Shown piece after piece: positions 1-47,236 of a stretch of DNA of 47,236 nt; within the stretch, counting starts at the first letter, position 1, and the number at the start of each line of letters is the position of its first letter. The notes beneath the pieces were generated by a model. The model had not been told where the DNA came from and ran no database searches. It saw nothing but the letters and a program-made list of their open reading frames with translations. A program made the position numbers and the translations under genes. Source of the DNA: Synechococcus sp. CCY 9618 (GTDB taxonomy: Bacteria; Cyanobacteriota; Cyanobacteriia; PCC-6307; Cyanobiaceae); contig NZ_JAFKRG010000041.1 in assembly GCF_019038415.1 (NCBI RefSeq), positions 1 to 47,236 of the forward strand, written 5' to 3'.

Positions 1-2
1 AG

Positions 3-275
3 CGCTCCTTCTGGCTGGTGGCCGATGCCGAACTGATCGTCTACGGCGCCACCGATCCGGCCGCCCGGCTCAGCATCGGCGGCGAGGAGGTGCCCCTCTC
101 CGCCGACGGCACCTTCCGGGTGCAGGTGCCCTTCCGCGACGGCCAGCAGCTCTATCCCATCGAGGCCGTGGCCGCCGACGGGGAACAGAAGCGCAGCATC
201 ACCATGGAGTTCCGCCGCTCCACCCCCGAAGACAACAGCAATCCCGCCAGCCAGGCTGTGGCCGAGTGGTTCTGA
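3..275 (+). CDS. DUF4912-domain protein, C-terminal part (5' end outside window)
   Basis: The reading frame is open from the left edge and ends at TGA 273-275, leaving about 90 residues. The visible part has the cyanobacterial DUF4912 C-terminal pattern: FWLVADAELIVYGATDP, then a beta-rich stretch with DGTF and an IEAVAADGE segment, which looks like an immunoglobulin-like strand arrangement. Function of the family is unknown; it is widespread in cyanobacteria. The last bases overlap the start of the next small gene (TGATG), so the two are probably co-translated. The N-terminus cannot be seen. Confidence 0.75.
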   Translation, partial: RSFWLVADAELIVYGATDPAARLSIGGEEVPLSADGTFRVQVPFRDGQQLYPIEAVAADGEQKRSITMEFRRSTPEDNSNPASQAVAEWF

Positions 276-478
276 TGGCAACCGACAGCTCAAGCCGCGG
301 CCTGCTGAAGGCGGTCGTGGCCATCACACCCGTGGCCGGCTCGATCCTCTTCCCCCTGGTGGTGCCGATCCTGATGGTGCGGGTGAGCATCGCCTCAGGA
401 GTGATCGCCGCAGTGGTCATCGGCACCCTCTGGTTCGCCGCCATGCTGCGCACCTCGGAGATGCCCGGCCACCACTGA
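275..478 (+). CDS. Small membrane protein, unknown function
   Basis: A 67-residue protein whose ATG overlaps the stop codon of the DUF4912 gene by one base (TGATG), which argues for translational coupling and against a random frame. Residues about 13-60 are almost continuously hydrophobic and can form one long or two short membrane helices (KAVVAITPVAGSILFPLVV, then IAAVVIGTLWFAAML). No catalytic motif is visible. I do not recognise a named family. Its likely partner is the upstream DUF4912 protein. Confidence 0.6.
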   Translation: MATDSSSRGLLKAVVAITPVAGSILFPLVVPILMVRVSIASGVIAAVVIGTLWFAAMLRTSEMPGHH

Positions 479-550
479 CAAGCCTCCACTGGGGCGTCCC
501 CCTGCGGGAAGGCTGTCGTCAGGGCGACGTGCACCGCCCCGTCAACGGTC

Positions 551-1987
551 GTGGCGTTTCCTTTCCCCTCCTGCCCCAGTCCCTTGCCGCCGGGCGTCAC
601 GGGCCTCTTCGTCCTGGCGACCGCGCTGATGCTCGGAGGTTGCGGCCCCTCCCCCGCAGCCCTGAGCGGCGGGCCCCCTGCCGTCCTGCCCCTGCCCCCC
701 GGCATCCGGGTGGCCTTCAACCACCGCGGCGGGGGGCGCTACCGCAGCCCCGTCAGCGGCCAGTGGCGCCAAGGCGACGACCTGGAGGCCCTGCTGCTGG
801 AGAGCATCCGCGGGGCGCGACGGGAGATCCTGGTGGCGGTGCAGGAGCTCTCCCTGCCGGCGGTGGCCCAGGCCCTGGCGGAACGGCACCGCCGGGGCGT
901 ACGGGTGCGGGTGGTGCTGGAGAACACCTACAGCACTCCCTGGAGCCAGCAGCACCCGGTGGATCTGCCCCCCCACCAGCGCCTGCGCCAGCAGCAGCTG
1001 GCGGCCCTGGGCCAGGGGGATGCGGTGGCCGTGCTGCAGCGGGCCGGGATCCCTCTGATCGACGACACGGCAGACGGCAGCCGCGGCAGCGGCCTGATGC
1101 ACCACAAGTTTCTGGTGGTCGATGGCCAGGTGGTGGTGACCGGATCGGCCAACTTCAGTCCCTCCTGCATCCACGGGGACGCGGACGCGCCGACCACCCG
1201 CGGCAACGTGAACCACCTGATCCGCTTCGAGAGTCCGGCGCTGGCGGGGCTGTTCGCGGAGGAATTCGCCCGGCTCTGGGGCGATGGCCCCGGCGGCGCC
1301 CCCGACAGCCGCTTCGGCATCGCCAAGGGGGGCGGCCCCGCCCGGGTGGTGGACGTGGCCGGCACGCCGGTGGAGGTGCTGTTCGCCCCCCATCGACGCA
1401 GCGACCCGAACCAGGGCCTGGCCTGGCTGGAAGCCCAGCTGGCCAGGGCGCGACAGCGTCTCGATCTGGCCCTGTTCGTCTTCTCCGGCCAGAACCTGGC
1501 CGACCGGCTCCAGGAGCTCCATGCCCGGGGGGTGAAGATCCGCCTGCTGGCCGATCCGGGCTTCGCCGTCCGCGCCTTCAGCGAGGTGCTCGATCTGCTG
1601 GCGGTCACCCTGCCCGACCAGGACTGCCGCATCGAAGCCGGCAACCGGGCCTGGAGCCAGGCCCTCGAAGGGGTGGGCACCCCCCGGCTGGCCGGCGGCG
1701 ACAAGCTGCACCACAAGTTCGCCGTGCTCGACGGCCGCTCGGTGATCTCGGGCAGCTTCAACTGGAGCCCCAGTGCCGCCTTCCAGAACGACGAGACCCT
1801 GCTGCTGATCCACTCGCCCCTGCTGGCCCGCCACTTCGAGGCGGAAATGGATCGCCTCTGGCGCGGCGCCGAGCTGGGCATCAGCGGCCGGTTGCAGCGC
1901 AAGCTGGCTCAGCAACGACAGAGCTGCGGCAGCGGCACCCCCCGGGCCGCTGGAGGCGCACCAGCGATGGCGTCTACGATTCCGTAA
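551..1987 (+). CDS. Secreted phospholipase D-like lipoprotein with two HKD motifs
   Basis: The 478-residue product has a hydrophobic signal segment ending in a lipobox (LMLGGC, lipidated Cys about residue 31), so it is probably a lipoprotein. Two PLD-family HxK(x4)D half-sites are visible: MHHKFLVVDG with H184/K186, followed by TGSANFS, and LHHKFAVLDG with H387/K389, followed by SGSFNWS. The two halves form one active site in PLD phosphodiesterases, nucleases and transphosphatidylases. The substrate (phospholipid, nucleic acid or other phosphodiester) cannot be decided from sequence. The start is GTG 551; no strong ribosome site precedes it, so the exact N-terminus is uncertain. Confidence 0.8.
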   Translation: MAFPFPSCPSPLPPGVTGLFVLATALMLGGCGPSPAALSGGPPAVLPLPPGIRVAFNHRGGGRYRSPVSGQWRQGDDLEALLLESIRGARREILVAVQELSLPAVAQALAERHRRGVRVRVVLENTYSTPWSQQHPVDLPPHQRLRQQQLAALGQGDAVAVLQRAGIPLIDDTADGSRGSGLMHHKFLVVDGQVVVTGSANFSPSCIHGDADAPTTRGNVNHLIRFESPALAGLFAEEFARLWGDGPGGAPDSRFGIAKGGGPARVVDVAGTPVEVLFAPHRRSDPNQGLAWLEAQLARARQRLDLALFVFSGQNLADRLQELHARGVKIRLLADPGFAVRAFSEVLDLLAVTLPDQDCRIEAGNRAWSQALEGVGTPRLAGGDKLHHKFAVLDGRSVISGSFNWSPSAAFQNDETLLLIHSPLLARHFEAEMDRLWRGAELGISGRLQRKLAQQRQSCGSGTPRAAGGAPAMASTIP

Positions 1988-2004
1988 CGCTGATCACAGG
2001 ATTC

Positions 2005-2253
2005 ATGGACGCCGCGTCCGCCACCGCCTCCCGCCAGGCCACGCCTCGCCTGGATGCCATCAACCTGATGCTGCGCGATCTGCACACCCGCCACGACGAG
2101 ATCCGCCACCGGGCCGCCTTCCGCGGCTGCACCAGCGAGCTGCTGACCCTGCAGCAGGAGCTGGTGGATTATCTGCTCAGCAAGAAGCATTCCCTCCAGG
2201 GCGTCGACGACGTCACGCCGGAGGAAGGGCTCAATTACAACTCGTTCACCTGA
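2005..2253 (+). CDS. Small conserved hypothetical protein
   Basis: An 82-residue soluble protein starting at ATG 2005 with a short AGG four bases upstream. It is predicted mostly helical and charged: DAINLMLRDLHTRHDEIRHR, then LLTLQQELVDYLLSKKH, with an acidic tail. The gene sits 17 bp after the PLD-like gene, and the flavoprotein gene begins just after its stop, so the three may be co-transcribed. No family name recognised; I infer a real gene from start context, spacing and composition. Confidence 0.55.
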   Translation: MDAASATASRQATPRLDAINLMLRDLHTRHDEIRHRAAFRGCTSELLTLQQELVDYLLSKKHSLQGVDDVTPEEGLNYNSFT

Positions 2254-2282
2254 GCACCACCGCCGGCGCCACCCCAGCCCGG

Positions 2283-3479
2283 GTGGTGGTGGTGGGCGCC
2301 GGCCCCGCGGGCGCCAGCCTGGCCCTGCTGCTCGCCCGCTCCGGCCTTCCCGTCGATCTGGTGGAGGCGGCCCTCAACAGCAACCGCCTGTTCCGCGGCG
2401 AGGGGCTGATGCCGAGCGGCCTGGCGGCCCTGGCCGCCATGGGCCTGATGCCCCTGCCCGCCGCAGTGCCCCACCGGCCCCTGAAGGCCTGGAGTTTCTT
2501 CCTCGACCGCCAGTCCCTGTTCGAGGTGGCCGAACCGATGGGCAGTCCCGTGGCCTGCACCCTGGTCGACCAGGGATCCCTGCTGCGGGAGCTGCTGGCG
2601 GAGGCCGGTCGGCAGCCGGGATTCCGGCTGTTCCAGGGGCGGGCCGTGCGGGACCTGCTGCACCTGGACGGCCGCATCACCGGGGTGCGGCTGGCGGACG
2701 GCACCCCCCTGGAGGCGTCCCTGGTGGTGGGCTGCGACGGCCGCGACTCCCTGGTGCGCCAGCAGGGACAGCTGGACCTGGAGGTCGCCCCCAGCCCCCT
2801 CGACGTGCTCTGGTTCCGGCTCCGGGGTCCGGCGGCCGAGGGGATCGTCGGCTGGCTGGAGGGGCGCTTCGTGACGGTGGTGGGGGCGGCCGGCAGCTAC
2901 GCCCTGTTCCCCTCCAGCCGCGGCGGGGTGCAGCTGGGCTGGGCGCTCGCACCGGGGGCGGCTCCGCCGACCCCCGATGCCTGGTCAGACCTCTGGGCCG
3001 GTGACGCCCCGGCACCCCTGGCCCGGCTGCTGCGGACCCTGCCGGACACGGCCGTCCAGGGTCCGGTGCGGCTGCCGGTGCGGGTGGGCCTCTGTCGCCG
3101 CTGGCAACGGCCCGGGCTGCTGCTGCTCGGTGATGCGGCCCATCCCATGAGCCCCCTGCGGGCCCAGGGCATCAACATGGCCCTGCGCGATGCCCTGGTG
3201 GCCGCCCGCCACCTGGAGCCGGCCCTGGCTGATGGCGACAGCGGTGCCATCGATGCCGCCATCGCGACCATCGCGAGCGAGCGGCTGCCGGAGATCCGCC
3301 GCATCCAGCAGCTTCAGGAGGAGGAGGCCCGCCGGGCCGATCTGCTGCGGCGACGTCACGGGCTGCGGGCCCTGCTGGCCCGCACCGCCCGCTGGAGCGG
3401 CCCGCTGCTGGCCCTCCGCTGGCGCGCCGGCCAGCGTCAGTTGCGGGATGGGCTGGGCCGGATCACGGGGGCGGACTGA
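2283..3479 (+). CDS. FAD-dependent monooxygenase-like oxidoreductase (PF01494 type)
   Basis: About 398 residues with the hallmarks of the p-hydroxybenzoate hydroxylase / UbiH flavoprotein fold: an N-terminal dinucleotide motif VVVVGAGPAGASLALLL, a middle GCDGRDSLVR motif (DG motif) near residue 155, and the FAD ribityl-binding motif LGDAAHPMSPLRAQGINMALRDA near residue 285. These enzymes hydroxylate or epoxidise aromatic or isoprenoid substrates using NAD(P)H and O2; the substrate here is unknown. No ATG lies close to the Rossmann strand. GTG 2283 is the first ordinary start, but about ten in-frame residues back to 2250 (CTG) could be included. Confidence 0.75.
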   Translation: MVVVGAGPAGASLALLLARSGLPVDLVEAALNSNRLFRGEGLMPSGLAALAAMGLMPLPAAVPHRPLKAWSFFLDRQSLFEVAEPMGSPVACTLVDQGSLLRELLAEAGRQPGFRLFQGRAVRDLLHLDGRITGVRLADGTPLEASLVVGCDGRDSLVRQQGQLDLEVAPSPLDVLWFRLRGPAAEGIVGWLEGRFVTVVGAAGSYALFPSSRGGVQLGWALAPGAAPPTPDAWSDLWAGDAPAPLARLLRTLPDTAVQGPVRLPVRVGLCRRWQRPGLLLLGDAAHPMSPLRAQGINMALRDALVAARHLEPALADGDSGAIDAAIATIASERLPEIRRIQQLQEEEARRADLLRRRHGLRALLARTARWSGPLLALRWRAGQRQLRDGLGRITGAD

Positions 3480-3514
3480 ACGGCGGTCATGATGGACACA
3501 GCGTTGCGCCTGCC

Positions 3515-3982
3515 ATGGCCCGGATCCTCCCCATCTCCCGCCCGGGCCGGCGCGGCCGCGGGCTCAGCCTGCGGCATCTGATGCTGCTGGCGGGTCTGCC
3601 GTTGCTCGGGACCTCCCCCCTGCTGGCCGCAACGGAGCTTCCGCCCTTTCCCCCGTCCTCCGAATTCCGCTCCCTGCAGCTGATCACCCTGGCCTGCAGC
3701 CGTGAGAACAGCACAGAGCCCTGCGACAGGGCCCGCAGCCTGGCGGACCCCCTGATGGACCATCCGCGGCTGCCCGCCAGCTGCAAGGACGTGCTCTGGG
3801 ACATCCGCCAGCTGGCGAAGGTGGCCGCCAGCAACAGCTACGACCGGAGGGAAGGAATCGACCGCGCCGCCCGCATCCTCACCGACGTGTGCCGCCAGAA
3901 GCTGCCGGCGGCGCAACCCACGGCCGGTGGCCCTCCCAGGCCCCAGGGCGGCCTGAACCTGATCAGTCCCAGTCGAAACTGA
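3515..3982 (+). CDS. Hypothetical exported protein
   Basis: 155 residues. The N-terminus is basic (RPGRRGRG) followed by a hydrophobic core (LMLLAGLPLLGTSPLLAA) with a plausible AxA signal-peptidase site, so it is probably secreted to the periplasm or thylakoid lumen. The mature part has four cysteines (ACSREN, EPCDRA, SCKDV, DVCRQ), suitable for two disulfide bonds outside the cytoplasm, and a Pro/Gly-rich tail. The 3' end overlaps the convergent gene at 3963 by 20 bases. Family not recognised. Confidence 0.6.
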   Translation: MARILPISRPGRRGRGLSLRHLMLLAGLPLLGTSPLLAATELPPFPPSSEFRSLQLITLACSRENSTEPCDRARSLADPLMDHPRLPASCKDVLWDIRQLAKVAASNSYDRREGIDRAARILTDVCRQKLPAAQPTAGGPPRPQGGLNLISPSRN

Positions 3983-4205
3983 ACCGCTGGCCCGGCAGCA
4001 GCCGTTCCATCTCCTGGCTCAGTTGGGCCATCATCTGGCGGCTCATCCGGGGATGGCCGCGCAACTCCTTCACCAGTTCCGCCACATCAGCGCTGGTGAG
4101 GCCGTGGCTGCTGATCCTGGCGTCGACGCGTTCACGGAACTGCTCGAGCAAGCGCTGCTGTTCCGGGGAAAGGGGGGCGTCATCCGCGGGATGCTGAACG
4201 TCCAT
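3963..4205 (-). CDS. Small conserved hypothetical protein
   Basis: An 80-residue acidic protein (ATG at 4205). It has two helical segments, SPEQQRLLEQFRERVDARI and SADVAELVKELRGH, followed by MSRQMMAQLSQEMERLLPG and a WD ending. It lies 4 bp after the stop of the minus-strand gene 4210-4620, forming a two-gene unit. The compact helical layout is typical of small cyanobacterial proteins of unknown role; I see no binding or catalytic motif. Confidence 0.6.
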   Translation of the reverse strand: MDVQHPADDAPLSPEQQRLLEQFRERVDARISSHGLTSADVAELVKELRGHPRMSRQMMAQLSQEMERLLPGQRFSFDWD

Positions 4206-4209
4206 CGCG

Positions 4210-4620
4210 TCAGGGGCGGGCGGAACCGGAGGCCCCGGCGGGGGTGTCGATCAGGGCCAGCAACCGGGTGGATGTGTCACGCATGAAGGCCAGGCTCATG
4301 GGGGTCACCACGGCGGCACGGTCGGCCAGTTGACAGAGGGGATTGCGCTCGCCGCTGGCTTCGCAGCTGCTGGACATCAGCAGCAGGGCATTGGTGAGCT
4401 TGCCCCGCAGACAGCTCTCGGCGCCTGCCCCGGCCAGCACCGCCTTGGCGGCGGCGTGGGTGCGGCCCACCGCCTCGGCGTAGGGAAGGGCCTTCGGAGC
4501 TCCCATGACCGCCGCCCGGGCAGCGGCCGGCCCGACCACAGCCATTCCCACCAGGGTGGCGGCCGCGGAGACAGCGCAGGCGACGCCTGCCCAGGCGATG
4601 GGAGTGATCCTCGGGGCCAT
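4210..4620 (-). CDS. Hypothetical exported or membrane-anchored protein
   Basis: 136 residues starting at ATG 4620. The N-terminus has a hydrophobic stretch (WAGVACAVSAAATLVGMAVVG) that may be a signal peptide or anchor. The remainder has three cysteines (ESCLRG, SSCEAS, LCQLA) and helical segments. It is the first gene of a two-gene minus-strand pair with 3963-4205 and is divergent from pgm, so the 4621-4715 gap should hold promoters for both directions. I found no convincing -10/-35 boxes there. Family not recognised. Confidence 0.55.
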   Translation of the reverse strand: MAPRITPIAWAGVACAVSAAATLVGMAVVGPAAARAAVMGAPKALPYAEAVGRTHAAAKAVLAGAGAESCLRGKLTNALLLMSSSCEASGERNPLCQLADRAAVVTPMSLAFMRDTSTRLLALIDTPAGASGSARP

Positions 4621-4649
4621 GGGTGAACGTTCGGTTGCGCTCAGGCTAG

Positions 4650-6362
<1,713 letters not shown>

Positions 6363-6392
6363 AACGGATCACCTGATCGCCGCCCACCGGCC

Positions 6393-7394
6393 TCAGGCCG
6401 GACCGTCCAGCACGAAGCGGTAACGCACATCGCCGCGGCGCAGCCGCTCGATCGCCGTGTTCACCTCGGCCATCGGCAGGTGCTCCACCTTTGGGGCGAT
6501 GCCGTGGCGGGCACAGAAGTCCACCATCTTCAGCAGGCTGGCCGGCGAGGAGGTGGGGCTGCCGGTGAACTGGCGCCGGCCGGCGATGAAGGGGAAGGCC
6601 TGCAGGGGGATCGGACTGGTGGGCACCCCCAGCTGATGCAGCCGGCCACGGGGAGCGAGGGCCCCCACCACGGCGTCCCAGTCGAGGTCGTGGTTGCTGG
6701 TGTTGATGATCAGGTCATAGCGGCCGGCCTGCTGGGGCAGATCGGCGAGCATCTCCACCCGGTGGGCGCCGAAGCCGCGGGCCTCCTCTGCCTTGGCGGC
6801 GGTGGTGGTGAGGGCGGTCACCTCGCAGCCCCAGGCCCGGGCGAACTGCAGGGCCATGTGGCCGAGGCCGCCGATGCCGATCACCGCCACCCGGGCGGTG
6901 GGCGAGACCTCTTCGTCGATCAGGGGGGCGAACACGGTGATGCCGCCGCAGAACAGGGGGCCCGCATCCGCGGCGGAGACCCCCTCGGGGATCGGGATCA
7001 GCCAGTCCTGGTGGGCGCTCACGTGGCTGGCAAAGCCGCCGCTGCGGCCCACGATCGTGGACTCCAGCGAGGCGCACAGGTTGGCATCGCCGCCCAGGCA
7101 CCAGCTGCAGTGGCGGCAGCTGCCGGCGATCCAGCCCAGGCCCCTCAGCTGGCCCACCAAGGCCGGATCCACCCCCTCGCCCACGGCCACCACCCGCCCG
7201 ACGGCCTCATGGCCCGGCACAAGGGGCAGGCTGGTGACCCCCCAGGCGTTGTCGATCATCGACACATCGCTGTGGCAGAGGCCGCAGTGCAGCACCTCGA
7301 TCGTGGCCTCGTCGGCGGCCGGCTCCACCAGCTGGGCCTCGGTCCGCTGCAGCGCCCCCCCGAGGGTCGTGGTCTGCCATACGGTGATCTGCAT
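6393..7394 (-). CDS. Zinc-dependent NAD(P) alcohol dehydrogenase (MDR superfamily)
   Basis: 333 residues from ATG 7394; a longer in-frame upstream extension is less likely because it would overlap the divergent thiD start. Catalytic zinc ligands are visible: Cys40 (CGLCHSD), His62 with Glu63 (PGHEAVG). The structural zinc lobe SCRHCSWCLGGDANLC gives four cysteines. The nucleotide-binding motif is GIGGLGHMALQFA. This pattern belongs to the CAD/YahK-like branch, which reduces broad aldehydes with NADPH; the substrate is not predictable. Its 3' end lies 30 bp from the pgm stop. Confidence 0.85.
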   Translation of the reverse strand: MQITVWQTTTLGGALQRTEAQLVEPAADEATIEVLHCGLCHSDVSMIDNAWGVTSLPLVPGHEAVGRVVAVGEGVDPALVGQLRGLGWIAGSCRHCSWCLGGDANLCASLESTIVGRSGGFASHVSAHQDWLIPIPEGVSAADAGPLFCGGITVFAPLIDEEVSPTARVAVIGIGGLGHMALQFARAWGCEVTALTTTAAKAEEARGFGAHRVEMLADLPQQAGRYDLIINTSNHDLDWDAVVGALAPRGRLHQLGVPTSPIPLQAFPFIAGRRQFTGSPTSSPASLLKMVDFCARHGIAPKVEHLPMAEVNTAIERLRRGDVRYRFVLDGPA

Positions 7395-7471
7395 CGGGAA
7401 CGCCTGAGGTTCCTCAGGTTCTAGCCAGGCCGTTCCTGTCGGGCGTACCGGCACAGCTTTCCCCCTGCCCC

Positions 7472-8317
<846 letters not shown>

Positions 8318-8345
8318 TGAAGGCCCACCCCGTGCGACCCATCCC

Positions 8346-8753
8346 TTGACGCAGGCACTCAGCGGCATCGGCGGGTTGGCCCACATCGGCATCCGGGTCC
8401 ACGACATGGAGCGATCCGCCGCCTTCTATGCCCATCTCGGCTTCCGGTTCGTGGCCGGGCCGATCGGTCCGGAACCGGTGGCGATCCTCAGCCACCCCAG
8501 CGGAGTGGAGATCAACCTGATCCTCAATGCCCCCGCCCAGGCCGAGACCAACGTGCTGATGGACGGCCCGGAGAAACCGGCCGGCATCACCCACTTCGCC
8601 CTGCTCTGCACCGACCTGGAGACGGCCATCGAGGAGCTGCGGGCCGCAGGACTGGTGCCCAGCGCCGGACCGGTGGACTTCGGCGGCCAGGCCCGGGGCC
8701 TGTTCCTGCGGGATCCTGACCGCAACGTGGTGGAACTGCACCAGCGGCGCTGA
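8346..8753 (+). CDS. VOC (glyoxalase/dioxygenase) family protein
   Basis: About 135 residues with two beta-alpha-beta-beta-beta modules: LAHIGIRVHDMERSAAFYAHLG, then THFALLCTDLETAIEELRAAG, closing with FLRDPDRNVVELHQ. His in AHIGI, His in THFAL and Glu in VELH are in the usual positions of metal ligands in glyoxalase I-like proteins. The reaction is unknown (glyoxalase, fosfomycin-type thiol transfer or dioxygenase are all possible). The start appears to be TTG 8346: no ATG or GTG in frame lies between the thiD stop and the first conserved strand. Confidence 0.75.
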   Translation: MTQALSGIGGLAHIGIRVHDMERSAAFYAHLGFRFVAGPIGPEPVAILSHPSGVEINLILNAPAQAETNVLMDGPEKPAGITHFALLCTDLETAIEELRAAGLVPSAGPVDFGGQARGLFLRDPDRNVVELHQRR

Positions 8754-8865
8754 AGTCCTCCCACACCCCGGCGGTGGTGAGGAAACATGACGGCAGCGGG
8801 ACCCTTCGGGAGCGTCACCCACAATGAATCGGCGGTGGCGTCGAGGCCCCTCCGGTTTCCAGCCC

Positions 8866-9588
8866 ATGAAGGCGCCACTGACCGAGCGAGAGCAGGAACG
8901 GCTCGAGGCCCTGCGGGATTACCGCATCCTCGACACCCCCCCGGAGCGGGCCTACGACGATCTGACGGCCCTGGCGGCCTGCATCTGTGACGTGCCCATT
9001 GCCCTGATCAGCCTGGTCGACAGCGACCGGCAGTGGTTCAAATCGAAGGTCGGCCTCGAAGCCTGCCAAACCGACCGGGACGTCTCCTTCTGCGCCCACG
9101 CCATCCTCGAGGAAGACATCCTGGTGATCCAGGACACCCTCGCCGATTCGCGTTTCGCCGCCAATCCTCTGGTCACCCGGGCACCCAACATCCGCTTCTA
9201 TGCCGGCGTCCCGTTGCTGTCACCGGACGCCCTGCCCCTGGGCACTCTCTGCGTGATCGACCATGAGCCCAGGGACCTGAGCGAAGGCCAGATCCGTGCC
9301 CTGGAGGGCCTGGCCCGCCAGGTGGTGACCCAGATGGAGCTGCGCAGGGTGTCGGCCCGGCTCGCCCAGGCCCTGGAGAAGATCGCCCTGATCGAAGGGC
9401 TGATCCCCATCTGCTCCTACTGCAAGGCGATCCGCAACGACGCCGGCTACTGGTCGAGCGTGGAGGCCTTCCTCAAGGAGCACGCCGATGTGTCGTTCAC
9501 CCACGGGGTCTGCCAGGCCTGCATCGAGCACCATTTCCCGGAGGTGGCCGAGGTGATGCGCCGCCAGGACGCCGACCAGGCGGGCTGA
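8866..9588 (+). CDS. GAF-domain protein with C-terminal CxxC...CxxC motif
   Basis: 240 residues from ATG 8866. Residues about 10-160 form a GAF domain (RILDTPPERAYDDLT, ISLVDSDRQWFKS, FYAGVPLLSP, LGTLCVID) of the class often attached to histidine kinases and cyclases. A short helical linker (160-178) leads to a tail with PICSYCKAIRND, GYW and HGVCQACIEHHFPE, giving Cys183, Cys186, Cys216 and Cys219, a likely zinc or redox site. That tail is common at the end of bacterial sensory and receiver proteins. No output domain is present, so it may act as a partner in a two-component or cyclic-nucleotide pathway. Ligand unknown. Confidence 0.75.
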   Translation: MKAPLTEREQERLEALRDYRILDTPPERAYDDLTALAACICDVPIALISLVDSDRQWFKSKVGLEACQTDRDVSFCAHAILEEDILVIQDTLADSRFAANPLVTRAPNIRFYAGVPLLSPDALPLGTLCVIDHEPRDLSEGQIRALEGLARQVVTQMELRRVSARLAQALEKIALIEGLIPICSYCKAIRNDAGYWSSVEAFLKEHADVSFTHGVCQACIEHHFPEVAEVMRRQDADQAG

Positions 9589-9605
9589 ACCTGCCCCCCC
9601 GGGAT

Positions 9606-10487
9606 TCAGGGGGCCGCCGGTGGGGGAATGGCAGGACCGGCGGGGTCCGTGAGGTTGCCGCAGAGATCCAGGACGATCTTCTGGGCGACCGAACGGGGCT
9701 CGGGCACTCCCCAGGGCTCCCAGACGCCATCGACCAGCCAGCCCTGACGCAGGCTGTTGCAGTGCACCGCCACCGCGGCCGCCCGCGACCTGACCGGACC
9801 CAGTTCCGCCGCCGTGGGCTGCACCAGGGTGACCCGGACGCCCCCGTCATGGAGCTTCCAGCCGCCCCAGTCGACGAGGGTGTTGCCGTAGAACTTCCAT
9901 CGGACCGGCTCGACCTTCTGGGGCGCCTGGGGGGCGGGGGGCGGATCGGCGGGCTGAGCCACCGGTGGGTTGGCCGGTGCCGGTGCCGGGGGCTGGGCCG
10001 CTGCCCTGGCGGGCGGAGCTGGCTGGGGCTTGGCTTCTGGCTTGGCCTGCGCCTGGGCCTTTGGCTTGGGCTTGGCCGTCGCCGGAGGCAGCCGCAGCCA
10101 GGTCCCGACCTGGAGCTGGTCGGGCTTGACCCCGGGATTGGCCTTGGTGAGGGCTGCCACGGTGGTGCCATGACGGCTCGCCAGCGCCTTGAACGTGTCG
10201 CCGGCACCCACCTGCACCATGGCCTTCGAGGCAGGCAGCTTCAGCTCCTGGCCGATCTGCAGCTCCTCGGGGCTGGTGATCCTGTTCAGGCGGATCAGGT
10301 CCTCCACGCTCACCCCTTGACGGGCGGCGATGGCCTCGAGCGTGTCGCCCTTGACGACCCGGACGCTCCGGGTCGGCGGAGCCGCCTGGGCCAAGGCGGC
10401 GGCAGTGGGGTCCACGCCGGTGAAGGTCAGGAAGAGAGAGGCAAGCCCACCCATGGCTGCCGCCGGCGTCGCTGCTTTCCGTCCCAC
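9606..10487 (-). CDS. Exported protein with two LysM domains
   Basis: 293 residues from GTG 10487, chosen because a perfect GGAGG lies five bases upstream; ATGs further upstream (10526, 10568) lack such a site. A hydrophobic signal segment (about 12-34) is followed by two LysM modules: VRVVKGDTLEAIAARQGVS...LKLP (about 42-83) and VQVGAGDTFKALASRHGTT...LRLPP (about 88-133). LysM binds glycan chains such as peptidoglycan. A Pro/Ala/Lys-rich linker (to about 210) probably crosses the wall or extends the C-terminal domain. That domain (WKFYGNTLVDWGGWKL, two cysteines HCNSL and DLCGN) is of unknown function. Confidence 0.75.
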   Translation of the reverse strand: MGRKAATPAAAMGGLASLFLTFTGVDPTAAALAQAAPPTRSVRVVKGDTLEAIAARQGVSVEDLIRLNRITSPEELQIGQELKLPASKAMVQVGAGDTFKALASRHGTTVAALTKANPGVKPDQLQVGTWLRLPPATAKPKPKAQAQAKPEAKPQPAPPARAAAQPPAPAPANPPVAQPADPPPAPQAPQKVEPVRWKFYGNTLVDWGGWKLHDGGVRVTLVQPTAAELGPVRSRAAAVAVHCNSLRQGWLVDGVWEPWGVPEPRSVAQKIVLDLCGNLTDPAGPAIPPPAAP

Positions 10488-10492
10488 GATTT

Positions 10493-10498
10493 CCTCCC
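10493..10498 (-). promoter_or_regulatory. Shine-Dalgarno site deciding the LysM gene start
   Basis: On the minus strand the bases read GGGAGG followed by AAATC and GTG at 10487. This is a near-perfect anti-16S match at ideal spacing, and it favours the GTG over the two ATG codons upstream in the same frame. Confidence 0.6.
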
Positions 10499-10770
10499 GA
10501 ATGCCCTTCTTCAAGCTACCAGCCATGAATGCCTGCCTGAAACCGTTGCATGGGTCTGTCAACGGCACAGAAGCTGCGGAGCCTCGCGGGAAAGTGGCTG
10601 GGATGAAGGCAGAAGACTCCGATTCAATCAGCGGAGCTCCTGGCAGTGTGCCGAGTCAGCCCCTAATGGTTCAGGCCCAGGATCCACTCGAAGAACTAAA
10701 CCACAAGTCTCATGATTGCTGTGTCCTGATGGACAGGAATCTGCTGGAGACAACCACATCGAAGCCGTTC

Positions 10771-13700
10771 CTACGGGGTATGGGGCTCAAGCTCGGCACC
10801 GTCCTCCTCCGTTGAGGAGCCGAACCAGCGCTCCTCGAGGGCTTTCACCACCACATAGAACGGCGGCACCACGCCCAGCGAGAGCACCGTCGCCACCAGC
10901 AGGCCGCCGAAGATCACCGTGCCCAGCGACTGCTGGCTGTTGGCCCCCGCCGTGGTGGCCACCACCAGCGGCAGAAAGCCGGCCAGGGCGGCGATGGCCG
11001 TCATCAGGATCGGGCGCAGCCGCGACTCGGCCGAGGCGATGGCGGCCTCGGCGGCGGTCATGCCCTCCTCCATGTGCTGCTCGGCCACCTCCACGATCAG
11101 GATGCCGTTCTTGGCCGCCAGCCCGATCAGGGTCACCAGTCCCACCTGGGCATAGATGTTGAGATCGATGGAGCGCAGGGCCAGGAACACCAGGGCGCCG
11201 AGCATGGCCAGGGGCACGGTCATCAGGATGATCACCGGGGTCACATAGCTCTCGTACTGGGCCGAGAGCACCAGGTAGACCACCAGAATGCCCAGGCCGA
11301 AGACCAGCACACTGGCATTGCCGGCGGAGAGCTGCAGGGCGGCGAGGCCGGTGAAGGCATAGTCGATGTTGTTGAAGTCCTGGGCCTTGAAGATCTGCTG
11401 AATCCTGGTCAGCGCCTGGCCCGAACTCTTGCCGATCGCCTCGGCCCCCTGGATCAGAATGGTGCGGTAGAGGTTGTAATGGCTGATCACCGGCGGGGCG
11501 CTGGTCAGATCCGCCGTGGCGAATTCCGACACCTGCACCAGCTTGTTGTCGTTGCTGCGAACGTAGTAACTCAGCACATCCTCCAGTGAGCTGCGATTCT
11601 CAGCCGCCGCCTGGACATAGATGTTGCGCACCTGGCCGCTCTCGTAGGTGAGCCCGGAATAGTTGCTGCCCGCCAGCACGGCGATGGTCTGCATGGCCTG
11701 CTGGAAATTCACGTTCAGGGCCCCCATCACCGAGCGGTCGATCTTCAGACCGAAGGCCGGAGAGCTGGGAATGAACTGGGTGTAAAGAGTGGAGAAATCA
11801 CCACTGGTGGTTCCCGCCAGAATCTGCTTCTTGGCCAGTTCATCCAGCTGGTTGAAGCTGTAGGCCCCGTTGCTGAGGTCGTTGAACTGGAAATAGAAGC
11901 CCCCTTGGGCCGAGAATCCGGGGATGGCCGGGGGCTGGGCAGCCACCGCCAGGCCGGAGCTGATCGCACCGAGCTTGGCGTTCAGCCGTTTCACAATCGC
12001 CGGAGCCTTCTGGTCGGTCCCGCTGCGCTCCTCCAGGGGCTTGAGGCCGAAGAAGAACACCCCCTGGTCCGGGCTGGCTCCGTTGAAGCCGTAGCCGCTC
12101 ACCACCGACCCGGCGACGATCTCCTTCTCCTCCTTCAGCACCTTGGCCACCTCCTTGGCCGTGGCCTGGGTCTGGCTGAGGGAGGCGCCGTTCTGAAGCT
12201 GGATGATCCCCAGGCCATAGCCCTGGTCCTCCTCGGGAATGAAGGCCGAGGGCAGGGCGCTGAAGGCGAACAGGGTGAGGGCGATGCCACCGCCCAGGCC
12301 CACCAGAATCCAGCGGCGCCGCTCGATCAGGAAGGTCACCAGGGAGGCGTAGGACCGCTCAAGACGAACGAAGAATCTGTTGAACCGCTCGAAGATCCAG
12401 GTCAGATTGGCTCCGGCGAGCACACCGACCACCACCCCCAGCACGTAGGTGACGCTGCCGAAGGAGGCCGCACTGAAGCGGCCGAAGGCCAGGCCCACCA
12501 CCGCCCCGCCGATGATCCCCACCAGCCGGCCCGGGGGGGGTGACTTGCGGCTTCTCAGCAGCAGGGCCGAGAGCATGGGGGAGAAGGTGAGCGCATTGAA
12601 GGCCGAGATGGCGATCGAGAAGGCGATGGTGAGGGCGAACTGGCGGTAGATGATGCCGATGCCGCCGGGGTAGAAGGCCACCGGCACGAACACCGCCATC
12701 AGCACCAGGGCGGTGGCCACCAGGGCCCCGATCAGTTCGCCCATGCAGGCCATGGCCGCCTGGCGGGGTCGCATGCCCTTCTCCAGGTTCTTCTCCACCG
12801 CCTCGATCACCACGATCGCGTCATCCACCACCAGGCCCGTGGCCAGCACCAGGCCCAGCAGGGTCAGCTGATTGATCGAGAACCCGAAGATCTTGACGAA
12901 GGCGAAGGTGCCGATCAGGGAGATCGGGATCGCCAGGGTGGGCACCACCGTGGCCCGCCAGTCCTGCAGAAAGATGAAGAGGATGATCAGCACCAGCACG
13001 ATGGCCAGGCCAAGGGCATCCACCACCCCCTCCACGGCCGATTCGATGAACTGGCCGATGTTGTAGATCTCGAACACCTTCACCCCGGGCGGCACGTTCT
13101 GGGTGAACTGATCCATCACCTTCACCACCTGGTTCGAGACATCAAGAGCATTGCTCTCGGGGGTCTGGAACACCGCGACGGTGATCGATGGATAGCCATC
13201 AATGCTCACCGCCTGCTGGGCATAGGTGTTGGCGCCGTAGGTGGCCTGGCCCACATCCTTCAGGCGCAGCAGATTCCCGGAGGACGAGCGGCCCACGATC
13301 AGATTGTTGAGTTCCTCGACCGAAACCAGGTTGCCGTTGTTCTCCACCAGGATCGGGTAGGCGAACTTCTGGTCTCCCCCCGCCGGTGGGCCTCCTATCA
13401 GACCGCCGATGGCCACGCTGTTCTGACTTGAAACCGCATTGACAACCTCATCGGCAGTGAGATTGTTGGCGGTGAGCTTGTCGGCATCAACAAACAGCCA
13501 GAAGGCCGGATTGCTGCCCCCGAGAAGATTGACGGTGGCAACGCCGGGGACCCGCTCAAGCTGGTAATAAAGATCCTGATAGATCAGGCCATTGAGATAG
13601 GGGGCATCGAACTGGCCCTCCGAAGAGGTGACCTGATAGGCCAGCAGGATCGACGGGGTGCTCTGCATCACCGACACCCCGGTGGCCTGAACCTGCTGGG

Positions 13701-14061
13701 GAAGCTGCGGCATCGCCAGCGACACCCGGTTCTGAACGTTCACCTGGTCAATGTTGATGTCGGTGCCTTCCTCGAAGTACACCTGGATCGTGCTCGTCCC
13801 CGACATGTTGCTGGTGGACGAGATGTAGTTCGCCCCCGGAACCCCGTTGATCTGCTGCTCGATCGGATTGGTCACCGCCTGCTCGGTGACCAGGGAATTG
13901 GCGCCGCCGTAGTTGGCGGTGACCTGGATCAGCGGAGGGGCGATGTTGGGAAGATTCTCGATCGACAGCGTGGGAATGGCGATCAGGCCCACGAGCACGA
14001 TCAGGATGCTGCAGACGGTGGTGAGAACCGGCCGCTTGATGAAATTATCGGAGAACGACAT
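10771..14061 (-). CDS. RND efflux pump, inner-membrane transporter (HAE1/AcrB type)
   Basis: 1096 residues. The start FIKRPVLTTVCSILIVLVG is the typical TM1. TM4 carries the paired proton-relay aspartates (GLVVDDAIVVIEAVE) and TM10 the matching lysine (LIGLAAKNGILIVE), so the pump should be proton-coupled and active. Two large periplasmic loops are present (for example the first docking/porter region with EQQINGVPG). Compared with E. coli AcrB (1049 aa) the excess lies mainly in the TM6-TM7 linker (about residues 500-567), which includes extra hydrophobic segments. It follows its adaptor gene by 8 bp. Substrate is unpredictable. No outer-membrane TolC gene is in the window. Confidence 0.92.
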   Translation of the reverse strand: MSFSDNFIKRPVLTTVCSILIVLVGLIAIPTLSIENLPNIAPPLIQVTANYGGANSLVTEQAVTNPIEQQINGVPGANYISSTSNMSGTSTIQVYFEEGTDINIDQVNVQNRVSLAMPQLPQQVQATGVSVMQSTPSILLAYQVTSSEGQFDAPYLNGLIYQDLYYQLERVPGVATVNLLGGSNPAFWLFVDADKLTANNLTADEVVNAVSSQNSVAIGGLIGGPPAGGDQKFAYPILVENNGNLVSVEELNNLIVGRSSSGNLLRLKDVGQATYGANTYAQQAVSIDGYPSITVAVFQTPESNALDVSNQVVKVMDQFTQNVPPGVKVFEIYNIGQFIESAVEGVVDALGLAIVLVLIILFIFLQDWRATVVPTLAIPISLIGTFAFVKIFGFSINQLTLLGLVLATGLVVDDAIVVIEAVEKNLEKGMRPRQAAMACMGELIGALVATALVLMAVFVPVAFYPGGIGIIYRQFALTIAFSIAISAFNALTFSPMLSALLLRSRKSPPPGRLVGIIGGAVVGLAFGRFSAASFGSVTYVLGVVVGVLAGANLTWIFERFNRFFVRLERSYASLVTFLIERRRWILVGLGGGIALTLFAFSALPSAFIPEEDQGYGLGIIQLQNGASLSQTQATAKEVAKVLKEEKEIVAGSVVSGYGFNGASPDQGVFFFGLKPLEERSGTDQKAPAIVKRLNAKLGAISSGLAVAAQPPAIPGFSAQGGFYFQFNDLSNGAYSFNQLDELAKKQILAGTTSGDFSTLYTQFIPSSPAFGLKIDRSVMGALNVNFQQAMQTIAVLAGSNYSGLTYESGQVRNIYVQAAAENRSSLEDVLSYYVRSNDNKLVQVSEFATADLTSAPPVISHYNLYRTILIQGAEAIGKSSGQALTRIQQIFKAQDFNNIDYAFTGLAALQLSAGNASVLVFGLGILVVYLVLSAQYESYVTPVIILMTVPLAMLGALVFLALRSIDLNIYAQVGLVTLIGLAAKNGILIVEVAEQHMEEGMTAAEAAIASAESRLRPILMTAIAALAGFLPLVVATTAGANSQQSLGTVIFGGLLVATVLSLGVVPPFYVVVKALEERWFGSSTEEDGAELEPHTP

Positions 14062-14069
14062 CGCTCTGC

Positions 14070-15212
14070 TCAGCTCCCCGATGCGGCCGGAACCACCTTC
14101 ACAGGCATCCCCGAGCGAAGCAGGGCTGTGTTGCTCACCACGATCTGATCACCCTTGGCCAGCCCGGAGAGCACCGGATAGGCATTGTTCTGCAGATTTC
14201 CCAGTTTCACCACCGTCTGAACCACCACTGGAGTGGTGCCGGGAAGCTTCTCCAGCTTTTGCTTCTCCGCAGCGGGGAGCTGGTCGGAGGCCTTGATCTT
14301 CGGAAGGATCGTGTAGAGCGGCAGCACCCGATAGACGAACGGCTGCTGGGCCTGCATCATCACCGCCTGAACCGGCACCGCCAGCTGGTCGCTGACACCG
14401 GTGATGATGCGGTTTCGCACGAACTGGCCCGTTTTCAGCGCTCCGGTGAGATTGGGGAACACGGCCTTCACCAGCACGGTATTGGGCGTGCCGGGCGACG
14501 TGGAGCCCGTGGCGAAGTAAGGCGACACGAACACCACCCGTCCCATGCCTTTCACCGGTGGGTTGCCCTGGCTCTCCACCTGCACCGGCAGACCCACCTT
14601 CACCTGGCCGGCCTGGGTGGCCGGTACATCCATCAGGGTCCAGAGGGTGCTGTTGTTGACGATGCCCGTGATCGCCTGGCCCTGGCGCACGTAATCGCCG
14701 AGCTTCACAGTGTCGAGATTGCCGAGTTCGCCGTCGATCGGGGCGGTGACAAACTTGTATCCCAGGGTGGCGGCGCTGGAACGGGCCTGGTCCCGGCTCT
14801 GGATCGCCTGGGTGACGTAGAAGTCCCGGTCCTTGGTGGAGACGGCCCCCTGCTCGTTGAGGAAGATGTAGCGCTCGGCGTTGACCCGGTCCTTGATCGC
14901 TTCAGCACGGCTGGAATCCAGGGTCGCCGACTCCTGCACGTTGTCGAGCACCAGGATGGGCTGGCCCGCCTTCACCCGCTGGCCCTCCGTGGCCAGGATG
15001 CGCACCACCCGACCATCCGACTGGGGCCGCATCACCACGTTCGAAGTGGACTCGATGGTGCTGATCGTGTCGATGCCTGGAGCGAACCGGAACTCCCCCA
15101 CCGTCACGGTCTGAACGGTCAGGGGCGCCCGGGCCACCGGCTTGCCGGAGCCGCAGGACGCCAGCAGCAGCACCAGGGGAAGCGAAGGGGAAAGGAGCTG
15201 CCAGCGCACCAT
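14070..15212 (-). CDS. RND efflux periplasmic adaptor (membrane fusion lipoprotein)
   Basis: 380 residues from ATG 15212. The signal peptide ends in a lipobox (LVLLLASC, Cys20), so it is anchored in the membrane as a lipoprotein. The MFP/HlyD order is visible: a beta-barrel/lipoyl half with RVVRILATEGQRVKAGQPIL, a coiled-coil hairpin region (residues about 95-150), the second lipoyl half with APIDGELGNL and KLGDYVRQGQAI, then barrel and membrane-proximal domains ending VVSNTALLRSGMPVKV. It bridges the RND pump (10771-14061) to an outer-membrane channel. It is 73 bp downstream of the small gene 15286-15573. Confidence 0.9.
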   Translation of the reverse strand: MVRWQLLSPSLPLVLLLASCGSGKPVARAPLTVQTVTVGEFRFAPGIDTISTIESTSNVVMRPQSDGRVVRILATEGQRVKAGQPILVLDNVQESATLDSSRAEAIKDRVNAERYIFLNEQGAVSTKDRDFYVTQAIQSRDQARSSAATLGYKFVTAPIDGELGNLDTVKLGDYVRQGQAITGIVNNSTLWTLMDVPATQAGQVKVGLPVQVESQGNPPVKGMGRVVFVSPYFATGSTSPGTPNTVLVKAVFPNLTGALKTGQFVRNRIITGVSDQLAVPVQAVMMQAQQPFVYRVLPLYTILPKIKASDQLPAAEKQKLEKLPGTTPVVVQTVVKLGNLQNNAYPVLSGLAKGDQIVVSNTALLRSGMPVKVVPAASGS

Positions 15213-15285
15213 TCGGTTTCAAAGCCCCCGAAACGTACCGGAAAAGCCAGAGGCTCCCCAGGGGGCCGGGATCTTTTGCAGGCTT

Positions 15286-15573
15286 TCAGGACCGGGGACC
15301 GGGCCCCGGCCGACCGCCATGACGGCGGTGATACTCCGGTTCCGGGTTGCTCTCCTGCAGCTGCCGCACCGCCTCCACCGCCATTCCCGCCACGCCCCCG
15401 AAAGCGGTCAGGACCACCGTGCTCCAGAACAGGGCCTCAGGGGTCAACCGAAGCGGGGTGTGCTCCACGATGGAGCGCAGGAAGGTGGCGACCGCCAGCC
15501 CCAACAGGCCGGTGAGCATCCCTGCGCAGAGCACCCGCCGGCCACTCAGCGGCGGCGGGCAGGGGGCTGGCAT
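15286..15573 (-). CDS. Small two-helix membrane protein coupled to the RND pump
   Basis: 95 residues. Its ATG overlaps the stop codon of the upstream RND gene by one base (TGATG on the minus strand), strong evidence for translational coupling. Two hydrophobic segments are visible: VLCAGMLTGLLGLAVATFL and ALFWSTVVLTAFGGVAGMAV, separated by a short polar loop, followed by a basic, proline-rich tail (residues 75-95). Not similar to any family I recognise. By position it could be an accessory subunit of the pump (small proteins such as AcrZ bind AcrB in E. coli), but that role is inference only. Confidence 0.65.
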   Translation of the reverse strand: MPAPCPPPLSGRRVLCAGMLTGLLGLAVATFLRSIVEHTPLRLTPEALFWSTVVLTAFGGVAGMAVEAVRQLQESNPEPEYHRRHGGRPGPGPRS

Positions 15574-18500
15574 CAGCCCGCTTCGGAGGCTGATGCCCCC
15601 TGGGACCCAGCGGTCGTCGATCCGGTGAGCTGCTTCATGACGACGTAGAACACGGGCACCACGAACAGGGACAGCACGGTGGCCACGGCCAGACCGCCGA
15701 ACACCACCGTACCCAGGGACGCCTGACTGCGGGCCCCAGCCCCGGTGGCGAGGACCAGCGGCAGGAATCCGAACAGGGAGGAGATGGCGGTCATCAGGAT
15801 CGGCCGGAAGCGCGACTGGGCCGACTCTCGCGCCGCCTCGAGGGCACTGCTGCCCTCCTCCATGCGCTGGTTGGCGAGATCGACGATCAGGATGCCGTTC
15901 TTGGCCGCCAGACCGATCAGCATCACCAGACCCACCTGGGCATAGATGTTGAGCACCTCACCCCGCACCGCCAGGAAGGCCAGGGCGCCGAGCATGGCGG
16001 TCGGCACGGTCATCAGGATGATCAGGGGATCGCTGTAGCTCTCGTACTGGGCGGCCAGCACCAGATAGACGGTGAGGATGCCGAGGGCGAAGATCACGAT
16101 GGCCAGCGCCCCCGCCTTCACCTCCTCCCGGGAGATGCCGGTCCAGTCGTAGCCGACACCGGTGGTGGAAAGGTTCTGGAAGATGTCCTGGATGTCCTTG
16201 ATGGCCTGGCCGGTGCTGCGACCGGGCAGGGCCGCTCCCTCCACCTTGATGGCCCGGAACAGGTTGAACCGGGGGATCACCGAAGGGCCGGTGATCGGCT
16301 CCACCGTGATGAACTCCGACAGGGAGATCTGACTGCCTTCGCCATTGGTCACGTACAGGGATTTCAGCTGCTCCGGGTTGGTGCGATAGCGGTCGTCCGC
16401 CTGGACGAAGATGCGCCGCACCTTGCCGGCATCGAAGGTGTCGTTCACGTAGAAGGAACCGATGTTGAAGCTGAAGGTCTGCATCGCCGTTCCGTAATCC
16501 ACCCCGAGGGCGGCCATGCGGTCGCGGTCGACGAGAATCTGCAGCTGGGGAGCTTCCGGCGAGAACTGGGTGAAGACCCGATCGAACAGGCCACTCTGAT
16601 TGGCCTTGGTCACGAGCTGGGTGGCCGCCGCGAAGAAATCCGCCGGGGACAGGGAGCCACCGCTGCGGTTGAGCATCTGCATCTCGAAGCCCGCCCCGGT
16701 GCCGTACCCGGGGATGGCGGGGGGTTCGATCACGATGATCCTGGCTTCCTCGATGGCCGCGAGCTTGGTGTTCAGCCGCTGGGTGATGGCCGCCACCGTC
16801 TGCTGCTCGGAGGTCCGCTCGCTCCAGTTTCGGGTGCCGAAGAAAAAGAGGCCGCGGTTCGGGGCGTTGCCGTCGAGGCTGGCGCCGCTGAACACCGCCG
16901 CCGTGGAGATGTCCTTCTCGCTGCGCAGGATCTCGGCCACCCGCTGGTTGATGCGCCGGGTCTTCTCCAGGGAGGCCCCATCGGGCGCCTGGACGATCCC
17001 AATGGCATAGCCCTGGTCCTCCACCGGTACGAAGCCCGTGGGGATGGCATTGAAGGCGAAGGCGGTGAGCACGATGCCTCCGGCCAGGACCGCCATCACC
17101 AGCCGCCGTCTGCCCAGCACCCAGGCCAGACCGGCCCGGTACCGCCGCTCAACGCTGCCGTAGATGATGTTGAAGCGACGGAAGATGGCCGGGGTGGCCC
17201 AGCCGAAGAACGCCCCGAACAGCGTGTAGCCCACCACCACCAGCGGGCTGGTCACCCCTGCCAGCAACAGGGCCGAAACGGCACCGCCCACCGCAAAGGG
17301 CAACCGCAGCGGTCGGCCCGTGAGCAGATGCAGGCCGTAGCCGAGGCCCCACGAAAAAGCGAACAGGGCGAGGGCCACCAGGGTGCCGCCACCGCTGTCG
17401 AGCAGGCCGTAGACAAAACCGATGGCAGTGCCCGCCAGGGCGTAGGTGCGCCGGCCCGGGGGATCCCCTTCCCGGGCCAGCAGCAGGGCGGAGAGCATCG
17501 GCGAGAAGGTGAGGGCGTTGAAGGTGGAGATCAGGATCGAGAAGATGATCGTGGCCGCGAACTGCTTGTAGATCGTCCCGGTGGCCCCGGGAAAGAACAG
17601 CACCGGCACGAACACGGCAAAGAGCACCAGGGAGGTGGCGATCACCGCGCCGAATAGCTCATCCATGGTGGATTTGGCACTGTCCAGGGCGCTCAGGCCG
17701 GAGCCCTTCTTGGTGGAGGTGTCCTCGATCACGGTGATGGCGTCATCCACCACCAGGCCGGTGGCCAGCACCAGGCCGAACAGGGTGAGCTGGTTGAGGG
17801 TGAAGCCAAAGGCCTTGACGAACATGAATGTGCCCACCAGGGCCACGGGGATGGCGATCGCCGGCACCAGGGTGGCCTTCCAGTTCTGCAGAAACAGGAA
17901 CAGGATCAGCACCACCAGCACCACCGCTTCCCGCAGCGCCGAGGAGACTCCCTCGATCGAGGCCTCGACGAAGTCGGTGTTGTCGTAGATCTTCTGAATC
18001 GTCATGCCGACCGGCATGGTGGTGGCGAAATCCTTGATCACTGCCTCCACCCCACTGGACACTTCCAGGGCGTTGCTGCCGGTGAGCTGATAGACCCCCA
18101 TGCCCACCGAGGGCACCCCGCGCAGGTCGGTGGCCTCGATGTCGAAGGATTCTCCCCCCAGGCTCACCCGGCCCACGTCCCGCAGCCGCACCAGTCCGCC
18201 GTCGGCGGTGGAACGCAGAACCATGGCGCCGAACTCCTCGGTGCTGCGCAGCCGTCCCTGGAGCTGGACCGTGAGGGTGTATTGCTGGCCCTCGGGGGAG
18301 GGGGCGCCGCCGATCTGGCCGACGGGCACAAGCCGGTTCTGGCTGCGCAGGGCCTCGACCACATTGGCGGCGGTCAGGTTGTTGGCGGACAGACGATCGG
18401 GATCCAGCCAGAGGCGGAAGGCGAGCTCCCGGTTGCCGAAATAGGTGAGCTCACCCACGCCGGGGACCCTCCGGACCGCATCGGTAAGGTTCTGATCGAG

Positions 18501-18983
18501 CAGCCCGCTGATGGTTTCCAGACTATAGGGATTCTTCGGATCTTCGCTGGTGAAGTTATAGACGAGCAGGATCGAATTCGAGGCCTTGTTCACCGTGATG
18601 CCCGACTGGCGCACCTCCTCCGGCAGGCTCGGCTGGGCCAGGGACACCCGGTTCTGAACGTTCACCTGGTTGATGTCGCCGTCGCTGCCGCTGGCGAAGG
18701 TGACCGAGATGGAGCTGGAGCCGTCGGCCGCGCTGGTGGAGGTGATGAACTCCATGTTCTCCACCCCGTTGATCTGCTGCTCGAGCACACTGGTGACCCC
18801 CTCCTCGACGCTCACCGCATCGGCTCCGACGTAGCGGGAGCTGACCCTCACGGAGGGCGGGGCGATGTCCGGCAGGTTCTCGATCGGCAGCAGGGGGATG
18901 GCGATCAGTCCTGCAATCACGATCAGCAGGCTGCACACCGTGGTGAGCACCGGGCGCAGGATGAACGTGTTGGAGGGCGACAT
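15573..18983 (-). CDS. RND efflux pump, inner-membrane transporter (second copy)
   Basis: 1136 residues, paralogous to the pump at 10771-14061. TM1 reads FILRPVLTTVCSLLIVIAG; the proton-relay residues are intact (GLVVDDAITVIED in TM4, LIGLAAKNGILIVD in TM10). The linker between TM6 and TM7 is enlarged to roughly 100-110 residues (about 501-611) with several hydrophobic stretches (LVALALFAFSWGLGYGL, AVGGAVSALLLAGV), suggesting extra membrane helices compared with AcrB. The gene is 40 bp downstream of its adaptor gene and is coupled to the small membrane protein. Substrate unknown. Confidence 0.92.
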   Translation of the reverse strand: MSPSNTFILRPVLTTVCSLLIVIAGLIAIPLLPIENLPDIAPPSVRVSSRYVGADAVSVEEGVTSVLEQQINGVENMEFITSTSAADGSSSISVTFASGSDGDINQVNVQNRVSLAQPSLPEEVRQSGITVNKASNSILLVYNFTSEDPKNPYSLETISGLLDQNLTDAVRRVPGVGELTYFGNRELAFRLWLDPDRLSANNLTAANVVEALRSQNRLVPVGQIGGAPSPEGQQYTLTVQLQGRLRSTEEFGAMVLRSTADGGLVRLRDVGRVSLGGESFDIEATDLRGVPSVGMGVYQLTGSNALEVSSGVEAVIKDFATTMPVGMTIQKIYDNTDFVEASIEGVSSALREAVVLVVLILFLFLQNWKATLVPAIAIPVALVGTFMFVKAFGFTLNQLTLFGLVLATGLVVDDAITVIEDTSTKKGSGLSALDSAKSTMDELFGAVIATSLVLFAVFVPVLFFPGATGTIYKQFAATIIFSILISTFNALTFSPMLSALLLAREGDPPGRRTYALAGTAIGFVYGLLDSGGGTLVALALFAFSWGLGYGLHLLTGRPLRLPFAVGGAVSALLLAGVTSPLVVVGYTLFGAFFGWATPAIFRRFNIIYGSVERRYRAGLAWVLGRRRLVMAVLAGGIVLTAFAFNAIPTGFVPVEDQGYAIGIVQAPDGASLEKTRRINQRVAEILRSEKDISTAAVFSGASLDGNAPNRGLFFFGTRNWSERTSEQQTVAAITQRLNTKLAAIEEARIIVIEPPAIPGYGTGAGFEMQMLNRSGGSLSPADFFAAATQLVTKANQSGLFDRVFTQFSPEAPQLQILVDRDRMAALGVDYGTAMQTFSFNIGSFYVNDTFDAGKVRRIFVQADDRYRTNPEQLKSLYVTNGEGSQISLSEFITVEPITGPSVIPRFNLFRAIKVEGAALPGRSTGQAIKDIQDIFQNLSTTGVGYDWTGISREEVKAGALAIVIFALGILTVYLVLAAQYESYSDPLIILMTVPTAMLGALAFLAVRGEVLNIYAQVGLVMLIGLAAKNGILIVDLANQRMEEGSSALEAARESAQSRFRPILMTAISSLFGFLPLVLATGAGARSQASLGTVVFGGLAVATVLSLFVVPVFYVVMKQLTGSTTAGSQGASASEAG

Positions 18984-19023
18984 CAGGCAGGATTCAGGTG
19001 AACCGGGCTTAGCGTCACGGGAC

Positions 19024-20172
19024 TCACTTCACCTTGACGGCGGCGCCGTTGCGCAGATTGATCAGGTTGGTGGTGATCACGCGGGCACCGGGCTGCAGCC
19101 CTTTGATCACGGGGTAGCGGTTGTCCTGCAGCGGACCCAGCTGCACCGGCGTCTGCAGGGCGAAGGTGGTGCCGGCGGGCAGCTTGCGGGCCGCAGCAAG
19201 GTCGGCCCGGCCCGGGCGACGCTCCAGGTCAGCCAGACCGCCCACCTCGTAGACGAAGCTCTGGCCGGAGATCTGGGTGACGGCCCCGAAAGGCACCGAG
19301 AGCTCCTGACGGCTGTCGAGCACCAGCCGGGTGCGGGTGCGCAACCCGTTGCGCAGCAGCCCTCCCGGATTGTCGAACTCCGCCTTGGCCAGCAGCGACT
19401 GGGTGCCTGCCACCACACCGGGGTCAAGGGAGCCCACCCTCCCCAGGGCCATGGGCTGGTTGGACGAGGGATTCATCAGGATCAAGGCCTGCCCCACCCG
19501 CAGACGATCGGCGAATACCGCCGGGACGTCGACCCTGGCCATCAGGCGGTCATTGCGAATGATCGTGGTGAATGGGGCACCGGCCGTGATCACGTCCCCC
19601 TGCTTCACCTGGACATCGCCCACAACCCCGGCGATCGGCGCCTTGAGATCCCGGAAGGCCAAGTCGGCCCTGCGAGCCACCAGCTCCTCGCGGGAGGAGA
19701 GGTAGCGCTGGCGGAATTCGTCGCGCTGGAAGGCACTGGCTGCCCCCTGCCGCACCAGATATTCATAGCGTTCGTAATTGACCTTGTTGGTCTGTACCTC
19801 CGCCTGCAGCCGGGCCACGTCGGCGCGGGCCTGGGCCTGATCCAGCACCAGCAGGATCTGCCCGGCGGCCACCTTGTCGCCCTGACGCACCATCAGCCGC
19901 TCGATGCGACCCCCGGCCTGCGCCGCCAGCCGCACCTCCTCGATCGCCTCCAGGGTGCTGACGGTGTCGACGTTGTCGGTGAAGGCCGCCAGCGTGGCAG
20001 GCTCCGCGCTCACCGAAAGGGGTGGGCGCGGCGCCGGTGGTTCCGACTGGCAGCCGGCCAGCAGAGCGGCGCCCGCCAGACTGGCGGCAATGCGGGGAAG
20101 CCAGCGCCCGGAACCAGGCCGGCGCCTGGACGCTGCCCCGGAGCGAGGCGGCCTGTTCAGATGGCCGTTCAC
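19024..20172 (-). CDS. RND efflux periplasmic adaptor (membrane fusion lipoprotein, second copy)
   Basis: About 382 residues, first gene of the minus-strand array. An arginine-rich N-terminus leads into a hydrophobic segment and lipobox (AALLAGC, Cys about 41). MFP features: RIERLMVRQGDKVAAGQILLVLD (first lipoyl half), a coiled-coil hairpin (about 115-165), LKAPIAGVVGDVQVKQGDVI (second half), and a C-terminal barrel ending NLINLRNGAAVKVK. The start is uncertain: GTG 20172 is the most downstream common start before the arginine-rich leader, but no clear ribosome site precedes it. The frame stays open far upstream across the rarA region, which must not be read as part of the gene. Confidence 0.87.
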   Translation of the reverse strand: MNGHLNRPPRSGAASRRRPGSGRWLPRIAASLAGAALLAGCQSEPPAPRPPLSVSAEPATLAAFTDNVDTVSTLEAIEEVRLAAQAGGRIERLMVRQGDKVAAGQILLVLDQAQARADVARLQAEVQTNKVNYERYEYLVRQGAASAFQRDEFRQRYLSSREELVARRADLAFRDLKAPIAGVVGDVQVKQGDVITAGAPFTTIIRNDRLMARVDVPAVFADRLRVGQALILMNPSSNQPMALGRVGSLDPGVVAGTQSLLAKAEFDNPGGLLRNGLRTRTRLVLDSRQELSVPFGAVTQISGQSFVYEVGGLADLERRPGRADLAAARKLPAGTTFALQTPVQLGPLQDNRYPVIKGLQPGARVITTNLINLRNGAAVKVK

Positions 20173-20244
20173 GGGATCAGCGATGGTCTTGGCGTCCGAT
20201 AGACGGTACCGCTCCCGGGACGACCGTGGCGGGATGATGGGGCG

Positions 20245-22497
20245 GTGAGTGATCTGTTCAGCCACCAGGGGGAACAAACCCTGCGCCGGATTGCGCCGCT
20301 GGCGGATCGCATGAGGCCGCGCCGTCTCGACGATTTCGTGGGCCAGGAGGCGATCCTGGGCCCGGGCCGGCTGCTGCGTCGCGCCATCGCCGCCGACCGG
20401 GTGGGCAATCTGATCCTTCACGGCCCCCCCGGCACCGGCAAGACCACCCTGGCGCGGATCATCGCCGGCAGCACCCGGGCCCACTTCAGCAGTCTCAACG
20501 CCGTGCTGGCGGGGGTGAAGGATCTGCGGGCCGAGGTGGAGGCCGCCCGGCTCCGGTTGGGGCAGCACGGGCTGCGAACGATCCTGTTCATTGACGAGGT
20601 GCACCGCTTCAACAGCGCCCAGCAGGACGCCCTGCTGCCCTGGGTGGAGAACGGCACCGTGAGCCTGATCGGCGCCACCACCGAGAACCCCTACTTCGAA
20701 GTCAACAAGGCGCTGGTGAGCCGCTCGCGCCTGTTCCGCCTCCAGCCCCTGGAGCCCGGAGATCTGCGGGCGCTGCTGACACGGGCCCTGGCAGACCCGG
20801 AACAGGGTTTCGGCCAGCGCTCCGTGGAACTGAGCGAGACGGCCAGCGCCCATCTGCTGGATGTGGCCGGCGGTGACGCCCGCAGCCTGCTCAATGCCCT
20901 GGAGCTGGCGGTCGAGACCACCGAACCCGGCGACGACGGTGTGATCCGCATCGATCTGTCCATCGCCGAGGAGTCGATCCAGCAACGGGCGGTGCTCTAC
21001 GACAAGCAGGGGGACGCCCACTTCGACACGATCAGTGCCTTCATCAAGTCGATCCGGGGCTCCGATCCAGATGCGGCCCTGTTCTGGCTGGCCCGGATGG
21101 TGGAGGCCGGCGAGAACCCCCGCTTCATCCTGCGACGACTGCTGATCTCCGCCGGTGAGGACATCGGCCTGGCGGACCCCCAGGCGATGGTGGTGGTGGA
21201 GGCCTGCGCGGCGGCCTTCGATCGGGTGGGCCTGCCGGAGGGGCTCTACCCCCTGGCCCACGCCACCCTCTACCTGGCCGGCACCGAGAAGAGCAACAGC
21301 AGCCTGGGCTTCTTCGACGCCGTGAAGGCGGTGCGGGAGGGCCGCCGCCAGCAGGTGCCGGCCCATCTGCGCGACGCCAACCGGGACGGGCAGGCCTTCG
21401 GGGACGGGGTGGGCTACCGCTACCCCCACGCCTATGCCGACCACTGGGTGGCCCAGCAGTATCTGCCCACCGCCCTGCAGGGGGAGGTGTTCTGGCAGCC
21501 GGGGGCCCAGGGCTGGGAAGGGGGCCTGCGGCGCCGGCTGCAGCAGCGCCGGGCGGCCCAGCTGGCTGCCGCCGCCGAAACGGCCGCCGACGAGCGGGGC
21601 GACCTGCTGAGCAGCAGTCCGGACGACCCCCTGCTGCACCGCTGGCTGCAGCGCCAGGCCGGGGCGGAGGGGGAACGGCTCGACCGGCTGCGGCAGCGCT
21701 TCTGGGAGGAGGCCGCCATCGGACGCCTCGACCGGGTGCTGGTGGTCGAGGCCCAGTCGCTGCTCTGGGCCCTCGATCCGCTCGAGGCCGCCAGCGAGGG
21801 GGAAGTGGTGCTGACCACCCCCACGGCTGCCGTGCTGGAGCGATTGCAGGCCCAGCTGCAGCTGCTGGATCAGTTGCGGCGCCCCCGGCTGCTGGCGGTG
21901 GCCCCGGACGCTCCCGAGGGCCTGGAGGCCCTGGGGGCGGATCCTTGCGGCGGCGGGCGCTTCGAATGGATCGCAGCGCGTCAGCCCTGGCGCCACTGCA
22001 CGGCGGCCCAGAGGCTGGCCTGGCTGGAAGCCCTCACGGCCCTGGCCGTCCCCGGCGCCCGGGCCCGACTGCTGTTCAGCCATCCCCTGCTCGGGCCGGC
22101 GGGGAGCCTGCAGCAACTGCTGGGACCGGCGAACGAAGGCGCTGCTCCTGGAGCGCTGACAACCGCTGCCGCCAGCGAGCAGGACTGGCTGGCGGGGGAG
22201 GGGGACCAGGCCGGGCAGGTCAGGGCGGGGATGGAAGCACTCGGCTGGAGCGTGCAGCAGCGGGTCTGGGAGGAGGCCCTGGACCTGCCCCTCAGCGAGA
22301 CCCTGCTGGAGCGCTGGTTCGGCAAGGGTGCCAGCTACCGGAGGCATCTGGCCGCGGTGCTGCCGGCGCCCGAGCGGCGGCGCCTCGAAACCCTGTTCCG
22401 GGCGCGTCGGGGAGCCTCCCTGCCCCAGCCGCTGCGCCACACCCTGCTGCTGGCCCGGCATCCCGGGCCGGCGGTTGGCCCAGGCGAAAGACCATGA
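20245..22497 (+). CDS. RarA/MgsA-type AAA+ ATPase fused to a C-terminal unknown domain
   Basis: 750 residues from GTG 20245. Residues 1-about 430 match replication-associated recombination protein A: Walker [10 protein letters not shown] (60-68), Walker [11 protein letters not shown], sensor-1 region [12 protein letters not shown], and the tetramerisation/C-terminal part with [16 protein letters not shown] and [19 protein letters not shown]. RarA acts at stalled forks with SSB. Normal RarA stops near 440; here a further 300 residues follow, vaguely like a degenerate Rossmann/methyltransferase fold ([18 protein letters not shown]). This fusion architecture is known in cyanobacteria; the function of the extra domain is unknown. 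It is divergent from the adaptor gene. Confidence 0.88.
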
Positions 22498-22519
22498 AAA
22501 AACCCCGGCTGGGCCGGGG
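22497..22519 (-). terminator. Rho-independent terminator of the DUF1400 gene
   Basis: On the minus strand CCCCGGC-CCA-GCCGGGG is a perfect 7-bp GC stem with a 3-base loop, directly followed by six T (plus-strand A run 22497-22502). It lies 43 bp beyond the stop of the minus-strand gene 22563-23234 and touches the rarA stop codon. Confidence 0.8.
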
Positions 22520-22562
22520 CTGAAGCGCCTGATGGGGAGGGCTGGCTCCCCTGGGCCTGGGC

Positions 22563-23234
22563 TCACCAGAGGCCGCGCACAGGTTCCTGCATCATCGGAG
22601 CCGGTGCCATGGTCTCTTTGACCATGGCCACGGGATCGGCCATCTGGTTGGCCTGGATGCAGGCGGGCAGGAAGACGTACCAGGAGAGCAGCGAGGTGCA
22701 CTGGGCGGTGCCGGGCTTGCAGCTGCCCTCGGAGCAGATGTTCTGCGCCCCGGTGTAAGTGTTGCAGAAATCCGCCAGGCGGAAATCGGTGGGCAGAGCC
22801 TTCATGATGCCCGCCGAGGAGATGCTGCCATCTGCTGCGTCACTGATGATCGCCGAGCGCAGCGCCTGCACTGCGTAGGTGTTCATGCTCCAGTAGGGGA
22901 AGTAGCTGTTGGTCGCGTTCTTCAGGAACTTGACCCCGGCGTCCGAGTAGAGGAAGCGGGACACCCCCACCAGGCTGACGGTGTAGGTCTTGTTCATGCC
23001 GTCCTTGATCTCGGTGGAGGTCCAGCCGGAACGGGCGAGGCCTCCTTCCAGACCCCTGTCGGTGATGTCACCGGAATCAAGGAAGGTGTCGAAGGCGCTC
23101 TGGGGGGTGGACCACACGGCACCACCGGTGTTCCAGCGGACGGGAAGATCGTTGTCGACGGCTGCCGAGGCGGGCAGCACGGTGGCCGTAACCGTCGATC
23201 CCAGGAAGAGACCGGCGAGAATGTGCTTGAGCAT
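22563..23234 (-). CDS. Exported DUF1400-domain protein (stand-alone)
   Basis: About 223 residues from ATG 23234 (23252 is also possible). A signal peptide (HILAGLFLGSTVTATVLPASA) precedes a domain resembling DUF1400: FDTFLDSGDI, VSLVGVSRFLYSDAGVKFL, ALRSAIISDAADGSISSAGI and a final MKALPTDFRLA. In cyanobacteria this domain usually precedes an alpha/beta-hydrolase; here no hydrolase domain follows. Instead a cysteine-rich tail appears (FCNTYTGAQNICSEGSCKP, TAQCTSL, PACIQA; six Cys). Probably periplasmic with disulfides. The family match is from memory of the motif pattern. It has its own terminator at 22497-22519. Confidence 0.65.
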   Translation of the reverse strand: MLKHILAGLFLGSTVTATVLPASAAVDNDLPVRWNTGGAVWSTPQSAFDTFLDSGDITDRGLEGGLARSGWTSTEIKDGMNKTYTVSLVGVSRFLYSDAGVKFLKNATNSYFPYWSMNTYAVQALRSAIISDAADGSISSAGIMKALPTDFRLADFCNTYTGAQNICSEGSCKPGTAQCTSLLSWYVFLPACIQANQMADPVAMVKETMAPAPMMQEPVRGLW

Positions 23235-23417
23235 GACAGGCGGCATTGACATCACAATCAACCTAGCCATCAGGGGTTGTGTTGCCTACAACGCTGCTCT
23301 GGTTTCTTCGCCAGCCCACACACAAGCCAAACAGACCTCTGCCGCGGCCGGCAGCGAAGGCAGGAGCCAGCGTTGAGCCCTTAGGGTGTGATCGACGTCG
23401 TCGTCAAGGTTTTGTCC

Positions 23418-23885
23418 ATGACCCTGCAGGTGGGAGATCCCGCACCCGAGTTCAGCCTTCCCGACCAGAAGGGAGAGGTCGTATCCCTTGCTGATCTGAA
23501 GGGGCAGCGGGTCGTCATTTATTTCTACCCCAAGGATGACACGCCCGGTTGTACCAAAGAGGCCTGTAACTTCCGCGATCGCTGGAGCGCCTACGAGACC
23601 CACGGCATCAAGGTGCTCGGGATCAGCAAGGACGGGGCCGCCAGCCACGGCAAGTTCGTCGCCAAGTACGACCTCCCCTTCACCCTGCTCACCGACGCCG
23701 AGCCCTGTCCGGTGGCTGAGGCCTATGGCAGCTACGGCCTCAAGAAATTCATGGGCAAGGAATACATGGGGATGATGCGTCACACCTTCGTGATCGATCC
23801 CGAAGGCAGGCTGGAGCGCATCTATCTCAAGGTGAAGGCCGAGGCTATGGCCGATCAGATCCTTGAGGACCTGGGTCTGGCCTGA
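23418..23885 (+). CDS. bcp: Thioredoxin-dependent peroxiredoxin, BCP/PrxQ type
   Basis: 155 residues from ATG 23418. It reduces hydroperoxides with electrons from thioredoxin. The active-site segment DDTPGCTKEACNFRD has the peroxidatic Cys45 and, five residues on, the resolving Cys50 as in atypical 2-Cys BCP. The rest of the fold is clear (PAPEFSLPDQKG at the start, RHTFVIDPEGRLERIYLKVK near the end). Several bcp/prxQ paralogues usually occur in cyanobacteria. Its last 41 bases overlap the end of the convergent coaX gene. Confidence 0.93.
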   Translation: MTLQVGDPAPEFSLPDQKGEVVSLADLKGQRVVIYFYPKDDTPGCTKEACNFRDRWSAYETHGIKVLGISKDGAASHGKFVAKYDLPFTLLTDAEPCPVAEAYGSYGLKKFMGKEYMGMMRHTFVIDPEGRLERIYLKVKAEAMADQILEDLGLA

Positions 23886-24594
23886 GGGCCACGAGGGCCT
23901 CCAGGCAGAGGTCGGGGCGGTCCAGGAGGCCATCTCCCCCCAGCTCGGGGGACCGCCGCAGCAGGGGAAGCAGGGCGGGCCCGTCCCCCCCGGTGAGCAC
24001 GATCCGGCAGCCGGGCTCCAAGGCCCGCACCTGCCGCGCCGCCTCCAGCACGGTGGCCGCCAGCCCCTCGGCCACCCCTCGGCCCATGGCCTCAGCGGTG
24101 TCCAGGGGCCAGGGCTCCCCCTCACCGGCGCCCGACAACCCGGCCCCCGCCAGCCCGGCCAGGGATGGCAATGCCTCGGTGCCCGCTCCCATGGCCGCCA
24201 GCTGCAGGCCGGCCCCCGCCATCAGCCGGCCGCCGGCGAAGCGACCGCGGCAATCCACACGGGTCAGGCTCAGCACCGTGCCGGCATCGGCCACGAGCAC
24301 CGCTCCGCCGACCTCCCGGGCGGCCCACCAGCCTGCCAGGGCCCGGTCGATGCCCAGCCAGGCGGGAGCCCCGGCCAGAGGCACATCCTCCAGGCCCAGC
24401 CGTGCCGCCGCCGGCAGCCTCGCCTCCGCTGGCACCGGTCCCACCGCAGCCCAGGCCAGGGGCGCCGCCACCGGCCCTGCCGCCGGCGTCCGATGCAGGA
24501 AACGCAGGCAGGGTTGGCCGGGGTCACCGGAAGCCTCGGCCCAGTGCCAGCGGCTGTTGCCGATCAGCAGCCAGCGGAGCTGGCTTTCCGGCAC
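23845..24594 (-). CDS. coaX: Type III pantothenate kinase
   Basis: About 249 residues of the ASKHA fold. CoaX phosphorylates pantothenate, the first step of coenzyme A synthesis. Motifs: LLIGNSRWHWA (phosphate loop, with the usual DxGN degraded to IGNS as in cyanobacteria), LGIDRALAGWWAA (substrate region GxDR), VLVADAGTVLSLTRVD (second phosphate motif with the catalytic Asp), and IVLTGGDGPAL (adenosine motif). The GTG start is one base after the cysH stop on the minus strand, so the two are translationally coupled. The 3' end overlaps bcp. Confidence 0.87.
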   Translation of the reverse strand: MPESQLRWLLIGNSRWHWAEASGDPGQPCLRFLHRTPAAGPVAAPLAWAAVGPVPAEARLPAAARLGLEDVPLAGAPAWLGIDRALAGWWAAREVGGAVLVADAGTVLSLTRVDCRGRFAGGRLMAGAGLQLAAMGAGTEALPSLAGLAGAGLSGAGEGEPWPLDTAEAMGRGVAEGLAATVLEAARQVRALEPGCRIVLTGGDGPALLPLLRRSPELGGDGLLDRPDLCLEALVALRPDPGPQGSDRP

Positions 24595-24595
24595 C

Positions 24596-25417
24596 TCAGA
24601 TGCCCTCGCCCATCAGCCCAGGCAGGTGGATGCCGCATTCCTGCTGCAGGCCGTTGAAACGGGTGGCCCGGCCGCTGGTGGTGCCGTCGTCGGGGGCGCT
24701 GCTGTGCCAGTCGCCCACGGTGGAGTAGCCCTGCTCGAAGAGGGGGTGCTGGGGCAGGTCATGCTCCTGCATGTAGTAATAGACATCGCGCCGGGTCCAG
24801 GTGAGCAGCGGCCGCAACGACCAGCGCTCCCGCACGGGATCGAGGCAGTGCATCCCCCCCCGGTGCTCGGTCTGGCCCGAGCGCACGCCGCTGGCCCAGC
24901 AGTGCACGTCGAGCTGCTCCAGGGCCCGGTCGAGGGGCTCCACCTTGCGCAGCCGGTTGTAGGTGCGCATGTCCTCGAGCTGGCCGGATTCCCACAGCCG
25001 GCCGTGCAGGGCCTCCATGCGGGCAGGGCTCATGCCGGCCTGCAGCACGTGCAGGTCGAGGCGGAGGCGGTCGCCGAGCTCGTCGGCGTAGCGGTAGGTC
25101 TCGGGGGGCAGATAGCCGGTGTCGACCCACAGCACCGGAATCGGGGGGCCGGAGCCGGCATCGCCCAGTCGGCTCACCATGTGCAGCATCACCGCCGACT
25201 GGATGCCGAAGCTTGTGGTGACGGCGAAGTGGCCGGCGAAGGTCTCATGGGCCCAGCGCATCCGGGCCAGGGCATCGAGGGGGGCCAGACCGCTGCGGGC
25301 GGCGACCAGGTCGATGGGGCTTCCATGCCGGTCCCTCGGCAGTCGCCGCAGAGCCGGATCCAGGCCCACTGCGCTGCCCTCGGGGCCGGGGGAAGCCGTG
25401 AGGGGAAAGGACACCAT
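24596..25417 (-). CDS. cysH: Phosphoadenylyl-sulfate (PAPS) reductase
   Basis: 273 residues from ATG 25417; ATGs at 25426 and 25429 are alternatives. CysH reduces PAPS to sulfite with thioredoxin in assimilatory sulfate reduction. The PP-loop region TTSFGIQSAVMLHM (67-80), WVDTGYLPPETYRYADEL, and RPLLTWTRRDVYYYM are typical. The C-terminal ECGIH gives the catalytic Cys261. The two CysCys/CxxC pairs of the [4Fe-4S] APS reductases are absent, so the substrate should be PAPS. The frame continues open upstream into the antisense of the next gene, which is not part of the protein. It is coupled to coaX. Confidence 0.92.
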   Translation of the reverse strand: MVSFPLTASPGPEGSAVGLDPALRRLPRDRHGSPIDLVAARSGLAPLDALARMRWAHETFAGHFAVTTSFGIQSAVMLHMVSRLGDAGSGPPIPVLWVDTGYLPPETYRYADELGDRLRLDLHVLQAGMSPARMEALHGRLWESGQLEDMRTYNRLRKVEPLDRALEQLDVHCWASGVRSGQTEHRGGMHCLDPVRERWSLRPLLTWTRRDVYYYMQEHDLPQHPLFEQGYSTVGDWHSSAPDDGTTSGRATRFNGLQQECGIHLPGLMGEGI

Positions 25418-25462
25418 GTCCTCCATCATCGCCCTTGGGTGACCCTTGGTTAGGGTTCGTCC

Positions 25463-26677
25463 ATGCAAGGGGACCCGGCACCAGCCCAGAACGTCGTCAT
25501 CGTCGGTGGTGGTTTCGGTGGCCTGTACACCGCCCTTGCCCTTGCCGAACACAGGAAACATCCCCCCGTCCTGCTGATCGAGCCGAACGACCGGTTCCTG
25601 TTTCTGCCGCTGCTCTACGAGCTGCTCAGCGGCGAACTGCGCAGCTGGGAGATCGCCCCCCGCTACGACAGCCTGCTGGCAGGCCGGGGGGTGGCCTGGC
25701 TTCAGGACCGGGTGGACCGCATCGATGCCGAAGCCCAGCGGGTGCACACAGCGGGAGGCCGCAGCCTGCCCTACGGCCGGCTGGTGGTCGCCACCGGCGC
25801 CGAGAGCAACACCTTCGCCGTGCCGGGCGCCGACCGCCACAGCCTCGGTTTCCGCAGCCTGGCCGATGTCGAACGGATTCAGTCTCTGATGGCGGACCTG
25901 AAGGCCCATCCCCGGCCGCTCCAGCGCATTGCCGTTGTCGGGGCCGGTCCCACGGGCGTGGAACTGGCCTGCAAGCTCGCCGACATGGCCGCGGGCAGTG
26001 CCGTGATCGAACTGATCGAGCAGGGGCCCCAGCTGCTCTCCCAGGCCCGGGCCTTCAACCGGGAGCAGGCGGCCCTCGCCCTGCAACGCCGCGACGTGCG
26101 GCTGCGCACCCGCACCCAGGTGGAGGCGGTGGGCGCCGAGACCATCACGCTGGGATGCCATCCGGAGGGCGACACGGCCCCCCACAGCGAAACCATGGCC
26201 GTGCGGGCGGTGCTGTGGACGGCAGGCCTGGGCTTTCGCCCGCCCCGGATCGATCCGGCTCCCGCCTGCGACGGCCGTGGACGCCTGCTGTGTGGTCCTG
26301 ATCTGCGCCTGCACAGCCACCCTCACCTCTTCGCGGCGGGGGATCTGGCCGCTCCTTTCGACCCGGACGCCGTCCCGGGCGAGGCCGACGGCAGCGCCAG
26401 TCCGGCCACGGCCCAGGTGGCCTTCCAGCAGGCTCCTGTGCTGGCCGACAACCTGATCCGCTCCCTGCGGGGAGAACCGCTGCAGCCCTTCCGCTGGAAC
26501 GACCTGGGCGAGATGATGAGCCTCGGCATCGGCGAAGCCAGCCTCACCGCCGCAGGCGTCACCCTGGCCGGTCCGGCCGCCTACCAGCTGCGTCGGCTGG
26601 CCTACCTCACCCGCCTGCCGGGCCGGTCCCATCAGCTGCGGGTGGCCGCAGGCTGGCTCGCCGACTGGACGCCATGA
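25463..26677 (+). CDS. Type II NADH dehydrogenase-like FAD/NAD(P) oxidoreductase
   Basis: 404 residues of the Ndh/Ndb family, peripheral flavoproteins that pass electrons from NAD(P)H to quinones without proton pumping. First Rossmann motif NVVIVGGGFGGLYTALALAE (FAD), second VVGAGPTGVELACKLADM (NAD(P)), and the FAD-closing motif LFAAGDLAAP; a quinone-site-like segment AQVAFQQAPVLADNL follows. Cyanobacteria encode several Ndb proteins, one (NdbB) acting on demethylphylloquinone; which paralogue this is cannot be settled here. It is divergent from cysH by about 45 bp and overlaps the HAD gene by four bases. Confidence 0.85.
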   Translation: MQGDPAPAQNVVIVGGGFGGLYTALALAEHRKHPPVLLIEPNDRFLFLPLLYELLSGELRSWEIAPRYDSLLAGRGVAWLQDRVDRIDAEAQRVHTAGGRSLPYGRLVVATGAESNTFAVPGADRHSLGFRSLADVERIQSLMADLKAHPRPLQRIAVVGAGPTGVELACKLADMAAGSAVIELIEQGPQLLSQARAFNREQAALALQRRDVRLRTRTQVEAVGAETITLGCHPEGDTAPHSETMAVRAVLWTAGLGFRPPRIDPAPACDGRGRLLCGPDLRLHSHPHLFAAGDLAAPFDPDAVPGEADGSASPATAQVAFQQAPVLADNLIRSLRGEPLQPFRWNDLGEMMSLGIGEASLTAAGVTLAGPAAYQLRRLAYLTRLPGRSHQLRVAAGWLADWTP

Positions 26678-27351
26678 TCCCGGCGGACAGTCCCGCGCAG
26701 CTCTGGCCGCGACCCCGGGGACTGCTGCTCGATGCCATGGGCACCCTGATCGGTCTGCGCGTCACGGTCGGTCACACCTATGCGTCGCTGGCGGCCGACC
26801 ACGGCATCAGCGTGGACGCCCGGGCCATCGACCGGGCGTTCCCCGATGTGCTGCGCCAGGCACCTCCCCTGGCCTTCCCCGGCCTCGACGGCGACCGGCT
26901 GCTGGAGGCGGAGCGGGGCTGGTGGGGGGAACGGATCGACGCCGTGCTCGAGGCGGCGGGGGCGGAGGGCGCTGGAGCGTCGCCCGCCCCGACGGCCCTG
27001 CACCACGCCCTGTTCGATCGCTTCGCCGACCCTTCCCTGTGGCACGTCTATGCAGAGGTGCCCGCCGTGCTGCATCGCTGGCACCGGGCGGGCCTGCGGC
27101 TTGCCGTGGTGAGCAACTTCGACCGTCGCCTGCAGCCCCTGCTGGAGGGCCTGGGACTGGGGGATTTGTTCGAGCGGGTGGTGGTCTCGAGCAGCGCCGG
27201 GGCCGCCAAACCCTCGCCCCTGCCCTTTCAGCTGGCGCTGGACTCCCTCGGGCTGACGGCCAGCCAGGTCTGGCATGTGGGCGACAGTCCGGAGGATCGG
27301 GCGGGGGCCGGGGCGGCCGGCATCCGCTGCCTGCTGGTGCGGCGTCCTTGA
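26674..27351 (+). CDS. HAD superfamily hydrolase, subfamily IA
   Basis: 225 residues from ATG 26674, overlapping the flavoprotein stop (ATGA). Motif I is LLLDAMGTL: the nucleophile Asp is present but the second Asp of DxDGT is Met, as in the REG-2/HDHD3-like group. Motif II LAVVSNF, motif III Lys in GAAKPSPLPF, motif IV HVGDSPEDRAGA. A helical cap lies between (about 35-110). The Met replaces the usual acid/base of phosphatases, so a plain phosphatase function is doubtful. Substrate unknown. The hflX start overlaps its stop (TTGA). Confidence 0.8.
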   Translation: MIPADSPAQLWPRPRGLLLDAMGTLIGLRVTVGHTYASLAADHGISVDARAIDRAFPDVLRQAPPLAFPGLDGDRLLEAERGWWGERIDAVLEAAGAEGAGASPAPTALHHALFDRFADPSLWHVYAEVPAVLHRWHRAGLRLAVVSNFDRRLQPLLEGLGLGDLFERVVVSSSAGAAKPSPLPFQLALDSLGLTASQVWHVGDSPEDRAGAGAAGIRCLLVRRP

Positions 27352-28994
27352 GGCAAGGGGTGCTGGCCGGCAGAACAACGGGTCTGAGGCCCGCGGAGCG
27401 GCGACGGCTGGAGAGCCTCTGTCATCGGCGCCATCCCAGCGATGCGGTGGCCGATCTGCTCACCCTGCAGCGGCTGGCGGCCGAGGCCCGCAACCTGGAG
27501 CTGCCCCTGACGCTGGTGGTGGACAGTCGGGGGCTCTGCCGGCTGCTCTGGGTGGGAGAGCTGGATCAGGCGGCACGTCTGCTGGAGAAGCTCCCCGGCC
27601 CGGCCCGGCGCCAGGGCGGCGACCTGCGGCTGCTCACCTGTGCGGGGACGGGACGCCAGCCCCAGCTGAACCCTTCCCCCCAGGAGGCTGTGGTGGGGAT
27701 GGACCTGGCGCCGGAGCTCTGGCTGCGCTTCGGCCCGCAATCCGAGGCCGGCGGACGCTGGCCGGCGGCGATCCACACCCCGACCAGCACGGGCGACAGC
27801 CCCTGGCACCCCTCCCTGGAGGGAGACCTGGCCGATCTCTGCGGCCGTGACCCCGCCGTTGTCGCTGCGGTGCGGACACCAGCCGCCGCGTCCCCCCCAC
27901 CGGCCCTGGACGGGCCCGAGCAGGTGCTCCTGCTGGTCCAGACCAGCGGCGACCGGGCCCTGAGCGACCGGCGCATCGCTGAACTGGAAGGCCTGGTGCG
28001 GAGCGCCGGCGCCGTACCGGTGGGCCGGGTGGAGCAGCGCCGCCATGGCCCCGTCTCCCGGAGCCCCTGGGGAGAAGGCAAGTTGCGGGAGGCGGCCCTG
28101 GAGGCCCGCCGCCTCGGCGCCAGCCTGGTGGTGGCCGACCGGGAGCTGACCCCGGCCCAGGCCCGTGACCTGGAACGCCTGCTGGATCTGCCGGTGAGCG
28201 ACCGCAGCGAACTGATCCTCGACATCTTTGCCCAGCGGGCTGCCAGTGGCGCCGGCCGGCTGCAGGTGGAGCTGGCCCAGCTGCGGTACCGGCTGCCGCG
28301 GCTCACCGGCCGAGGTCTGAGCCTGTCGCGACAGGGAGGGGGCATCGGCACCCGGGGCCCGGGGGAAACCCAGCTGGAAAAGGACCGGCGCGCCATCGCC
28401 CGCCGCATCGAACGGCTGCAGCGTGAGGTGCAGCGGCTGGGAGAGCACCGGGCCCGGCTGCGCCAGGGCCGTCGCGATCTCCCCCGGGTGGCTCTGGTGG
28501 GCTACACCAATGCGGGCAAGAGCTCACTGCTCAACGCCCTCACAGGAGCCAGCGGCAGCGCAGCCGTGCTGGCCGAGAATCAGCTGTTCGCCACCCTCGA
28601 TCCCACCACCCGCCGCATCGAGCGGACCGAAGGGTCCCCGGCGGGCAACCTGCCGCTGCTCGTGACCGACACGGTGGGGTTCATCCGCGACCTGCCCCCC
28701 CAGCTGATGGAGGCCTTCCGCTCCACCTTCGAGGAAGCCCTCGATGCGGACGGCCTGCTGATTGTCGTCGACCTGGCGGACCCGGCCTGGCCCGAGCAGC
28801 TCACCACCGTGCAGTCGATCCTGGATTCCCTGGAGGCCACCATGCCCAGACGCGTGATCGGCAACCAGATCGACCGCTGCCCCAGCGGTGAACTCGAGCG
28901 CGCCAGGGCCATGGATCCGGACGTGCTGTTCGTCTCGGCCACGGCCGATCTGGGCCTCCAGCATCTGCGCCGGGAGCTGCAGCGCTGGCCCTAG
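27348..28994 (+). CDS. hflX: Ribosome-associated GTPase HflX
   Basis: 548 residues from TTG 27348, which overlaps the HAD stop (TTGA); GTG 27360 is the alternative. The start fits the family opening (LAGRTTGLR, CHRRHPSD). HflX binds 50S subunits and splits stalled or hibernating ribosomes. Visible: a cyanobacteria-type N-terminal extension (about 1-180), the HflX N-domain (about 180-300), the signature GGIGTRGPGETQLEKDRRAI, a coiled coil, then the G domain: G1 GYTNAGKSSLLN, G3 DTVGFIRDLP, G4 GNQID (Gln where most GTPases have Lys), G5 VSATADLG. It ends 79 bp before the peroxiredoxin gene. Confidence 0.92.
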   Translation: MRQGVLAGRTTGLRPAERRRLESLCHRRHPSDAVADLLTLQRLAAEARNLELPLTLVVDSRGLCRLLWVGELDQAARLLEKLPGPARRQGGDLRLLTCAGTGRQPQLNPSPQEAVVGMDLAPELWLRFGPQSEAGGRWPAAIHTPTSTGDSPWHPSLEGDLADLCGRDPAVVAAVRTPAAASPPPALDGPEQVLLLVQTSGDRALSDRRIAELEGLVRSAGAVPVGRVEQRRHGPVSRSPWGEGKLREAALEARRLGASLVVADRELTPAQARDLERLLDLPVSDRSELILDIFAQRAASGAGRLQVELAQLRYRLPRLTGRGLSLSRQGGGIGTRGPGETQLEKDRRAIARRIERLQREVQRLGEHRARLRQGRRDLPRVALVGYTNAGKSSLLNALTGASGSAAVLAENQLFATLDPTTRRIERTEGSPAGNLPLLVTDTVGFIRDLPPQLMEAFRSTFEEALDADGLLIVVDLADPAWPEQLTTVQSILDSLEATMPRRVIGNQIDRCPSGELERARAMDPDVLFVSATADLGLQHLRRELQRWP

Positions 28995-29073
28995 GGCCGG
29001 CCCCCGTCCCACGGCGGCGCCGACGGGCGCACCCCGCCCTGTGCCAGCATCGAGAAGCTTCAATTTTTCTCCT

Positions 29074-29709
29074 ATGACCCTGCAACTGGGCGACACCGTC
29101 CCCGATTTCACCCAGGAGTCCCAGCTCGGCCCGATCAACCTCTACGACTTCGCCGGCGACAGCTGGGTGGTGCTCTTCTCCCACCCCGCCGACTACACCC
29201 CCGTCTGCACCACGGAGCTCGGTGAAGTCGCCAGGCTGCGGGCCGAATGGGAGAAACGCAACGTCAAAACCATCGCCCTGAGCGTTGATTCGGCAGAAAG
29301 CCACAAGGGCTGGATCGGCGACATCAACGAAACCCAGTGCACCATCGTCGACTACCCGATCCTTGCTGACAGCGACAAGAAGGTGAGCAGCCTCTACGGC
29401 ATGATTCATCCCAATGCCCTCAGCAACCTGACCGTGCGCTCGGTGTTCATCATCGATCCCAGCAAGAAACTGCGTCTGCAGATCACCTATCCAGCCAGCA
29501 CGGGCCGGAATTTCGCTGAGATCCTGCGGGTGATCGACTCCCTTCAGCTCACCGACCACCACCAGGTGGCCACCCCGGTGAACTGGCAGGAAGGCGAGGA
29601 CTGCGTTGTGGTTCCCTCGATCCCCACCGACGAGGCCCGTAAGAAGTTCCCCAAAGGGGTCACTGAAATTCGTCCCTACCTCCGGATGACCCCCCAGCCC
29701 AACACGTGA
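29074..29709 (+). CDS. 1-Cys peroxiredoxin (Prx6 type)
   Basis: 211 residues from ATG 29074. The active site SHPADYTPVCTTELG holds the peroxidatic Cys45; the C-terminal extension (about 160-211) ending KGVTEIRPYLRMTPQP is characteristic of the Prx6/1-Cys class. It detoxifies hydrogen and alkyl hydroperoxides in the cytosol. No conserved resolving Cys is at the 2-Cys position; other cysteines are at NETQC and GEDC. The final stop overlaps the ktrB GTG (GTGA), so the two are translationally coupled. Confidence 0.93.
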   Translation: MTLQLGDTVPDFTQESQLGPINLYDFAGDSWVVLFSHPADYTPVCTTELGEVARLRAEWEKRNVKTIALSVDSAESHKGWIGDINETQCTIVDYPILADSDKKVSSLYGMIHPNALSNLTVRSVFIIDPSKKLRLQITYPASTGRNFAEILRVIDSLQLTDHHQVATPVNWQEGEDCVVVPSIPTDEARKKFPKGVTEIRPYLRMTPQPNT

Positions 29710-31085
29710 AGCGACTGCAGAGTTGGCGGCACCGTCTGACGGTGCCCCAGTTCACCGTGGTCACCGGTGTGCTGGTGATTGCCATCGGCACCCTTGTGAT
29801 GGCCAGCCCTCTCTGCTCCACGGATGAGGTGGGCCTTTGGGAGGCCCTGTTCACCGTCACCTCGGCGATCACCGTCACGGGCCTGTCGATCATCGACGTA
29901 GGCACCGAACTCACCCTTCCCGGCCAGATCGCCCTGGCCGGGCTGATCCTCACCGGGGGCCTGGGGCTGATGGCGATCACCACCTTCCTGCAGGGATTCG
30001 TGCAGGGACGCTCTGGTCTGCGTCACCGGCTCGACAAGGGACGGGCCCTCGATGAGTTCGGCGTCGGCGGCATCGGCCCCACCCTGAACCAGATCCTGCT
30101 GATCGCGGCGGTGGTGATCGGCATCGGAACCATGATTCTGTACAACTTCGGTTTCACCGACATTCCGGATCGGGGCCAGCGGCTCTGGGCCTCCCTGTTT
30201 CACTGCATCAGCGCCTACAACAACGCCGGCTTCGGCCTCTGGCGCGACAGCCTGGTGGGCTATCAGAACCAGCCCGTCGTCAATGGCGTGATCGGTCTGC
30301 TGATCGTGATGGGGGGCATCGGCTGGCGGGTCACCAACGACATCTGGGTGAACCGCTTCCGGCTGGGCCGCCTCCGCCGCCTCAGCCTCCACACCCGGCT
30401 GGTGCTGCGCAGCACCCTCGCCCTGATCGCGATCGGTACCGTGGGGCTGCTGTTCACCGAACACTTCGCCACCGAGGGGATGGTGGAGCAGATGAGCCTG
30501 CCGCACAAGCTTTCCGTCACCCTGTTTCAGTCGATCACCACCCGCACCGCCGGCTTCAACACGATCCCCATCAGTGCCGAGACGATCTCCGACTCCGGCC
30601 TGCTGCTGATGATCGCCCTGATGTTCATCGGCGCCAGCCCCGGGGGCACCGGCGGCGGCATCAAGACCACCACCTTCGCGGCCCTGATCGCCGCCACCCG
30701 CTCCACCCTGCGCGGGCACGACGAGGTGGTGGTCCGCAACAGGGAGATCCCCGCCAAGGTGATCCTCAAGGCCGTGGGCGTCACCCTCGGCTCACTCCTG
30801 TTCGTGCTCGCCATGGCCCTGCTGCTGGGGCTGGGCGACACCACCGCCGGCACCCCGGGCAGCGAGGCGTTCACCTTTCTCGAAAAGCTGTTCACCTGCA
30901 TCTCCGCCTTCGCCACCGTCGGTCTCGACGTGGGTGTCACCAGTCAGCTCAACCACTGGGGCCAGCTGGTGCTGATGGTGGGTATGTTCGTGGGCCGGAT
31001 CGGCATTCTGCTGCTGCTCTCCGCTTTCTACGGCATCCGGCCCCAGAATCGGGTGGGGTACCCGCGCGAAGAGCTCTACATCTGA
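29706..31085 (+). CDS. ktrB: K+/Na+ uptake channel subunit, KtrB/TrkH family
   Basis: 459 residues, hydrophobic throughout, with the four-fold M1-P-M2 repeat of Ktr/Trk/HKT transporters. The four selectivity-filter glycines are visible in TSAITVTGLSI, ISAYNNAGFGL, SITTRTAGFNT and ISAFATVGLDV. The cytoplasmic-gate region ASPGGTGGGIKTTT lies in the third repeat. In cyanobacteria KtrB with KtrA takes up K+ (Na+-dependent), which matters in osmotic shock. GTG 29706 overlaps the upstream peroxiredoxin stop. The gating partner ktrA follows 62 bp downstream. Confidence 0.92.
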   Translation: MKRLQSWRHRLTVPQFTVVTGVLVIAIGTLVMASPLCSTDEVGLWEALFTVTSAITVTGLSIIDVGTELTLPGQIALAGLILTGGLGLMAITTFLQGFVQGRSGLRHRLDKGRALDEFGVGGIGPTLNQILLIAAVVIGIGTMILYNFGFTDIPDRGQRLWASLFHCISAYNNAGFGLWRDSLVGYQNQPVVNGVIGLLIVMGGIGWRVTNDIWVNRFRLGRLRRLSLHTRLVLRSTLALIAIGTVGLLFTEHFATEGMVEQMSLPHKLSVTLFQSITTRTAGFNTIPISAETISDSGLLLMIALMFIGASPGGTGGGIKTTTFAALIAATRSTLRGHDEVVVRNREIPAKVILKAVGVTLGSLLFVLAMALLLGLGDTTAGTPGSEAFTFLEKLFTCISAFATVGLDVGVTSQLNHWGQLVLMVGMFVGRIGILLLLSAFYGIRPQNRVGYPREELYI

Positions 31086-31147
31086 GCTAGGCCCGCGCCC
31101 TCTTCCCTCCACCCCCTTTCCCCCATGCCTCTCCCGACGTCGGCCTC

Positions 31148-31852
31148 ATGAACCAGTGGTGGCATTGGCAGGGAAGCGAGGAGGACACCTCCAACAGCTA
31201 CGCGGTGATCGGTGTCGGCCGTTTCGGCAGTGCCGTCTGCAAGGAGCTGGTGCGCAACGGCGCCGAGGTGCTGGCCATCGACAACTCTCAGCGGGCCATC
31301 GATGAGCTGCGCCAGATGGACACGGCCATCGAGGCCCGGGTGGTGGACTGCACCGACGAGGAGGCCCTGCGGGCCGCCGGCGCCCTTGACGTGGGCACGG
31401 TGGTGGTGGCGATCAGTGAACCGATCGGCGCCAGCATCACCGCCACCCTGATCGTCAAGGACGGCAGCGGCAGCCGGGTGAAGCAGGTGATCGCCAGGGC
31501 CACCAGCGACCTGCACGAAAAGATGCTGCGGCGCGTCGGCGCCGACAAGGTGGTGTTTCCCTCCAAGATGCAGGGGACCCGCCTGGGCATGGAACTGATC
31601 CGGCCCAACCTGCTCGAGCGGCTCCGCCTCGACGACCGCAACAGCATCGAGGAGATCAAGGTGCCGGCGTCCTTCGTGGGCCAGTCGCTGCGGGATCTGA
31701 ACCTGCGCAAGAACTACAACGTCAGCGTGCTGGCCGCCGGGCCCGCCAACCAGCTCACCGTGAACCCGCCCGCGTCCCATGTGCTCAACGAAGCCGAGCT
31801 GCTGGTGGTGATGGGCAGCAGCGAAGCCCTCGAAGCCCTGCCGTCCCACTGA
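31148..31852 (+). CDS. ktrA: KtrA/TrkA-type RCK regulatory subunit
   Basis: 234 residues. The RCK-N Rossmann domain begins YAVIGVGRFGSAVCKELVRNG (GxGxxG, nucleotide binding) and includes VDCTDEEALRAAG and IARATSDLHEKMLRRVGAD. The RCK-C domain is about 145-225 (EEIKVPASFVGQSLRDLNLR, LLVVMGSSEALE). KtrA rings bind ATP/ADP and gate KtrB on the cytoplasmic face. Its position just after ktrB supports a matched pair. It ends 5 bp before anmK. Confidence 0.92.
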   Translation: MNQWWHWQGSEEDTSNSYAVIGVGRFGSAVCKELVRNGAEVLAIDNSQRAIDELRQMDTAIEARVVDCTDEEALRAAGALDVGTVVVAISEPIGASITATLIVKDGSGSRVKQVIARATSDLHEKMLRRVGADKVVFPSKMQGTRLGMELIRPNLLERLRLDDRNSIEEIKVPASFVGQSLRDLNLRKNYNVSVLAAGPANQLTVNPPASHVLNEAELLVVMGSSEALEALPSH

Positions 31853-31857
31853 AGGCC

Positions 31858-32997
31858 ATGCGGGTGCTGGGCCTGATGAGCGGCACCAGCGCCGACGGGG
31901 TTGACGCCGTGCTGGTCGACCTGCGCGGACGATCGGCCCGGCCCCGCTGGCGGATCCTGGCGGGGGCCCACACCCCCTACCCGGCCGACCTGCGCGAGCG
32001 ACTGGTGGCCGTGGGCCAGGGAACGCCCCTGAACGCCGAGGCCCTGCTGACCCTGGCCGAGGATCTCACCGAGCAGCAGGCCCTCGCCGCCCTGGCCTGC
32101 GATCCCGAGGGCAGGGCCGAGCTGGTGGGCTGTCACGGCCAGACCCTGTGGCACCGCCCGCCGCAGGGGGAGCGCCGCGGTGCCAGCTGGCAGTTGCTGC
32201 AGGGACCGTTGCTGGCGGAACTGCTGGGTCGACCGGTCGTGTTCGACTTCCGCAGCGCCGACCTGGCCCTGGGCGGCCACGGCGCCCCCCTGGTGCCGGC
32301 GGCGGACGCCGCCCTGCTGGGCTCCATCGGCGGCTGGCGGGCCCTGCTCAACCTGGGCGGCATCGCCAACCTGACCCTGCTCCCTCCCGCCACGGGGCCT
32401 GACCGGGGCAACCCTGTGCTGGGCTGGGACTGCGGCCCCGCGAATACCCTTCTGGACCTGGCCGTGGCCCGCTTCAGCGGGGGGAGCCGCCCGTTCGATG
32501 CAGATGGGGCCTGGGCGCGCCAGGGCCGGATCGACGAAGCACGGATCCGGCACTGGCTGCAGGAGCCTTACCTACAGCGGCCACCGCCGAAATCCACCGG
32601 CCGGGAGCTGTACGGATCCGCCGACCTGGAGCGGCGGCTGGCCGACCTGGGCGAGGAGGTGGATCCGGCCGACGCCCTGGCCACCCTGACGGCCTTCACG
32701 GCAGCGGTGGTCGGCCAGGACCTGGCCCGGGGAGTCCGGCCCCTGGAGCTTCTGGTGGCCGGCGGCGGCACCCGCAACGGCTTCCTGATGGAGCAGCTGC
32801 GGCGCCGCTGCAGGGGCATGGCGGTGCGCCGCCTGGCCAGCTGCGGCATCGCCGATGAGCACCGGGAAGCCCTGGCCTTCGCTCTGCTGGCCTGGTGGCG
32901 GCAGCGAAGCTATCCAGGCTCCCTGCCTTCGGTCACCGGGGCCCGCCGGGCGGCGGTGCTGGGGGTGATCGCCTCACCGCCCCCTTCAGGTGGATGA
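31858..32997 (+). CDS. anmK: Anhydro-N-acetylmuramic acid kinase
   Basis: 379 residues of the ASKHA fold. AnmK cleaves and phosphorylates 1,6-anhydroMurNAc to MurNAc-6-phosphate in cell-wall recycling. Motifs in order: GLMSGTSADGVDAVLVD (phosphate 1), GCHGQTLWHRPP, DLALGGHGAPLVPAAD (catalytic Asp region), NLGGIANLT, GWDCGPANTLLDL, and the adenosine motif LLVAGGGTRNGFL. Start ATG 31858 lies 5 bp after ktrA, so it is in the same run. The 3' end overlaps the convergent ribbon-helix-helix gene by 12 bases. Confidence 0.93.
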   Translation: MRVLGLMSGTSADGVDAVLVDLRGRSARPRWRILAGAHTPYPADLRERLVAVGQGTPLNAEALLTLAEDLTEQQALAALACDPEGRAELVGCHGQTLWHRPPQGERRGASWQLLQGPLLAELLGRPVVFDFRSADLALGGHGAPLVPAADAALLGSIGGWRALLNLGGIANLTLLPPATGPDRGNPVLGWDCGPANTLLDLAVARFSGGSRPFDADGAWARQGRIDEARIRHWLQEPYLQRPPPKSTGRELYGSADLERRLADLGEEVDPADALATLTAFTAAVVGQDLARGVRPLELLVAGGGTRNGFLMEQLRRRCRGMAVRRLASCGIADEHREALAFALLAWWRQRSYPGSLPSVTGARRAAVLGVIASPPPSGG

Positions 32998-33318
32998 GGG
33001 CGGCTGGCGCAGGCGCAGCCGGCGGGGGGCGCCGCGCAGGCGACGCGTTCCACCCTGCTCCTGCTGCTCGAGCTCCTGGCGGAAGCGGTCGGCGGCGGCG
33101 GCGGGGCCGGCTGGGTAGGACGCCTGAACCGGCTCGGGGGGACGCCGCCGCTCGAGCCGTTCCACCCCCTGCTGGATCAGCACCTTGGCCATGTTGCTGA
33201 CGGTGCGCGACTCGCTCTCCGCCAGGGCGGCGAGACGGGCGCAGAGCTCCTCCGGCAGGACGACCTGAATCCGCGGCGACTTGGGCTTGCCGCTGGAGGA
33301 GGTCTGACGGGTGGGCAC
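32986..33318 (-). CDS. Ribbon-helix-helix (CopG-like) DNA-binding protein
   Basis: About 110 residues from GTG 33318; the frame is open further upstream to 33432, but that part is low-complexity and not RHH-like. Segment PRIQVVLPEELCARLAALAESESRTVSNMAKVLIQQGVERL shows the RHH pattern: one beta strand (RIQVVLP), helix A, the SRTVSN turn and helix B. The C-terminus is rich in Arg and Gln (RRLRGAPRRLRLRQ). Such proteins are often autoregulators; the palindrome at 33367-33377 just upstream could be an operator. No toxin gene sits beside it. Confidence 0.65.
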   Translation of the reverse strand: MPTRQTSSSGKPKSPRIQVVLPEELCARLAALAESESRTVSNMAKVLIQQGVERLERRRPPEPVQASYPAGPAAAADRFRQELEQQEQGGTRRLRGAPRRLRLRQPPSST

Positions 33319-33366
33319 GGGCTGGAGGAGGGTGCCGCTGGGATCCGGCTGGATACGAAAAAGTGT

Positions 33367-33377
33367 ACAGTGACTGT
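33367..33377. promoter_or_regulatory. Perfect short palindrome upstream of the RHH gene
   Basis: ACAGT-G-ACTGT is a perfect 5-bp inverted repeat around one central base. It is in a locally AT-richer, probably promoter-bearing gap between the minus-strand RHH gene and the plus-strand small gene. An operator role for the RHH protein is inference. Confidence 0.3.
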
Positions 33378-33535
33378 CATGGGTAGTATCCAGGAGTAAG
33401 GTTGTGCAACCAAGCTTGTGGAACCAGGTCACCCCTCAGCCACCCCGGCCGGGGTCTCGCCAGGTCAGCCTCTCCGCCACCGCGTTTCTTCTGCCCTCCT
33501 CCGTCCCCTCCGACGGCCCACCGGCCGCTTCCGCC

Positions 33536-33844
33536 ATGGCCCGATCCACCCAGTCCCGACCCGCCGGCTCCGACACCGCCCGGGAACCTGGCAGCCGCCA
33601 GAGCCGCCGGCGTCAGACGGCGGAACGCAGCGACGTGCTGGTTTCGGCCGTGATCAGCACCTACCTGCTCACCCATCTGCACCATGTCCTGCAGCGCGCT
33701 GAGTACGGCGCCCAGCAGGAAGGGCGCCAGGCCCTCGCCGCCAATTACGCCCAGCTCCGCAAGGTGCTCTGCCTCGATGCCCGCACGATGGAGGATGCCT
33801 CCGCCAGCGGAGCCGAGGAGGACAGCAGCCCCCGCGCCGCCTGA
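33536..33844 (+). CDS. Small conserved hypothetical protein
   Basis: About 102 residues from ATG 33536 (the frame is open further 5', to 33404, but that part is low-complexity). A Ser/Arg-rich start is followed by a helical core: RSDVLVSAVISTYLLTHLHH, then VLQRAEYGAQQEGRQALAANYAQL, RKVLCLDARTME, and a disordered acidic tail. The core looks like a conserved three-helix domain. No known motif. It may be divergently regulated with the RHH gene. Confidence 0.5.
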   Translation: MARSTQSRPAGSDTAREPGSRQSRRRQTAERSDVLVSAVISTYLLTHLHHVLQRAEYGAQQEGRQALAANYAQLRKVLCLDARTMEDASASGAEEDSSPRAA

Positions 33845-33932
33845 ACAGGCTCCAGCCGCCCTTTCGAACGGATGCGGGGGACTGCGCCCGCGGCCCGGTT
33901 GCCCATAAGGTCAGGAGAGAATCCCGGCCAGG

Positions 33933-34190
33933 ATGACCACCAGCAACGCCGCCAGCAGCCCCACTGGCAATGCCGCCGAGCTCTACGGGCGCATCAGCAA
34001 CGATGCCGAGCTCACCCAGTCACTGTTCCGCCAGGCCCTGCAGGACCCGAGCGGGGCCCTGAGCAGAATCGTCGCCCTGGGTGAGCAGCAGGGGCTGCCC
34101 GTGAGCTGCGAAGAGGTGAAGGCCCACCTGGCCGGCCTCGACGATGGCGCCACCAAGCAGTGGCTGCTCAAGGCCCGCGGCGGTCTCTGA
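33933..34190 (+). CDS. Nif11-like domain protein
   Basis: 85 residues from ATG 33933. The sequence AAELYGRISNDAELTQSLFR ... DPSGALSRIVALGEQQGLPVSCEEVKAHL matches the Nif11 (nitrogen-fixation/leader-peptide) domain pattern: two amphipathic helices, then a 'QGLPVSxEEV' turn. In picocyanobacteria Nif11 domains serve as RiPP leaders or as free proteins. This one ends KARGGL, so a Gly-Gly motif is present but no core peptide follows. No lanthionine synthetase or peptidase-transporter gene is near. A stand-alone role is more likely. Confidence 0.7.
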   Translation: MTTSNAASSPTGNAAELYGRISNDAELTQSLFRQALQDPSGALSRIVALGEQQGLPVSCEEVKAHLAGLDDGATKQWLLKARGGL

Positions 34191-34364
34191 GCCGGTCAGG
34201 CCCTGCCCCGGCGCGAGGCGACGGCCCTCCAGCTGGGAGCGACGGGGCGGTTCCCGGCGCTGGGAGCCGCCTCCCTGGGCCCAGCTGAAAAACAGCCAGT
34301 AACTCGTCAGCGCCAGGCCGGCCGCCACCACCAGGGCGGCGATCTGCTCAAGACGCTTGATCAT
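34020..34364 (-). CDS. Possible small membrane protein overlapping the Nif11 gene
   Basis: The first 35 residues from ATG 34364 look like a real membrane anchor: MIKRLEQIAALVVAAG then LALTSYWLFFSWAQGG. The rest is Arg/Gln-rich and low complexity, and the frame runs antisense through the Nif11 gene by 171 bases to TGA at 34020. The N-terminal composition argues for a gene; the antisense tail argues for caution. Confidence 0.35.
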   Translation of the reverse strand: MIKRLEQIAALVVAAGLALTSYWLFFSWAQGGGSQRREPPRRSQLEGRRLAPGQGLTGSETAAGLEQPLLGGAIVEAGQVGLHLFAAHGQPLLLTQGDDSAQGPARVLQGLAEQ

Positions 34365-34450
34365 CCTGACGATACGGGCGGGCCGGCCCCACAGTCTGCA
34401 GGACACCCCCGGCAAGGGATGATGCGCTCACTGCGACCGCCTTCCGCTCC

Positions 34451-36181
34451 GTGCTGCGCCTCGAACGCATCGGCAAGATCTATCCCACCGGTGAGGTGCT
34501 GAAGGACGTCACCTGGGAGGTGAAGACCGGCGACCGCATCGGTCTGGTGGGGGTGAACGGGGCCGGCAAGTCGACCCAGATGCGGATCATCGCCGGCCTG
34601 GAGGAACCCACCAGCGGCCAGGTGGTGCGCCAGGGGGATCCACGCATCGCCTACCTGCAGCAGGAATTCGATGTGGATCCGGCGCGCAGCGTGCGCCAGG
34701 AACTCTTCCAGGCCTTCGGCGAGGCCGCCCAGGTGCTCAACCGCCAGCGCCAGGTGGAAGACGCCATGGCCACCGAGGAGGCCGCCGCCGATCCAGCCCT
34801 GCTGGACCGCCTGATCGACGAACTCGGCCAGCTGCAGAGCCGTTTCGAGTCGCTCCACGGCTACGAGCTCGATGCCCGCATCGACAAGCTGCTGCCCAGC
34901 ATCGGCTTCACCCCCGAGGCCGCCGAGAAGGCGGTGGGGGACTACTCCGGCGGCTGGCAGATGCGCATCGCCCTGGGCAAGATCCTGCTGCAGGAACCGG
35001 ATCTGCTGCTCCTCGACGAACCCACCAACCACCTGGACGTGGAGACGATCCAGTGGCTGGAGACCTACCTGGTGGACCAGACCGTCCCCCTGGTGGTGAT
35101 CAGCCACGACCGGGCCTTCCTGGACCGGGTCTGCAACCAGATCGTGGAGACCGAGCGGGGTGTGGCCCGCACCTATCTGGGCAACTACAGCCAGCATCTG
35201 GAGCAGAAGGCCCTGGAACGGGAAGCGGGCCAGGCCGCCTTCGAGCGCCAGCAGAAGGAACTGAGCAGCCAGCAGGCCTACATCGACCGCTTCCGGGCCA
35301 GCGCCACCCGCAGCACCCAGGCCAAGAGCCGCGAGAAGCTGCTGGACAAGGTGGAGCGGATCGAAGCGCCGCTGGAATCGCTGGGCGGACCGCGCTTCGC
35401 CTTCCCCCCCGCCCCCCGCTCGGGCCGGGTGGTGGCGTCGATTGAGAACCTCACCCACGGCTACGACGACCAGATCCTGTTTCTGGGGGCGAACCTGGAG
35501 GTGGAGCGGGGCGACCGCATCGCCTTCGTGGGCCCCAACGGAGCGGGCAAATCCACCCTGCTGCGGCTGGTGATGGGCTACGAGATCCCCCTCGAGGGTC
35601 AGGCCGGTCTGGGGGAGCACCATGTGGTGGCGGGGTATTTCGAACAGAACCAGGCCGAGGCCCTCGATCTGGCCAAGACCGTGATCGACACCCTGTTCGA
35701 GGCCGTGCCCGACTGGACCCAGACCCAGGTGCGCTCCCTGCTGGGCAGCTTCGGCTTCAGCAACGACACGGTGTTCAAGCCGGTGGCCAAACTCAGCGGC
35801 GGCGAGAAGGCCCGGCTGGCCCTGGCCCTGATGCTGCTCACGCCCTGCAACCTGCTGGTGCTGGACGAGCCCACCAACCACCTCGACATCCCCGCCAAGC
35901 AGATGCTCGAGGACGCCCTGATGGCCTACGAGGGGGCCGCCCTGCTGGTCTCCCACGACCGCTTCTTCATCGGCCGGGTGGCCAACCGGATCGTGGAGGT
36001 GCGCGACGGCGAACTGGTGCTCTATCGGGGTGACTACGCCTACTACCAGGAGAAAAAGAAGGAGGAGGCCGATGAGCAGGGCCGGATGAAACAGGAGCAG
36101 CAACAGGCCGCCAAACGGCAGGAGCAGCGCCGCAAGCAGCGCGCCAAGGCCGCACAGAAAGACGCGCGCAAAGGCGGCTGA
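34451..36181 (+). CDS. ABC-F family ATPase (Uup/EttA-like)
   Basis: 576 residues from GTG 34451 with two ABC nucleotide domains and no membrane segments. Domain 1: Walker A GVNGAGKST, signature YSGGWQMRIALGK, Walker B LLLLDEPTNHLD. Domain 2: Walker A GPNGAGKST, signature LSGGEKARLALALM, Walker B LLVLDEPTNHLD. The linker between them (about 235-320) contains AYIDRFRASATRSTQAKSR, the P-site tRNA interaction motif region of ABC-F proteins. The tail is highly charged (KKKEEADEQ..., about 530-576). ABC-F proteins act on the ribosome; the exact subfamily cannot be fixed here. Confidence 0.92.
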   Translation: MLRLERIGKIYPTGEVLKDVTWEVKTGDRIGLVGVNGAGKSTQMRIIAGLEEPTSGQVVRQGDPRIAYLQQEFDVDPARSVRQELFQAFGEAAQVLNRQRQVEDAMATEEAAADPALLDRLIDELGQLQSRFESLHGYELDARIDKLLPSIGFTPEAAEKAVGDYSGGWQMRIALGKILLQEPDLLLLDEPTNHLDVETIQWLETYLVDQTVPLVVISHDRAFLDRVCNQIVETERGVARTYLGNYSQHLEQKALEREAGQAAFERQQKELSSQQAYIDRFRASATRSTQAKSREKLLDKVERIEAPLESLGGPRFAFPPAPRSGRVVASIENLTHGYDDQILFLGANLEVERGDRIAFVGPNGAGKSTLLRLVMGYEIPLEGQAGLGEHHVVAGYFEQNQAEALDLAKTVIDTLFEAVPDWTQTQVRSLLGSFGFSNDTVFKPVAKLSGGEKARLALALMLLTPCNLLVLDEPTNHLDIPAKQMLEDALMAYEGAALLVSHDRFFIGRVANRIVEVRDGELVLYRGDYAYYQEKKKEEADEQGRMKQEQQQAAKRQEQRRKQRAKAAQKDARKGG

Positions 36182-36268
36182 ACATACAACTTCATCGTTC
36201 CCTAGGCAGGAAGACTCATTTCACTGGTGGGGGGATTTCTGTGTGCATAGTCTGACAAGGTCTCCCTC

Positions 36269-36274
36269 GGAGGA
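36269..36274 (+). promoter_or_regulatory. Shine-Dalgarno site of the twin-CX3C miniprotein
   Basis: GGAGGA lies six bases upstream of ATG 36281. It is one of the best ribosome sites in the window and supports translation of the 54-residue frame that follows. Confidence 0.6.
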
Positions 36275-36280
36275 AAGTTG

Positions 36281-36445
36281 ATGACCACGCAGCCCCTCGT
36301 CCCGGACGGCTGGAGCGCGGAGCCCGCCGGCACGGCGGACACGATGGATGCGATGGAGGTGTACTTCGAATGCATCACCACCTGCTCCCTCGAGGACGGG
36401 GAGTGTGTCACCCGCTGCGTGGAAGAACTCAGGGAGCGCCACTGA
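36281..36445 (+). CDS. 54-residue protein with twin CX3C motif
   Basis: ATG 36281 to TGA 36443-36445. It has a strong GGAGGA site upstream. A Pro/Gly-rich, acidic N-terminus (1-25) is followed by a helical hairpin: VYFECITTCSLEDGECVTRC with C31xxxC35 and C42xxxC46, then VEELRERH. Two CX3C pairs separated by six residues would place the cysteines on facing helices, suited to two disulfides or a metal site. No signal peptide is visible, so it is likely cytosolic. I recall similar small proteins in marine picocyanobacteria but no assigned function. Confidence 0.7.
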   Translation: MTTQPLVPDGWSAEPAGTADTMDAMEVYFECITTCSLEDGECVTRCVEELRERH

Positions 36446-36617
36446 GCCTCACGGAGCGCCGGGGCGGGCCGGGCGAGGCCGGGCGAACAGAAGCGAGGGC
36501 CAGTTTCTTGAGCGGATTTCCTGACCGGGCAGTAAGCCCTGTCGCAACCGCTACGTGACAACTTGAAACAGTTTGTAGCTTTGGGCCGGTCAGCAACGCC
36601 CCATCGCAGAGCCCACC

Positions 36618-36887
36618 ATGTCCGAACCCCTCGCCCTCAGCCTCGGTCAGAAATTCGAGCTGGAGCGCATGACCCGGGCCATCGACGCCACGGGCGATCC
36701 CCAGGTCCTGCGGGGGCTGGCCAAGCAACTGCTGCAGGCCTGGCAAAGCCAGAAGGCGGCCACCCAGTGGGTGATGCGTCAGCAACTCGGGTCTCCGGCC
36801 CGCTTCGGCAGCGAACTGTCGCCGGATGCAGCCATGCTCGACTCCCTCCGACCGGAAGGGGGCAACGGCCCCGCTGACATCCTCTGA
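36618..36887 (+). CDS. Small conserved hypothetical protein
   Basis: 89 residues from ATG 36618. Helical: LSLGQKFELERMTRAIDATG, DPQVLRGLAKQLLQAWQSQ, KAATQWVMRQQLG, then a Gly/Asp-rich tail. This layout resembles small cyanobacterial proteins of unknown role conserved among Synechococcus. No membrane segment or motif. The preceding gap 36446-36617 contains a G/C-rich stretch and then an AT-richer segment (about 36555-36585) where its promoter may lie. Confidence 0.6.
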   Translation: MSEPLALSLGQKFELERMTRAIDATGDPQVLRGLAKQLLQAWQSQKAATQWVMRQQLGSPARFGSELSPDAAMLDSLRPEGGNGPADIL

Positions 36888-36920
36888 ACCCGAACGTTTC
36901 AGCCAGCACGACCGCTGCTG

Positions 36921-38048
36921 TCACCCCTGGCGCATCAGGGCCATGTCGCCGGGGGTGAGACGCAGGTTCACCACCGAACCTCGACGATTCACGGTCAGAT
37001 TCAGGATCCCCCCCACGCCGGCCCGTTCCACGGCGGTGATCACCTGGGAAGGATCCTGCACCGCCGCTCCTTCGGCGGCAACGATCACGTCACCGGCCAT
37101 GAGTCCTCCCCGGTCCGCCGGTCCACCCGGCTGCACGGACACCACGACCGCGCCGCGGCCTTCACCTCTGCCGTCGCCACTTCTGATCTCGTCCAGGCCG
37201 ACGCCGATCATCGGGTGTGTCGCCCGCCCGGTGGCCACCAGTTCCTTGACGATGGTGCGGGCCCGGTTGATCGGAATTGCAAATCCCAGACCAGCCCCCG
37301 GGCCCGAGCGGACCAGGGTGTTGATTCCCACAACCTCTCCATCGGCGTTGAGCAGCGGTCCGCCGGAATTTCCAGGATTGATGGCGGCGTCGGTCTGAAT
37401 CAGATCCAACCGCTTGTCGGTGATGCCGAGCTTGCTGGCGTTGCGGTTCAGGCTGCTGATGATCCCGAGGGTGACCGTGTTGTCGAGGCCGAAGGGATTG
37501 CCCACCGCGATCGCCCAGTCCCCCACCTGAAGGGCATCGGAATTGCCGAGGGGGGCCACCGGCCACGGGCCTGCCCCCACAAGCCGCACCACCGCCAGAT
37601 CGGTGAGCTTGTCGAGCCCCACCACCCGGCCCTCGTAGCGGCGGCCATTCTCAAGGCCCACCGTGACCCGGTCGATCTGATCCACCACGTGGGCGTTGGT
37701 GAGCACCAGCCCATCGGACTGCAGGATCACGCCACTCCCCTGACCCCGTTCGGTGCGACGGGATGGTGATCCCTGCTGGGGGATGCCGAAGAACTGCCGG
37801 AAGAGGGGATCGTTCAGCAGGCCCCTGGGCAGGCCTCCGGTGGCTGCCGACTGAACCGTGCGCTCGGTGTCGATGGTGACCACGGCCGGGCCCGCCCGGC
37901 GGATGGCGTCCGCGACGAAGGACTGGCGCCCGAGAGCGGAGGCCGCCGGCCGGGCAAGGCCTGGAGCGGTGAAGGCCGGCAGGGAGACGGCCACGGTCGC
38001 GGTGGCGAGCCCTGCCGCAGCCGCAGCAAGAACGCGGGAGGAAGGCAT
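36921..38048 (-). CDS. Deg/HtrA-family trypsin-like serine protease with one PDZ domain
   Basis: About 375 residues from ATG 38048. A signal peptide (residues about 1-30, rich in Ala/Val) points to the periplasm or lumen. The catalytic triad is visible: His in LTNAHVVDQ, Asp in [10 protein letters not shown], Ser in [15 protein letters not shown]. One C-terminal PDZ domain (about 280-365, MIGVGLDEI ... [15 protein letters not shown]) follows. Deg proteases degrade damaged proteins, including photosystem II subunits under high light. Cyanobacteria have HtrA, HhoA and HhoB; I cannot say which orthologue this is. Confidence 0.93.
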
Positions 38049-38155
38049 CGCGGGAAGGCACGGATAGACGAAAACCGTAGACAAGCCGCCGGTGGGAAGG
38101 AAGGGGAGGCAAACCGGCCTGATCCGCTATGATTTGTTAACTTTTCTATCGAGAC

Positions 38156-38263
38156 ATGGACACAAGCCGTCTGCTACTGGCCTTTCTCGCCTTTGGAGCT
38201 GCCTGCACCACCCTCTGGGCCTGGATGCTGGCCACCGCCACCGCGCCGTCGGACGGGCGATGA
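38156..38263 (+). CDS. 35-residue single-helix membrane peptide
   Basis: ATG 38156 to TGA 38261-38263. A short polar start (MDTSR) leads into a membrane helix, LLLAFLAFGAACTTLWAWML, and a short tail ATATAPSDGR. It lies upstream of the DUF2973 gene, with AT-rich sequence (GATTTGTTAACTTTTCTATC, 38131-38150) just 5', probably holding a promoter. It is too short to name; small one-helix photosystem or cytochrome subunits have this size, but I do not recognise it as one. Confidence 0.45.
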   Translation: MDTSRLLLAFLAFGAACTTLWAWMLATATAPSDGR

Positions 38264-38302
38264 TGGGATGGATGCCGCGTGACGCGGGATCCCCATCGCG
38301 CC

Positions 38303-38593
38303 ATGACCCCCTTTCTCTCCCAGATCTTTCCCATCGTCTACGGGGCCTGCTTCGTGCTGCTCCTGTGGCAGGCGTTCCGGGTCATGGGCCAGGGTTTCCG
38401 AGCCGTCCCCAGGCCCGGTGACACCGGTGCCCTCGGGTCTGAGCGGGAAGGTCAGGCCAGCGACCGCACCGGACGGCTGACGATCCATCCCGAACTCCTG
38501 GACGCCGATGGTCAGCTCACCCAGGAAGATCTGCTCACCGTGCGGTTCAGCGGCGACAACGAACAACCGGCCTTTCCTGCCGATCCGAACTGA
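38303..38593 (+). CDS. DUF2973 membrane protein
   Basis: 96 residues from ATG 38303. One N-terminal helix (IFPIVYGACFVLLLWQAFRV), then a polar region and the conserved C-terminal block TIHPELLDADGQLTQEDLLTVRF, which I recognise as the cyanobacterial DUF2973 pattern. Role unknown. It lies 39 bp after the 35-residue peptide; the pair may be co-transcribed. Confidence 0.7.
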   Translation: MTPFLSQIFPIVYGACFVLLLWQAFRVMGQGFRAVPRPGDTGALGSEREGQASDRTGRLTIHPELLDADGQLTQEDLLTVRFSGDNEQPAFPADPN

Positions 38594-38654
38594 GCCGGCC
38601 TGACCGGTCGCTGAATAGGCTCCCTGAGGTGAACGCGCTAACCGGCGAGAATCG

Positions 38655-39041
38655 ATGGTTGATCAGAGAACGCGAATCGTGGCGGCCGTGCTCGGAGCAC
38701 TGAAGCTGCCGCCACGTTTTCGCCTCAAGATGGTGAAGGATGATCCCATCCGGCTCGAGCTCAGCATCACGCCTTCCTACGGCAAGGATCCCATTCTGGT
38801 GGGCATCGTCGAATCCCAGGATCTGGTCGCCCGCAGGGATCGCGAGGGCAGGATCCCCCGGGATCTGCAGGGCACCTGGGACTGGACCGTCCGCCACGGC
38901 AAGGTCACGACCGGGGGCTGGAATCCCTACCTGAAGGAGGCCCTGCAGACGATGTTCGAAACGGGACTTCCTGCGATCGTCTACGAGGAAACGACCGGCG
39001 AGGCTTACCACCCGGTGGATGGCATCCGTCACGTGCGCTGA
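38655..39041 (+). CDS. Conserved hypothetical protein
   Basis: 128 residues from ATG 38655, soluble and balanced in charge. Segments KLPPRFRLKMVKDDPIRLEL, SYGKDPILVGIVESQD, GTWDWTVRHGKVTTGGWNP and LPAIVYEETTGEAYHPVDG suggest a compact alpha/beta domain. No catalytic motif or named family recognised. Its end overlaps the hrpB start by 23 bases in another frame, so the two are probably co-expressed. Confidence 0.6.
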   Translation: MVDQRTRIVAAVLGALKLPPRFRLKMVKDDPIRLELSITPSYGKDPILVGIVESQDLVARRDREGRIPRDLQGTWDWTVRHGKVTTGGWNPYLKEALQTMFETGLPAIVYEETTGEAYHPVDGIRHVR

Positions 39042-41628
39042 CCTGGCCCCGCTGCGATCCCCCCTGCCGATCGACGGTCGCCTGGCGGCCATCACAGCTG
39101 CGATGGGGCCCGGCTCCACCCTGCTGCTGCAGGCAGAACCGGGCGCCGGCAAGACGACAAGGGTGCCCCTGGCGCTGCTGGATCACCTGGCGGAGGCAGG
39201 AAAGATCCTGATGCTGGAGCCCAGGCGCCTGGCGGCCCGCGCCGCCGCCCAGCGCCTGGCCGCCAACCTGGGCGAACCCCTCGGTGGACGGGTGGGTTAC
39301 AGCGTGCGACTGGAATCGCGAACCTCCTCCGCCACCCGGCTGGAGGTCGTCACCGCCGGGCTGTTCTTGAGACGGCTCCAGGCAGATCCCGCCCTGGAGG
39401 GTGTGGCCTGCGTGATCTTCGACGAGTTTCACGAACGCCAGGCGGAGGCCGACCTGGCTCTGGCGCTGGTGCGCCAGGCCCGCAGCCTGCTGCGGCCCGA
39501 GCTGCGGCTGCTGGTGATGTCGGCCACCCTCGATCTGGAGCCCCTGGCGGGGGATCTGGATGGGGCTGAGGTGATTCACTGCGAGGGCCGCAGCCACCCG
39601 GTCGCAGTCGAGTACCAGCCGCCCCGGCCCGATGAGCGACTGGAACGCCAGGTGCTGCGGGCCCTGGAAACGCACTGGCTGCCCCAGCCGGCCCCCCGCG
39701 GCACGGTGCTGGTGTTCCTGCCGGGTCTGGCGGAGCTGGAGTCCGCACGGAGGGCCATCGAAGCCAGCCCCTGGGGGGCCGGACTGGACTGCGCTCTCCT
39801 CCATGGCCAGTTGCCCCTCGGGGCCCAGGGCCGGGCGATCGCCTCTGCCAGCCAGGCGGCGGGCAAGGTGGTGCTCGCCACCGCAGTGGCGGAAAGTTCG
39901 CTCACCATCGCCGGGGTGAGTCTGGTGATTGACAGCGGCCTCAGCCGCCTCAGCCGCTTCGATCCAGCCACGGGCATGGACGGACTCGTCACCCAACCCT
40001 GCAGCCAGGCCAGCGCCGAGCAGCGACGGGGCCGGGCCGGCCGGCTGGGGCCAGGCCGCTGTGTGCGGCTCTGGTCCGCCGCGGAGCAGCAACGGCGTCC
40101 CGCCTTCGATCTGCCGGAACTGCTGATGGTGGATCCCCTGCCAATTGCCCTGCAGCTGGCGGAATGGGGCAGCGCCGAGGGCGACGATCTGCCCTGGCTC
40201 CAGTCCCCTCCCCGGCGTTCCCTGGAGGAGGCCCAAGCCCTGCTGCAGCAGCTGGGGGCGATCGACGACCGCCGCCGCATCACCGACCACGGCCGGAGCA
40301 TGGCCCGGCTGGCGCTCCACCCCCGTCTCGCCCACATGCTGCTGCGGGCCAGGGAACGGGGCTGGGAGACGCTGGGTTGTGCCGTGGCCGTGCTGCTGAG
40401 CGAACGGGATCCCCTCGATCGCCGCGAAGCGGGCAGCGACCTGATGCGTCGTCTCGACTGGTTGCGGCAGGATCGCAGAAACCTCGGCGCGCAAGATCGG
40501 CCCGGCGATCCCGGGCCCTGGCGGCAATTGCAGGCCCAGCTCCGCCGCCAGCTGGGCGGCGGTGGCGGTGGCAGTGGCAGTGGCAGTGGCAGTGGCGGCA
40601 TGGTGGTCGGTGAAAGCGACGATGTCCGGGCGGCCCAGCTGCTGTGCTGGGCTTATCCGGAACGGCTTGCCCTGGGCCGGGGACGGGGAGACGGGCGCTT
40701 CCTGATGCGCTGCGGCCGCGGGGCCTCGCTTCCTCCTGGAGATCCCCTGGCCGGTGCCGACGCCCTGGCGATCGCCAGCGTCGATGGTCAGGGCCAGGAG
40801 GCCCGGGTGCGACTGGCGGTGGCCCTCTCCCGCCGTGGCCTGGAGGAACTGGTGGCGGAGGAGGTGGAGGAGTGCACCGAAGCCCGCTGGGATGGCACCG
40901 ACCAGCGGGTGCGCTGCGAGCGCCTGCGGCGGGCCGGTGCCCTGGTGCTGGAGCGCCGGCCCTGGCCCGAGGCCACTGGGGAGCCGGTGCAGCGGGCCCT
41001 GCTGGAGGGTCTGGAGCGACTGGGACTGGAGGTGCTGCCCTGGACCCGCTCCAGCCGCCAGCTGCAGCAGCGCCTGACCCTCGCCCACCGGCACCTGGGG
41101 AATCCCTGGCCCGACCGCTCACCGGAGGCGTTGCGCCTGGATCCCGGCCAGTGGCTGGGCGCCCACCTGACAGGGCAGCGGAGCCTGCAGGATCTGCAGC
41201 AGCTCGACCTGACGGAAATTCTCTGGCACGACCTGGACTGGTCCCTGCGCAGGGAACTGGATCGCCTGCTGCCCGTGGCCCTGCCGGTGCCCTCCGGCCG
41301 CCGGGTGCCTCTCGACTACGCCAGCGGCACTCCGGTGCTGGCGGTGAAACTGCAGGAGATGTTCGGCTCTCTCACAGGACCCACCGTTCTGGATGGCCGG
41401 CTGGCGGTGCGGGTGGAGCTGCTGTCGCCGGCGGGAAGGCCCGCGGCGGTCACCAGTGACCTGGCCGGCTTCTGGAGCCAGGGCTATGCGGACGTTCGCC
41501 GGGAGCTGCGTGGCCGCTACCCCCGCCATCCCTGGCCGGAGGATCCCCGCCAGGGCATCGCCAGTGCCCGCACCAAGGCCGCCCTGGCGCGGCAGGGTCG
41601 GGGGCAGGGCCCGGCGGCCGCGCCCTGA
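39019..41628 (+). CDS. hrpB: ATP-dependent RNA helicase-like protein HrpB
   Basis: 869 residues (E. coli HrpB about 809-824). DEAH-box motifs: I AEPGAGKTTRVPLALL, Ia LMLEPRRLAARAAA, II in the DEFH form FDEFHERQAEADL, III VMSATLDL, IV-VI VLVFLPGLAEL, TAVAESSLTIAGV, and QRRGRAGRLGPG. The C-terminal HrpB_C region ends with a DYASGTPVLAVKLQEMFG motif. The function in bacteria is unclear. A (GGCAGT)4 repeat at 40570-40593 encodes part of a Gly/Ser run (about 513-527). The 23-base overlap with the upstream gene fixes ATG 39019 only loosely. Confidence 0.9.
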   Translation: MASVTCADLAPLRSPLPIDGRLAAITAAMGPGSTLLLQAEPGAGKTTRVPLALLDHLAEAGKILMLEPRRLAARAAAQRLAANLGEPLGGRVGYSVRLESRTSSATRLEVVTAGLFLRRLQADPALEGVACVIFDEFHERQAEADLALALVRQARSLLRPELRLLVMSATLDLEPLAGDLDGAEVIHCEGRSHPVAVEYQPPRPDERLERQVLRALETHWLPQPAPRGTVLVFLPGLAELESARRAIEASPWGAGLDCALLHGQLPLGAQGRAIASASQAAGKVVLATAVAESSLTIAGVSLVIDSGLSRLSRFDPATGMDGLVTQPCSQASAEQRRGRAGRLGPGRCVRLWSAAEQQRRPAFDLPELLMVDPLPIALQLAEWGSAEGDDLPWLQSPPRRSLEEAQALLQQLGAIDDRRRITDHGRSMARLALHPRLAHMLLRARERGWETLGCAVAVLLSERDPLDRREAGSDLMRRLDWLRQDRRNLGAQDRPGDPGPWRQLQAQLRRQLGGGGGGSGSGSGSGGMVVGESDDVRAAQLLCWAYPERLALGRGRGDGRFLMRCGRGASLPPGDPLAGADALAIASVDGQGQEARVRLAVALSRRGLEELVAEEVEECTEARWDGTDQRVRCERLRRAGALVLERRPWPEATGEPVQRALLEGLERLGLEVLPWTRSSRQLQQRLTLAHRHLGNPWPDRSPEALRLDPGQWLGAHLTGQRSLQDLQQLDLTEILWHDLDWSLRRELDRLLPVALPVPSGRRVPLDYASGTPVLAVKLQEMFGSLTGPTVLDGRLAVRVELLSPAGRPAAVTSDLAGFWSQGYADVRRELRGRYPRHPWPEDPRQGIASARTKAALARQGRGQGPAAAP
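40570..40593 (+). repeat. (GGCAGT)4 microsatellite inside hrpB
   Basis: Four perfect tandem GGCAGT units in frame, preceded by GGC/GGT codons, encode a Gly-Ser-rich linker. Because the unit is 6 bp, gain or loss of copies would keep the frame. Confidence 0.9.
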
Positions 41629-41656
41629 TCCGGCTCCGATGCCGACCTGTCGGCGT

Positions 41657-42532
41657 TCAGAGGAGGCCATCGAAGAGATGGCCGAAGCCGAAGTGGCGCA
41701 ACCCGTCGAGAATGCCGTCGCAACCATGGGCCCGGGACCGGTAGGTGCGGGCCAGCCCCGGCAGGGCCCGCACCAGTCCGGGCTCGGCGTTGCCGACCAT
41801 CACGCTCTGGAGCCCGGTTTCGAACATGGCCAGATCGTTGAGAGAATCACCCGCGGTGACCACCAGGGCCTCTTCCAGTTCGAGCCACTCCAGCAGGCCC
41901 AGCAGGGTGCTGCCCTTGTTGACCCCGGCCGGCAGGATGTCGAGGTATTTGTCGCCCGACACCAGCCAATCCACCCCGTGGGCCTCCACCGCCGCGAGCC
42001 GGCTGGTGTCGAGCCTGCGGGGATCGATGCCGTAGGCCAGGCGCCGGTCGGCGCTGAGGGGATGGGGGGACAGGCCGGGCATCCCGGCCAGCAGGGGCAG
42101 CACCCGCTCCGCCCGCCCCTGCCAGAGGGCCTCGATCGGCTCCAGGGCGAGGGGCAGGGGGATGAGGGTGGTACCGCAGGCCACGGTGCAGCCCACGTCG
42201 CCGATCACCAGATGGGGCGCCCGGAGCCCCACTGCGGCCTGCTCGGCCAGCAGCCGGGCCACGGAGCGCAGGTCGCGCCCCGTGCAGAAGACATGCAGCA
42301 CCCGGTGGCGCTGGGACGCCAGCCAGTCGTAGACCCGGCGGCGGGTCGGGAGGGCCCCCTCCAGCAGGGTTCCGTCCAGATCGGTGACCAGCACCAGATC
42401 GGGGCCGCTGGGAAGCGGTGCGGCGAGGTGTGCCTGGAAGAGGACCCGGGGAGTCCGCAGCCGATCTCCAGGTCCTGGCCCCCACAGGGAGCGGCGCGGG
42501 GCGGGCTGGGCCTGGGGCGGAGAGCTTGTCAT
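41657..42532 (-). CDS. HAD-IIB phosphatase, sucrose-phosphatase-like
   Basis: 291 residues from ATG 42532. Motif I VLVTDLDGTLLEG (Asp51, Asp53), motif II FCTGRDLRSV, motif III Lys in GVNKGSTLLGLL, and motif IV VTAGDSLNDLAMFE are those of the Cof/S6PP-like HAD class; the cap region lies between (about 120-205). Such enzymes dephosphorylate sucrose-6-phosphate, mannosyl- or glucosylglycerate phosphates in cyanobacterial compatible-solute synthesis. No glycosyltransferase partner is adjacent, so the substrate stays open. The 40-residue Pro/Arg-rich N-terminus may indicate that the true start is further in. Confidence 0.78.
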   Translation of the reverse strand: MTSSPPQAQPAPRRSLWGPGPGDRLRTPRVLFQAHLAAPLPSGPDLVLVTDLDGTLLEGALPTRRRVYDWLASQRHRVLHVFCTGRDLRSVARLLAEQAAVGLRAPHLVIGDVGCTVACGTTLIPLPLALEPIEALWQGRAERVLPLLAGMPGLSPHPLSADRRLAYGIDPRRLDTSRLAAVEAHGVDWLVSGDKYLDILPAGVNKGSTLLGLLEWLELEEALVVTAGDSLNDLAMFETGLQSVMVGNAEPGLVRALPGLARTYRSRAHGCDGILDGLRHFGFGHLFDGLL

Positions 42533-42610
42533 CGAGGGGCTCGGCTGTCAACCGTGCAACCCACCCATGAGTTTGTAGCCCCTGCCACTGTCAAGAACCC
42601 TCCATGTTTC

Positions 42611-42618
42611 GTTACAGT
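42611..42618 (+). promoter_or_regulatory. Candidate hli promoter element (HLR1-like half site or -10 box)
   Basis: GTTACAGT agrees with the HLR1 half-repeat (G/T)TTACA(A/T)(A/T) at 7 of 8 positions, and TACAGT (42613-42618) could be a -10 box. The second HLR1 repeat expected two bases further is poor (GGGTTCCA). Tentative. Confidence 0.25.
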
Positions 42619-42643
42619 CAGGGTTCCACCGAGGTTTACTTCC

Positions 42644-42790
42644 ATGACTGACGCTTCCCAGCCCCGCTTCGGTTTCGTCAACTTCGCCGAAACCTGGAAT
42701 GGCCGCCTGGCCATGATGGGCTTCGTGATCGGCCTTGCGACCGAGGTCCTCACTGGTCAGGGCATTCTGGCCCAGATCGGTCTCGGCTGA
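42644..42790 (+). CDS. hli: High-light-inducible protein (one-helix CAB-like)
   Basis: 48 residues. The helix contains the chlorophyll-binding signature FAETWNGRLAMMGFVIGLATEV (ExxNxRxAMxGF) and ends GQGILAQIGLG. Hli/Scp proteins bind chlorophyll and carotenoid and quench excess energy at photosystem II in high light. GAGG lies ten bases upstream of the ATG. The upstream gap includes GTTACAGT (42611-42618), which resembles half of an RpaB-binding HLR1 site or a -10 box. A strong terminator follows at 42852-42878. Confidence 0.95.
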   Translation: MTDASQPRFGFVNFAETWNGRLAMMGFVIGLATEVLTGQGILAQIGLG

Positions 42791-42851
42791 GCCGGTCAGC
42801 CCCAGACCATCCCCTGCTCCGCTCAGGCCCTACATCCAGGCTGCGGTTGTG

Positions 42852-42878
42852 GCCGCCGGTGCTCCCGGCGGCTTTTTT
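42852..42878 (+). terminator. Rho-independent terminator downstream of hli
   Basis: GCCGCCGG-TGCTC-CCGGCGGC forms a perfect 8-bp stem with a 5-base loop, followed by TTTTTT (42873-42878). It is 61 bp after the hli stop and probably ends that transcript. Confidence 0.9.
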
Positions 42879-42950
42879 ATGCCAAGGCTTTGCTTGATGC
42901 CAAGGCTTTGCCTGATGCCAAGGCTTTGCGTGATGCCAAGGATTTGCTGT
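42879..42950 (+). repeat. 18-bp tandem repeat, four copies
   Basis: Units ATGCCAAGGCTTTGCNTG run 42879-42896, 42897-42914, 42915-42932 and a diverged fourth copy 42933-42950 (GATTTGCTGT end). The first three differ only at the base before TG (T, C, G). Each unit carries the imperfect dyad CAAGG/CTTTG. The array starts right behind the T-run of the hli terminator and lies in an apparently non-coding gap. Confidence 0.92.
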
Positions 42951-43017
42951 CCGGCAGGGATTCCCTGGCTTGGAGCGCGGTCCTAGGTTGAGTCCCGTCT
43001 CTGCCCTTCCCTTCGCG

Positions 43018-43239
43018 ATGGCCCCGACCGGTGCCGTTCCTCCTTCCACGCCCCGGTCTGCCCCGCCCCGGTTCTATGTGGGCAACCGCCGCGATGGGTC
43101 CCGGCTGCTCAGCAGTGCGCTGGTGATCACAGGGGCCTCTCTGATCCGGGCCGACCATCCAGCGGGTCGGGTCATCGCCCTGGTAGCTGGTCTGCTGAGC
43201 CTCTACTGGTGGCTCTGCTACCGCAAGCTCCAGCACTGA
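43018..43239 (+). CDS. Small hypothetical membrane protein
   Basis: 73 residues from ATG 43018 (the frame is open back to 42970). A Pro-rich start (APTGAVPPSTPRSAPPRF) is followed by RLLSSALVITGASLI and VIALVAGLLSLYWWLCY, two hydrophobic segments likely to lie in the membrane. It ends 8 bp before the xseA start. No family recognised. Confidence 0.5.
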   Translation: MAPTGAVPPSTPRSAPPRFYVGNRRDGSRLLSSALVITGASLIRADHPAGRVIALVAGLLSLYWWLCYRKLQH

Positions 43240-43247
43240 CTGACCCC

Positions 43248-44522
43248 ATGCTCACGGTCACGGGCAGCCCAGGCTCCCCCCGCCAGAACGACGGGATTCC
43301 CCGTTTCACGGTCGCCGAACTCAATCAGGCCATCGGCTCCCTGCTTGAGCGGGGATTCGCCCCGCGCTTCCTGCTCGAGGCCACCGTGGGGCGTCCCCAG
43401 CAGAAGAAGGGGCACCTCTGGCTCACCCTGGCCGACGGCCAGGCCAGCATCCAGGCGGTGATCTGGGCCTCCCAGCTGCAGAAGCTCAGCTTCGTCCCGC
43501 AGGAAGGGGATGGAGTGGTCGTGGTGGGCAAGCTCAATTTCTGGGCAGCCCGCGCCAGCCTGACCGTCCAGGTGCTGGATGTGCGGCCCAGCCTGACCAC
43601 CGTGCTGCGCCGCTTCGACCAGGTGCGCAGCCGCCTGGAGCCGGAGGGGCTGTTCGATCCCGGACGCAGGCGCCCTCTCCCGCGGTGGCCCGGCCGCATC
43701 GCCCTGCTCACCAGCGTGCCCAGCGCCGCCCTTTCCGACATGCTGCGCACCGCCCGGGAGCGATGGCCCGCCACCTCCCTGCTGGTGGTGCCGATCCCGG
43801 TTCAGGGGAACGTGGAATCCCAGATCGTTGAGGCCGTCGAGTCACTCGGTCGTCAGGTCAGCGCCCTGGGCATCGAAGCCCTGGTGCTGGCCCGCGGAGG
43901 CGGCAGCCGGGAGGATCTGGTCGTCTTCGACGGAGAGCAGCTGGCCCGCGCGCTGGCGGCGGCACCCCTGCCGGTGATCTGCGGCATCGGCCATGAGGAC
44001 GACGTCACCATCGCCGACCTGGTGGCGGACTATCGGGCCGCCACCCCCACCGCTGCCCTGGTGGCCGTGCTGCCGGAACGCAGCCAGGTGATCCGCGCCC
44101 TGGAGCAGGAACGCGGCCATCTGCTGCGGCTGCTGACCCTGCGCATCAGCGCCGCCCGCGAGCGGCTGGTGGCCCGGCTGGAGCAACTCAGACGGCTCCA
44201 TCCGGCCGGCCTGGTGCGGCAGCGGCAGCAGTGGCTCGGCCAGCAGCGTCAGCTGCTGCAGGCTCTGTCCCCACGGCATCTGCTGGCAAGGGGATTCAGC
44301 CTCCTGCGGGACGGCGAGGGCCGCCTGCTGCGCTCAGTTCTCCAGATCAGGGTGGGCGAACCGCTCACCGCGGAGCTGGCCGATGGCAGGCTGATGCTGG
44401 AGGTGCAGGTCATCGCGCCGGAACCTCCCGGGCCTCAGGCTTCACCGATGCTCCAGGAAAGTCCCCATCCGACCAAGCCGTGGCCCGATCCGTCCGGACA
44501 GACAGAACCCCTGTCAGGCTGA
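43248..44522 (+). CDS. xseA: Exodeoxyribonuclease VII large subunit
   Basis: 424 residues from ATG 43248. The N-terminal OB fold (RFTVAELNQAIGSLLERGF, LWLTLADGQASIQAVIW) is followed by the catalytic domain with RIALLTSVPSAALSDML, LARGGGSREDLVVFD and the hallmark GIGHEDDVTIADLVADYRAAT, then a helical region (about 290-350). With XseB it degrades single-stranded DNA and acts in repair. The C-terminal 30 residues are Pro-rich and probably disordered. xseB follows 72 bp downstream. Confidence 0.95.
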   Translation: MLTVTGSPGSPRQNDGIPRFTVAELNQAIGSLLERGFAPRFLLEATVGRPQQKKGHLWLTLADGQASIQAVIWASQLQKLSFVPQEGDGVVVVGKLNFWAARASLTVQVLDVRPSLTTVLRRFDQVRSRLEPEGLFDPGRRRPLPRWPGRIALLTSVPSAALSDMLRTARERWPATSLLVVPIPVQGNVESQIVEAVESLGRQVSALGIEALVLARGGGSREDLVVFDGEQLARALAAAPLPVICGIGHEDDVTIADLVADYRAATPTAALVAVLPERSQVIRALEQERGHLLRLLTLRISAARERLVARLEQLRRLHPAGLVRQRQQWLGQQRQLLQALSPRHLLARGFSLLRDGEGRLLRSVLQIRVGEPLTAELADGRLMLEVQVIAPEPPGPQASPMLQESPHPTKPWPDPSGQTEPLSG

Positions 44523-44594
44523 AGCCAGCATGATCGCCGGGCCCTCCGGCATGGAACGGTTCCTCTCCTCTCCCACAGCCCCCCATTCCCTGCA

Positions 44595-44894
44595 GTGGCC
44601 AAATCATCCAGCCGGTCCGGCCCACCCCGAGCAGCGGCAGAGGCGCCGTCGCCGGGAACATCCGAAGCCGGGGTGGCCGATGGACTGAGCTTCCGCGAAG
44701 CCCAGACGGCCCTTGAACTGTGCCTGGCCCAGCTCCAGGATCAGGACCTGGATGTGGAGAAGATGGCCGATCTCTATCGAAGGGCCCAGACCTATGCCGA
44801 CCGTTGCGAATCGGTGCTCAGCCAGGTGGAACAGGAGGTGATGCAGTGGGATCCCTCCCAGCCGGATTCGGCGCCCACCCCCTACACCCCATGA
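44595..44894 (+). CDS. xseB: Exodeoxyribonuclease VII small subunit
   Basis: About 99 residues from GTG 44595. The core LSFREAQTALELCLAQLQDQ followed by DLDVEKMADLYRRAQTYADRCESVL is the XseB helical hairpin that coats the XseA stalk. The first 30 residues are Ser/Pro/Ala-rich and not conserved. The stop overlaps the start of the DUF2834 gene (ATGA), and it is paired with xseA as in most bacteria. Confidence 0.9.
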   Translation: MAKSSSRSGPPRAAAEAPSPGTSEAGVADGLSFREAQTALELCLAQLQDQDLDVEKMADLYRRAQTYADRCESVLSQVEQEVMQWDPSQPDSAPTPYTP

Positions 44895-45325
44895 GCGAGG
44901 ACACAGCCCGTCAGCACCCCCCGGCCGCAGGTCCCGGTGGCATCGGCTGGATGGCCTGGCTCTACCTGGCCCTGGCCGTGGCCGGCGGCGTGCTGCCCTG
45001 GATGGCCAACCTGGACTTCATCCGGGACCAGGGGTCGGCGTTCGATCTCGGGCTGTTCGTACGCATGGCGAATGCCAATCCGGCAGCCCGCTCCCTGTCC
45101 AGCGATCTGGCGATCGGTGCCACCGCCGTCATCCTCTGGATGGTGGTGGAAACCAGACGCCTGCGTCTGCGCGGTCTGCCGTGGGTGCTGCTGAGTTGCG
45201 CGACGATCGCCTTCGCCTTCGGCGCGCCTCTGTTCCTGCACCTGCGCGAACGACGTCTGCAGGAACTGGAACGCGAAGCAGGAACAGGGGATGGCCCTGC
45301 AGCTGATTCCGAAAAGAAAGGCTGA
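44891..45325 (+). CDS. DUF2834 membrane protein
   Basis: 144 residues from ATG 44891, which overlaps the xseB stop. Three to four hydrophobic segments: WMAWLYLALAVAGGVLPW, DLAIGATAVILWMVV, GLPWVLLSCATIAFAFGAPL. The pattern 'LALAVxGxxxPW ... F' and a DLAIxA second helix is that of DUF2834, a family of unknown role common in cyanobacteria and proteobacteria. A charged tail follows (LRERRLQELERE). It converges with 45335-45757. Confidence 0.75.
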   Translation: MSEDTARQHPPAAGPGGIGWMAWLYLALAVAGGVLPWMANLDFIRDQGSAFDLGLFVRMANANPAARSLSSDLAIGATAVILWMVVETRRLRLRGLPWVLLSCATIAFAFGAPLFLHLRERRLQELEREAGTGDGPAADSEKKG

Positions 45326-45334
45326 GGCGTGCCG

Positions 45335-45757
45335 TCAGGAGGAGCTGGCGTCGCGGGGGCCGGAAGACTCCTTGGCGGACCCACCGAGATCGACGGCCTC
45401 CACATTGATGGTGACGTCCCTGGCGTCGATCTCCTCACGGTTCCCGGGGCCCCAGAAGGAAGGTGAACTGCCGGAGTCAGATGCAGTGGCAGCGGAGTCA
45501 CCGGGAGCGAAGCTGCTGCCGCAGGCCGGACAGACATCGGTGCCAAGACTGGCGAAACCGCAGCTGGGGCAGGTGCGAAGGCGCCGCTTCACCAGCTGCC
45601 AGCCGATCAGGGCAACCCCGCCCGCCAGCAGCGGCAGGAGCAGCAGGGTGAGGGTGAGGCCACCGATCACATCCAGCAGCAGGCGGCCGGCGGAGGTGGG
45701 CACCAGCAGCAGGGCCGCCGCCACACCGATCCACAGCCAGGGAATGCGACGCTCCAT
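45335..45757 (-). CDS. Membrane protein with zinc-ribbon motif
   Basis: 140 residues from ATG 45757. The N-terminal half holds two hydrophobic segments (IPWLWIGVAAALLLVPTSAG and LTLTLLLLPLLAGGVALIGW). Then CPSCGFASLGTDVCPACGSSF gives a CxxC-x10-CxxC zinc ribbon, followed by an acidic Ser-rich cytoplasmic tail with ARDVTINVEAVDL near the end. The ATG overlaps the upstream stop by one base (TGATG), so it is coupled to 45757-45993. Function unknown. Confidence 0.7.
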   Translation of the reverse strand: MERRIPWLWIGVAAALLLVPTSAGRLLLDVIGGLTLTLLLLPLLAGGVALIGWQLVKRRLRTCPSCGFASLGTDVCPACGSSFAPGDSAATASDSGSSPSFWGPGNREEIDARDVTINVEAVDLGGSAKESSGPRDASSS

Positions 45758-45993
45758 CAGCGCTGGAAGCGCGGATCGTTCTCGAACCAGCGCTCCAGGG
45801 CCGCCAGACCTTCCACACCGGCCCACCCGAGCAGGAGGGCCGCCACCAGCCAGCAGGCCAGCAGCCCGAGCCCCAGAAGCAGGGGAACCAGCGCCAGGGT
45901 GGTGAGGCCGATCAGGACCACGGCTCCCACCGCCATGCTGACCAGCGCCAGGCTGGCGGGCAGGGGGTGAATCCTCAGCACGGGCTTGGCCAA
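45757..45993 (-). CDS. Small hydrophobic membrane protein
   Basis: 78 residues from ATG 45993. Two or three hydrophobic stretches: LPASLALVSMAVGAVVLIGL, LVPLLLGLGLLACWLVAALLLGWAG, ending FENDPRFQR. It is the first gene of a two-gene minus-strand unit with the zinc-ribbon protein (TGATG junction). No family recognised; a partner role for the zinc-ribbon protein is plausible from coupling alone. Confidence 0.6.
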   Translation of the reverse strand: MAKPVLRIHPLPASLALVSMAVGAVVLIGLTTLALVPLLLGLGLLACWLVAALLLGWAGVEGLAALERWFENDPRFQR

Positions 45994-46043
45994 AGGTTCT
46001 TGGGTTCAAGACCTTCCTATCTTCACCCGAAATCGGCCCGCCA

Positions 46044-46985
46044 TCAGCGGGGCAACGGTGTGGATGGCCCCCCCGCCGTGCCGCCGGACAGGACGACGTT
46101 GAAGCACTGGCCGTAATAGATCACAGCCCCGAGCAACCACACCCAGAGGGTCAGCAGCAGGACACCACCCACCACGCCATAAGCCTGGAAGCGCAGCCCG
46201 AGGGCCAGCAGACTCCTGCCGAGCAGCAGATTGGAAAGGGTCAGGCCTCCGCTCACCAGGAGGGCCCCGGGCAACAGGGCCCGCAGACGAATGCGTCGAG
46301 AAGGCAGAAGCCAGAGAAACAGCAGGGTGGCGCTGAAACTGATCAGCAGGGAGACCAGAAGATCCAGCCCGAATGACAGGGAGCCCACCCAGCGGATCGG
46401 CTCCGGAAGATAGGACTGCAGCAGGTCATGGAAGCCCCTGGAGCCGAACAGCCGAATCGTGGTGACCAGCTGATCGATGACGATCAGCAGCCCGGCCGCC
46501 AGCAACATCAGCAAAGCCTTGAGGCGCAGGGTGAGAAAGCGACGCAGGTGCTCATACCAGGTCAGATGATCGAATCCGAAGGGCCCGTTCCACCAGAGTC
46601 GATCAGCGCCCCGCTGCAGGGTCAGATAGATGTTGCTGGCATTGAGGGCAAGCAGCACCAGGCCCAGGATCCCTGCCCCGAATCCCTGGTTGGTGAAGCG
46701 CAGCAGGGTGGCTTCGAAGGCCGGCAACGCCGACGAGGGCAGCACCTGGGCCACCAGCTGGATCAGTCGGTCTGAGCGCTCGACGTCCCGACCCAGGACC
46801 CGGGAGGCCACCGAAAGGGCGATCAGCAGGGCCGGGAAGAAAGACTGAAGCGTGTGATAAGCGAAAGCAGCACTGAGATCGACACAATCCGCCCTCAACC
46901 ACAGGGCATAGGCCTTCCAGAAAGGCCGAAAGCGACGGCGCCAGCTCACAACAGCTCCATGCTCGAGGATGCGAATCGGCAACAC
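46044..46985 (-). CDS. YihY/virulence factor BrkB family membrane protein
   Basis: 313 residues from GTG 46985. Six hydrophobic segments, with the family features CVDLSAAFAYHTLQSFFPAL near residue 35 (usually AAxxAYYxxxSLxP) and a GAVIYYGQCFN ending. Once called ribonuclease BN, but the family is now considered a membrane protein, possibly a transporter; the substrate is unknown. It lies downstream of the rrn terminator on the same strand and is likely transcribed from its own promoter in 46986-47126. Nothing else is visible in that gap. Confidence 0.85.
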   Translation of the reverse strand: MLPIRILEHGAVVSWRRRFRPFWKAYALWLRADCVDLSAAFAYHTLQSFFPALLIALSVASRVLGRDVERSDRLIQLVAQVLPSSALPAFEATLLRFTNQGFGAGILGLVLLALNASNIYLTLQRGADRLWWNGPFGFDHLTWYEHLRRFLTLRLKALLMLLAAGLLIVIDQLVTTIRLFGSRGFHDLLQSYLPEPIRWVGSLSFGLDLLVSLLISFSATLLFLWLLPSRRIRLRALLPGALLVSGGLTLSNLLLGRSLLALGLRFQAYGVVGGVLLLTLWVWLLGAVIYYGQCFNVVLSGGTAGGPSTPLPR

Positions 46986-47126
46986 AAGGCATCATGGCGT
47001 CTGAGCGGTCAAGGCTTCGCTTCAGGCTGAACCGATCCGCCTCCAGCCCCGGCAGAGCCTCCAATTCCCGCAGAGGGAGGGAGTCCACCACCCCAACAGA
47101 GCAGCCACCACCCCCAGCGGCCAACA

Positions 47127-47154
47127 AAAAAGCCACCCATTCGGGTGGCTTTTT
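47127..47154 (-). terminator. Terminator behind the 5S rRNA gene (works in both directions)
   Basis: AAAAAGCCACCC-ATTC-GGGTGGCTTTTT is a perfect 12-bp inverted repeat including A and T runs on both sides. On the minus strand it sits about 40 bases after the 5S rRNA 3' end, so it should end the rrn transcript; by symmetry it would also stop plus-strand transcripts. Confidence 0.85.
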
Positions 47155-47195
47155 GTCCAGTCCCCCGACACTTGGCCGGGGATATGGAGAAGTTT

Positions 47196-47236
47196 TACCT
47201 GGCATCGAGCTATTTTTGCAGGGGGCTACCCCCCAA
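47196..47236 (-). rRNA. rrf: 5S rRNA, 3' end (rest lies beyond the window)
   Basis: The minus strand reads TTGGGGGGTAGCCCCCTGCA then AAAATAGCTCGATGCCAGGT, the conserved 3' third of cyanobacterial 5S rRNA: helix IV/V arm (GGGGGGTAGCCCCC) and the 3' strand of helix I (GCCAGGT). The end is set near 47196 by that last helix strand and may be off by a few bases. Only about 41 of about 118 bases are present. Confidence 0.9.

Follow-up and report, generated by a model that had tools for sequence, protein, structure and literature searches.

A conserved twin-CX3C small protein of picocyanobacteria and its probable relatives in T4-like cyanophages

The mitochondrial small Tim proteins carry twin CX3C motifs on a helical hairpin, a feature they have in common with the protein described here, for which they serve as an analog only. 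The latter is bacterial, lacks an import pathway, and belongs to a family in which the two CX3C units are separated by 6–10 residues, a loop shorter than that of the small Tim proteins. Sequence comparison gave no sign of kinship with these proteins: none of the 11 weak Pfam matches obtained from 53 family members (E ≤ 1) is a Tim model and no Tim chain was recovered from the PDB. A related arrangement, CX3C-Xn-CX3C on a helix-loop-helix with two disulfides, is described for the plant alpha-hairpinins, defence peptides that were selected for signal peptides in the cited study (PMC11591084). The protein described here, with its loop of six residues, matches the alpha-hairpinin motif CX3C-X4-20-CX3C, and we found no sequence relation between the two.

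Among cyanobacterial proteins, CP12 is also small, contains cysteine pairs and is present in cyanophages (PMC3906501). Membership of the CP12 family was rejected: a genome-wide search with PF02672 (E ≤ 0.1) finds only a separate CP12 gene, and hhalign gives a probability of 0.8 and a score of 12.9, whereas the best of 100 shuffles scores 15.7. PSHCP is likewise a tiny, picocyanobacteria-specific protein without known function; it has 62 residues, is basic, lacks these cysteines and has other gene neighbors, and identity with it was rejected as well (PMC4215834). On the viral side, the family PHROG_665, or T4-GC 363, includes Syn9 gp134 and is catalogued without a function. The main text of PMC3037559 makes no mention of T4-GC 363, and within open-licence PMC no paper was recognised as dealing with the family described here.

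The gene is located in a 47,236-nucleotide stretch of Synechococcus sp. CCY 9618, which was analysed as a whole and is referred to as the window. The open reading frame at 36281–36445 (+, stop included), supported by its translation, its homologs and selection, encodes a 54-residue protein, MTTQPLVPDGWSAEPAGTADTMDAMEVYFECITTCSLEDGECVTRCVEELRERH*, with many acidic residues and four cysteines arranged as C31/C35 and C42/C46; its C-terminal end reads DAMEVYFECITTCSLEDGECVTRCVEELRERH. A Shine-Dalgarno-like GGAGGA at 36269–36274 (+) lies 6 bases 5' of the ATG. The frame, this site and the cysteine positions agree with those given by the first-pass annotation. The N-terminal part, residues 1–22 (36281–36346, +), is variable by dN/dS and in the alignments and is mostly of low model confidence. 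Residues 23–54 (36347–36442, +) make up the conserved hairpin core, delimited by dN/dS, invariant columns and pLDDT. On the evidence of the translation, the structure model and the host loci, the first CX3C unit (C31–C35; 36371–36385, +) falls at the end of predicted helix 1 and the second (C42–C46; 36404–36418, +) at the start of predicted helix 2.

The gene is flanked by two conserved neighbors. Directly upstream lies an ABC-F gene (34451–36181, +; PF00005 in two stretches, PF12848), and a convergent gene for a Deg-type trypsin/PDZ protease follows downstream (36921–38084, −; PF13365, PF13180). Conservation was counted at 80 named loci, 77 of which have room upstream and 78 downstream. A same-strand ABC-F gene is found within 500 bp upstream at 74 of the 77 loci (the exceptions being L130, L137, and L139), and a Deg protease on the opposite strand downstream at 70 of the 78 (L114, L124, L130, L132, L133, L135, L137, and L139 lacking it). 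The conserved block comprises an 85-residue open reading frame, ABC-F, the twin-CX3C gene, Deg, DUF2973, a 128-residue open reading frame and HrpB. Because the whole block is conserved and paralogs occur elsewhere, the ABC-F/Deg neighborhood says little about function. In the surroundings of 16 paralogs, any one neighbor is common to at most two or three stretches, and the annotated host and phage neighborhoods pointed to no pathway. No promoter or terminator was found by consensus between the ABC-F and twin-CX3C genes. An Rfam scan of the window gave no match, so no riboswitch or structured leader was seen, and 53 further loci yielded just four tRNAs and one cobalamin riboswitch. The latter lies near a paralog (L159, 717–862, −) and is probably unrelated.

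Cysteine spacing alone is weak evidence for a gene, as the bare four-cysteine codon pattern occurs twice in the window (0.13 expected), with one copy antisense within the ABC-F gene (36091–36138, −), which we judged to be chance. It is conservation, rather than spacing, that establishes the 54-codon frame as a gene. Across 13 orthologs, dN/dS, obtained as a simple Nei–Gojobori count pooled over pairs, is 0.045 for residues 23–54 and 0.43 for residues 1–22; when the window gene is compared with the remaining 12, they are 0.040 and 0.515, respectively. Purifying selection on the core is strong. None of the four cysteines is missing from any of the 104 host loci fetched, or from any of the 82 distinct places that they represent (22 were fetched twice); these loci were retrieved by protein or profile search rather than by pattern and are the better-scoring ones, with weaker paralogs partly read. 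Across 53 alignment rows, Y28 and F29 vary no more than the cysteines do, save for the L at F29 in one of the loop forms described below (form C). The first-pass annotation had proposed a small gene and named missing homologs, homologs without the cysteines, and a dN/dS near one as grounds for refuting it. None of the three applies in the hosts, where homologs, synteny, the retained cysteines and the low core dN/dS support the gene; one phage subgroup has lost the third cysteine. The paralogs and the cyanophage relatives described below were not part of that annotation.

The family is widespread within a narrow taxonomic range. With the single protein as query (E ≤ 0.1), 37 of 60 nearby genomes match, made up of 36 of the 37 from its own genus plus one outsider (E 0.048). 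A 14-row profile (E ≤ 0.001) identifies relatives in 379 of 400 genomes of its own family, including 249 of 251 near-complete ones, and in 55 of 59 genera. Of 290 genomes sampled across the class, 44 match at E ≤ 0.001, all from this family. A broader profile at E ≤ 0.01 matches 45, the sole outsider being an 18-residue match (E 0.009) that is no more than chance would give. A scan of named genomes, which used cysteine-bearing patterns and was therefore left out of the cysteine counts, returned 166 relatives, and the best 80 of these carry titles such as Cyanobium, Synechococcus, Prochlorococcus, Vulcanococcus and similar. Within the genomes searched, the family occurs solely in picocyanobacteria, a single GTDB family that includes Cyanobium, Synechococcus, and Prochlorococcus, and in their T4-like phages. 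The twin-CX3C protein is among the core proteins of these smallest oceanic and lake cyanobacteria. A tblastn search of plasmids with the window protein gave nothing at E ≤ 1. One locus, L139 (CALPNT020000096.1), comes from a record titled as a Bifidobacterium breve MAG. The occurrence of the cyanobacterial gene there suggests a bin that is contaminated or wrongly labelled.

The host family has no significant Pfam match among 53 relatives; the window protein, which was the one query compared with NCBIfam, matches neither database even at E ≤ 10. The best of the weak Pfam matches of the relatives has an E of 0.028. Phage_antitermQ, the most frequent of them (8 relatives, best E 0.087), was taken as chance.

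AlphaFold2, supplied with the 53-row host alignment, predicts helices at residues 16–34 and 40–53 (mean pLDDT 73.3, pTM 0.48), with block-mean pLDDT values of 86–91 over residues 21–50 and of 47 and 51 for residues 1–20. A separate model from a 41-row viral alignment contains helices at residues 7–37 and 43–54 (mean pLDDT 78.5, pTM 0.52). The C-terminal 32 residues are predicted to form a short helical hairpin with the two CX3C pairs at its neck, and the cysteines fall on the predicted helices much as the first-pass annotation had envisaged for a twin-CX3C hairpin. Judging from position, C35 would lie opposite C42 and C31 opposite C46, symmetrically about the loop. Such a fold would give a cytosolic bacterial instance of the twin-CX3C hairpin. 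Searches of the models with Foldseek and VIA returned no significant structural match (best E 1.1–1.8; best Z 4.4). The weak top PDB match of the host model is acrorhagin I (E 1.5, Z 4.4), which we take to be a small disulfide-bonded peptide. By sequence, the window protein gave two PDB matches (E 1.4–1.5) and the phage profile six (E 0.27–4.8, one of them Cox6b), none significant, and the host profile gave no chain at E ≤ 10.

A second family copy is present on another contig of the same genome, and matching host genomes contain one to five copies. Both CX3C units are fixed in the hosts, and the loop between them ranges from 6 to 10 residues. For clarity, we refer to three forms: form A has a loop of 6 and a mostly ELRE-like end; form B a loop mostly of 8, once of 9, and a VEVHLK-like end; and form C a loop of 10 and an ICMERHLK end. 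Intermediates occur, such as a B-like end with a loop of 6. A loop that varies in length between fixed CX3C units fits a hairpin stapled at the neck, whether through two disulfides or through a single metal ion. A WDAVE(E) string in L107, L191, and other marine type-A proteins resembles the AWD_VEE of CP12, probably by coincidence. In two host genomes of one genus, g79 (L300 and L301), we observed a divergent version, MKTAQDRYFECLEVC...CRQVC, which seems nearer the phage type and is detected by PHROG_665 and not by the host profile.

Profile comparisons lend good support to homology between the host family and PHROG_665/T4-GC 363, the small-protein family of T4-like cyanophages introduced above, and on sequence grounds the host proteins are a sister branch rather than members of the phage subfamily. 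The two branches have in common the hairpin core and the spacing of the CX3C pairs after [DE]Y[FY], and their profiles match both ways. They differ in that the phage proteins have a conserved MHN-xxSxNxL N-terminus, present in the viral alignment and in none of the 80 host proteins read, a second helix that is mostly KR-rich, and one subgroup without the third cysteine (C3). The PHROG_665 model, which was built by others, matches the window protein at an E of 0.036 only and four host paralogs at 1.2e-4 to 4.5e-3. At E ≤ 0.1, it identifies 33 places in 14 of 16 host genomes and none in 14 control genomes; 27 of these places are known family loci, five are further twin-CX3C proteins, and one contains two stops. 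At E ≤ 1, it finds exactly the two family loci in the genome of the window, and 2 of the 14 controls match too.

Comparison of host with viral profiles by hhalign gave probabilities of 97.1, 98.0, and 96.9. Since the viral loci had partly been found by host patterns, we repeated the comparison with six named phages only and obtained a probability of 93.1 and a score of 36.0. Scores from 200 column shuffles did not exceed 17.3, and those from 200 shuffles with the cysteine columns fixed did not exceed 23.4 (best probability 45). All 41 proteins of the viral alignment match PHROG_665, and two phage records name the gene T4-GC 363. In tblastn searches of phage records (E ≤ 1), neither the window protein nor one type-B host protein gives a match, so it is profiles and intermediate sequences that carry the phage link. 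The phage half of the family was already catalogued without a function, and the host half is without a significant Pfam or NCBIfam match.

The viral branch is common among cyanophages. When viral contigs were scanned with the paralog alignment, nine loci emerged, several of them plainly T4-like. At E ≤ 1, tblastn recovered 341 phage records with one viral protein, 107 with a second, and 2 with the host-like protein of viral locus L191. Syn9 gp134 (E ≤ 0.1) recovered 361 records, all titled Synechococcus, Cyanophage, Prochlorococcus or Marine virus, and no match with another first word occurs in either the 341- or the 361-record search. Syn9 gp23 (E ≤ 1e-100) recovered 514 records, of which 470 begin with Synechococcus, Cyanophage, Prochlorococcus or Marine and 44 with other words, including Stenotrophomonas, Sinorhizobium, and Pelagibacter. 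Records with the small gene therefore number roughly three quarters of those with cyanophage gp23; GenBank/RefSeq duplicates are included, and totals rather than individual records were compared. In the 60 phage rows listed, 17 have no feature under the match, 4 are unannotated records, and 39 carry an uninformative name; the first-pass view that the protein is too small for routine gene calling holds in part, for these phage relatives.

The position of the gene varies between phages. In Syn9, it is situated between gp23 and the small open reading frames preceding gp3, and in P-SSM7 immediately 5' of gp3; P-TIM68, S-SRM01, P-SSM2, and P-SSM4 carry it at other positions, and at viral locus L187 it lies upstream of an HSP20 gene. 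In L191 (1088–1162), a host-like copy (WDAVEEYFEC) directly follows gp23, a slot also used by Syn9, and is possibly a recent capture. A weak tree (32 columns, 89 rows), used solely to place two viral sequences, puts L191 and L185 on the host side, which suggests more than one capture. In P-TIM68 and P-SSM2, a gene named ferredoxin or ferredoxin oxidoreductase follows the small gene at a distance of about 2.4–2.5 kb downstream (L196, 6513–7238; L199, 6628–7329); no such gene was seen in the remaining four phages.

Among the best 80 viral loci, there are 58 distinct proteins, of which 51 keep the twin CX3C and seven lack C3; C1 is fixed by the search pattern in this set. Named phages that keep all four cysteines have loops of 6, 7 or 9 residues. 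The phages without C3 (L238, L240, L247, L257, L267, L275, and L277, and also L196, which is P-TIM68) mostly share an FCRHIL ending. A replacement ligand or a relaxed role is possible in this subgroup.

Given these features, we tentatively favor a cytosolic, thiol-switched helical-hairpin adaptor that is also carried by cyanophages. The disulfides, the switching, the adaptor role, and the use that phages make of the protein are what we infer. In the oxidised state, reached in the dark, under stress or during infection, two disulfides would staple the hairpin and enable it to bind a partner. Thioredoxin would reduce these disulfides and loosen the hairpin, as in CP12, although the sequences are unrelated. 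The variable N-terminus may tune each paralog, and the phages, with their own MHN-xxSxNxL version, could act on the same host system. Prediction of the hairpin separately from the host and viral alignments counts for such a switch. Against it stand the cytosol, which is normally reducing, and the C3-less phage subgroup, which keeps C2 and would leave it partnerless. A reducing cytosol and the presence of four cysteines at every distinct host place would instead suit a hairpin that holds one zinc, copper or iron ion at its neck and acts as a carrier, a buffer or a metal-stabilised adaptor. Reduced small Tim proteins bind one zinc through the four cysteines of their twin CX3C (PMC3759932). We nevertheless favor the redox-conditional adaptor over a zinc hairpin, the chief alternative, which we regard as possible but rather doubtful. 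The C3-less subgroup (7 of 58 viral proteins, and the isolate P-TIM68) could still form a C1–C4 disulfide, whereas it is one cysteine short of a four-cysteine metal site and so speaks against an obligatory site of this kind, and the annotated neighborhoods name no metal transporter or regulator.

A hairpin that does not switch, in which the cysteines serve packing or covalent trapping within a complex subunit or a proteolysis adaptor, would account for the invariance of Y28 and F29, the freedom of the N-terminus to vary, and the several copies found in some genomes; we consider it unlikely, as the four cysteines persist while the loop changes length, which points to paired cysteines. The position directly 3' of the ABC-F gene could indicate a partner of that translation factor acting on ribosomes. 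This is improbable, as adjacency is unspecific in a block conserved as a whole, the matched ends are 115–471 bp apart, and none of the six annotated phage copies has a neighbor named as ABC-F; moreover, the ABC-F protein finds a single match across the 16 paralog stretches, an ABC-type ATPase (25–27%) 1.5 kb away. RiPP precursors have a conserved N-terminus and a variable core, the reverse of what is observed here. By eye there is also no hydrophobic N-terminal signal segment, and no significant Pfam or NCBIfam family was found. A secreted or modified peptide, either a RiPP or an alpha-hairpinin-like antimicrobial, is accordingly very improbable, even though the spacing suits the plant motif (PMC11591084). 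The occurrence of the cysteine pattern antisense to the ABC-F gene would fit a frame that is open by chance and not a gene, a reading that the core dN/dS, family-wide conservation and synteny refute and that we give practically no weight.

In oceanic photosynthesis and its turnover by viruses, picocyanobacteria and their T4-like phages have a major part. A host family that is nearly universal and often present in several copies, paired with a widespread cyanomyovirus family, points to a shared host process. Should the redox-conditional adaptor be correct, most T4-like cyanophages might carry a copy of it and take over host light/dark thiol signalling during infection, an extension that we hold to be doubtful. 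The phage copy would then be a CP12-like viral host-control protein of different sequence and fold, overlooked at about 55 residues.

Downstream of the twin-CX3C gene, the window contains an 89-residue open reading frame (36618–36887, +) without a Pfam match, which by eye resembles NblA-like small proteins. It has three further matches in its own genome (E 2e-20, 1e-5, and 0.03), and in two genomes of a single genus (L288 and L296) its relatives are located 1.5–1.9 kb from paralogs of the hairpin gene.
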